A DNA stretch of 37,844 nt from Nitrospirota bacterium (lineage in GTDB: Bacteria > Nitrospirota > Thermodesulfovibrionia > UBA6902 > DSMQ01). The stretch covers positions 95,240 through 133,083 of the forward strand of contig JACRGX010000056.1 in the NCBI GenBank assembly GCA_016212185.1, in the 5' to 3' direction. The notes under the pieces are model-generated. The model searched no databases. It was not told the origin of the DNA and saw nothing but the letters and a program-made list of their open reading frames with translations. The translations under genes and the position numbers were made by a program. Below, piece by piece: positions 1 to 37,844 of the stretch (position 1 is the first letter of the stretch; each line of letters starts with the position of its first letter).

Positions 1-756
1 GGCGATACGGATATGCCACAGGAATTCCAGAGCGAGCTTGTCATAATTGACTCCGGCAGGGAAATTTTAACAAAGGTTATTGAGGTCAACAGCCCGCTTA
101 CATATAAAGGCATAACTTTTTACCAGTCAAGCTATGGACTGATGTCAGATGTAGAGGGGGTATTTATCCTGAAAGTTACGCCGCGCGGCGGACAGGAAAC
201 CACCATCAATGCAAAATTAGGCGACACCTTTGTAATTCCCGGGACAAATGTTAAGGTTGAGATTGTAAATTTTTCTCCGGCCCTTGCTAAAGACCCGATG
301 ACGGGGAAACTGTTTACTTACAATGAAAAGATGATGGTCAATCCTGCTGTCGGGGTGCGGGTCAGCGAGCCCGGCAAACCGGAATATACAGGCTGGATAA
401 TGCGGCGCTATCCTGAAACAGGCGTACTGCCTGACGGGAATAAGATTACGCTTGATGATTACTGGGGCGTTGAGTACACAGGGCTCCAGGTCTCCAGAGA
501 CCCCGGCGTTGGAATTATCTACTTTGCAGCCATAATCATGAGCCTTGGGCTGTTCATGGCGTTTTTTATGAGCAATAGAAAATTGTGGATAAGGCTTACC
601 GGAGAGAAAGGCGCCGTAAGAGTTGCTCTCGGAGGCACTGCCAGCAAAAACAGGCTTTCTTTTGAGAAAGATGTAGAGAAAATATTATCAAATGCAACAC
701 ATTCAATTGAGGGTTCACCTCAGATTCCGGCACACAGGGGAAGGAGTAAAAAATGA
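1..756 (+). CDS. resB: ResB-family cytochrome c biogenesis protein, C-terminal part
   Basis: The reading frame is open from base 1, so the gene starts upstream and only about 251 C-terminal codons are seen. ResB (Ccs1/CcsB) works with CcsA in System II cytochrome c maturation, where the complex moves haem across the membrane and ligates it to apocytochromes. The visible part is a long beta-rich periplasmic segment (for example PLTYKGITFYQSSYG), then one hydrophobic helix encoded near 505-570, then a basic cytoplasmic tail, which is the ResB C-terminal layout. Its TGA stop overlaps the ATG of the next gene (ATGA at 753-756), so the two are translationally coupled. The last 50 or so residues are low in recognisable sequence and may vary. 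Family assignment is firm because of the partner gene. Confidence 0.9.
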   Translation, partial: GDTDMPQEFQSELVIIDSGREILTKVIEVNSPLTYKGITFYQSSYGLMSDVEGVFILKVTPRGGQETTINAKLGDTFVIPGTNVKVEIVNFSPALAKDPMTGKLFTYNEKMMVNPAVGVRVSEPGKPEYTGWIMRRYPETGVLPDGNKITLDDYWGVEYTGLQVSRDPGVGIIYFAAIIMSLGLFMAFFMSNRKLWIRLTGEKGAVRVALGGTASKNRLSFEKDVEKILSNATHSIEGSPQIPAHRGRSKK

Positions 757-1859
757 GCAGCGCTATATTTTTTGACATATCAGGTTTGTCGTATGTGCTT
801 GCGATGGTGGTTTATGTCGTCTTTCTTGCCTCACGCAAGAATGCCGTGGGTGCAGCAGCCACGACTATAACAATATTCGGCCTTGCCTCTCAGACGATTG
901 CATTAATACTCAGATGGGTTGATTCCTATGCTTTCTGGGTGGCAAGTTCACCGGCAAGCGGAGTAGTTCTGTCACTCTTAAGAAGCGCCCCGCTTAGAAA
1001 CCTTTATGAATCACTCATTTTCTTTGTCTGGTGCCTTATTTTTATACACCTGATAGTGGAATTTAAATACAAACTCCGCTCACTCGGCGCCTTTGTCACG
1101 CCGCTTGCGGCGCTTACGCTGGTTTTTATTGACATATCAGGCACATCAAAAGACATCCAGCCGCTGGTCCCTGCCCTTCAGTCCAACTGGCTGCTTTTCC
1201 ACGTGCTTATAAGCTTCCTTGGATATGCCGCATTCGGCGTATCGTTTGGCGCTGGAATGGCGCATCTGATTCTGCTGACAGAGTCAAGGAATGAAAAGTC
1301 CTACATTTTCTGGAGCATTATCGTAGGAATTTTCATAACTGTGCTTGCTGCCATGGGACTTGATTTTTTAAACGCGCCTCCGGCTAAACCCGATGAGATT
1401 ATCAAGAGCTACTTTCTTACATCTACCTTCAAAAGCGCCTCCGGCGGAGTGGCTGTGATAAGCTGGATTAGTGCACTTGCAATTATACTTGTTATCTGGA
1501 GATTCGGGCTTGGCCTTAAGAAAATTCTTTCCGGGCTTTCGCTGACGACAGATATGCTGGAGGAGATTACTTACAAAAGCATTGCAGTCGGGTTCCCGTT
1601 GTTTACGGTCGGCGGGCTCCTGATGGGCGCCATATGGGCCAACAGCGCATGGGGAAAATACTGGAGTTGGGACCCGAAAGAGACATGGTCGCTGATAACA
1701 TGGTTTGTCTATGCCCTTTATATTCATGCCCGTTTTGTAAAAGGCTGGAGGGGCAAAAAAGTTGCAGTGCTCGCTGTTGTCGGTTTTATAGCGGTGTTTT
1801 TTACTTACATCGGGGTTAATCTCTGGCTGTCAGGGCTTCATGCCTATGGTAGCGAGTAA
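753..1859 (+). CDS. ccsA: Cytochrome c biogenesis protein CcsA/ResC (haem handling)
   Basis: A 368-residue polytopic membrane protein with about eight hydrophobic helices. The tryptophan-rich haem-handling motif is at about residues 295-311 (WANSAWGKYWSWDPKETW), the signature of CcsA/CcmC/CcmF proteins. Family knowledge says CcsA and ResB form the System II cytochrome c synthase that attaches haem to CXXCH motifs on the outer face of the membrane. The start overlaps the resB stop by four bases. A plausible client, the CXXCH-containing P460 cytochrome, is encoded at 7118-7639. No terminator is obvious, and the downstream gap is filled by an imperfect inverted repeat. Confidence 0.93.
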   Translation: MSSAIFFDISGLSYVLAMVVYVVFLASRKNAVGAAATTITIFGLASQTIALILRWVDSYAFWVASSPASGVVLSLLRSAPLRNLYESLIFFVWCLIFIHLIVEFKYKLRSLGAFVTPLAALTLVFIDISGTSKDIQPLVPALQSNWLLFHVLISFLGYAAFGVSFGAGMAHLILLTESRNEKSYIFWSIIVGIFITVLAAMGLDFLNAPPAKPDEIIKSYFLTSTFKSASGGVAVISWISALAIILVIWRFGLGLKKILSGLSLTTDMLEEITYKSIAVGFPLFTVGGLLMGAIWANSAWGKYWSWDPKETWSLITWFVYALYIHARFVKGWRGKKVAVLAVVGFIAVFFTYIGVNLWLSGLHAYGSE

Positions 1860-1866
1860 AAAACAA

Positions 1867-1954
1867 CAGGGGCCAAGGATTCCAGGGTTCTATGGTTCGA
1901 GAAAAATAAAAAACAATCACTTGAACCCTTGACCACTAGACCCCTTGAATCCTA
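1867..1954. repeat. Imperfect inverted repeat built from short GGGTTC/CAAGG-type units
   Basis: The ccsA-recN gap holds a left arm at about 1867-1901 and a right arm at about 1918-1954. The reverse complement of the right arm (GGATTCAAGGGG...GGTCAAGGGTTC) resembles the left arm (GGATTCCAGGG...GGTTCGAG). The units resemble the tandem GGGTTCAA/GGGGTCAA octamers found inside argS and mnmA. It could form a hairpin in the transcript, but it lacks a U-tract, so it is not called a terminator. Confidence 0.6.
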
Positions 1955-1967
1955 AAAGTAGTAATTA

Positions 1968-3692
1968 ATGCTTAAAGAGATTCACATTAAAAACCTTGCC
2001 ATAATTGACGACATCACCATAGAGTTTGGAGACAGACTTACCGTCCTCACAGGCGAAACCGGCGCAGGCAAATCAATAATAATAGACGCCCTGTGCCTTG
2101 CCCTTGGAGAAAGGGCCTCAGGCGAAATTATCAGAAGCGGTGAAAAAGAGGCGCTTGTTGAGGCATTTTTTGATGTTCCCCTTAAAAATCTTAATCAAAA
2201 GAGCAGACAGATTTTATCTGATACTGGAACCGATACCTGTGACGGGCTGATTATGAAGAGGATTGTTTCCGCACAGGGGAAAAACCGCGCTTACATCAAT
2301 GATTTCATGACCAGTGTGCAGACCCTTTCTGATATAAGCCGGAACATCATAGATGTCCATGGACAATACGAGCATCAGTCCCTTCTCTCTTCTGATAATC
2401 AACTGGACCTGCTTGATGCTTACGGCGGACTCATTTCCGAAAGAGAGGGCTTTGCCTCTGTTTACCAATCACTCGTTTCAGCAAACCGGAATATTGCAGA
2501 ACTGATTGAGAAGGAAAAAGAAAGGGCGCAGAGGATTGACATGCTTCAATTCCAAATCAGCGAGATTGAATCTGCAAATCTGAAATCAGGCGAGGAAGAA
2601 GGGCTCGTTGAAGAAGCAGGAATTCTGAGCAATGTCAGCCGGCTGATGGAGCTTGCGCACGGGGCATATGAATCCATTTATTCTTCAGAGGGGGCATGCC
2701 TGACCAATTTTTTTAAAATCATAAATGCCTTTAAGGAGATTGCAAATATTGACAATAAGGCGCAGGAGGCTTTGAAATCTTTGCAGGAGGCAACGCCGCT
2801 TCTTGAGGACGCCGCACATTTTCTCAGGGACTATAAAGAGAGGCTTAATTTTGACCCCGAGAGGCTTGCGGTGATTCAGGAGAGGCTTGAGCTTATAAAA
2901 GGGCTGAAGAAAAAATACAGGGGCGATATTGAAAGCATACTTGCTTACAAAGCAAAGGCGGAGGGAGAGCTTGCCGGTATGCAGAATGCAGAGGAAAGGC
3001 TGGAATCGTTAAAGGCTGAACGCGAAGGGCTGAAGAAAGCGCTTACAGAAAAGGCAGGGATGCTTTCCAAAAAAAGGAAGGCCGTTGCAAAAAAAATAGA
3101 AACAGCGGTAGTTAAAGAACTTGCAGAGCTTTCCATGCCTGATACAAAATTTTCAATTAATATGACTACTGAACCCGGGGATGATACCATTGACGGGTTT
3201 AAGGCAAATCCAAAGGGCATAGACAAAATAGATTATCTCATCTCGCCAAATATCGGTGAGGAACTAAGGCCCCTGTCAAAAGTTGCCTCAGGCGGAGAGC
3301 TTTCAAGAATTATGCTTGCGCTAAAAGGGATTTTAAGCGAAGGAGACAGAATCCCCGTGCTTATCTTTGACGAAATAGATGCGGGCATCGGAGGCAAGGC
3401 CGCAGAGACCGTCGGACTGAAATTAAAAAATCTCTCAAAGAAGCATCAGGTAGTCTGCATTACACATCTGCCCCAGATAGCATCTTACGGAGACAGTCAT
3501 TTAAGAATAGAAAAAAAGGTTAAAGGCCAACGGACCGTTGTGGAGATTAAGGAATTGGACAAAGAAGAGCGGACCATGGAGATTGCGCGCATGTTAGGCG
3601 GCAATGTCACGGATGCGTCTGTAAAACATGCAAAAGAAATGTTAAAACTAAAAGGGTTTAAGGAGTCAGGGGTTCAAGGAGTCAAGGGTTGA
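1968..3692 (+). CDS. recN: DNA repair protein RecN
   Basis: A 574-residue SMC-like ATPase of double-strand-break repair. Walker A is GETGAGKS at residues 29-36. The ABC signature (ASGGELSR) is near residue 439 and Walker B (LIFDEIDAGIGG) near 467, with coiled-coil arms between (roughly 160-370). RecN gathers broken DNA ends and assists RecA-dependent recombination. The N-terminal MLKEIHIKNLAIID is the usual RecN start, which supports the ATG chosen. The last 14 or so codons (from about 3653) are made of GGGTTTAA/GGAGTCAA-like octamers, and the stop TGA lies inside that repeat, so the C-terminal tail GFKESGVQGVKG is probably repeat-derived rather than ancestral. Confidence 0.96.
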   Translation: MLKEIHIKNLAIIDDITIEFGDRLTVLTGETGAGKSIIIDALCLALGERASGEIIRSGEKEALVEAFFDVPLKNLNQKSRQILSDTGTDTCDGLIMKRIVSAQGKNRAYINDFMTSVQTLSDISRNIIDVHGQYEHQSLLSSDNQLDLLDAYGGLISEREGFASVYQSLVSANRNIAELIEKEKERAQRIDMLQFQISEIESANLKSGEEEGLVEEAGILSNVSRLMELAHGAYESIYSSEGACLTNFFKIINAFKEIANIDNKAQEALKSLQEATPLLEDAAHFLRDYKERLNFDPERLAVIQERLELIKGLKKKYRGDIESILAYKAKAEGELAGMQNAEERLESLKAEREGLKKALTEKAGMLSKKRKAVAKKIETAVVKELAELSMPDTKFSINMTTEPGDDTIDGFKANPKGIDKIDYLISPNIGEELRPLSKVASGGELSRIMLALKGILSEGDRIPVLIFDEIDAGIGGKAAETVGLKLKNLSKKHQVVCITHLPQIASYGDSHLRIEKKVKGQRTVVEIKELDKEERTMEIARMLGGNVTDASVKHAKEMLKLKGFKESGVQGVKG

Positions 3693-3694
3693 AG
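3653..3694 (+). repeat. Short tandem octamer tract forming the recN 3' end
   Basis: About five degenerate octamers of the type GGGTTTAA, GGAGTCAG, GGGTTCAA, GGAGTCAA, GGGTTGAA run in register and include the recN stop codon. The unit matches the tract inside argS at 27219-27250. Confidence 0.75.
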
Positions 3695-3723
3695 CGACCT
3701 GCGAAATTTGTTATAAGTTATTA

Positions 3724-3751
3724 GTTATTCGTATAATAGATAACGAATAAC
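3724..3751. repeat. Hairpin-forming repeat after recN
   Basis: GTTATTCG (3724-3731) is the exact reverse complement of CGAATAAC (3744-3751). Flanking TTA/TAA-rich bases extend the stem partly. No T-run follows, so a terminator role is doubtful. The surrounding 3711-3756 has a loose seven-base periodicity like other repeats in this window. Confidence 0.55.
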
Positions 3752-3803
3752 GTTTAACTATTGAATAATACTGTAAATCTAATGTCCTATGCAAACGATA
3801 AAC

Positions 3804-3890
3804 CTGTCATTCCGGCTTGTCCGGAATCTATATTGCAGAAAGACTCCCGTGATCCCTGACAAGCAGGGACAGGCTCTGCGGGAGTGACAG
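3804..3890. repeat. MITE-like palindromic element with 10-bp terminal inverted repeats
   Basis: The ends CTGTCATTCC and GGAGTGACAG are inverted with one mismatch. Internally there are nested stems (ACTCCCG with CGGGAGT, and CCCTG with CAGGG). The left part CATTCCGGCTTGTCCGG is the reverse complement of the right ends of the elements at 7675-7780 and 25649-25780, so they share a family. It lies in the 276-bp gap between recN and the ferredoxin gene. Confidence 0.6.
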
Positions 3891-3968
3891 TTATGTGTAA
3901 GACATTTATTATACAGGAGTCAATAAAATTCCCTTGAATCCTGTAACCCACGAACCCGGAATTAAAAG

Positions 3969-4181
3969 ATGAAAGGCAAGATTACAATTGACAGTAAATT
4001 ATGCAAGGGCTGCGGCTTTTGCATAACCGCATGCCCCAAAGGGCTGATAGTCCTTAGTGAGAATTTTAATGCAATGGGCTATTATCCTGCGATGCCGGCG
4101 GGTTCTGACGGATGCAACGGCTGCGGGCTTTGCGAGGTCATGTGTCCTGATATTGCGATTGAGGTGTGGAGGGAGGAGTAG
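3969..4181 (+). CDS. vorD: Dicluster 4Fe-4S ferredoxin, VorD/KorD-type delta subunit
   Basis: A 70-residue protein with two cluster motifs, CKGCGFCITACPKG at residues 13-26 and CNGCGLCEVMCP near 49-60. The FNAMGYYPA stretch between them is typical of the small ferredoxin subunit encoded just before the alpha subunit of 2-oxoacid:ferredoxin oxidoreductases (Vor/Kor). It would pass electrons from the TPP/Fe-S core to free ferredoxin. Its expected partner, a VorB-type alpha subunit, lies 3.6 kb downstream at 7827. The 3' end overlaps the convergent pgl gene by 44 bp. The symbol is by analogy, and a stand-alone ferredoxin role is possible. Confidence 0.8.
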   Translation: MKGKITIDSKLCKGCGFCITACPKGLIVLSENFNAMGYYPAMPAGSDGCNGCGLCEVMCPDIAIEVWREE

Positions 4182-4938
4182 CCGCTTCCTCATCCATCAG
4201 CCACAAAAGATTCCCGTGAACAGGTTTTACCATCCCCGCAGGATATTGTTTTTTCTTAGTCCCATCACAGAGGATTTTTCCAACAATATCTGTTTTTGAC
4301 TTGCCTGATACGAGGAAGATTATCTGTGAGGCATTATTTAAAACAGGAAGCGTGAGGGTTATCCGCGGAATTCCCGGGTTTCCCATTTTTCCTAGATTCA
4401 GCCCGTTAGAAAAGTTTTTTCTAACGGGCTGAATAGCAACAGCAACTCTTTTTGTTTCTTGAAGCGCATCTGAGCCGGGAAAAAGCGAAGCAGTGTGCCC
4501 GTCTTTACCCAGCCCCAAAATTATGAGGTCAAAGACAGGCAGGCCTGATTTTCCAAAGAAATTTTCAAGCGCTTTTTCATAATCCTGCACGCCATCCTCA
4601 GGAGGCAGTTCACCCTTAATCCTGTGAATGTTTTCAGCAGGCAAGGGGATTTTTGACAAAAGCAGGTCAAAGGCAAGTTTGAAATTACTCTCATTAGCTT
4701 CTACAGGAACACAGCGTTCATCAGTCCAGAAAAAATGCACGCGGCTCCAGTCAATTTTATTTTTGCACTCTTCTAAGGCAAGGAGTTCAAATAGTTTTTT
4801 TGGCGTAGAGCCTCCGGGGATTGCCGCGGCAAATCTCCCGTGCTCGGCAATACTTTTTGCAGAGAGATTTATAAAAATTGAGGCTGCGTGGAGGCTTACA
4901 GCCTCCAGGTCAGGGAAGACTTTAATTACAGGTACCAT
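4138..4938 (-). CDS. pgl: 6-phosphogluconolactonase
   Basis: A 266-residue protein of the NagB/Pgl (SugarP_isomerase) fold. The conserved AAIPGGSTPKKLFELL segment lies near residues 38-53, FFWTDERCVP near 89-98 and GLGKDGHTASLFPGS near 146-160, all diagnostic of Pgl. It hydrolyses 6-phosphogluconolactone to 6-phosphogluconate, the second step of the oxidative pentose phosphate pathway. The next pathway enzyme, gnd, is adjacent on the same strand; zwf is not in this window. The last codons overlap the ferredoxin gene on the opposite strand. The tail after LLWLMDEEA is probably non-conserved. Confidence 0.92.
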   Translation of the reverse strand: MVPVIKVFPDLEAVSLHAASIFINLSAKSIAEHGRFAAAIPGGSTPKKLFELLALEECKNKIDWSRVHFFWTDERCVPVEANESNFKLAFDLLLSKIPLPAENIHRIKGELPPEDGVQDYEKALENFFGKSGLPVFDLIILGLGKDGHTASLFPGSDALQETKRVAVAIQPVRKNFSNGLNLGKMGNPGIPRITLTLPVLNNASQIIFLVSGKSKTDIVGKILCDGTKKKQYPAGMVKPVHGNLLWLMDEEAATPPSTPQSQYQDT

Positions 4939-4951
4939 GTATTTCTATAAT

Positions 4952-5034
4952 AAAAACTTCATTGCAAAATGCAAAGTTAGCATTTATCAATTTTCAATGA
5001 TAATTGTTAAGTGATAATTTTAACTTGAATCCTT
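4952..5034 (-). repeat. 83-bp perfect inverted repeat, left copy (gnd side)
   Basis: Base-by-base reading shows this segment is the exact reverse complement of 5981-6063, with mismatches immediately outside both ends. It contains the last four gnd codons and its stop. Read from the gnd side it begins AAGGATTCAAGTTAA and then shows a loose seven-base periodicity (ATTATCA, CTTAACA, ATTATCA and similar). Confidence 0.95.
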
Positions 5035-5919
5035 TACTTTGTGCCCGCCGAACTGATTTCTCAATGCAGAGAGTATTTGCCCTGCATAGCTTGGATTTTT
5101 TTGTGACTTAATCCTGAAATTTAGCGCCTCTTTAATGACAGGCACGGGTATGCCGAGTTTATTAGCCTCTTTAACCATCCACAGTCCCTCACCGCCATGA
5201 GCTACCGAGCCTGGAATTTTCTTTAAATCCCTTCCGTATTTTTCAAAGACGTCTTTTAGCCAGCCTGTTAAGCGGGATTCAATAACGCTTTTATGGTTAT
5301 AGAGTCTGGCAATTTTCTCTAAATCCAAATCAAAATCTGAGCGCTTTATTAAGCTAAACCCTTCTGCCAGCGCCTGCATCATGCCATATTCAATGCCGTT
5401 ATGAACCATTTTCACGAAATGCCCTGCCCCGGATTTACCCATATAGCCGTACCCGTTTTTTACCGATAAATCACTGAATAAACCTTCATATTTTTTAAAA
5501 AGCTCTTTTTTGCCTCCCACCATGATGCAGGCGCCGTTTCTTGCGCCTGAGGGTCCGCCGCTTACGCCTGCGTCCAAAAAATTTATTCCTCTTTTTTGCA
5601 GTTCCATTGCGCGGCGCATGGATTCTTTGTAATTTGAATTTCCACCGTCAATCACGGTGTCGCCTTTTTGAAGAAAAGGCATAAGCTCTTTCAGGGCAGA
5701 ATTAACTGCCCTGTGCGGCACCATGAGCCAGACAAGGCGCGGTGACGGCAATGCTTTGGCAAGGGATTGTAAAGAACCAGCCGGTATTACGCCAAACCTT
5801 GAAATTTTTTTCATGGCATCTTTGTTTTTATCAAAGGCAACGACCTTGTGGTTTTTTTCCAAAAGGCGCTGAACCATGTTAAATCCCATTTTCCCCAGTC
5901 CGATGTACCCTAATTTCAT
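5020..5919 (-). CDS. gnd: 6-phosphogluconate dehydrogenase, short GndA/YqeC-like form
   Basis: A 299-residue enzyme, the length of the short (often NAD-linked) Gnd class rather than the 470-residue form. The N-terminal Rossmann motif GYIGLGKMG is at residues 4-12. The substrate-binding DAGVSGGPSGA segment and the catalytic KMVHNGIEYGMMQ segment follow. It oxidatively decarboxylates 6-phosphogluconate to ribulose 5-phosphate. It follows the Pgl step and lies next to pgl on the same strand. The final residues KDSS and the stop are inside the left copy of an 83-bp inverted repeat that brackets the gene. A TGCTACAAT extended -10 sits 7 bases before the ATG, suggesting a leaderless mRNA. Confidence 0.92.
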   Translation of the reverse strand: MKLGYIGLGKMGFNMVQRLLEKNHKVVAFDKNKDAMKKISRFGVIPAGSLQSLAKALPSPRLVWLMVPHRAVNSALKELMPFLQKGDTVIDGGNSNYKESMRRAMELQKRGINFLDAGVSGGPSGARNGACIMVGGKKELFKKYEGLFSDLSVKNGYGYMGKSGAGHFVKMVHNGIEYGMMQALAEGFSLIKRSDFDLDLEKIARLYNHKSVIESRLTGWLKDVFEKYGRDLKKIPGSVAHGGEGLWMVKEANKLGIPVPVIKEALNFRIKSQKNPSYAGQILSALRNQFGGHKVKDSS

Positions 5920-5926
5920 AGATAGA

Positions 5927-5935
5927 ATTGTAGCA
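5927..5935 (-). promoter_or_regulatory. Extended -10 promoter of gnd
   Basis: On the minus strand the sequence reads TGC-TACAAT, with seven bases between the -10 box and the gnd ATG. No good -35 hexamer is seen. Transcription would start at or within a base or two of the start codon. Confidence 0.5.
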
Positions 5936-5980
5936 TATTTTTATTAAGTAATTATCATGCAAATGATATAATAATAAGAT

Positions 5981-6063
5981 AAGGATTCAAGTTAAAATTA
6001 TCACTTAACAATTATCATTGAAAATTGATAAATGCTAACTTTGCATTTTGCAATGAAGTTTTT
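5981..6063 (+). repeat. 83-bp perfect inverted repeat, right copy
   Basis: Exact reverse complement of 4952-5034. Together the copies bracket gnd with its promoter (5035-5980). It is followed at 6067-6090 by CATGAATCCTTGAACCC-type short units of the genome-wide repeat family. Confidence 0.95.
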
Positions 6064-6092
6064 CTCAAACCCATGAATCCTTGAACCCTTTT

Positions 6093-6986
6093 ATGACTAA
6101 TAAAACAATGGGAAATGCAACCGTCTATCTCGCCAAGACAAATGACCCCTATAAGGGAGCCTGTGAAGCCCTTGACGCCCTGAAATTCAGCGTAACGGGA
6201 AAACGGGTTTACATTAAACCCAATCTTACCGGCGGCGAGCCTTCTGAAAAGGGAATGACCATTGACATAGGGCTTGTCAGGGCAGTGCTTGAACGCCTCC
6301 ACGACTGTCCGAAAATAACTATCGGTGAATCATGCAGTGATACGGTCAAGGCATTTGACGAACTGGGTTACAGGCAATTGGCTAAAGAATTCTCCAATGT
6401 CCAGCTTGAGGACATCAGGACTTCTGAAGTAGTATGGAAGCCCGTGCCGAGACCCTTTCACACGAAGGAGATGCCTTTTAACGCCACAGTCTTTGAGCAT
6501 GATTATTTAATCAATATTGCAAAAATGAAGACACATTCGCTGGCAGGTGTTACCTTATGCCTTAAAAACATCTTTGGTTTTGTTCCCACGCGGAAGCAGA
6601 AACTCATGTACCATCCGTTTATCCGCAAGGCGGTGCTTGACATGAATCAGGTTATCAAAAGCCATTTCTGCATGATTGACGGCGTATGCGGCAATGAGTT
6701 TGACGAGGTTCAAAGCACGCCGATAAAGACCGGCGCTGTTTTGGCAGGAGAAAATCTGCTTGCGGTAGACCTTACAGGAGGTAAGGTTATGGGGATTGAC
6801 CTGCATAAAAACGAGACTTACCGCATGGCAATGGACCTCTGGGGCCAACCAGAGATTAAACTGCTCGGCGCGTCACTTGATGAGGTTAAGGTCGCCTACC
6901 GTCAGGGATGCCTGCCTTCTACAAGAGTGCGCTATTGCAAGGAAACCGCAGCGAGCATCCTCTACCGCATGGTCAACAGGCATTAG
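6093..6986 (+). CDS. DUF362 domain-containing protein
   Basis: About 297 residues. The body matches the DUF362 family: an N-terminal VYIKPNL segment, IGESCSD, then MKTHSLAGVTLCLKNIFG, which is the most conserved block. Function is not established for the family. Some members are fused to 4Fe-4S ferredoxin domains, but no clustered cysteine motif occurs here. The frame can be extended to a TTG at 6081, but that codon lies in repeat sequence, so I prefer the ATG at 6093; ATG 6108 is also possible. No clear ribosome-binding site precedes any of these. It sits between gnd and a cytochrome gene in a block that separates two Vor-type subunit genes. Confidence 0.8.
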   Translation: MTNKTMGNATVYLAKTNDPYKGACEALDALKFSVTGKRVYIKPNLTGGEPSEKGMTIDIGLVRAVLERLHDCPKITIGESCSDTVKAFDELGYRQLAKEFSNVQLEDIRTSEVVWKPVPRPFHTKEMPFNATVFEHDYLINIAKMKTHSLAGVTLCLKNIFGFVPTRKQKLMYHPFIRKAVLDMNQVIKSHFCMIDGVCGNEFDEVQSTPIKTGAVLAGENLLAVDLTGGKVMGIDLHKNETYRMAMDLWGQPEIKLLGASLDEVKVAYRQGCLPSTRVRYCKETAASILYRMVNRH

Positions 6987-6987
6987 G

Positions 6988-7017
6988 TTGACAGCGTCAT
7001 AAAAAAAATTAGATAAT
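6988..7017 (+). promoter_or_regulatory. Sigma70-type promoter of the P460 cytochrome gene
   Basis: TTGACA (6988-6993) and GATAAT (7012-7017) are separated by 18 bases. The predicted leader is about 95 nt long. It contains a strong Shine-Dalgarno-like AAAGGAGGT (about 7040-7048) with no start codon at proper spacing after it. Confidence 0.6.
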
Positions 7018-7117
7018 CTTGTTGAAAGAAAGAGCCTTTAAAAGGAGGTGGAATCAAAAAACTTTCCTGTAGGCATACAGATTAACAATAATAATTTAAT
7101 CAAAAGGGAGAATTAAG

Positions 7118-7639
7118 ATGAAAAAATATGCAGTGATTTTATTCATACTTACATTTTGTGCCGGTATTGTTTATGCAGCTCATGACAAAGCAATAACAGA
7201 CCCGTACAGAGAGATTCTTAAGCACATGCCAAAAGCCGCGGCAGGCGATCTGCGGTATCATATTACTATTCATAAACCATATCAAAACTGGGCGCTGTGG
7301 CCCGGTAAGGGAAAACTGTATAAAGGGAAAGAACCGCATGGCTCTTTGCTGACAACTTATGTAAATGAAATAGCGCTTGATTCAATTAATAAGGCGCAGG
7401 GTATGATAGATAGATCAATGGTCGTAAAGGAAAATTATGACGCCAATAAAAAGCTGATGGCTGTAACTGTCATGTACAAGGTAAAAGGCTATAATCCTGA
7501 GGGCGGCGACTGGTTCTGGGCAAAATTTGATCCGAAGATGGAGATTCAGGCAGAAGGGAAAGTCAAAGACTGCATGGATTGCCACGGAACCGTAAAGAAT
7601 AATGATTACATATTTACGGGCAAAGTAGCGGGGAAATAA
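7118..7639 (+). CDS. Cytochrome P460-family secreted c-type cytochrome
   Basis: A 173-residue protein with an N-terminal signal peptide (MKKYAVILFILTFCAGIVYA) and a single c-haem site CMDCHG near the C-terminus. The organisation and segments such as HKPYQNWALWPGKGKLYKG and GDWFWAKFDP fit the cytochrome P460 family. Characterised P460s are periplasmic and oxidise hydroxylamine or related nitrogen compounds, but many family members have unknown roles, so the substrate is not assigned. The RBS is GGGAG, well spaced from the ATG. A good promoter lies upstream, so the gene is probably transcribed alone. Haem attachment would need the System II ResB/CcsA pair encoded at the start of the window. Confidence 0.85.
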   Translation: MKKYAVILFILTFCAGIVYAAHDKAITDPYREILKHMPKAAAGDLRYHITIHKPYQNWALWPGKGKLYKGKEPHGSLLTTYVNEIALDSINKAQGMIDRSMVVKENYDANKKLMAVTVMYKVKGYNPEGGDWFWAKFDPKMEIQAEGKVKDCMDCHGTVKNNDYIFTGKVAGK

Positions 7640-7674
7640 TTAACTTTCAGCGCACTGCTTTGGGGTTAAGCTCC

Positions 7675-7780
7675 GTATTTTGCTTGTTATTCCTCCCGAA
7701 GCTTCGGGATCGGAAATCTCGCAGCGAGTCTACGCGAAGAGTCGCTCCGACCGGACAAGCCGGAATGACGGTTTGATACC
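7675..7780. repeat. Dispersed palindromic repeat, copy A
   Basis: Shares an identical 45-bp core (7724-7768) with 25723-25767, and both copies end with GGAATGA-GGTTT-GATACC. Internal stems include CCCGAAGCTTCGGG and CTCGCAGCGAG. The right end CCGGACAAGCCGGAATGAC matches the reverse complement of the element at 3804-3890. It is non-coding; the long reading frame through it that leads into vorB is incidental. Confidence 0.85.
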
Positions 7781-7826
7781 TCGAAACTCTGTTTTGGGGT
7801 GGTTTAATATTTTTTTTGGAGGTCTC

Positions 7827-8879
7827 TTGCAAAAGGTATTAATGAAGGGCAATGAGGCAGTAGCAGAAGCTGCTGTTCGGGCAGGATGCGGATTTTATGC
7901 AGGCTATCCGATAACGCCGCAAAATGAAATCCCCGAGTATTTGTCATGGCGGATGCCAGAGGCAGGGGGCATCTTTATTCAGGCGGAGAGCGAACTTTCT
8001 GCAATAAACATGGTCTTTGGCGCATCTGCCGTAGGCGCAAGGGCCATGACGTCCTCCAGCAGTCCGGGCATCAGCCTCAAGCAGGAAGGGATATCATATC
8101 TTGCCGGCGCAGAGCTTCCGGCAGTTATTGTAAACATTCAAAGGGGCGGGCCCGGTCTTGGGAATATTTCCGGCAGTCAGGCAGACTATTTTCAGGCTGT
8201 AAAAGGCGGCGGGCACGGAGATTACAGACTCCTTGTTTATGCGCCGTGGAACCTGCAGGAGATGTGGGACCTTACGATGAAGGCCTTTGACAAGGCAGAT
8301 GAATACAGAAATCCTGTAATGATTTTAGCCGACGGCGTGATTGGACAGATGATGGAGCCGCTGATTCAGACAGCATATAAACAGCCGGTTTTGCCGCCGA
8401 AGGAGTGGGCGCTTACCGGATGTGCAGGCAGGGAGCCTAATGTTATTAAGTCCCTCTATATGCAGGAAGGCATGCTTGAGAAAAAAAACTGGCAGCTCAA
8501 AGAAAAATACGACAGGATGTGTCAGAACGAGGTGATGTATGACGCGCTTTATCCGGACGATGCAGACATAATTATAACTGCGTATGGAAGCAGTGCGCGG
8601 ATTGCACTATCGGCAATAAGACGGCTGAGAAAAGAGGGGGTTAAGGCAGGACTTTTCAGGCCTGTTACCCTTTTCCCCTTTCCTCAAAAAGAAATTGCAG
8701 GGCTTTGTGACGGGAAACGCAGATTCCTTACGATTGAGATGAACACAGGACAGATGGTTGAGGATGTAAGGCTTGCTGTAAACGGAAAAGCCCATGTGGA
8801 TTTTTACGGAAGACCCGGCGGCGGCATGCCGACACCCGAAGAACTCTGCGAAGTTATACTAAAATCCATAAGGGCTTGA
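7827..8879 (+). CDS. vorB: 2-oxoacid:ferredoxin oxidoreductase alpha subunit, VorB type
   Basis: A 350-residue alpha subunit of a ferredoxin-dependent 2-oxoacid oxidoreductase. The N-terminus KVLMKGNEAVAEAA, GYPITPQNEIPEYL, then RGGPGLGNI and YFQAVKGGGHGDYRLLV are hallmarks of VorB (3-methyl-2-oxobutanoate) or the close KorA type. The enzyme converts a 2-oxoacid plus CoA to acyl-CoA, CO2 and reduced ferredoxin. I chose the TTG at 7827 because GGAGG precedes it by four bases and the product then starts at the family-typical position; ATG 7842 would cut into KVLMKGN. The TPP-binding beta and gamma subunits do not follow, since rplM comes next. The stop codon overlaps the -35 box of the rplM promoter. 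Substrate specificity is unproven. Confidence 0.88.
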   Translation: MQKVLMKGNEAVAEAAVRAGCGFYAGYPITPQNEIPEYLSWRMPEAGGIFIQAESELSAINMVFGASAVGARAMTSSSSPGISLKQEGISYLAGAELPAVIVNIQRGGPGLGNISGSQADYFQAVKGGGHGDYRLLVYAPWNLQEMWDLTMKAFDKADEYRNPVMILADGVIGQMMEPLIQTAYKQPVLPPKEWALTGCAGREPNVIKSLYMQEGMLEKKNWQLKEKYDRMCQNEVMYDALYPDDADIIITAYGSSARIALSAIRRLRKEGVKAGLFRPVTLFPFPQKEIAGLCDGKRRFLTIEMNTGQMVEDVRLAVNGKAHVDFYGRPGGGMPTPEELCEVILKSIRA

Positions 8880-8905
8880 CAAATAAAGGCATTCCAGTTT
8901 ATTAT
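8876..8905 (+). promoter_or_regulatory. Sigma70-type promoter of rplM-rpsI
   Basis: TTGACA (8876-8881) overlaps the vorB stop codon. TATTAT (8900-8905) follows after 18 bases, giving a leader of roughly 30 nt before rplM. Confidence 0.6.
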
Positions 8906-8939
8906 TACTCTTTACGATTTTATCCCCAAGGGAAGAACA

Positions 8940-9368
8940 ATGAAGACTATATTTGCTAAAAACACGACTGTTCAGAAAAAGTGGCATCTTATTGATGCGG
9001 AAGACAAAGTATTGGGAAGGCTTGCATGCAGGGTTGCGGCAATACTGCGCGGCAAGGACAAGCCCATATTTACCCCGAATGTGGACTGCGGGGATTTTGT
9101 GGTTATTATCAATGCCGACAAAGTGAGACTTACAGGCGCAAAGCTTGAGCATAAGGTCTACAGGCACCATAGCAGTTATCCGGGCGGGCTTAAGACAAGG
9201 ACTGCAAAAAATCTTATGCAGACGGCGCCTGAAGAAATAATCACAATGGCTGTCGGCGGCATGCTTCCGAAGAGCAAACTCGGCAAGGCGCAGCTGAAAA
9301 AATTAAAGGTCTACAAGGGTGCTGACCACCCTCATCATGCGCAAACTCCTGAAGTAAAAGGAATATAA
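8940..9368 (+). CDS. rplM: 50S ribosomal protein L13
   Basis: A 142-residue protein of normal L13 length. It shows [15 protein letters not shown] at the start, [16 protein letters not shown] in the middle and [11 protein letters not shown], with [11 protein letters not shown] near the end. L13 is an early-assembly large-subunit protein that binds 23S rRNA. It is followed after 12 bases by rpsI, the near-universal bacterial pairing. AAGGGAAGA serves as RBS. Confidence 0.98.
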
Positions 9369-9380
9369 AGGTCTAAAGAT

Positions 9381-9770
9381 ATGGCAGAGATTTTATATAA
9401 CGCAACAGGCAGAAGGAAAACCTCAATTGCGAGGGTCAAGCTGACACCGGGCACCGGCGCAATAACCATTAACAACAAACCGGTTGATAAATACTTTCCT
9501 GACGCCATGAAGATGCTTGTAAGACAGCCGCTGGAGTCAGTAGCTGTCTCCAATAAATACAATGTTGCCGTAAAAGTTGTGGGCGGTGGAGTGACCGGGC
9601 AGGCAGGAGCCATAAGGCACGGTATTTCAAGGGCCTTGATTCAGCTTAATCCTGATTTCAGGCCGAAGCTCAAAAAGGAAGGACTGCTGACAAGAGACCC
9701 GCGTGCAAAAGAGCGGAAGAAATACGGGCAGAAGGGCGCAAGAAAGAGATTCCAGTTCTCCAAGAGATAA
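9381..9770 (+). CDS. rpsI: 30S ribosomal protein S9
   Basis: A 129-residue protein beginning [16 protein letters not shown] and ending [17 protein letters not shown], the conserved basic tail that reaches the P-site tRNA. Length is typical. It is the second gene of the rplM-rpsI operon, and a heptamer hairpin repeat lies just after the stop. Confidence 0.98.
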
Positions 9771-9780
9771 CCTATAAACC

Positions 9781-9847
9781 GTGAAGCGTGATGCGTAAAG
9801 CGTAATGGGTAAAAGACCACAACACATCACTCATCACTCATTACGGG
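9781..9847. repeat. Heptamer repeat forming an imperfect hairpin between rpsI and argC
   Basis: The left arm has four heptamers in register (GTGAAGC, GTGATGC, GTAAAGC, GTAATGG; 9781-9808). The right arm has ATCACTC, ATCACTC, ATTACGG (9826-9846), which are complementary in type. About 16 of 22 positions pair. It could act as a weak terminator or insulator, but no T-run follows. Confidence 0.75.
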
Positions 9848-9853
9848 CTATAA

Positions 9854-10918
9854 ATGTTAAAAGTTGCAATAGCAGGCGGCAGCGGATATACAGGCGGCGA
9901 ACTTCTAAGACTGCTCCTTCAGCACCCCCATGTAAAAGTCACCCTTGTAACCGCAGAGCACTCGGCAGGCAAGGCTGTCACTAAGCTTTTCCCCGGGCTC
10001 AGAAAAATCGCCGACCATCTGACCTTTGAACCCATGGACTTTAAAAAGGCGGTAAACCGCGCTGACCTTTTCTTCCTTTGCCTCCCACATAAAACCTCGC
10101 AGGAAATTGTTTTTAATTTTCATAAGGCAGGCAAAAAAGTAATTGACCTCTCTGCTGATTACAGGTTAAAAGAGCCCTCTGTTTATGAGGAATGGTACAA
10201 GACGCCTCATTTCTATGCGGCTTTGTTAAAAAAATCAGTCTACGGGCTTCCAGAACTTTACAGAAAAGAAATAAAGAAGGCGAAAATAGTCGCAAACCCC
10301 GGCTGCTATCCTGTAAGCGCCATTTTAGGGCTTGCGCCGCTGCTGTCCAAGAAAGCTGAGATTATTGATACAGACTCTATAATCATAGATTCAAAATCAG
10401 GCGTCTCAGGCGCAGGAAGAAATCCGAGCCAGCCATTTATGTTTTCCGAGGCAAACGAGTCTGTTATGGCTTATGCCATCACAACGCACCGTCATACGCC
10501 TGAGATAGAGCAGGAACTTAGTTTTGCTGCAAAGAAGAAGATTCAAATAACCTTCACGCCTCATCTCATGCCCATGGACCGGGGCATACTTACAACAATA
10601 TATGTGAAACTGAAAAAAGGGTCAGGGGTCAGGGGTCAGGGGTCAGGGCTGCAGGAAATGTATAAAAAGTTTTATGCCAAGGAGCCTTTTGTCAGGGTGT
10701 TGAAAGAAGGTGAATATCCAAACACCAAGGCTGTCAAAGGGACTAATTTCTGCGACATTGCCGTATTCCCTGATAATAGGAGAAATAATTCCCTCATTAT
10801 TGTTTCTGCGATAGACAATCTCTTAAAAGGCGCCGCCGGCACGGCAGTGCATAATATGAATATCATGTACGGCTTTGATGAAACAAAAGGGCTGAAGCCA
10901 TTTGCGCCATTTCCATGA
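9854..10918 (+). CDS. argC: N-acetyl-gamma-glutamyl-phosphate reductase
   Basis: A 354-residue enzyme of arginine biosynthesis (third step, NADPH-dependent reduction of N-acetylglutamyl phosphate). The nucleotide-binding GGSGYTGGELLRLL is at residues 8-21. The catalytic cysteine is C151 in NPGCYPVSA. HRHTPEIEQEL and FTPHLMPMDRGIL follow. Residues about 254-266 (KKGSGVRGQGSGL) are encoded by four exact GTCAGGG heptamers (10621-10648) and look like an inserted surface loop. The TGA overlaps the argJ ATG (ATGA), so argC-argJ is a coupled operon. Confidence 0.96.
   Translation: MLKVAIAGGSGYTGGELLRLLLQHPHVKVTLVTAEHSAGKAVTKLFPGLRKIADHLTFEPMDFKKAVNRADLFFLCLPHKTSQEIVFNFHKAGKKVIDLSADYRLKEPSVYEEWYKTPHFYAALLKKSVYGLPELYRKEIKKAKIVANPGCYPVSAILGLAPLLSKKAEIIDTDSIIIDSKSGVSGAGRNPSQPFMFSEANESVMAYAITTHRHTPEIEQELSFAAKKKIQITFTPHLMPMDRGILTTIYVKLKKGSGVRGQGSGLQEMYKKFYAKEPFVRVLKEGEYPNTKAVKGTNFCDIAVFPDNRRNNSLIIVSAIDNLLKGAAGTAVHNMNIMYGFDETKGLKPFAPFP
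10621..10648 (+). repeat. Four exact GTCAGGG heptamers inside argC
   Basis: GTCAGGG occurs at 10621, 10628, 10635 and 10642 without mismatch. The 28-bp array is translated and the frame of argC is preserved. Confidence 0.97.
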
Positions 10919-12132
10919 CATCTAAAATCCAAATTCCAAAATCCAAATTCCAAAATCTCAAAGTCTCCGGTTTTAAATTCTCCGCAGTATCAGCAGGCAT
11001 AAAGACCCCCGGCAGGAAAGACCTCTGCCTGATTTCTTCAGAAGCGGTTTCAAATATCGCGGGCGTTTTTACAACGAACAAGATTAAGGCGGCGCCGGTT
11101 AAACTTGATACCTCAAAAATTGCATCAGGCAAAGGGCAGGCAATAATTGCCAACAGCGGAAATGCAAACGCCTGCACAGGCGCAAGGGGGATGAAGGACG
11201 CAAAAGAAACAGCGGCTTCACTTGCCAAAGAATTAGGCATATCGCCAATGCTTGTCTATGTGGCATCCACAGGCGTCATCGGACATCCGCTTCCTGCCGG
11301 AAATATAAAAACCGCTATTCCGGGGTTAGTAAAAAAACTCTCTGTCCACTCTCTGCCTGATGCGGCAGATGCAATTATGACCACGGATACATTCCCTAAG
11401 ATAGTTTCAAGAAAAATAAATATTAACGGAAAGACAGGCACGATTGCCGGCATTGCAAAGGGCGCGGGCATGATTTCGCCCAATATGGCGACAATGCTCT
11501 GTTTTATAGTCACTGATATAGCCGTGGAGCCAAACGCACTTAATTCCGCTTTAAAAAATGCAGTAAAAACTACTTTTAACATGCTGACTATTGATAATGA
11601 CATGAGCACCAATGACACAGTATTGCTCATGGCAAACGGCGCATTAAAAAACAGTCCCCTGAGAAAAAATTCCCCTTCATACCGTAAATTTAAAAATGCG
11701 CTTACAGAGGTTTCATATAATCTCACAAAGATGATTGCGATGGACGGCGAAGGCGCGACAAAATTAATTGAAGTCATTGTAAAAGGCGCAAGGACTGAAG
11801 CTGATGCGGAAAAGGTTTGCAGGGCAATTGCAAATTCACTTCTGGTAAAAACCGCTATTTACGGACAAGACCCGAACTGGGGCCGGATTATGGCGGCAAT
11901 CGGTTATTCAGGAGCGGATGTGCAGGAAGAAAAAATCAGTATTTCACTTAATGGACTCAAACTTGTAAGCAGGGGCAAAGGCAGGGGCAATGAGGCATCC
12001 CTGAGAAAAACCCTTTCAAAAAATGAAATAATAATCACCGTGGATTTAAGCCTCGGCAAAAAAGAGGCGCGTGTTCTCACCTGCGATTTAACAGAAGGGT
12101 ATATTAAGATTAACGCAAGCTATACGACGTAA
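10915..12132 (+). CDS. argJ: Glutamate N-acetyltransferase / amino-acid acetyltransferase ArgJ
   Basis: A 405-residue ArgJ. The self-cleavage site is in KGAGMISPNMATML, between A192 and T193, and the new N-terminal Thr is the nucleophile. TTDTFPK, TIDNDMSTNDT and the C-terminal DLTEGYIKINASYTT are also typical. ArgJ transfers the acetyl group from N-acetylornithine to glutamate (cyclic arginine pathway), and some members also use acetyl-CoA. The first 16 or so residues (MTSKIQIPKSKFQNLK) come from TCCAAAT/TCCAAAA heptamers and are probably an added N-terminal tail. The next in-frame family-like sequence, GFKFSAVSAGIK, is where ArgJ homology would normally begin. Confidence 0.96.
   Translation: MTSKIQIPKSKFQNLKVSGFKFSAVSAGIKTPGRKDLCLISSEAVSNIAGVFTTNKIKAAPVKLDTSKIASGKGQAIIANSGNANACTGARGMKDAKETAASLAKELGISPMLVYVASTGVIGHPLPAGNIKTAIPGLVKKLSVHSLPDAADAIMTTDTFPKIVSRKININGKTGTIAGIAKGAGMISPNMATMLCFIVTDIAVEPNALNSALKNAVKTTFNMLTIDNDMSTNDTVLLMANGALKNSPLRKNSPSYRKFKNALTEVSYNLTKMIAMDGEGATKLIEVIVKGARTEADAEKVCRAIANSLLVKTAIYGQDPNWGRIMAAIGYSGADVQEEKISISLNGLKLVSRGKGRGNEASLRKTLSKNEIIITVDLSLGKKEARVLTCDLTEGYIKINASYTT
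10921..10962 (+). repeat. Six heptamers encoding the ArgJ N-terminus
   Basis: TCTAAAA, TCCAAAT, TCCAAAA, TCCAAAT, TCCAAAA, TCTCAAA run in perfect seven-base register directly after the argJ start codon. Confidence 0.95.
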
Positions 12133-12260
12133 AAAATATTTTAAATTACATCTGTCGTTGCTTTTCCCTGTTCTATAATCACAGCTAAAGCCCTCATTTA
12201 ACAGCAGGCTGAAAAAATACTTCACTTTAATATAAAATGTGTCAGATATTAGGCAATTAT

Positions 12261-14597
12261 ATGACCGAACAGGATGCAAGAATTGTAATCAACCGAAAGC
12301 TTATTGAATCCGGCTGGATTCTTGAAGGAGCAGGCAGGAATGTTTTGACAGAGCAGCATTGCGGCGCTGGTTTCTCCGACTATCTCCTTCTCGGCAGAAA
12401 GGGACAGAATCTTGCAGTTCTGGAAGCAAAGGATGATTCCCTCGGCGATGTTTATCTCGCAAAAGAGCAGGCGCGGGGTTATGCCCTTGCACATGGCTGT
12501 AGATATATTTTCCTCGCTAATTCAGAACAGATTTATTTCTGGGATTTGGATGAAGGCGATGCCCGCCCGATAGAAAGATTTATCTCGCCCGAAGACCTGC
12601 AACGAAGATCAGACCTAAAATTATTAAAAAAACCATTATCTCAAACAGTTCACTCCGTAAGTATTGCTGATAGACCTTATCAAGCAGAGGCAAGCGATAT
12701 TATCGCAAAATTATATGATGAAGGCAAAAGGGCATTTTTGTTGGAAATGGCAACAGGCACAGGCAAGACAAGACTTGCGGCTGCAATAATTGACAGGTTT
12801 CTCAATACACATCAGGCTGAGAGAGTTCTTTTTATTGTTGACAGGATTGAGCTTGCAAAGCAGGCGATTGAGGCGTTCCAACTTGCGTTTAGGGATAAAT
12901 ATAAGAGCGTGCGGTACAAACCGGGGCGTCACGGCGAATGGGGAGGAGCTTCAGTTGTAGTGGCGACAATACAAAGTTTAAACCTTCATTACAAGGATGA
13001 CTTTACTCCCGGTTATTTTGATATCGTTTTCAATGATGAATGTCACCGTTCTATTTATGGCGAATTGCCTCGTCAGGTAGTTGAGTATTTTCAGGCAACA
13101 AGAATCGGATTAACTGCAACGCCAAAGGATTTTTTGAGAAACATTGATATAGACAAGCTTAACGAAAGTAATCCCAAAGCCCTTGAATACAGGATAATGC
13201 GCGACACATACAAACATTTCGGATGTGAACCCGGAGAGCCGACATACAGATATACAATTCAAGATGCTGTAAATGCTTTACAGCCCGGTCCATATCTTGT
13301 CCCGTCAAAGATATACAAACTTTATTCTCTGGTTACCAAGGAATCTGCATCAGAAAACGGATGGAGCACTGAGATTGACGGTGAAGATTATACATTTGCT
13401 ATTTCCCAAATAGAAAAAAAGGTAAATGTTCCTGAGCGGAATAGGCTTATATGCAAGGAGTTTCTAAAATATGCTTTAATAACTCCTGACGGTTCAATTG
13501 GAAAGACCATTGTTTTTGCCGTATCTCAAGACCACGCAGGTGCGCTTGCAAGGGAATTAAATATGCTTGTACCGGAGGCAAACGGCAGATTTGCACAGGT
13601 TATTACCTCAAGAGTGAAAGGCGCTTCCGACCTTGCAAAGGCGTTTCGTAAAGATGAAAACTACTGGCCCAGAATTGCAGTTAGTGTTGATATGCTTTCC
13701 ACAGGCTATGATTGTCCAGAGCTTTTGAATATTGTTCTTGCCCGACCCATTGCCTCGCCTACAAATTACATACAGATAAAAGGGCGCGGTACGCGCAAAT
13801 ATGCTTTCCCTGACGGAATACAAAAGACCCATTTTATCATCCATGATTTCTGCGAGGTTGTTGAATATTTTGAGGAGAAATATGACTATAATGCGCCGTT
13901 GCCGGTCTATGAGCCTTCTGATGTATCTGAAAACCCAACACCCTTTTATCAAAAAATGAGCGGAAGTGCAGAAAACAATAAAGGCACAAACAGAGGGAAG
14001 CTTATTTCTCCTGCGCCAGACATAATAGTTTTCACGGAATTTATTGAAGTCGGCCTGGATGGCGAGAAAGTTGACAGGATGTTTTATCAAAGCATGTGGC
14101 AGGAAAAAATTCGCGAGACGGCAAAAGAAAAACCGGAACTTATTGAGGCGGCAAAGACGGATAATTTCCCTGATGAGTTGATGGAATACTTGAGAACAGA
14201 GGTTTTAAATCGCCCTGTGGAATACTTCAATGAAACTAATCTTGCAAAGGTTTACAAAATATTTGCAGACATCACGGATTTTATCAAAGAGGCATTAGGT
14301 GTTGGGAAACTGCCTACACAGCACGAACAACTTGATAAACTTATTGAGTTTCTCAAGGTTGAATATAAGCTGAATCTGTTACAGATCCGCTTGCTCAAGG
14401 TTCTGATAGAACAACTTATTCAGAGCCCAAAGTATGCTGAACAGTTTGACAGAGGTGATTTCAAATTTCTTGATAACCAGCCTTTTGCTTCCTATGGCGG
14501 TGTGGGAGCTTATGTATCAGCCTTTGGTGTAATAATTAAACCCATTTTTTCAGAGGTTAAACAAAGCCCGCCCTTTAAACTGGCAAGGATGAAATAA
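12261..14597 (+). CDS. hsdR: Type I restriction enzyme R subunit (EcoEI-like)
   Basis: About 778 residues from the preferred ATG 12261; an in-frame ATG at 12237 adds eight residues. The nuclease domain shows GFSDYLL...LEAKDD, a PD-(D/E)XK pattern, near the start. Helicase motifs follow: MATGTGKT, NDECHRS (DEAD-like), TATP and the arginine-finger motif QIKGRGTRKY. The C-terminal third (EFIEVGLDGEKVDRMFYQ onward) resembles the EcoEI R C-terminal domain. The short length fits this class. The protein translocates DNA and cleaves unmodified DNA with HsdM/HsdS. The hsdM gene begins two bases after the stop, indicating a tight operon. All key motifs appear intact. Confidence 0.93.
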   Translation: MTEQDARIVINRKLIESGWILEGAGRNVLTEQHCGAGFSDYLLLGRKGQNLAVLEAKDDSLGDVYLAKEQARGYALAHGCRYIFLANSEQIYFWDLDEGDARPIERFISPEDLQRRSDLKLLKKPLSQTVHSVSIADRPYQAEASDIIAKLYDEGKRAFLLEMATGTGKTRLAAAIIDRFLNTHQAERVLFIVDRIELAKQAIEAFQLAFRDKYKSVRYKPGRHGEWGGASVVVATIQSLNLHYKDDFTPGYFDIVFNDECHRSIYGELPRQVVEYFQATRIGLTATPKDFLRNIDIDKLNESNPKALEYRIMRDTYKHFGCEPGEPTYRYTIQDAVNALQPGPYLVPSKIYKLYSLVTKESASENGWSTEIDGEDYTFAISQIEKKVNVPERNRLICKEFLKYALITPDGSIGKTIVFAVSQDHAGALARELNMLVPEANGRFAQVITSRVKGASDLAKAFRKDENYWPRIAVSVDMLSTGYDCPELLNIVLARPIASPTNYIQIKGRGTRKYAFPDGIQKTHFIIHDFCEVVEYFEEKYDYNAPLPVYEPSDVSENPTPFYQKMSGSAENNKGTNRGKLISPAPDIIVFTEFIEVGLDGEKVDRMFYQSMWQEKIRETAKEKPELIEAAKTDNFPDELMEYLRTEVLNRPVEYFNETNLAKVYKIFADITDFIKEALGVGKLPTQHEQLDKLIEFLKVEYKLNLLQIRLLKVLIEQLIQSPKYAEQFDRGDFKFLDNQPFASYGGVGAYVSAFGVIIKPIFSEVKQSPPFKLARMK

Positions 14598-14598
14598 T

Positions 14599-16077
14599 AT
14601 GCCGACTAATTTCATAAACTCAGACCTGAGACAGAAAGTTGACCAGCTTATGGATGAACTTTGGGCAGGCGGAGTCAATAACCCGATGACTGCCATTGAA
14701 CAGATTAGTTATCTGATGTTTCTTAAGAGCCTGACTGAAATGGACGAGAAACAGGAGCAGTTACAGAAGATTATGGACAATCCACATACTCCCATCTTTT
14801 CCAATTCACTGGCAAAGTACAGTTGGCGGATTATTGCCCGTCTCTCAGGCGATGCCCTTTATGTTACGCTTTCAGAGGCTTTTGAGAAATTTCATGAGCT
14901 GCCCAATCTTTCGCCAATGGGAAAGGTTCTTTTCAGACAGGCGCATCTGAAGATTTTCAACAGACCCACACTGCGTTCAGTAGTTTCAATCATTGACGCT
15001 ATGGATTATAACAATGTCCGGGAATACGATACGGATGTAAAAGGCGACCTCTATGAATATCTGCTGGATAAAATCGCTATTTCAGGAACAAACGGTCAAT
15101 TCAGGACGCCGCGCCACATTATCAAGATGATGGTTAATCTCATAAAACCCACGGCAGGGCAGTACATCCTTGACCCGACATGCGGAACAGCAGGATTTCT
15201 TATTCAGGCATACCTTTATATCATGGAGCAAAATACAAGCGGAGAGATGAAGAAGGAAGGGCATATTACCGGCGATAAGCTGAGACCTGACCAGCACGAG
15301 TTTTTAAAAATGCACGCTTTGACAGGATATGACAATGATACGGATATGATAAAGATAGCAATAATGAATCTTTATCTTCACGGACTTGAAAATGCAAATG
15401 TAAGACATCACGACCCGCTTACTTTGCCAACAGAAAACGACAGAAAATATGACGTCATCTTAACCAATCCTCCGTTTGCAGGGAATGTGAACAAAGAGGC
15501 GATTCTTGAGGACTTTGACCTGAAGACATCAAAGACAGAACTTCTTTTCGGCGAATATTTCTACAAACATCTTGCTCCGGAAGGAAAGGCAGCAGTTATC
15601 GTTCCTGAAGGCGTATTGTTCGGCTCAACAAATGTACATAAGAAACTGAGAGCATGGCTTCTTGATGAATGCAGGATTCATGGAATAATCAGCCTTCCAT
15701 CCGGGGTATTTAAACCTTATGCAGGAGTAAAGACTTCAATTGTTGTCTTTGAACGTGGTGGTAAGACCGATAAAGTCTGGTTCTATGAAATCACGGCAGA
15801 CGGCTACAGCCTTGACGACAAACGGACTCCGCAACCTGATAAAAACTACATTCCTGACCTCATTGAAAAATGGAAGACAAAGCCGGAGACGGAGCGAAGC
15901 TGGTATGCAACAAGAGATGAGCTTGCAGAGAACGATTTGAACTTGACAGCAGGGCGTTATAAACCGCATGTTCATGAAGAAGTTAAGTATCCAGAGCCGA
16001 AAATAATTATCAGCGAGGTGATGGAGCTTGAGAATAAGATAGAGGGTGGATTAAAAAGTCTGTTAAAAAAAGTTTAA
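14599..16077 (+). CDS. hsdM: Type I restriction-modification DNA methyltransferase subunit
   Basis: A 492-residue N6-adenine methyltransferase. The helical HsdM N-domain is seen at 1-130 (MTAIEQISYLMFLKSL), with SAM motif I DPTCGTAGFLI near residue 192 and catalytic NPPF at about 290-293. It methylates the target chosen by HsdS and forms M2S, or R2M2S for restriction. The TAA overlaps an ATG (TAATG at 16075-16079), but a better-placed start for the next gene is at 16119. The gene appears full-length and intact. Confidence 0.95.
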   Translation: MPTNFINSDLRQKVDQLMDELWAGGVNNPMTAIEQISYLMFLKSLTEMDEKQEQLQKIMDNPHTPIFSNSLAKYSWRIIARLSGDALYVTLSEAFEKFHELPNLSPMGKVLFRQAHLKIFNRPTLRSVVSIIDAMDYNNVREYDTDVKGDLYEYLLDKIAISGTNGQFRTPRHIIKMMVNLIKPTAGQYILDPTCGTAGFLIQAYLYIMEQNTSGEMKKEGHITGDKLRPDQHEFLKMHALTGYDNDTDMIKIAIMNLYLHGLENANVRHHDPLTLPTENDRKYDVILTNPPFAGNVNKEAILEDFDLKTSKTELLFGEYFYKHLAPEGKAAVIVPEGVLFGSTNVHKKLRAWLLDECRIHGIISLPSGVFKPYAGVKTSIVVFERGGKTDKVWFYEITADGYSLDDKRTPQPDKNYIPDLIEKWKTKPETERSWYATRDELAENDLNLTAGRYKPHVHEEVKYPEPKIIISEVMELENKIEGGLKSLLKKV

Positions 16078-16118
16078 TGCAGTCTTTATATGGTAAAATA
16101 CCCGGAAGAGGAGGCAGG

Positions 16119-16343
16119 ATGTTAGCGAAGCTAAAGCAAAAAAATACAGTTACAGTTAAACAGTATGTAACCGATGAAAAAGGCCATAAGGTTGCTGCAA
16201 TTCTTGATATTAAAGAACTTGCGAGAATTGCAGATTTGCTTGAGGACCTTTCGGATTTAAAGACAATTGAAGGCAGAGTTGCCGAGCCATCAGAAGATTA
16301 TGAGGCATACAGCCGCAAAAGAAAATCCCGCCTGCATGTATAA
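16119..16343 (+). CDS. RelB/Phd-like antitoxin
   Basis: A 74-residue small protein starting MLAKLKQKNTVTVKQYV. I chose the ATG at 16119 because AGAGGAGG precedes it at proper spacing; an ATG at 16077 overlapping the hsdM stop would add 14 residues. The middle segment GHKVAAILDIKELARIADLLEDL looks like the N-terminal DNA-binding and helical part of Phd/RelB-type antitoxins, followed by a charged toxin-binding tail. It overlaps the downstream RelE-like gene by eight bases, the usual antitoxin-toxin coupling. The family is assigned mainly from context. Confidence 0.75.
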   Translation: MLAKLKQKNTVTVKQYVTDEKGHKVAAILDIKELARIADLLEDLSDLKTIEGRVAEPSEDYEAYSRKRKSRLHV

Positions 16344-16596
16344 GCTTGACATCAAGAAAAGCGCGAGAAAAGAGCTGGACAATCTGCAAAGTCAAATATT
16401 CCTAAAAATTGACAAAGCAATCCTTTCTTTGAAAAAAGACCCTTCCCCGTATCCACAATCCAAAGAGCTTAAAGGCGAAAATAAACGCAGATTGAGAGTG
16501 GGAGATTACAGGGTTGTGTATGCTATTGATGAACAACAAAAGATAATTACTGTTTTTCGCGTAAGACATCGCAAAGATGTTTACAGGCAAGGATAA
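16336..16596 (+). CDS. relE: RelE/ParE-family toxin
   Basis: An 86-residue protein: MYKLDIKKSARKELDNL at the start, then KELKGENKRRLRVGDYRVVY and a final VFRVRHRKDVY. These are the classic RelE superfamily segments; the LRVGDYRV strand and the C-terminal RHR region carry the residues that act on ribosome-bound mRNA in RelE. It overlaps the antitoxin gene by eight bases. The pair lies between hsdM and hsdS in the same direction and is probably co-transcribed with them. Confidence 0.87.
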   Translation: MYKLDIKKSARKELDNLQSQIFLKIDKAILSLKKDPSPYPQSKELKGENKRRLRVGDYRVVYAIDEQQKIITVFRVRHRKDVYRQG

Positions 16597-16601
16597 CTGT
16601 C

Positions 16602-17801
16602 ATGCAAAAGCCTTTGCCAAAAGGGTGGAAATGGGTGAAGCTGGGGGAGGTGTGCGAATTTGTTAGAGGTGTTACATTCGACAAGTCTGAAGTTTCAAAA
16701 GAGATCCGAAATAATTATTTACCAGTCTTGAGAGCGGGCAATATCAAAAGTAGTTTAGATACAGTTAATGATTTATTATGGGTGACTGAAAAACAAATAT
16801 CAGATAAACAGAAGCTTCAAGTAGGTGACATTGTAGTTTGCATGTCATCTGGCAGTTCTGATGTGGTAGGCAAGACAGCTCAACTGAAATATCCGTTTAT
16901 TGGCTCATTTGGAGCTTTTTGTGGGGTTATAAGAGCTAAGAATAAAGAGCAGATCGATTATGTAGCGTACTGGTTAGGGTCTTCTGCATATTATAAGTGG
17001 AGAGACGGGCAAGCCAGAGGTGTAAATATTCAGAATCTGAAATTTTCTAATTTTGAAACAATCCAAATCCCTCTTCCTCCTCTCCCCACCCAGCACAAGA
17101 TTGTTGAGATTCTGGAAGAAGCCGACAACCTGCGGAAGCTTCGCCGACAGGCGGATAAGAAGATGAAAGAGCTTATCCCCTCGCTCTTTGTCCAGATGTT
17201 CGGCGACCCTGCAACAAATCTGAAAGGGTGGGAGGTGAAGAAGTTGGGGGAGATTACCAAGCGAGTTACGGCGCAAATATTACCAACAGATTCGCCTGAT
17301 ACAGAATTCTTTTATATTGGATTGGAACATATTGAAAGCAATACAGGGGCATTAATTAATGCTAACCATCAAAAAGGAGAGGGAATCAAAAGTAATAAAA
17401 ACAAATTTGAAAATGGGGACATTTTATACGGAAAACTGAGACCGTATCTCAATAAAGTTTGGTTAGCTGATAGAAATGGTATATGTTCAACGGATATATG
17501 GGTTCTTCGTCCAATTAAGAAGGTAACGAATGGATGTTTTATTTCAACATTCTTAAAGTTTCAGCGTATTGTTAAGATGCTTAATTTAAAGACTGAAGGT
17601 GCAAATCTGCCGAGAGTAAAAGCTATAAGTTTTGATAAAGTTTCTGTCCCCCTTCCCCCTCTTTCTCTCCAGCAGAAATTCGCAAGGCTCGTTGAGGATA
17701 TAGAAGCCGAGAAGCAGAGACAGGCGGAAAGCAGGAAGAAGCTTGATGAACTCTTTCAGAGTCTCATGCAGAGAGCATTTACAGGGGAGTTGGTGGTGTG
17801 A
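16602..17801 (+). CDS. hsdS: Type I restriction-modification specificity subunit
   Basis: A 399-residue HsdS with two target-recognition domains. Each starts with a GWxxxxLGE-type element (LPKGWKWVKLGEVCEF at residue 5 and GWEVKKLGEITKRV near 209). Each ends in a conserved helix region (PLPPLPTQHKIVEILEEAD and PLPPLSLQQKFARLVEDIE), and the C-terminal helix has LFQSLMQRAFTGEL. Each TRD reads one half of a bipartite target, and the sequence cannot be predicted by eye. It begins five bases after the toxin stop. The gene looks intact, so the system is probably functional. Confidence 0.93.
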   Translation: MQKPLPKGWKWVKLGEVCEFVRGVTFDKSEVSKEIRNNYLPVLRAGNIKSSLDTVNDLLWVTEKQISDKQKLQVGDIVVCMSSGSSDVVGKTAQLKYPFIGSFGAFCGVIRAKNKEQIDYVAYWLGSSAYYKWRDGQARGVNIQNLKFSNFETIQIPLPPLPTQHKIVEILEEADNLRKLRRQADKKMKELIPSLFVQMFGDPATNLKGWEVKKLGEITKRVTAQILPTDSPDTEFFYIGLEHIESNTGALINANHQKGEGIKSNKNKFENGDILYGKLRPYLNKVWLADRNGICSTDIWVLRPIKKVTNGCFISTFLKFQRIVKMLNLKTEGANLPRVKAISFDKVSVPLPPLSLQQKFARLVEDIEAEKQRQAESRKKLDELFQSLMQRAFTGELVV

Positions 17802-17816
17802 GAGTGCAAAAGGAAA

Positions 17817-18300
17817 TCAAGATTTAATTTTTATAATGCCATTTAGATGCTCAATAGGATTATCAGGCTGTATTTCAATAATGCTTTCATCTATTAATTT
17901 TTTTAAATAAATATTAGCTTCTTCGGTTGAGATTGTTAATTCCCATTTAGGCAACCAACTCCTTATAACAAGCCCGGTCTTAACATCCTTCTCTTTTTTC
18001 TCTTTCCAGCTTTTAATGCTGTACATCAGGCGACTTTTAAAAAGTTCATACTTAGGTTTTTCTTCTGTCTCCAGAGGCAATTCTAATGTTTTAGTAAAAA
18101 GATCGAGTGAATTTCCCATAAGGTTTTCAATAAATATTAACTCGTTTTTAAGCGCAGGTAAATTTTTATAAAAATCACTAAGGCGGTTCTTAAAAGACAG
18201 AAAACGCACTCTTTTCTCACTATGTTCTCTAATAAATGCCGCTAAAGGATAAAAGTCTACATCTCCAGATGCAATTATTACTGTATCTATGGATTTCTTA
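17817..18300 (-). pseudogene. NYN-domain ribonuclease gene, C-terminal fragment after frameshift
   Basis: In this frame the minus strand encodes SIDTVIIASGDVDFYPLAAF, the second acidic motif of NYN (LabA/DUF88-like) nuclease domains, then a tail of about 150 residues of unknown type (SWLPKWELTISTEEA and so on). An internal ATG at 18209 would give a 130-residue protein lacking the nuclease core. The fragment becomes continuous with the upstream part if one base is added to the T6 run at 18302-18307, or if ribosomes slip back by one. Confidence 0.7.
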
Positions 18301-18694
18301 GAAAAAATACGTCTTCTATCACTTCTAAAATTAAAGACCTGTCAGAAGCGTCTTTTATTTTAAACCCACCTGCTGTGACAAATGAAATAAAAGGTTCAAT
18401 CCCAGCATTGTGGAGTAAATTAGTTATTGAAGGGTTGAAGTCACTGGCATGCGGTAATCTGTCAAAGTCAGCAAACGCTTTTATATATCTTATTTCTTCG
18501 TCAAGCTGAGAATTTTTGTAAATTTTTTCTGAAAATTCACCTAAAAATGTTTTGATTTTTTCTTTTAGAGGGGCTTCTAACGGTTTTCTTTTAGTGGGAT
18601 TTTTTTCTACTTTGATTTCAAAGAAACTTAATATGCCACCCCAGATATTATCCCAATCAAGATAAATGCCGCAACGCTTTGATAGTTTATCCAC
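18287..18694 (-). pseudogene. NYN-domain ribonuclease gene, N-terminal fragment
   Basis: This fragment starts at a GTG (18694) and encodes 135 residues. It contains GIYLDWDNIWGG, the first acidic motif of NYN domains, and FADFDRLP and DASDRSLILEVIEDV. The frame then ends at a TAG shortly after a run of six T (minus strand; plus 18302-18307). The missing SGDVDF motif is in the next frame. So the gene is broken, phase-variable, read by -1 frameshifting, or affected by a base-calling error. NYN proteins are metal-dependent RNases found in many conflict and RNA-processing contexts. Confidence 0.75.
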
Positions 18695-18706
18695 AATAAA
18701 TGTAAA

Positions 18707-18749
18707 GGGGGGATTTCTCCCCCCTGAATAATTGGTGGGTGTTTCCCAC
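18707..18749 (-). promoter_or_regulatory. Two GC-rich hairpins in the NYN gene leader
   Basis: Hairpin 1 is GGGGGG-six bases-CCCCCC (18707-18724). Hairpin 2 is GTGGG-TGTTT-CCCAC (18735-18749). On the minus strand they lie between the predicted promoter and the GTG start, and hairpin 1 is followed by TTTACATTTATT, a poor terminator tail. They may form an attenuator or protein-binding site. Confidence 0.45.
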
Positions 18750-18768
18750 GGTTAGTTAGTGTAATTAA

Positions 18769-18799
18769 ATTATAACACATAGTTTAAAATCATAGTCAA
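18769..18799 (-). promoter_or_regulatory. Predicted promoter of the NYN gene
   Basis: On the minus strand TTGACT (plus 18794-18799) and TGT-TATAAT (TATAAT at 18769-18774) are 19 bases apart, an extended -10 arrangement. The gene-free stretch 18695-19038 otherwise holds the leader hairpins, an 8-bp inverted repeat (ATGACCGA 18881-18888 and TCGGTCAT 18908-18915), a 14-bp tandem repeat and the promoter of the XRE gene. Confidence 0.45.
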
Positions 18800-18934
18800 G
18801 CATTATTTCATTTTAAAAACGCAGTGGCGGATAACTTATTGATATTCTTATATTTAAAGATGGCTACATTATTTTACGTAATGACCGAGATTTGCGGAGG
18901 ATATACATCGGTCATATCAATTTAATAATCCTAA

Positions 18935-18962
18935 TCTAGCTTTCAAGATCTAGCTTTCAAGA
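18935..18962. repeat. 14-bp tandem repeat before the XRE promoter
   Basis: TCTAGCTTTCAAGA occurs twice without a gap (18935-18948 and 18949-18962), ending two bases before the -35 box of the XRE-ImmA operon. It may be an upstream protein-binding site. Confidence 0.8.
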
Positions 18963-18964
18963 AC

Positions 18965-19010
18965 TTGACATCCCACTCATAAATTTGTAATAATTGTACT
19001 AAGAGTACAA
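18965..19010 (+). promoter_or_regulatory. Promoter with palindromic operator for the XRE-ImmA operon
   Basis: TTGACA (18965-18970) and a weak -10 TAATAA (18988-18993) are 17 bases apart. Directly after the -10 comes the perfect palindrome TTGTACT-AAG-AGTACAA (18994-19010), where bound repressor would block initiation. The HTH protein encoded next is the obvious candidate repressor. Confidence 0.65.
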
Positions 19011-19038
19011 CAAATATCAGACAAGGAGGTATTTAACT

Positions 19039-19416
19039 ATGGCTGGCGACTATAAATCCTTTGGGGATTTTTTCAAAAGCCTTCGTAAGAGAAAAAGAAT
19101 CACGCTTAGAGAGTTTTGTATCAAGGCCTCAGCGGACCCTGCCAACATCAGCCGTCTTGAACGCGGCGCAATGGCTCCTCCGCAGGATACGGATATACTT
19201 GAACGTTACGCAAAAGCTCTTAGCATCAAAGCAGGCAGTGACGACTGGTATACCTTTTTCGATCTTGCTGCAGTAAATCGGGGAATCATACCCAAAGACC
19301 TGATGTCTGACTATGAAGTCGTAGGAATGCTCCCTGCCTTCTTCAGAACATTGCGGGGTCAAAAACCAACGGTGGAAGAGATGCAGAAACTGGTTGATAA
19401 GATAAGGAAAAGTTAG
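19039..19416 (+). CDS. XRE-family transcriptional repressor
   Basis: A 125-residue protein with an N-terminal helix-turn-helix at about residues 8-60 (FFKSLRKRKRITLREFC...NISRLERG). A helical C-terminal part follows that may dimerise. A strong RBS (AAGGAGGT) precedes the ATG. Seven bases separate it from an ImmA/IrrE-type metallopeptidase gene. In known pairs (ImmR/ImmA of ICEBs1, DdrO/IrrE of Deinococcus) the peptidase cleaves the repressor and releases its regulon. By analogy this protein likely binds the palindrome at 18994-19010 and represses its own operon. Confidence 0.85.
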   Translation: MAGDYKSFGDFFKSLRKRKRITLREFCIKASADPANISRLERGAMAPPQDTDILERYAKALSIKAGSDDWYTFFDLAAVNRGIIPKDLMSDYEVVGMLPAFFRTLRGQKPTVEEMQKLVDKIRKS

Positions 19417-19423
19417 ATACGGA

Positions 19424-20056
19424 ATGATAGACCCGGGGGAATTTAAGGCGCCATTCATAACGATTGAGGACATAAGAAAGGCAGTAGATGAATTTCGCGT
19501 ACGATATTGGCCGCGTGATACAATCCCCGTTGATATTTTTGAGATAGTTGAATTTGAACTTGACATTGAAATCCGGACAATTTTAAATCTGAAAGAAGCA
19601 GGAGATGTTGACGCATTGTTGCTCGGTGATCTAAAAACAATCGTGGTTGATCAAAACGATTTTCTGAATGAAAAGTCTCAGAACAGGCTCAGATTTTCCG
19701 TAGCGCATGAAATTGGACATCTTATCCTTCATCCTGATACTTTTTCAAAGATCCAATATTCCTCTGTCTCTGAGTGGATAGATTTTTTCCAAAAAATACC
19801 GGAGGATCAATATTATTGGATTGAACAGCATGCTTACGAATTTGCCGGAAGTTTACTCGTGCCGAGAGAAAAACTGATAGAGAAATTAAATGATGCAGTT
19901 GCGTTGGCAAAAAGTATAGGTTTTGATGCTTGGGATACATCCGGCGATTCAACCCGCCAATATATAGCTCATGGCATCGCCAAGTATTTTGAGGTGTCCG
20001 ATCAGGTGATAGAAAAAAGATTAATCAGGGAAAATCTTTGGCCGCCAATGAGATGA
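19424..20056 (+). CDS. ImmA/IrrE-family metallopeptidase
   Basis: A 210-residue protein with the zinc motif HEIGH at residues 95-99 (AHEIGHLI) and the downstream EQHAYEFAGSLLVPR segment at 134-148, where E134 is the likely third ligand. This is the standard ImmA/IrrE (DUF955) core. Family members cleave a partner XRE repressor in response to DNA damage or other signals. The partner is encoded immediately upstream. No phage structural genes accompany the pair, so it may control the nearby restriction/toxin island, a stress regulon, or only itself. Confidence 0.87.
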   Translation: MIDPGEFKAPFITIEDIRKAVDEFRVRYWPRDTIPVDIFEIVEFELDIEIRTILNLKEAGDVDALLLGDLKTIVVDQNDFLNEKSQNRLRFSVAHEIGHLILHPDTFSKIQYSSVSEWIDFFQKIPEDQYYWIEQHAYEFAGSLLVPREKLIEKLNDAVALAKSIGFDAWDTSGDSTRQYIAHGIAKYFEVSDQVIEKRLIRENLWPPMR

Positions 20057-20079
20057 TTAAAAAAATGTAGCCCTCGCCC

Positions 20080-20982
20080 CTACCGTATCAGCATCTCAAG
20101 CAATGCTTTTTGCGCGTGGAGCCTGTTTTCTGCCTGCTGGAATACAACGCTTTGAGGGGATTCAAAGGCATCCGCGGTAATTTCCTCCCCCTTGTGAGCA
20201 GGCAGGCAGTGCATGACAACGGCGTCAGGTTTTGCAAGCGAAAGAAGGGTCTTGTTAATCTGAAAGGACTTAAATATCTTTTTCCTTTTTGCCGCCTCTT
20301 TCTCCTGCCCCATGCTTACCCATACGTCAGTATAAAGCACATCAGCGTCTTTGACAGCTTTTTTCGGGTCGTTTATTATCCTCGCTTTTGTGCCTTCAGA
20401 AACAGCCTTTTTTAGAATTGCCTTGTCCGGCTCATACCCTTTCGGACATGCAATGGTTATTTCCATTCCTGTCATGGAAGCGGCCTCAATTAAAGAATTG
20501 GCAACATTATTGCCGTCGCCGACATATGCCAGATGCACGCCTTTAAAACCGCCCTTTTCTTCTTTTATTGTCATCAGGTCTGCAAGCGCCTGACACGGGT
20601 GATGCATGTCTGTAAGCCCGTTGATTACGGGGATAGCCGCGCTCTGGGCAAAAGCCTCAATTGTTTTATGCGCAAAGGTCCTTAAGATGAATCCATTTAA
20701 ATATCTTGAGAGAACCCTTGCGGTATCCTCAATGGTTTCACCCCTGCCAAACTGTATCTCATTCGGGTTAAGGTAAACAGTCTGCGCGCCAAGCTGGTAA
20801 ATCCCTACCTGAAATGAAAGCCTGGTCCTTGTTGACGCCTTTTCAAAAAGCATACCGATGCTTTTTCCGATAAGCGGACATGCAGAGGCATCTTTGCCCG
20901 CTTTAAGCTCCGCAGCCCTTTTCAGCACAGCGCTTAATTCATCTGCTGACAAATCCCTGAGTGTAAGAAAATCCCTTTTCAT
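20080..20982 (-). CDS. argF: Ornithine carbamoyltransferase
   Basis: A 300-residue enzyme with carbamoyl-phosphate motif STRTR at residues 50-54, HPCQ at 128-131 and the ornithine-site HCLP at 258-261. It makes citrulline from ornithine and carbamoyl phosphate. It follows argD on the minus strand with a 49-bp gap containing heptamer repeats. AAGGGGAAAT provides an RBS before the ATG. The arg genes at 9.9-12.1 kb face the other way, with the restriction island between. Confidence 0.97.
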   Translation of the reverse strand: MKRDFLTLRDLSADELSAVLKRAAELKAGKDASACPLIGKSIGMLFEKASTRTRLSFQVGIYQLGAQTVYLNPNEIQFGRGETIEDTARVLSRYLNGFILRTFAHKTIEAFAQSAAIPVINGLTDMHHPCQALADLMTIKEEKGGFKGVHLAYVGDGNNVANSLIEAASMTGMEITIACPKGYEPDKAILKKAVSEGTKARIINDPKKAVKDADVLYTDVWVSMGQEKEAAKRKKIFKSFQINKTLLSLAKPDAVVMHCLPAHKGEEITADAFESPQSVVFQQAENRLHAQKALLEMLIR

Positions 20983-20995
20983 ATTTCCCCTTTTT

Positions 20996-21030
20996 TACCA
21001 ATTGCTAATTACTAACTACTAACAACTAAC
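20996..21030. repeat. Five heptamers between argD and argF
   Basis: TACCAAT, TGCTAAT, TACTAAC, TACTAAC, AACTAAC in exact seven-base register on the plus strand, starting almost at the argD stop codon. Same architecture as the other heptamer tracts but a different unit. Confidence 0.9.
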
Positions 21031-21031
21031 T

Positions 21032-22228
21032 TTACGCCACCTCGCCAAATACATCTTCAAGAACGTCAATAAGGCTGTCTATTTCTTTTTCCGTAACTAT
21101 TAAGGGAGGCAGGAAACGGAGCACATTGCCGCTGGTGCAGTTTATAAGCACTCCCTTTTCAAGGCACAGATTGACTATGGATGAACAGGGCTTTGTGAGC
21201 TCCATGCCGAGCATAAGCCCCATTCCCCTTATTTCAGCAATGGAGGAGGGGAAATCTTTTTTTAACCGCTCAAGGCTTTTTTTGAGGTATTTCCCCATGC
21301 GGTTGCAGTTAGCATGGATAAAACCGTCTTCAAGCAGGGTTTCTATAGTTGCAATTGCGGCAACGCATGCGAGCGGATTCCCACCGAAGGTTGAGGCATG
21401 TGTGCCCGGCTGAAATGAATGAGCCACAGAGTCTTTTGCGAGCATTGCGCCTATGGCAACACCGCCGCCAAGCCCTTTGGCAAGGGTAATGATGTCAGGC
21501 TCTATTCCAAAATGTTCATAGGCAAAAAACTTGCCTGTTCTTCCCATGCCGGTCTGGACCTCGTCAAGGATAAGCAAAAGCCCGTTATCATCGCAGATAT
21601 TGCGGACATGTTTCAGATAGCTCTCCGAGGGCAGTTTTATCCCGATTTCTCCCTGTATTGGTTCAAGCATCACAGCGCAGGTGTGTTTTGTTATGGCTTT
21701 TGTGAGCGCATCAATGTCATTAAACGGGATGTGTTTAAAGCCCGGCATGAGGGGTTCAAAACCTTTGTGGAATTTTTCCTGGCCGGTTGCACTAAGCGCC
21801 GCAAGAGTCCTGCCGTGAAAAGAGCCGTGGGCAGTAATAATCTCATACTTGTCCGCCACTCCATGGTCCTTTGAATATTTTCTTGCAAGTTTTATGGCGG
21901 CTTCAACCGCCTCAGCGCCTGAATTGCAGAAAAACACCCTGTCCGCGCATGAATTTTCAATCAGGAGCCTTGCGAGCTTTATCTGAGGCTCTATGTGATA
22001 AAGATTTGATACATGCAGAAGCCGCTGCGATTGTTTCTGAAGCGCTATCACAACCTTTGGATGGCAGTGCCCCAGGCAGTTTACGGCAATTCCGCCGACA
22101 AAATCCAGATATTCCTTGCCGTCTGTGCTCCAGACCTTCATGCCCCGTCCTTTTCTGAGCACGACCGGAAGGCGAGCATAAGTGTTCATTAAATATTTTT
22201 TGGATTCTTCAATGAGCTTTTTTTCCAT
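21032..22228 (-). CDS. argD: Acetylornithine aminotransferase
   Basis: About 398 residues from the preferred ATG 22228 (MEKKLIEESKKYLMNTY); nine more codons are open upstream. This is a class III PLP aminotransferase. It has CNSGAEAVEAAIKLARKYS, LILDEVQTGMGRTG with the PLP-contacting Asp, and the Schiff-base Lys in TLAKGLGGG. It transaminates N-acetylglutamate semialdehyde to N-acetylornithine, supplying ArgJ, and argF lies downstream. A TGT-TATATT extended -10 lies nine bases before the start, so the mRNA would have little or no leader. Confidence 0.95.
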   Translation of the reverse strand: MEKKLIEESKKYLMNTYARLPVVLRKGRGMKVWSTDGKEYLDFVGGIAVNCLGHCHPKVVIALQKQSQRLLHVSNLYHIEPQIKLARLLIENSCADRVFFCNSGAEAVEAAIKLARKYSKDHGVADKYEIITAHGSFHGRTLAALSATGQEKFHKGFEPLMPGFKHIPFNDIDALTKAITKHTCAVMLEPIQGEIGIKLPSESYLKHVRNICDDNGLLLILDEVQTGMGRTGKFFAYEHFGIEPDIITLAKGLGGGVAIGAMLAKDSVAHSFQPGTHASTFGGNPLACVAAIATIETLLEDGFIHANCNRMGKYLKKSLERLKKDFPSSIAEIRGMGLMLGMELTKPCSSIVNLCLEKGVLINCTSGNVLRFLPPLIVTEKEIDSLIDVLEDVFGEVA

Positions 22229-22237
22229 GATATATGA

Positions 22238-22246
22238 AATATAACA
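22238..22246 (-). promoter_or_regulatory. Extended -10 promoter of argD-argF
   Basis: Minus-strand TGT-TATATT ends nine bases before the argD ATG. No clear -35 is seen. The 22256-22383 gap also carries the divergent murQ promoter. Confidence 0.4.
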
Positions 22247-22358
22247 TAAATGCACAGAGTTGCAAAAGTATTAAAACCAAAATGCGGTAAGCGTAACAGG
22301 AAAAAACAAATAAAACAGCGCAGATGAGATTCATGGATTTCACTGCAAAACAAAATTG

Positions 22359-22367
22359 TGTTATGAT
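22359..22367 (+). promoter_or_regulatory. Extended -10 promoter of murQ-mnmA
   Basis: TGT-TATGAT (TATGAT at 22362-22367) lies 16 bases before the preferred murQ ATG, which leaves a leader of about nine bases. Confidence 0.4.
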
Positions 22368-22383
22368 TAAACGGGCAAACTTT

Positions 22384-23259
22384 ATGTACATAACAGAAAC
22401 GCGAAATCCCCGTTCCAACGATCTTGATATTATTCCAACAGACAAGGCTATTGAGCTATTTATCAGAGGGGAAATACACGGCTTAAAAAGCATACTTAAA
22501 GAAAAAAAATCCATTGAAGATGCAATAGCCTCTGCAGTGAAGGCGCTTATAAAAGGCGGAAGGGTTTTCTATATCGGCGCCGGCACAAGCGGACGCATAG
22601 GGGTTATTGATGCGGCAGAGGTGCGTCCCACATTCGGCACGCCAAAAAATAAATTTCAGGCGGTTATCGCCGGCGGTAAAAAGGCGGTTTTTTCTTCTGT
22701 TGAAAGAGCGGAAGATAATATTAAATCAGCGGCTGATGCAGTCAGGACCAGGAAAATCGGGACTAAGGATATGGTGATAGGAATTACTGCAAGCGGCAGA
22801 ACCCCGTTTGTCCTCTCTGCATTAAAGGAGGCAAAAAGACAGAGGGCAGAGACATGGCTTGTCACCTTTAATAAAATTCAGAAACCGCCTTTTGTTGACT
22901 GGTTAATAAAGGTTATTACAGGCCCTGAATTACTCACAGGCTCTACAAGGCTTAAGGCAGGCACTGCGACAAAGGTAATTTTAAATATGATTTCAACTTT
23001 TACAATGGTGCGGCTTGGAAAGGTCTATCAGAACCTTATGGTTGACGTAAAGCCGGCGAATAAAAAATTGCGGGAGCGGGCAAAAAATATAATCAAGGAA
23101 ATAACCGGTGCAAGTGAAAGGGAGGCGGAGAAATTTCTAAAGGCCTCTAAAGGAAACGCAAAACTTGCGATTTTAATGAAGGTGAAAAAATTAAACCGTA
23201 ATGAGGCAATGAAGCTTTTAAAAAAACATGAGGGAATGTTGAGGACGGCGCTTAAGTGA
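22384..23259 (+). CDS. murQ: N-acetylmuramic acid 6-phosphate etherase
   Basis: About 291 residues from ATG 22384 (MYITETRNPRSNDLD); 20 more codons are open upstream to 22324 but precede the predicted promoter. The SIS domain has YIGAGTSGRIGVIDAAE, where the final Glu is the catalytic residue position of MurQ, and GITASGRTPFVLSAL. ELLTGSTRLKAGTATK is also a MurQ signature. It cleaves the lactyl ether of MurNAc-6-P to GlcNAc-6-P during peptidoglycan recycling. The C-terminal helical part ends with the stop overlapping the GTG start of mnmA. Confidence 0.93.
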   Translation: MYITETRNPRSNDLDIIPTDKAIELFIRGEIHGLKSILKEKKSIEDAIASAVKALIKGGRVFYIGAGTSGRIGVIDAAEVRPTFGTPKNKFQAVIAGGKKAVFSSVERAEDNIKSAADAVRTRKIGTKDMVIGITASGRTPFVLSALKEAKRQRAETWLVTFNKIQKPPFVDWLIKVITGPELLTGSTRLKAGTATKVILNMISTFTMVRLGKVYQNLMVDVKPANKKLRERAKNIIKEITGASEREAEKFLKASKGNAKLAILMKVKKLNRNEAMKLLKKHEGMLRTALK

Positions 23260-24377
23260 AGGCAGTTGTTGCTATGAGCGGCGGAGTTGATTCCTCAGTC
23301 GCCGCATATCTTCTTAAAAAACAAGGCTATGATGTTACAGGTTTAAGCTTTGAACTCTGGGATGCAAGGGACACAAAAAAAGCGGACACATGCTGTTCCA
23401 TAGAGACTATTGAGATTGCAAAAGACGTTGCAAGAAAACTCGGCATAGAGCATTACACCGTAGATGTCAGAGATGCGTTTTATAAGCATGTAATTGAAAA
23501 TTTTTGCAGCTCTTATATCTCAGGCGCTACGCCAAACCCCTGCATACTCTGCAATAAGTTCATAAAATTTGACTTCCTGCTAAAGCAGGCAGAAAAACTC
23601 GGGGCAGAGGTCATTGCCACAGGGCATTATGCGAGAATCAAGAAACAGGATTCAAGGGGTCAAGGGGTCAAGGGGTCAAATGAAACTTCCGCAGTGAATT
23701 CATCCTTCAACCTTCAACCTTCATACTTGCTGTTAAAGGGCATTGACCTGAAAAAAGACCAGTCATATGTCCTTTATGTGATGACGCAGGAATGGCTTTC
23801 AAAGACAATATTTCCCCTTGGTGAATTTAAAAAAGAGCAGACAAGGGAAATAGCAAAAGGGCTTGGTCTCGGCAGCGCATTAAGGGCAGAGAGCCAGGAG
23901 ATATGCTTTATCGGCAGCGGAAGTTATGTTGATTTTATAAAGAGTTTTGCCCCTGACTCATTAAAGCCCGGACCTGTTGTTAATACTCAGATGAAAGTAA
24001 TCGGAGAGCACAAAGGGGTTGCATTTTATACGATAGGACAGCGAAAAAGGCTTGGAGTGCAGTCGTTAAAAGCCCTTTATGTGGCAGGCATTCAGAGTCA
24101 GAATAATACAATTATTGTAGGCAGCGCAGAAGATGCTATGAAAAAGGCATTTAAGGTGAAGGACTTAAACTGGATTTCCATTGAGCCGCTGTCAAAGCTG
24201 TTAAGGGCAAAAGCAAAGGTGCGCTCTACAATGAAAGAGGCGGATGCGACAATAATTTCTATTAAAAATCAAGTGGTTATGGTAGAATTTGACAGCCCCC
24301 AATGGGCGCCGGCCCCAGGGCAGAGCGCAGTTTTTTATGACGGCGATATTGTTATAGGCGGTGGCGTGATAGAGTGA
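23256..24377 (+). CDS. mnmA: tRNA-specific 2-thiouridylase MnmA
   Basis: A 373-residue enzyme starting at GTG 23256, which overlaps the murQ stop by four bases. The PP-loop SGGVDSS is at residues 8-14. Catalytic cysteines are C99 (NPCILCNKF) and C217 (SQEICFI). It thiolates U34 of tRNA Lys, Glu and Gln. Residues about 131-156, between TGHYARIKK and LLLKGIDLKKDQSY, are an insert encoded by CAAGGGGT octamers and CCTTCAA heptamers. Other MnmA proteins have only a short loop there. The frame is preserved, so function may be kept. Confidence 0.96.
   Translation: MKAVVAMSGGVDSSVAAYLLKKQGYDVTGLSFELWDARDTKKADTCCSIETIEIAKDVARKLGIEHYTVDVRDAFYKHVIENFCSSYISGATPNPCILCNKFIKFDFLLKQAEKLGAEVIATGHYARIKKQDSRGQGVKGSNETSAVNSSFNLQPSYLLLKGIDLKKDQSYVLYVMTQEWLSKTIFPLGEFKKEQTREIAKGLGLGSALRAESQEICFIGSGSYVDFIKSFAPDSLKPGPVVNTQMKVIGEHKGVAFYTIGQRKRLGVQSLKALYVAGIQSQNNTIIVGSAEDAMKKAFKVKDLNWISIEPLSKLLRAKAKVRSTMKEADATIISIKNQVVMVEFDSPQWAPAPGQSAVFYDGDIVIGGGVIE
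23653..23724 (+). repeat. Two repeat arrays forming an insert in mnmA
   Basis: Three exact CAAGGGGT octamers (23653-23676) plus CAA, then about 24 bases, then three CCTTCAA/T heptamers (23704-23724). The two arrays are of opposite purine/pyrimidine sense and could pair partly (with G-T pairs) as a hairpin. Confidence 0.93.
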
Positions 24378-24379
24378 AT

Positions 24380-24418
24380 AATCCCAAATTTCAAATTTAA
24401 AATTTGAAATTTGGGATT
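24380..24418. repeat. Perfect 19-bp-arm palindrome after mnmA
   Basis: The arms at 24380-24398 and 24400-24418 are exact reverse complements around one base, built of CAAATTT/AAATTTG units. It begins three bases after the mnmA stop. The stem is AT-rich and followed by TCTTTGG, so it is at best a weak terminator. Confidence 0.9.
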
Positions 24419-24422
24419 TCTT

Positions 24423-24431
24423 TGGTATACT
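24423..24431 (+). promoter_or_regulatory. Extended -10 promoter of the DUF72 gene
   Basis: TGG-TATACT (TATACT at 24426-24431) ends 10 bases before the ATG at 24442, which favours that start over ATG 24433 and again suggests a leaderless or near-leaderless message. Confidence 0.45.
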
Positions 24432-24441
24432 TATGACTGAT

Positions 24442-25446
24442 ATGCAAAAATACAAAATAGGCTGCAGCGGGTTTATGTACGATGCTTGGAAAGGTGTTTT
24501 TTATCCGGAGGAACTTCCGCAAAAAAACTGGCTCTCATTCTACGGAGAAAAATTTGACGCCCTTGAATTAAATGTCACCTTTTACAGACTGCTTAAGAAA
24601 GAGGCCTTTGAGAGGTGGTATAAGGAAACATCTCCGAGATTTTCATTCAGCCTTAAGGGCAGCCGTTTTATAACACATGTAAAGAAACTCAAGGACGTTG
24701 AGCTTCCGCTTTCAACTTTTTTCAATACCACCGCGCCTCTTATGGAGAAACTTGAAGTGGTGCTGTGGCAGCTTCCGCCCAACCTGAAGGCAAACCTGAA
24801 GGTGCTTAAGGAATTTATAGAGGCGCTTAAGCCTTATCCTATGCGGTATGCCTTTGAATTCAGGCATAAGAGCTGGATTAACAGCAAGGTTTTCAAACTG
24901 CTTTCAACTTACAATATTGCCGTATGTATGGCAGACTGGCCGCCCTTTATTGAAGAAGTGCCTTTGACTGCCGACTTTGTTTATATCAGAAGGCACGGCA
25001 AAGGCGGAAATTATTCCACCCCTTATCCCACAGAGCAGTTGAAGAAGGATGCAAAAAAAATAAAGGCGTTCATGAAAGAGGGGAAGGATGTGTATATATT
25101 TTTCAATAATGATGCGTTCGGGTATGCGCCGCAGAATGCAAAAGAGCTGAAGGAAATTCTTGCAGGACCTGCCGCAAAGGCGTCCCTGAAGAAAAAGGTT
25201 GTTCCTGCCAAAAAGGTAAAACCCAAAAAGAAGACCACACCAAAAAAAGTGAAGCCAAAGGAGAAGGCAATCCTCAAGAAAAAACCAGCACCGAAGAAAG
25301 TGAAACCTAAGAAAAAGGCTGTTTCTAAGAAAAAGACTAAGCCCGTCCCGAAGAAACACGGCAGTAAAGGCAGTGCCAAAAAACAGGGCAAAAAACCCGT
25401 AAAGAAACCTGTCAAGAAGAAGACCGCAAAAAAATCCCGGCGTTAA
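24442..25446 (+). CDS. DUF72 (YecE-like) protein with lysine-rich H1-like tail
   Basis: The first 240 or so residues are a DUF72/YecE TIM-barrel-like domain: YKIGCSGFMYDAWKGVFYP, then FDALELNVTFYRL, WQLPPNL, YAFEFRHKSW and YIRRHG. Biochemical function is unknown for the family. From about residue 246 the protein changes to a tail of about 90 residues, nearly all Lys, Pro, Ala, Val and Thr, with repeated KKVKPKKK-type units and ending KKTAKKSRR. It resembles eukaryote H1-like or AKP-rich bacterial nucleoid tails and would bind nucleic acid. The tail is not part of the normal DUF72 family. ATG 24433 is an alternative start three codons upstream. Confidence 0.85.
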   Translation: MQKYKIGCSGFMYDAWKGVFYPEELPQKNWLSFYGEKFDALELNVTFYRLLKKEAFERWYKETSPRFSFSLKGSRFITHVKKLKDVELPLSTFFNTTAPLMEKLEVVLWQLPPNLKANLKVLKEFIEALKPYPMRYAFEFRHKSWINSKVFKLLSTYNIAVCMADWPPFIEEVPLTADFVYIRRHGKGGNYSTPYPTEQLKKDAKKIKAFMKEGKDVYIFFNNDAFGYAPQNAKELKEILAGPAAKASLKKKVVPAKKVKPKKKTTPKKVKPKEKAILKKKPAPKKVKPKKKAVSKKKTKPVPKKHGSKGSAKKQGKKPVKKPVKKKTAKKSRR

Positions 25447-25604
25447 ACAGTCTGTGTTTTTCTCTTATAAAACCAGGCACTAAGTACTGCCAGTGCAATT
25501 GAAGTTATCAGCATCCCGCCTGAGCTTGAGAATCTGGACATGAAAAAATTAAAGGAATTATCCAAACCATATCCGGGGTCTGTGCAGAAAAAAATAAATG
25601 CCAT
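25443..25604 (-). CDS. Small single-pass membrane protein, hypothetical
   Basis: A 53-codon minus-strand frame beginning MAFIFFCTDPGYGLDN. It ends with a hydrophobic helix (GGMLITSIALAVLSAWF) and basic tail YKRKTQTV. The residue order is that of a real C-terminal membrane anchor. GAGG lies eight bases before the ATG. Its stop overlaps the stop of the convergent DUF72 gene. It could equally be the surviving 3' end of a longer lost gene, since a dispersed repeat lies just upstream. No family was recognised. Confidence 0.45.
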   Translation of the reverse strand: MAFIFFCTDPGYGLDNSFNFFMSRFSSSGGMLITSIALAVLSAWFYKRKTQTV

Positions 25605-25648
25605 TGGGTAAGCCTCTGTTTATTTCCCCCTTTATTTTTCAGGCGTCT

Positions 25649-25780
25649 GTATTTTGTTTGTCATTCCCGCAAGCGAAGCGCGTCGGTCCCGAATGTTTCG
25701 GGATTGAAAAAAGATTCTCGAAGCGAGTCTACGCGAAGAGTCGCTCCGACCGGACAAGCCGGAATGATGGTTTAGATACC
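25649..25780. repeat. Dispersed palindromic repeat, copy B
   Basis: Shares the 45-bp identical core 25723-25767 with 7724-7768 and similar ends (GTATTTTG-TTGT-ATTCC and GGTTT-GATACC). It has nested stems CCCGAATGTTTCGGG and CTCGAAGCGAG. It is about 26 bp longer than copy A because of extra sequence in the left half. It occupies most of the gap before argS. Confidence 0.85.
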
Positions 25781-25852
25781 TTGTCCCAAAATGTCGGAAC
25801 TGCGGGGTAGTTCATTTGACTTACTTTTGACTTATATTTAAACTTATAACTT

Positions 25853-27538
25853 ATGAAACATGAAATTATTGACATAGTTCAGGCTGCGCTTAAGAGGCTT
25901 GAAAAACAGTGGGAATTGCCTGAGGGCATCCCTAAGTTTCGGGATATTGAGGTGGAAATCCCCAGAAACGAATCGCTCGGCGATATTACTACCACCCTTG
26001 CAATGAGTCTTGCAAAGACCCTAAAAAAACCGCCGCGGGAGATTGCTCAGGATATTGTTAATGCTGTAAAGGCATCCGGAAGAGACGGCATATTTGAAAA
26101 GATTGAAGTGGCAGGGGCGGGGTTTATAAACTTCACATTTAAAAAGGAATATCTGTATAACAGCTTTGAAAGACTGCTAAAAGAAGAATATTCTTTTTTG
26201 AGAGTTAATATCGGCAGCGGCAGAAAGGTGCAGATTGAGTTTGTAAGCGCCAACCCCACAGGTCCCCTTCACATAGGGCACGGCAGGGGCGCTGCGGTTG
26301 GCAATGCCCTGAGCAATATCCTTCAAGCTGCAGGCTATAAGGTTCAGAAGGAGTATTACATCAATGATGCAGGGGTGCAGGTAAGGATGCTCGGGCAGTC
26401 TGTTTATGCAAGGTATCAGCAGATGCTTGGAAACGACATCAAATTCCCTGAGAACGGTTACCACGGCGCTTATATAGAATCCATCGCAGAGGAGATCATT
26501 AAAAACGCCGGCAATAAATATCTCGGCACATCGTTTGACGAATGCGGAAATTTTTTCATGAAGTTTGCTTATAAGAAAATGCTTGCACAGATTGCAAATG
26601 ACCTCCGTGATTTCGGCGTTGCATTTGACAGGTGGCAGAGCGAAAAAGAACTCTATGAAAAAGGTGATGTTGAAGACTCCCTTGCAGTGCTCAGGCAGAT
26701 GGGGCTCCTTTATAAGCAGGATGATGCGTTATGGTTTGCATCCGCAAAATTCGGCGATGACAAGGACAGAGTTGTGGTAAAAAAAGACGGCGAGTACACA
26801 TATTTTGCATCAGATATAGCCTATCATAAAGATAAACTTGACAGGAAATTTGATACCATCATTGACATCTGGGGCGCAGACCATCACGGCTATATCCCTC
26901 GGCTCAGGTCTGTGCTCAAGGCATTCGGGCTTCCGGAGAAAAAATTCAAGGTAATCCTTATTCAAATGGTTTCACTGCTCAGGCATGGAAAGCTGGTTCA
27001 GATGTCAAAACGTTCAGGCGAGTTCATAACGCTGCGCGAGGTGATTGAAGAAGTAGGAGCCGATACCGCAAAATTCATATTTCTTACGCGCAGGGCTGAC
27101 AGTCATCTTGATTTTGACATTGATATTGCCAAGGAGCAGTCGGCTGAAAATCCTGTTTTTTATGTCCAGTACGCATTTGCAAGAATAGTAAGCATATTCA
27201 GGCAAGCGGAAGAAAAAGGGGTTCAAGGGTTCAAGGGTTTAAGGGTTCAAGGGGTGGAGTTATTATTTTTAAAAGAGGCGGAAGAGATTTCTATAATTAA
27301 AAAACTCCTTCAGTATCCGATGCTGTTTGAAGGCGCAGCGCTTTCATTTGAACCGCACAGGATAACTTTTTATCTTCAGGAGCTGGCAAAATTATTTCAT
27401 TCTTATTACAACAAACACAGGGTAATAACTGATAACGAAGTGCTGACTTCTGCAAGACTCTGCCTGTGCAGGGCGGTGCAGGCGGTGCTTGAAGAAGGAC
27501 TTAAAATGCTCGGGGTCAGCGCCCCGGAAAGGATGTGA
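25853..27538 (+). CDS. argS: Arginyl-tRNA synthetase
   Basis: A 561-residue class I synthetase. The Add-1 domain is at the N-terminus, HIGH at residues 140-143 (NPTGPLHIGHGRGA), WGADHHGYIPRL in the middle, and QMSKRSG takes the KMSKS place. A DALR anticodon-binding domain follows. It charges tRNA-Arg. Within the DALR region, residues about 456-467 (GVQGFKGLRVQGV) come from four GGGTTCAA octamers, an in-frame inserted loop between SIFRQAEEK and LLFLKEAEE. The upstream bases 25812-25855 also contain repeated TTGACTTA/ACTTATA units, so the promoter is unclear. Confidence 0.97.
   Translation: MKHEIIDIVQAALKRLEKQWELPEGIPKFRDIEVEIPRNESLGDITTTLAMSLAKTLKKPPREIAQDIVNAVKASGRDGIFEKIEVAGAGFINFTFKKEYLYNSFERLLKEEYSFLRVNIGSGRKVQIEFVSANPTGPLHIGHGRGAAVGNALSNILQAAGYKVQKEYYINDAGVQVRMLGQSVYARYQQMLGNDIKFPENGYHGAYIESIAEEIIKNAGNKYLGTSFDECGNFFMKFAYKKMLAQIANDLRDFGVAFDRWQSEKELYEKGDVEDSLAVLRQMGLLYKQDDALWFASAKFGDDKDRVVVKKDGEYTYFASDIAYHKDKLDRKFDTIIDIWGADHHGYIPRLRSVLKAFGLPEKKFKVILIQMVSLLRHGKLVQMSKRSGEFITLREVIEEVGADTAKFIFLTRRADSHLDFDIDIAKEQSAENPVFYVQYAFARIVSIFRQAEEKGVQGFKGLRVQGVELLFLKEAEEISIIKKLLQYPMLFEGAALSFEPHRITFYLQELAKLFHSYYNKHRVITDNEVLTSARLCLCRAVQAVLEEGLKMLGVSAPERM
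27219..27250 (+). repeat. Four GGGTTCAA octamers inside argS
   Basis: GGGTTCAA, GGGTTCAA, GGGTTTAA, GGGTTCAA in register at 27219, 27227, 27235 and 27243, followed by GGGGTGG. Translated in frame. Confidence 0.96.
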
Positions 27539-27540
27539 AT

Positions 27541-27984
27541 ATGCTTTACATAATATCATTAATAATTCATATATTTTCTATAGTCATATGGATAGGAGGC
27601 GTGGCTTTTGTGACAATGATTGTATTTCCCATGATACAGCGGACTGAAAGCTCGCTGGAGCAGGTCATGATGTTTCAGGGAGTAGAGCACAAGTTTGCAA
27701 AGATTGCAAAGGTAATGGTTATCCTTGCGGGGCTGTCCGGGTTTTACCTGCTTTATGAAAAGGGGTTCAGCGCCGGCGCATGGATAATGATAATTGTATG
27801 GGCTTTGTATGCGTCGCTTTTATTCGGTCTTGAAAAAATCATCTTCAAAAAAGTCTTTACAAAGCCTTCAGGCGAAAAGCTTGACACAAAAAAAATATTC
27901 TTTGTGCTTCAGGCATTTCACTGGGTAATCCTTGCGCTGAGTTTTACCGCCATTGCCGTGGGGATATGGACAGGGCATGGGTAA
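27541..27984 (+). CDS. CopD-like four-helix membrane protein
   Basis: A 147-residue protein with about four transmembrane helices. The first, IISLIIHIFSIVIWIGGVAF, and the C-terminal FHWVILALSFTAIAVGIW each carry a histidine that could bind haem or metal, as in CopD-type and related small membrane cytochrome families. AGGA precedes ATG 27541 at seven bases; an upstream GTG (27535) overlaps the argS stop. It is probably co-transcribed with argS. The precise function is unknown. Confidence 0.65.
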   Translation: MLYIISLIIHIFSIVIWIGGVAFVTMIVFPMIQRTESSLEQVMMFQGVEHKFAKIAKVMVILAGLSGFYLLYEKGFSAGAWIMIIVWALYASLLFGLEKIIFKKVFTKPSGEKLDTKKIFFVLQAFHWVILALSFTAIAVGIWTGHG

Positions 27985-28168
27985 GTGGAGATAACCCCCT
28001 GGTTACATTAAAAAGATTTTGAAGGTATCGGTATTGCAAGGATTGCGGGGTTTTTATATATGTTTGAAACCCGAAGATGAAGCTTTACAAGAGGCAAAAA
28101 ATATGTATTTCCCTAATTTTTATAATGTGTGACATTTTAAAATAGTAACATCATCCTTAAAATAACTA

Positions 28169-28197
28169 TTGACATAGACCTGTAATAATATTATCCT
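28169..28197 (+). promoter_or_regulatory. Predicted promoter of the metallopeptidase/dCTP-deaminase operon
   Basis: TTGACA (28169-28174) and TATCCT (28192-28197) are 17 bases apart. The leader is about 65 nt and ends with a strong AAAGGAGGGG ribosome-binding site. The rest of the 27985-28267 gap shows nothing else recognisable apart from its AT richness. Confidence 0.5.
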
Positions 28198-28267
28198 TTT
28201 ATAAAAAGAAAGATAACGTCTTTAAGGTGTTAACATAATACATTAAAAGAATAAAAAAGGAGGGGTT

Positions 28268-28756
28268 ATGACATTGCTTAACTTAGAAGAAAAAGCAATG
28301 GTTTTTAATTTTATGCCCTTAGCAAGTCAAGTAGTTTTAGTCCTTGAAGATGCGGAAGCGGGTAAAGAGCTGAATGAGAGACAATGTTCTGTTTTAAAAA
28401 AAGGCTCAGCCCTATTGTCTCGGATTATTGAAGGGGCTACACTTGTTGAAGGGAAAAATTTTAAAGAGGGTTTGTCACCTTCAATGGAAGGGTTGTCTAT
28501 TTATGAATATGCTCTGTCGACTTTAAGAAAATTGGAATTAACCAGAGAAATTGATGGTTTTACAGAATATTTTGAAAATTATGATAAGGAATTAACCACC
28601 CTTTGTAAAAATAGAAAAAAAGATGGTATTAACATTCAAAAGTTAGAAAACTTCTTTTTTGCATTAGGCCGTTCTTTGAGCAGTGATATACAGAAGGAAG
28701 ATTACCTCCACGACAAAGAATCTATTGAGAAGCAATTGCAGTATAACGGCCAATAG
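28268..28756 (+). CDS. Hypothetical protein, first gene of accessory operon
   Basis: A 162-residue protein, acidic and largely helical by appearance. It has no signal peptide, no membrane segment and no motif I recognise (segments include SMEGLSIYEYALSTLRKLEL and FFFALGRSLSSDIQKED). It has the strongest RBS of the operon (AGGAGG) and a good promoter, and ends 11 bases before the metallopeptidase gene. Codon choice and base composition are strongly AT-rich compared with the flanking argS and tgt, which suggests transfer. It could be a sensor, an immunity-type inhibitor of the peptidase, or a substrate. Confidence 0.7.
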   Translation: MTLLNLEEKAMVFNFMPLASQVVLVLEDAEAGKELNERQCSVLKKGSALLSRIIEGATLVEGKNFKEGLSPSMEGLSIYEYALSTLRKLELTREIDGFTEYFENYDKELTTLCKNRKKDGINIQKLENFFFALGRSLSSDIQKEDYLHDKESIEKQLQYNGQ

Positions 28757-28767
28757 ACCCTCCATGA

Positions 28768-30057
28768 ATGAATATTTATAATAAAAAGTTAATTGAAGAA
28801 TATACCTTCCAAATAATATCTCGTGCTAAATCAATAATTACTCGATGCAATTCTTTGTTATCTCAAGATTTTGCTTCTGACGCGCCTAAAAGATTAGCAG
28901 AGACTCTTATAAAAAGCTGCGAATATTTAGAAGAAGCGACCATATATTTTTATAAAGACATAGAGTGGAGTAACACAAAAAAAGTTGAAGCGAGTTTTAC
29001 TTTACTACAAGCTATAGATTCCGTTGTTAGAGATATTGGAGCACATATACGCTATATAGATGGCGCTTTGACCCAGAAACTTCCGTGGAGTTTCGTCATA
29101 CCAATTCAAAAAAATATAAAAAACTACTTACCTGGTACCGATATTGAGATTTTACTCAGGCCGCAATGGAAATATAATTATACAATTATTACTGATAATC
29201 TTTATGATTACTATTACAAGATATTATCTCCATATGAATTATTTACAAAAACTGATTTAAAAGATGTGCTTAAGATTAGTAAAAATTTCTATATTATATC
29301 TTTTCCTACAATTGAAAGAAAAAATATTCTCCTACATTGTCTCTTGGGACATGAAATAGGTCATCTTGCTTCAAAGGAGTTCATTAAAAGATTTAGAGAA
29401 AAAGCTCTACAAAATATTAAGAATGATATAAACCCTGTTATTGTAAAAGATATTAATGCAAGATTTGACGAGGTGATGAATAAAAAAAAGACAGAGAATG
29501 GCACCGAAATTCCTCCTTTATTTTTGCATGAAATAAAGAAAGGTTTAATACAAGAAGAATTAAGTAGAGCAATAAGAAAAGCAACAAAAGCGTGGGAAAA
29601 TGGTCTTGAGGAGATATTATCAGATATAATTGGTTGTATTTTATTTGGTCCAGCCTTATTATTTTCTCTTTTAGAAATTGCCCTTCAGAAAAGTGATGGT
29701 TTAGATGTAAAGCCATCAGATGAAAATAGGTATTATCCTCCGTGGCGTATGCGTCTTCGTGAAGTAGTAAATATAGTTAATGATATGACTGTGTTTCCTT
29801 TACCAAAGGATAAATTTAAAAATAAAAATATACCTCAAAGTGTATCGGAACGGTTTGACATAATAAAGGATATTGTTAAAGAAGAAACGGATCAAAAACA
29901 AATTGAAACAGATGTTACTTTAAATATTTCATATAAATATATTAAAGAGCATATTACTGAAGGGAAAAAGTTTTTTATTGAAAAGTATAAGCCACTATCA
30001 AAAGACTTTTATAATAAAGAATCTGATTTTTATGAAAAAAATACCACATTTAATTGA
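28768..30057 (+). CDS. Putative zinc metallopeptidase (HEIGH motif), accessory operon
   Basis: A 429-residue protein. The zinc motif GHEIGHL is at residues 194-200 (H195, E196, H199). About 80 residues later WENGLEEILSDIIGCILFGPA (E281/E282, D286) gives the glutamate third ligand and aspartate expected of gluzincins. The N-terminal 130 residues look helical with no secretion signal, so it is probably cytoplasmic. The tail after YYPPWRMRLREV is charged. I do not recognise a named family. It is AT-rich and sits between an unknown gene and, downstream, a small ORF and a dCTP deaminase homologue with overlaps, so all four are likely one unit. It may activate or process a partner protein, by analogy with ImmA-type peptidases. 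Confidence 0.72.
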   Translation: MNIYNKKLIEEYTFQIISRAKSIITRCNSLLSQDFASDAPKRLAETLIKSCEYLEEATIYFYKDIEWSNTKKVEASFTLLQAIDSVVRDIGAHIRYIDGALTQKLPWSFVIPIQKNIKNYLPGTDIEILLRPQWKYNYTIITDNLYDYYYKILSPYELFTKTDLKDVLKISKNFYIISFPTIERKNILLHCLLGHEIGHLASKEFIKRFREKALQNIKNDINPVIVKDINARFDEVMNKKKTENGTEIPPLFLHEIKKGLIQEELSRAIRKATKAWENGLEEILSDIIGCILFGPALLFSLLEIALQKSDGLDVKPSDENRYYPPWRMRLREVVNIVNDMTVFPLPKDKFKNKNIPQSVSERFDIIKDIVKEETDQKQIETDVTLNISYKYIKEHITEGKKFFIEKYKPLSKDFYNKESDFYEKNTTFN

Positions 30058-30334
30058 AAGATTAGCCCTTGGAATACCACCTAATGCGTATGAAAAAAGT
30101 GTTAATGAAAGGGAACCTGTAAATTTAACCTATATTTTTAATGCTACGTGGTTTTATAAAATCTCTTATGCTAAAAAACTGATTGATGAAGAAGGAAACC
30201 TTAATGAGGGAATAAAGAATGAACAAGACAGAATGAATCGCTTAGCACTAAAAGCAATTGAATACTCTGATATTGAAAAGAAGTATAGAGAAGAGAAGGG
30301 GGTTCCTTCCAGATATGAGTTTGATAAATTATGA
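30032..30334 (+). CDS. Small hypothetical protein, accessory operon
   Basis: About 100 residues from ATG 30032 (MKKIPHLIERLALGIPPNAYEKSV). It overlaps the metallopeptidase gene by 26 bases and the dCTP deaminase-like gene by four (ATGA). The start could also be 18 codons earlier at 29978. It looks like a soluble helical protein with a charged C-terminus (DIEKKYREEKG). No family was recognised. The tight overlaps on both sides support a real, translationally coupled gene. Confidence 0.65.
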   Translation: MKKIPHLIERLALGIPPNAYEKSVNEREPVNLTYIFNATWFYKISYAKKLIDEEGNLNEGIKNEQDRMNRLALKAIEYSDIEKKYREEKGVPSRYEFDKL

Positions 30335-30933
30335 GCGCACTAACTAAAAAAGATATTTTTCACTGTATGAATAAAGAAATAGAGAGCCGTTTAGTTATTA
30401 CTCCGTTGTTCGACCCTCGTGATTCATTTGATGCTTCTGCTGTGAATGTGCGACTTGGCAATGAATTTATTGTTATGAGAAAACAATCTTTTCCGTTATT
30501 AGACATTGCTGACGAAACATCGTTGAAAAAAGTAGAAAGATATTATGAAAAAATTACGCTAAGATATCATGAAGAATTTGTACTTCATCCAAATCAACTT
30601 ATAATAGGAAGTACACTTGAATATATCTGCTTGCCCAGTGATTTAATGTGTTATGTAGCTGGAAAATCTACTTGGGGACGTATGGGATTAATAATTGCTA
30701 CTGCTACAAAAGTAGACCCTGGCTTTAAAGGCTGTATTACATTAGAAATAATTAATGAAGGGGAAGTACCAATTGCCGTTTATCCAGGAATTCCGATTGC
30801 CCAATTAGTATTTCATGAAACTACAAGTAACGCAAAATATGATGGACGATATGTATGCCCGACAGGACCTCAATTCCCTGATTTCTCAAGAAGCAAAAAA
30901 AAGTGGGATTTTTGGTATCCTAAAAAACAATAA
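30331..30933 (+). CDS. dCTP deaminase-family protein
   Basis: A 200-residue member of the dCTP deaminase/dUTPase superfamily. GKSTWGRMGL (residues 111-120) and KVDPGFKGCITLEIIN (127-142) align with the E. coli Dcd active site; E139 is at the position of the catalytic Glu. PIAVYPGIPIAQLVF follows, and the C-terminal YDGRYVCPTGPQFP resembles the Dcd lid. It is divergent from housekeeping Dcd at the N-terminus (LTKKDIFHCMN) and in the middle insert. dCTP deaminases deplete dCTP in some phage-defence systems, which is the most attractive reading here; a simple dUMP-supply role is also possible. It is the last gene of a four-gene AT-rich operon. Confidence 0.83.
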   Translation: MSALTKKDIFHCMNKEIESRLVITPLFDPRDSFDASAVNVRLGNEFIVMRKQSFPLLDIADETSLKKVERYYEKITLRYHEEFVLHPNQLIIGSTLEYICLPSDLMCYVAGKSTWGRMGLIIATATKVDPGFKGCITLEIINEGEVPIAVYPGIPIAQLVFHETTSNAKYDGRYVCPTGPQFPDFSRSKKKWDFWYPKKQ

Positions 30934-30963
30934 AAAAACAAACAGAAAATAATCAGGGACACA

Positions 30964-31095
30964 GAGCTTGTCTAAAAACTCAGATTCCTACAAAAATTCG
31001 TCATTCCTGTGTAGGCGGGAATCCAGTTTTTTCAATATGCTTTGAACTACCGGTCAAGCTGGAGGATGACAAATACTGAGTTTTTGGACAAGCTC
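30964..31095. mobile_element. MITE-like element with 20-bp terminal inverted repeats
   Basis: The ends GAGCTTGTCTAAAAACTCAG (30964-30983) and CTGAGTTTTTGGACAAGCTC (31076-31095) are inverted with one mismatch. The 132-bp unit has no coding capacity and contains CATTCC...GGAATCCAG stems like the other palindromic repeats here. No clear target duplication was seen. The gene-free stretch 30934-31431 holds this element, a yajD relic and the higBA promoter. Confidence 0.8.
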
Positions 31096-31170
31096 AACAC
31101 CCCAGTATTTTTAAAATTTAAAATTTCCATCTTATCTCTCCTCTCTCAAAAAATACAAGCCGCTATCCCT

Positions 31171-31279
31171 GGCACACCATACTTAACTTTTATTAACCCC
31201 CCAATCTCAAATCTTCCCCCCTGTCCCCTTAAGATAATCTCCGGGCAGTGCTCTGCTGTGCTCGTCGTCATGGCAATAG
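31171..31279 (-). pseudogene. Relic of a yajD 3' end (duplicate copy)
   Basis: About 90% identical by eye to 32208-32315, in the same orientation. On the minus strand it still encodes CHDDEHSRALPGDYLKGTG and a stop, matching the C-terminus of the intact HNH gene. Nothing upstream of that segment resembles yajD, so this is a truncated duplicate. Together the two copies flank the HigBA pair. Confidence 0.85.
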
Positions 31280-31397
31280 TGCAAAAGTCTGAGGACTCTT
31301 TGCTGACGCTGCGGGAAGCGCAAAAGGGACAAAGGGATTCCGAGACCAAGGTGCTTAAACTTTACCCCGTACAAAAGTCTGGTCCTTTCTAACGCTG

Positions 31398-31426
31398 TTT
31401 ACTTTATAGCACTGATGCTATATACT
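31398..31426 (+). promoter_or_regulatory. higBA promoter with embedded palindromic operator
   Basis: TTTACT (31398-31403) and TATACT (31421-31426) are 17 bases apart. Between and over them lies the perfect palindrome TATAGCA-CTGA-TGCTATA (31405-31411 and 31416-31422), a natural site for repression by HigA. The toxin ATG follows the -10 after only five bases, so the mRNA would be leaderless. Confidence 0.6.
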
Positions 31427-31431
31427 AAATT

Positions 31432-31785
31432 ATGCCATGGGCGATTGAGTATTACGCTACTGTTGATGGTAAACGACCGGTAGAGAAATTCATTGATTCC
31501 CTATCTCCGGAGGGCAAAGCCAACTATGTTTTTATTGCAGACCTGTTAGAGGAATACGGACTAAATGTAAAAGAACCTTATGTGAAGCCGATCACCGGCA
31601 GCAAGAAGCTATTTGAAATAAGAATAAAAGACAGGTCCAATATCCACAGGATATTTTATTTTGCCTATACAGGCAAGAAATTTATTCTATTGCATGGTTT
31701 CACAAAAAAGACAAAAAAAACGCCGCGAAAAGAAATAGAGATAGCCATTAAAAGGATGCAAGACTATATCTCAAAAAAGAGGTGA
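31432..31785 (+). CDS. higB: HigB/Gp49-like (RelE superfamily) toxin
   Basis: A 117-residue protein: MPWAIEYYATVDGKRPVEKFIDSL at the start, KPITGSKKLFEIRIKDRSNIHRIFYFA in the middle, FILLHGFTKKTKKTPRKEIEIA near the end. These are the standard segments of the phage-derived Gp49-like/HigB family, mRNA interferases that act at the ribosome. The toxin-first gene order with an XRE antitoxin after it is the HigBA pattern. Its TGA overlaps a GTG, but the antitoxin more likely starts at ATG 31791. Confidence 0.9.
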   Translation: MPWAIEYYATVDGKRPVEKFIDSLSPEGKANYVFIADLLEEYGLNVKEPYVKPITGSKKLFEIRIKDRSNIHRIFYFAYTGKKFILLHGFTKKTKKTPRKEIEIAIKRMQDYISKKR

Positions 31786-31790
31786 CATTT

Positions 31791-32168
31791 ATGAGTTACA
31801 CTTACAGGGAACATAGGAAAAAACTGTTAAGGGACAAAGAAGTTAGAGAAGCATGTGAAAACCTGCTTCCTGAATATGAACTTGCTAAAAGCATCATAGA
31901 GCAGAGATTAAAAAAGAAAATGACACAGGAGGATATTGCAGTCAAAGCTGGAATTCCCCAATCTACGGTATCAAGGATAGAAAGACTTACACATGGCCTG
32001 CCGAAATTATCCACGCTTAAAAAGATAGCCGAGGCCCTTGACGCTAAAATAATCATCAGGTTTGAGGCAAAAAAAGCTCCCCGACCGTATATCGTTGACA
32101 CAAAGCATGAAAAGCTGTTTGCAATCAATGAGGCAAAAAGGCATTACGGCAAGAGAACTCGAAGTTAA
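31791..32168 (+). CDS. higA: HigA-type XRE antitoxin
   Basis: A 125-residue protein with an HTH at about residues 40-95 (MTQEDIAVKAGIPQSTVSRIERL). I chose ATG 31791 because GAGGTGA precedes it at correct spacing; a GTG at 31782 would overlap the toxin stop. It should neutralise HigB and repress the operon through the palindrome at 31405-31422. The C-terminal part (LFAINEAKRHYGKRTRS) is basic and probably variable. Confidence 0.9.
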   Translation: MSYTYREHRKKLLRDKEVREACENLLPEYELAKSIIEQRLKKKMTQEDIAVKAGIPQSTVSRIERLTHGLPKLSTLKKIAEALDAKIIIRFEAKKAPRPYIVDTKHEKLFAINEAKRHYGKRTRS

Positions 32169-32207
32169 TATTAATTTTCCGTATTACTTATCTGATGAGT
32201 ATTACAC

Positions 32208-32315
32208 GGCACCCCATACTTCACTTTTATTAACCCCCCTCCTCAACTCTTTCCCCCTGTCCCCTTAAGATAATCTCCGAGCAGTGCTCTGCCGTGCTCG
32301 TCGTCATGGCAATAG
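32208..32315. repeat. Direct repeat, yajD 3' end (intact copy)
   Basis: The 108-bp partner of 31171-31279, in the same orientation, with most differences in a short C/T-rich patch. It covers the last 24 or so yajD codons and about 35 bp past the stop. Confidence 0.85.
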
Positions 32316-32587
32316 ATGCAGAGGTTTTCCCAGTTGGAGCCGTCAGGAGGATTGTTTTGGCGGTTGCCGTCTTTATGATGCACTGTGAGGAGGCGCCGGT
32401 CTTTGGAATCAAACTCCCTCCCGCATTTGGCGCATATCAGGCCGTGGATTTTCAGAGATTGCCCCCTGTAATCGGAGACAGGGGCCTTGCCCTCTTTTAA
32501 TTCCCGGACGATTTCAGAGGCGGTCTTGCCTGCGGCGGGCTTTTGCGGCCGGGGGTTTCTGAATTTTATTCGTTGTCTGCTTCCCAA
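32243..32587 (-). CDS. yajD: HNH endonuclease family protein YajD
   Basis: A 114-residue protein. The Zn-finger-type CAKCGREFDS and the HNH core LTVHHKDGNRQNNPPDGSNWENLCIYCHDDEH match E. coli YajD closely; a basic N-terminal extension replaces the usual start. The TTG at 32587 is preceded by GGGAGTGAG at good spacing. The physiological role of YajD is unknown. The 3' end and the sequence beyond it (32208-32315) are duplicated at 31171-31279 on the far side of higBA. Confidence 0.85.
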   Translation of the reverse strand: MGSRQRIKFRNPRPQKPAAGKTASEIVRELKEGKAPVSDYRGQSLKIHGLICAKCGREFDSKDRRLLTVHHKDGNRQNNPPDGSNWENLCIYCHDDEHGRALLGDYLKGTGGKS

Positions 32588-32623
32588 AACTCACTCCCAA
32601 ACAGCAATATATTCTGCAAATGA

Positions 32624-34266
<1,643 letters not shown>

Positions 34267-34274
34267 CACGGTCT

Positions 34275-34895
34275 TTAAGCAAGCGGCAGTTCTACATCCA
34301 TTACTTTTCTAAAACTTTTCCTGTGAATGGGGCAGGGACCGTACGCGCGTATGAGGCTTATGTGTTCTTTTGTGCCGTATCCCTTGTGTTTACTGAAATT
34401 ATATGGTGGGTATTTTTCATGATATAAATCCATTATGCTGTCTCTTATAACCTTTGCAATTATGGATGCTGCTGCGATGGAAGCGCTTATGGATTCGCCC
34501 TTGATGATGGATTTTTGCGGGATTTCAATTCCGGGGAGACGGACGGCGTCAATTAAGAGGATGCCGGGGTTTTGTTTTAAATGCCGGACTGCGGACTTCA
34601 TGGCAAGATACGTAGATTGCAGGATGTTTATCCTGTCTATTGCATCAGAGCTGACAATCCCGATGCCTATGGCAACTGCATTTGCCGTAATATCATTAAA
34701 AAGCCGGAGGCGTTCGTTAAGAGTGGTTAGTTTTGAATCCTTAAGGCCTTCAATTATGCGCCCTGCCGGCAGTATAACCGCCCCTGCTACCACAGGACCT
34801 GCGAGGGGTCCCCTGCCTGCCTCATCAAGGCCTGCAATTACCGGATAAGCGCGCCTAACTGTTTCATCAAACTGAAAGAGTGCGGAGGCATTCAT
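34275..34895 (-). CDS. rnhB: Ribonuclease HII
   Basis: A 206-residue RNase HII. The N-terminal IAGLDEAGRGPLAGPV carries the DE catalytic pair, LIDAV the third acid, and SASIAAASIIAKVIRD is the conserved helix. It removes ribonucleotides from RNA-DNA junctions. It follows rplS after nine bases, the common rplS-rnhB order. Confidence 0.96.
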   Translation of the reverse strand: MNASALFQFDETVRRAYPVIAGLDEAGRGPLAGPVVAGAVILPAGRIIEGLKDSKLTTLNERLRLFNDITANAVAIGIGIVSSDAIDRINILQSTYLAMKSAVRHLKQNPGILLIDAVRLPGIEIPQKSIIKGESISASIAAASIIAKVIRDSIMDLYHEKYPPYNFSKHKGYGTKEHISLIRAYGPCPIHRKSFRKVMDVELPLA

Positions 34896-34904
34896 GGCCT
34901 TCCT

Positions 34905-35252
34905 TTATGCGTTAAAGGATTTTTCTTTAACCTTTGCCGCCTTGCCTTTTTTACCGCGCAGGTAATAAAGTTTTGCTCGTCTTACATGCCCTTCTTTAAC
35001 AAGCTCTATCTTGTCTATCATCGGGGAATTAATCGGGAATATCCTTTCCACACCGATGCCGTAAGAAAGTTTTCTTACCGTAAACATCTCACGTGTGCCG
35101 CTTCCCCTGCGTGAAATCACAACGCCTTCGTAAGGCTGAAACCGTTCCTTGTCTCCCTCAACGACCCTGATATTCACCTTAACGGTGTCGCCTATGCCGA
35201 AAGAGGCGCGCTCTTTTTTATAACTGCTTTCTACAACTTTTATGGCATCCAT
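34905..35252 (-). CDS. rplS: 50S ribosomal protein L19
   Basis: A 115-residue L19: [55 protein letters not shown] and [17 protein letters not shown]. It lies at the 30S-50S interface. The start is one base after the trmD stop. Confidence 0.97.
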
Positions 35253-35253
35253 T

Positions 35254-35988
35254 TTATTCCTCTCCTTTTATCTCTGAAATTAAAAATTTATCAATATCAG
35301 TAAGCTGTATCTTTTCAATGAGGTCAGGCCTTATTTTAAGTGTTTTTCTCAGCGCCTCTTTTCTGCGCCAAAGCCATATTTCCTTATGATTGCCGGAAAT
35401 GAGGACCTCCGGCACCTTCATCCCCTCAAATTCTCCGGGCCTTGTAAAATGGGGATAGTCGAGCAAGCCCCATGAAAATGACTCTTCCTCAGCCGACCTT
35501 GCATCCCCGAGCGCTCCGGGAATAAGCCTTGCCGAGGCATCAATTACAATCAGCGCCGCCAGCTCCCCGCCTGTTAAAACATAATCGCCTACGGAAATTT
35601 CCTCATCCACAAGTGAGGTTGTTACCCTTTCGTCTATGCCCTCATACTTGCCGCATATAAAGACCAGCCGGGCGATTTCCTTTGAAAGCTCCTCAGCTTT
35701 AGTCTGTGTAAAAGGCTTTCCCTGTGGGCTTAAGAGTATAACCTTTCTCTTAACATCATCTTTTTTAAGATGGTCCACTGCCTTAAAGAGCGGCTCAGCC
35801 TTAATTACCATCCCTGCCCCGCCGCCAAAGGGGTAATCGTCAACTACCTTGTGCTTTCCTGACGCAAAATCTCTGATGTTATAGACCTTAATCTCAAGCA
35901 GGTGCTTTTCCTGAGCCCTTTTAAGAATACTCTCGTTAAGGTAGGCGGTTATTATATCAGGAAACAGCGTCAGGATATCGCATTTCAT
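35254..35988 (-). CDS. trmD: tRNA (guanine-N1)-methyltransferase
   Basis: A 244-residue SPOUT methyltransferase that makes m1G37. Typical features are [41 protein letters not shown] and the knot region [23 protein letters not shown] is present as YPHFTRP. In most bacteria rimM lies directly upstream; here the upstream gene is khpA, and between them is only a perfect palindrome. Confidence 0.97.
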
Positions 35989-35998
35989 CTTAAAGTGT

Positions 35999-36042
35999 CA
36001 GTGTCAGTGAATAGTGTCAACTGACACTATTCACTGACACTG
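35999..36042. repeat. Perfect palindrome with 21-bp arms between khpA and trmD
   Basis: The arms 35999-36019 and 36022-36042 are exact reverse complements around two bases, made of AGTGTCA/TGACACT units. In the direction of the operon (minus) no U-run follows; the T-rich run (36043-36053) is on the other side, so it does not terminate the khpA-trmD message in the usual way. Confidence 0.95.
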
Positions 36043-36051
36043 TTTGTTTTT

Positions 36052-36282
36052 TTATTCCAAAATCTCAAGCACACAGTGCTTTCCGAGTTTTGCACCTGCC
36101 GCGCTTAAGATAGACCGCATAGCCCTTGCAGTTTTTCCCTGTTTACCGATTACCTTGCCGAGATCAGTCAGTGCGACCTTCAGTTCGTAAACAGTGGTTC
36201 TTTCCCCTGCCACTTCTGCCACAGAAACTTCCTCCGGCTTGTCAACCAAAGCCTTTGCCATGTGTTCAATCAATTCTCTCAT
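36052..36282 (-). CDS. khpA: KH-domain RNA-binding protein KhpA
   Basis: A 76-residue single KH domain with the GxxG loop in [19 protein letters not shown]. KhpA (YlqC) binds RNA, often as a heterodimer with KhpB, and is nearly always encoded between rpsP and rimM/trmD, as here. Start at ATG 36282 with a GGAGGTGGGG RBS just upstream. Confidence 0.95.
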
Positions 36283-36312
36283 GCCCCACCTCCATATGAG
36301 TGTTAGTGTCTT

Positions 36313-36549
36313 CTATACGCCGGAAATTTTCAAGAGTTTCTGAACGGTAGAAGACGGCTGCGCACCACAACTGAGCCAGTGTTTGGCCCTTTCTGTGTTT
36401 ATCTTGATTTCTGAAGGGTTAGTTAAAGGATTATAAGTCCCTAAAATTTCCAGAAACGGACCGTCTCTTCTGGACCTTGAGTCGCATACTATCACCCTGT
36501 AGAATGGTTTTTTCTTGCCGCCTTTTCTTGTAAGTCTGATCTTTACCAA
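36313..36549 (-). CDS. rpsP: 30S ribosomal protein S16
   Basis: A 78-residue S16: MVKIRLTRKGGKKKPFYRVIVCDSRSRRDGPFLEILGTYNP, split here by normal S16 features, and KHWLSCGAQPS. It is an assembly protein of the small subunit. It follows ffh after 23 bases and begins the ribosomal/tRNA part of the operon. Confidence 0.97.
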   Translation of the reverse strand: MVKIRLTRKGGKKKPFYRVIVCDSRSRRDGPFLEILGTYNPLTNPSEIKINTERAKHWLSCGAQPSSTVQKLLKISGV

Positions 36550-36572
36550 CTTTTTATCCCCCCAACAAAAAA

Positions 36573-37844
36573 TTAAAATTTGAAATTCAGCTTGCCCAGC
36601 CCGAATCCCTTGCCGTTTTTAAACATCTTAAGCATCTTTTTCATTCCAAGGTACTGTTTAAGCAGCCTGTTTACGTCAGTTACGGTAGTTCCGCTTCCTG
36701 AGGCTATCCTTTTTTTACGGCTGCCGTTAATTATAGCATAATTCTCCCGTTCCTGTCTGGTCATGGAATTTATTATAGCCTCAATCTTGACGACCTCGCG
36801 GTCATCCACCGAAACCCCCTTAAGCTGTTTGCCAAGCCCCGGGATCATACCGAGGATATTTTCAAGGGGCCCCATTTTGCGGAGCTGTTTAATCTGTGTT
36901 TTAAGGTCTTCAAAGCTAAACCTGTCTTCCCTGAACTTTTTCTGAAGCGTAAACGCATCCTGCATGTCTACTGCTTCCTGCGCCTTTTCCACAAGGCTTA
37001 CGACATCGCCCATGCCGAGTATCCTTGATGCCATCCTTTCGGGGTGAAAAGGCTCAAGCAGATCAATTTTTTCGCCGGTGCCGATAAATTTCACGGGCTT
37101 TCCCGTTACAGAAACAATTGAAAGCGCCGCGCCGCCGCGTGCATCGCCATCCATCTTTGTCAGGATAACCCCGTTTACATCAAGCCTGCTGTTAAATGCG
37201 GTTGCAATATTGACTGCGTCCTGTCCTGTCATGGCATCTGCCACAAAAAGGATTTCCTTTGGCTTTGCCTCGGCCTTGATGTTTTCAAGCTCCTTCATCA
37301 GGTCCTCATCCACATGCATTCTGCCTGCGGTGTCCAGAATGACAATGTCCATGCCTTCGGAGTTTGCCTTCTTAAGGGCATCTGAGCAGACCTTTACAGG
37401 GTCATCCCCTGCCTTTGTGCCGTAAACAGGCACATTTATCTGCGAGCCTAAAGAGATGAGCTGTTCAATGGCTGCGGGTCTTGCCGTGTCTATTGCAACA
37501 AGCATCGGACGCCTTCCGTCTTTTTTAAAGCCTTTTGCAAGCTTTGCGCAGGTAGTGGTTTTGCCTGAGCCGTGAAGCCCGGCAAGCATTATGACCGTTG
37601 GGGGATTGGGTGCAAGGTGAATCTTGCTGTGACTGCCGCCCATAAGGTTGCAGAGTTCATCATAAACAATCTTGACGACCTGCTGTCCGGGGGTAATGCT
37701 CTCAAGGACTGCCTTGCCGACAGCCCGCTCTTTTACCTTGTCAGTAAAGTCCTTGACGACCTTAAAGTTGACGTCTGCCTCAAGCAGGGCAATCCTGACC
37801 TCTTTCATGGCGGCGGCAATATCCTCTTCCTTAAGAAAGCCGCG
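36573..37844 (-). CDS. ffh: Signal recognition particle protein Ffh, N-terminus cut by window end
   Basis: The frame is open to the last base; the visible part starts GFLKEEDIAAAMKEVRIALL, so roughly 25 N-terminal residues are missing. The G-domain motifs are GLHGSGKTTTCAKLA, DTARPAAIEQL, DTAGRMH and TKMDGDARGG. The methionine-rich M domain (GMIPGLGKQL, RKKRIASGSGTTVTDVNRLLKQ) ends MLKMFKNGKG. Ffh binds 4.5S RNA and signal sequences and docks with FtsY. It heads the rpsP-khpA-trmD-rplS-rnhB cluster. Confidence 0.97.
   Translation of the reverse strand, partial: RGFLKEEDIAAAMKEVRIALLEADVNFKVVKDFTDKVKERAVGKAVLESITPGQQVVKIVYDELCNLMGGSHSKIHLAPNPPTVIMLAGLHGSGKTTTCAKLAKGFKKDGRRPMLVAIDTARPAAIEQLISLGSQINVPVYGTKAGDDPVKVCSDALKKANSEGMDIVILDTAGRMHVDEDLMKELENIKAEAKPKEILFVADAMTGQDAVNIATAFNSRLDVNGVILTKMDGDARGGAALSIVSVTGKPVKFIGTGEKIDLLEPFHPERMASRILGMGDVVSLVEKAQEAVDMQDAFTLQKKFREDRFSFEDLKTQIKQLRKMGPLENILGMIPGLGKQLKGVSVDDREVVKIEAIINSMTRQERENYAIINGSRKKRIASGSGTTVTDVNRLLKQYLGMKKMLKMFKNGKGFGLGKLNFKF

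Follow-up and report, generated by a model that had tools for sequence, protein, structure and literature searches.

An AT-rich gene cluster between argS and tgt

The window, a stretch of 37,844 nucleotides from a Nitrospirota bacterium, lies on contig C56 of a MAG (2.33 Mb, 97.6% complete). Between argS and tgt it holds an island of 30% GC in surroundings of about 44%, and the four open reading frames (ORFs) annotated there initially are all present, separated by intergenic gaps of 11, -26, and -4 bases (Table 1). The sharp contrast in composition reported for these ORFs was borne out: their GC content is 0.29 to 0.35 and their GC3 0.20 to 0.31, against 0.42 to 0.47 and 0.48 to 0.51, respectively, for argS, the small gene that follows it, and tgt. 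The right edge of the AT-rich unit is formed by a MITE-like element. A shared promoter had also been proposed. A candidate site does precede gene 1, yet sites of its quality are no commoner in the region than in shuffled sequences (14 versus 14.5 ± 3.3); co-transcription of the unit rests on the gene overlaps and the kept gene order, not on the promoter.

Table 1. Features of the locus, in window coordinates.
Feature	Position	Strand	Basis
Candidate sigma-70 promoter, TTGACA-17-TATCCT	28169..28197	+	Consensus scan; 71 bases upstream of gene 1
Gene 1, all-helical product of 162 aa, opening the unit	28268..28756	+	Same-position relatives, AF2
Gene 2, N-terminal and catalytic part of gluzincin peptidase, 429 aa	28768..30057	+	Identity to single-ORF relatives
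HEIGH zinc motif, residues 195-199 of gene 2	29350..29364	+	HE.GH invariant in 12- and 13-row alignments
ExxxD motif, EILSD at residues 282-286 of gene 2: E282, predicted as third zinc ligand, and D286	29611..29625	+	Invariant E and D
"Gene 3," 100 aa, peptidase C-terminal domain in other frame	30032..30334	+	Peptidase profile match
A7 run, site of frame change between peptidase halves	30035..30041	+	Codon-level comparison, six open relatives
Gene 4, Dcd-fold nucleotide enzyme, 200 aa	30331..30933	+	TIGR02274; third gene of nearest relatives
E139 codon, counterpart of catalytic Glu138 of E. coli Dcd	30745..30747	+	Aligned to 2j4h/1xs1
MITE-like 132-bp element, 20-bp terminal inverted repeats	30964..31095		Inverted repeat I2, 95% complementary

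One peptidase gene in two reading frames

The initial annotation described the cluster as an AT-rich operon of four genes. The ORFs, their spacing, and their composition stand, but the gene count does not, as gene 3 corresponds to the C-terminus of the peptidase that begins in gene 2. In relatives, genes 2 and 3 form a single ORF, mostly of 470 to 507 aa; L004, from a relative in the same taxonomic class (the genome that also yielded it as L011), has gene 1 and gene 4 on either side of a 491-aa ORF that spans genes 2 and 3. Window gene 2 is 47 to 31% identical to the single-ORF relatives, and gene 3 is 36 to 52% identical to their C-termini (best, 50 to 52%, with L005, L006, and L007) and matches positions 368 to 485 of the peptidase profile with an E value of 3e-28. 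Across 12 loci from a genome-wide scan, the gene 3 part, where recognisable, is the peptidase C-terminus in every full-length case. Aligned codon by codon with six relatives whose frame stays open at this point, the sequence changes frame by one base within the A7 run; the reading frame is open across the site in all 11 relatives that have a full-length peptidase and can be compared there. Relatives, profile match, and frame comparison together rule out four independent genes. Because gene 3 is the peptidase C-terminus, joined to gene 2 by a one-base change of frame at the A7 run, sequence comparison leads us to read the unit as three genes, the second of which is interrupted by a frameshift in this genome.

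Since the peptidase lies in two frames at the A7 run, the window copy would be decayed, made as two polypeptides, or dependent on slippage; decay, a split protein, slippage, and assembly error are all possible. That the copy is a functionless remnant, whatever the role of the family, has somewhat less than an even chance. The frame is broken exactly where the comparable full-length relatives are open, and a profile search of the genome found no second copy of the peptidase gene, but both halves retain every conserved motif and contain no further stops. The break also falls between predicted helices in the AF2 model of an intact homologue, L007, and a usable ATG beside it gives an overlap of 26 bases with gene 2; an assembly error may, moreover, be the cause instead.

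An unclassified gluzincin

The peptidase of the unit carries the signature HE[IVL]GH...ExxxD...[HY]P[PS]xxxxR, that of a putative gluzincin. HE.GH, ExxxD, and one downstream Arg (in the [HY]P[PS]xxxxR context) are invariant in alignments of 12 and 13 rows, and H195-E196 of window gene 2, already ascribed to a gluzincin in the initial annotation, is in place and invariant in relatives. The order of these motifs is that of M48-type gluzincins. No Pfam model scored above its cut-off, and no PADLOC or NCBIfam model matched; the peptidase of the phage-plasmid clade reached Pfam M48 at a sub-threshold level (E value of 0.004, 17.4 against a cut-off of 20.3). Sequence and fold searches of the PDB with the peptidase gave no significant match. 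The AlphaFold (AF2) model of L007 (pLDDT 91, pTM 0.88) likewise returned no significant PDB or viral fold match, Ste24p being the best metallopeptidase in that search at a nonsignificant level (E value of 0.35, probability 0.63), and an hhalign comparison with HtpX aligned the ExxxD region only.

An ImmA-like peptidase had been suggested for this gene. Neither window gene 2 nor its intact homologues matched ImmA/IrrE (M78) in the Pfam, NCBIfam, or PADLOC libraries, and the proposed kinship was dropped; motif order, with weak sequence and fold hints, points to an M48-like gluzincin. The resemblance to M48 peptidases (HtpX and Ste24/ZMPSTE24) lies in the order HExxH, ExxxD, HPxxxxR. The peptidase of the unit differs from them in being predicted to be soluble, in its long N- and C-terminal helical regions, and in giving no significant sequence or fold match. 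Profile comparison linked the branches of the family over most of their length, the main clade matching the phage-plasmid clade with an E value of 4e-9, L019 with 5e-14, and L043 with 9e-19. The same method did not confirm kinship with the family for a STAND-linked peptidase, L031.

The small helical protein and the Dcd-family enzyme

Gene 1 is 54 to 30% identical to the same-position protein in L007, L005, L008, L006, and L009, and its AF2 model (pLDDT 84.9) has five helices. It matched no family in the Pfam, PADLOC, and NCBIfam libraries, and no HTH protein in any library searched. Homology was demonstrable within the main clade only; beyond it profile comparison showed none, and the likeness is one of position and size. 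The top Foldseek hints were to HEPN proteins, but a HEPN toxin was rejected, as the E value was about 0.5, which is not significant, and an invariant catalytic pair is missing from gene 1.

Gene 4 had been described as a Dcd homologue that keeps E139, and this description holds. By profile test it is a Dcd-family protein, predicted to deaminate dCTP: it matches TIGR02274, the equivalog model for dCTP deaminase, with an E value of 3.4e-38 (131 bits, cut-off 92.8), and PF22769 with an E value of 1.9e-33 (116, cut-off 27). It shares 47 to 70% identity with the third gene in the closest relatives, and its nearest solved relatives are the Dcd enzymes of E. coli and Bacillus halodurans. E139, S113, and R117, the counterparts of E. 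coli Glu138, Ser111, and Arg115, are kept in all 23 Dcds of the system. Family, fold, and these three residues are thus shared with housekeeping Dcd (E. coli, 1xs1/2j4h; the bifunctional B. halodurans enzyme, 4xjc), from which the unit's enzymes differ in having operon partners, in W or Y for the usual L after SS/ST, in a shortened His121 loop (22 of 23 system Dcds, and two residues shorter still in the phage-plasmid clade), and in the frequent replacement of the motif III Asp (D129), which is D, H, Q, N, S, or E and altered in most. As aligned, the B. halodurans enzyme has a shortened loop too, so the loop alone is no argument for inactivity; the alanine-containing loop of the active site is shorter in members of the phage-plasmid clade, so that deaminase activity is not assured for them.

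A further difference from housekeeping Dcd is that the unit's enzyme is additional to another Dcd or dUTPase gene. The window organism has a second Dcd gene, on contig C2 adjoining pyrF, which rules out gene 4 as its sole Dcd, and at least two matches to the Dcd model are present in 14 of 15 system-bearing genomes, although some of the second matches are weak and possibly dUTPases. Because the host genomes hold another gene of the Dcd or dUTPase family, the unit's Dcd is not the housekeeping one. In a tree, most system Dcds separate from housekeeping Dcds, with many forks unresolved. Gene 4 matched no PADLOC family, the defence deaminase models included, at E ≤ 10, on which account kinship with AvcD was dropped, and the phage-plasmid Dcd matched no PADLOC family at E ≤ 0.01.

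Distribution and genomic neighbourhoods

The order small protein-gluzincin-Dcd recurs at about 18 independent loci spread over eight named phyla: Nitrospirota (the window, L005, L011/G136, a second, diverged copy in G136, and L046, which is cut by an IS), Acidobacteriota/Aminicenantes (L006 and L007), Bacteroidota (L009 and plasmid L023), Campylobacterota (L010), Chloroflexota (L012), Fibrobacterota (L014), Neomarinimicrobiota (L016), and Pseudomonadota plasmids (L017, L019, L024, L025, and L027 to L030), with L008 from an unclassified bacterium. Searches with gene 2, blind to Dcd, yielded 12 loci; Dcd is the next gene in 10 of them, and in an 11th, L013 from Chloroflexota, peptidase and Dcd are fused in one 607-aa ORF. 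The sole locus of the 12 that has no Dcd, L015 from the spirochaete Treponema, has a truncated peptidase. Neither of the two refuting conditions set out in the initial annotation holds: the genes are conserved together in other genomes, and the organism has a second Dcd. Plasmid carriers show the same three-gene order; among them are conjugative plasmids and the D6-like phage-plasmids of E. coli and Salmonella, one of which, pEC213_2 of E. coli, has an intact unit (L024, 5522-7526). Chromosomal copies in several phyla have no plasmid signs nearby.

The unit is rare and patchy. In a sample of 396 genomes of the phylum, 5 gave a peptidase match, two of these being the pAgo-linked form described below; of 5426 complete E. 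coli genomes, 8 carry the phage-plasmid form, always on plasmids. A tblastn search of plasmids with gene 1 and window gene 2, a scan of viral contigs, and a search of a phage collection with the phage-plasmid peptidase were unproductive. In G198, a genome of the sister family, other variable genes follow argS and the gene next to it, and no clean empty site is seen. We conclude that the window locus is a horizontally transferred copy of the three-gene unit. In keeping with the initial annotation, no description of this gene set was found in the open-access literature; the unit is widespread in bacteria and apparently undescribed.

When the neighbours of the relatives were inspected for known defence genes, as had been proposed, such genes recurred beside the unit at several loci, as raw neighbour observations. 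The unit sits within a type I R-M operon in L023, and a type IIG R-M gene (1e-273) lies directly downstream in L009, as do PD-Lambda-5 A and B (1e-186 and 7e-116) in L014. A multiubiquitin/ThiF operon is upstream in L027, L029, and L030; L027 and L029 have a PtuA-like (Septu-like, 3e-79) or ThsA-like SIR2 (6e-26) gene downstream. An RT-nitrilase-like gene (6e-39) is upstream in L028, and E1-JAB and E2-ubiquitin proteins adjoin the unit in L011. In the D6-like phage-plasmids, the unit fills the slot held in phage D6 by orf80 and by simB, the latter a superimmunity-related gene. Four near relatives have no such neighbours and lie in housekeeping-looking surroundings (L005, between hisC and hisB, L006, L007, and L010). 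The Dcd ORF of L016 is extended by a HicB-like domain, and HicA is the adjacent gene. In two Nitrospirota genomes, a relative of the peptidase has no Dcd partner and shares its operon with pAgo (4e-277), a Cas4-like nuclease (4e-100), and an XRE regulator; by profile comparison it matches the phage-plasmid clade with an E value of 9e-9. Toxin-antitoxin genes are found near the unit in the window and in relatives.

A proposed mechanism and its alternatives

Genomic context makes a defence role for the unit probable. We read the locus as a three-gene conflict system, most likely anti-phage, in which the peptidase gates an attack by the Dcd-like enzyme on dC nucleotides, and we give this reading a probability of about 0.5. 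Relatives preserve the unit and its order, both catalytic motif sets are intact in sequence, and one natural fusion occurs; defence neighbours and carriage on plasmids and phage-plasmids are found among relatives, and hosts hold an extra gene of the Dcd or dUTPase family. From this we infer complex formation, activation by infection, and the direction of control. The peptidase and Dcd would sit in one complex, kept inactive together with the small protein; infection would switch on the peptidase, which would then cut either the Dcd complex or its small partner protein, and the freed Dcd would deaminate dC nucleotides and starve phage replication. Peptidase-gated Dcd action is favoured because the deaminase glutamate never varies. 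Several observations sit less easily with it: the four near relatives among housekeeping-looking genes, the occurrence of the peptidase without Dcd in pAgo operons, the shortened Dcd active-site loop of the phage-plasmid clade, and the frameshift in the window copy; nor can the order of sensor and effector be read from sequence. Peptidase-controlled depletion of dCTP, as put forward initially, is therefore one of two live mechanisms, the other being a reversal of roles. The Dcd-like protein may instead sense dCTP or a related nucleotide altered by phages, and the peptidase may be an abortive toxic effector that would cleave host proteins, as Lit does EF-Tu, with the small protein as inhibitor or chaperone. 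We regard this as possible, if on the unlikely side; it comes a close second because the peptidase is found as a partner in Argonaute operons too, where pAgo and the Cas4-like nuclease are non-Dcd partners of sensor type. A STAND-like ATPase is possibly another such partner, although kinship of the peptidase linked to it was not confirmed. The changes at the Dcd loop and D129 in most members, with nucleotide-binding S, R, and E kept, would suit a binding protein, but E139 is a catalytic deaminase residue and invariant (23/23), and Dcd is never replaced inside the main family.

Carriage on conjugative plasmids and phage-plasmids, the closeness of toxin-antitoxin genes in the window and relatives, and the HicB-like extension of the L016 Dcd ORF beside HicA would also be consistent with mobile cargo acting in stabilisation in the manner of a toxin-antitoxin system, or with superinfection exclusion by plasmids and phage-plasmids, rather than a general anti-phage system. 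This is improbable, given that restriction, PD-Lambda-5, Septu-like, SIR2, and ubiquitin-like genes recur beside the unit and that its chromosomal copies in several phyla show no plasmid signs nearby. Strongly disfavoured is an ordinary metabolic cluster, a second Dcd for dUMP supply beside an unrelated peptidase operon: gene 4 scores above the equivalog cut-off for dCTP deaminase, and some copies, such as L005, have a housekeeping context, but the three-gene order is fixed over eight phyla, with overlapping genes and one fusion, a Dcd or dUTPase-family gene lies elsewhere in host genomes, and the spread is patchy in the phylum and in E. coli alike. More tentatively, beyond the peptidase-gated attack on dC nucleotides, the small helical protein and the unclassified gluzincin may be a new immune module, a portable proteolytic switch or effector that partners either a dUTPase-fold dCTP deaminase or an Argonaute with a Cas4-like nuclease and that serves phage-plasmids as inter-phage weaponry.

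If the gated mechanism is correct, attack on dC nucleotides arose a second time in bacterial immunity, on an unrelated protein fold, and is controlled by, or paired with, a metallopeptidase; the link to Argonaute would account for an unannotated part of Argonaute operons as well. Annotation pipelines have overlooked the unit because its Dcd is labelled housekeeping and its partners "hypothetical protein." Since D6-like phage-plasmids of E. coli and Salmonella carry copies, the unit is directly testable in laboratory E. coli.

Relation to known systems

The Lit protease of the E. coli element e14 is an HExxH protein that acts in phage exclusion as a single-gene effector and cleaves EF-Tu. By its description in the literature, it resembles the peptidase of the unit as an HExxH protease and differs in having no Dcd partner. 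AvcD is a zinc-dependent toxin of the cytidine deaminase fold, with an RNA antitoxin, AvcI. It depletes dCTP and dCMP (PMC10511110). The unit shares with the AvcID and dCTP deaminase anti-phage systems (Hsueh 2022, Tal 2022; PMC10511110) a proposed effector that deaminates dC nucleotides; gene 4, by contrast, belongs to the trimeric dUTPase-like fold of Dcd, matched nothing in PADLOC, and is partnered by a peptidase and by a small protein. The link to known anti-phage deaminases such as AvcD drawn initially is one of activity by name, gene 4 being of another fold; by analogy, the unit may be like AvcID in outcome without being a member of it. CapH/CapP, an XRE repressor with an ImmA-type peptidase, likewise combines a metallopeptidase with a small partner and is found with varied defence effectors, but gene 1 of the unit is not an HTH protein, and its peptidase has no ImmA/M78 family match in the libraries searched. 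A CapP-like gene is present elsewhere in the window, at 19424-20056.

Relatives of the gene 2 peptidase in Argonaute operons

Two Nitrospirota loci, L044 and L045, carry a relative of the gluzincin peptidase of the unit (gene 2) within operons encoding a prokaryotic Argonaute (pAgo), and the nuclease of both is Cas4-like (PADLOC Aga_Cas4-like). The peptidase relative and the 121-124-aa protein constitute an unannotated two-gene addition to these Argonaute systems. On a Sinorhizobium plasmid (L031:1-6062), a gene for an AAA/STAND-like ATPase of ~1560 aa overlaps one for a HEVGH peptidase (~460 aa), whose kinship to gene 2 was seen by tblastn only.

Genes adjoining the unit and its relatives

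Ribbon-helix-helix-like proteins, possibly regulators, accompany the unit in loci from two phyla (L007, Acidobacteriota; L011, Nitrospirota); the window copy has no counterpart of them. In L016:3466-4520 (Neomarinimicrobiota), the Dcd ORF of the unit continues into a HicB-like domain and a HicA-like gene adjoins; either the Dcd is fused to an antitoxin here or its stop codon has been lost.

The XRE regulator and the CapP-like peptidase lie ~8 kb upstream of the unit in the window, and this peptidase is unrelated to that of gene 2; the predicted hsdR, hsdM and hsdS genes form the window's second defence-type island. The toxin-antitoxin pair lies a short way downstream of the unit. The right repeat copy corresponds to the 3' terminus of a small HNH-like ORF (32243-32587), so the end of this putative HNH gene seems to have been duplicated around the toxin-antitoxin module.

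Features of the window and of related loci
Feature	Location	Remarks
Putative type I restriction-modification hsdR, hsdM, hsdS	window 12237-17801	assigned by sequence
XRE regulator, ImmA-type peptidase	window 19039-20056	peptidase CapP-like, PADLOC 2e-15
MITE-like element, 132 bp	window 30964-31095	20-bp terminal inverted repeats; immediately after gene 4 (Dcd)
Direct repeats	window 31171-31279, 32208-32315	88-94% identical; either side of toxin-antitoxin pair
Gp49/HigB-like toxin, overlapping XRE antitoxin	window 31432-32168	toxin PF05973, 6e-27
Ribbon-helix-helix-like protein, 68-71 aa	L007:6173-6388, L011:6135-6341	mutually homologous; a short way upstream of unit
pAgo operon	L044:681-5888 (genome G321)	XRE regulator, Cas4-like nuclease, class II pAgo, 121-124-aa protein, gene 2-related peptidase
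pAgo operon	L045:389-5735 (genome G081)	same gene content as L044
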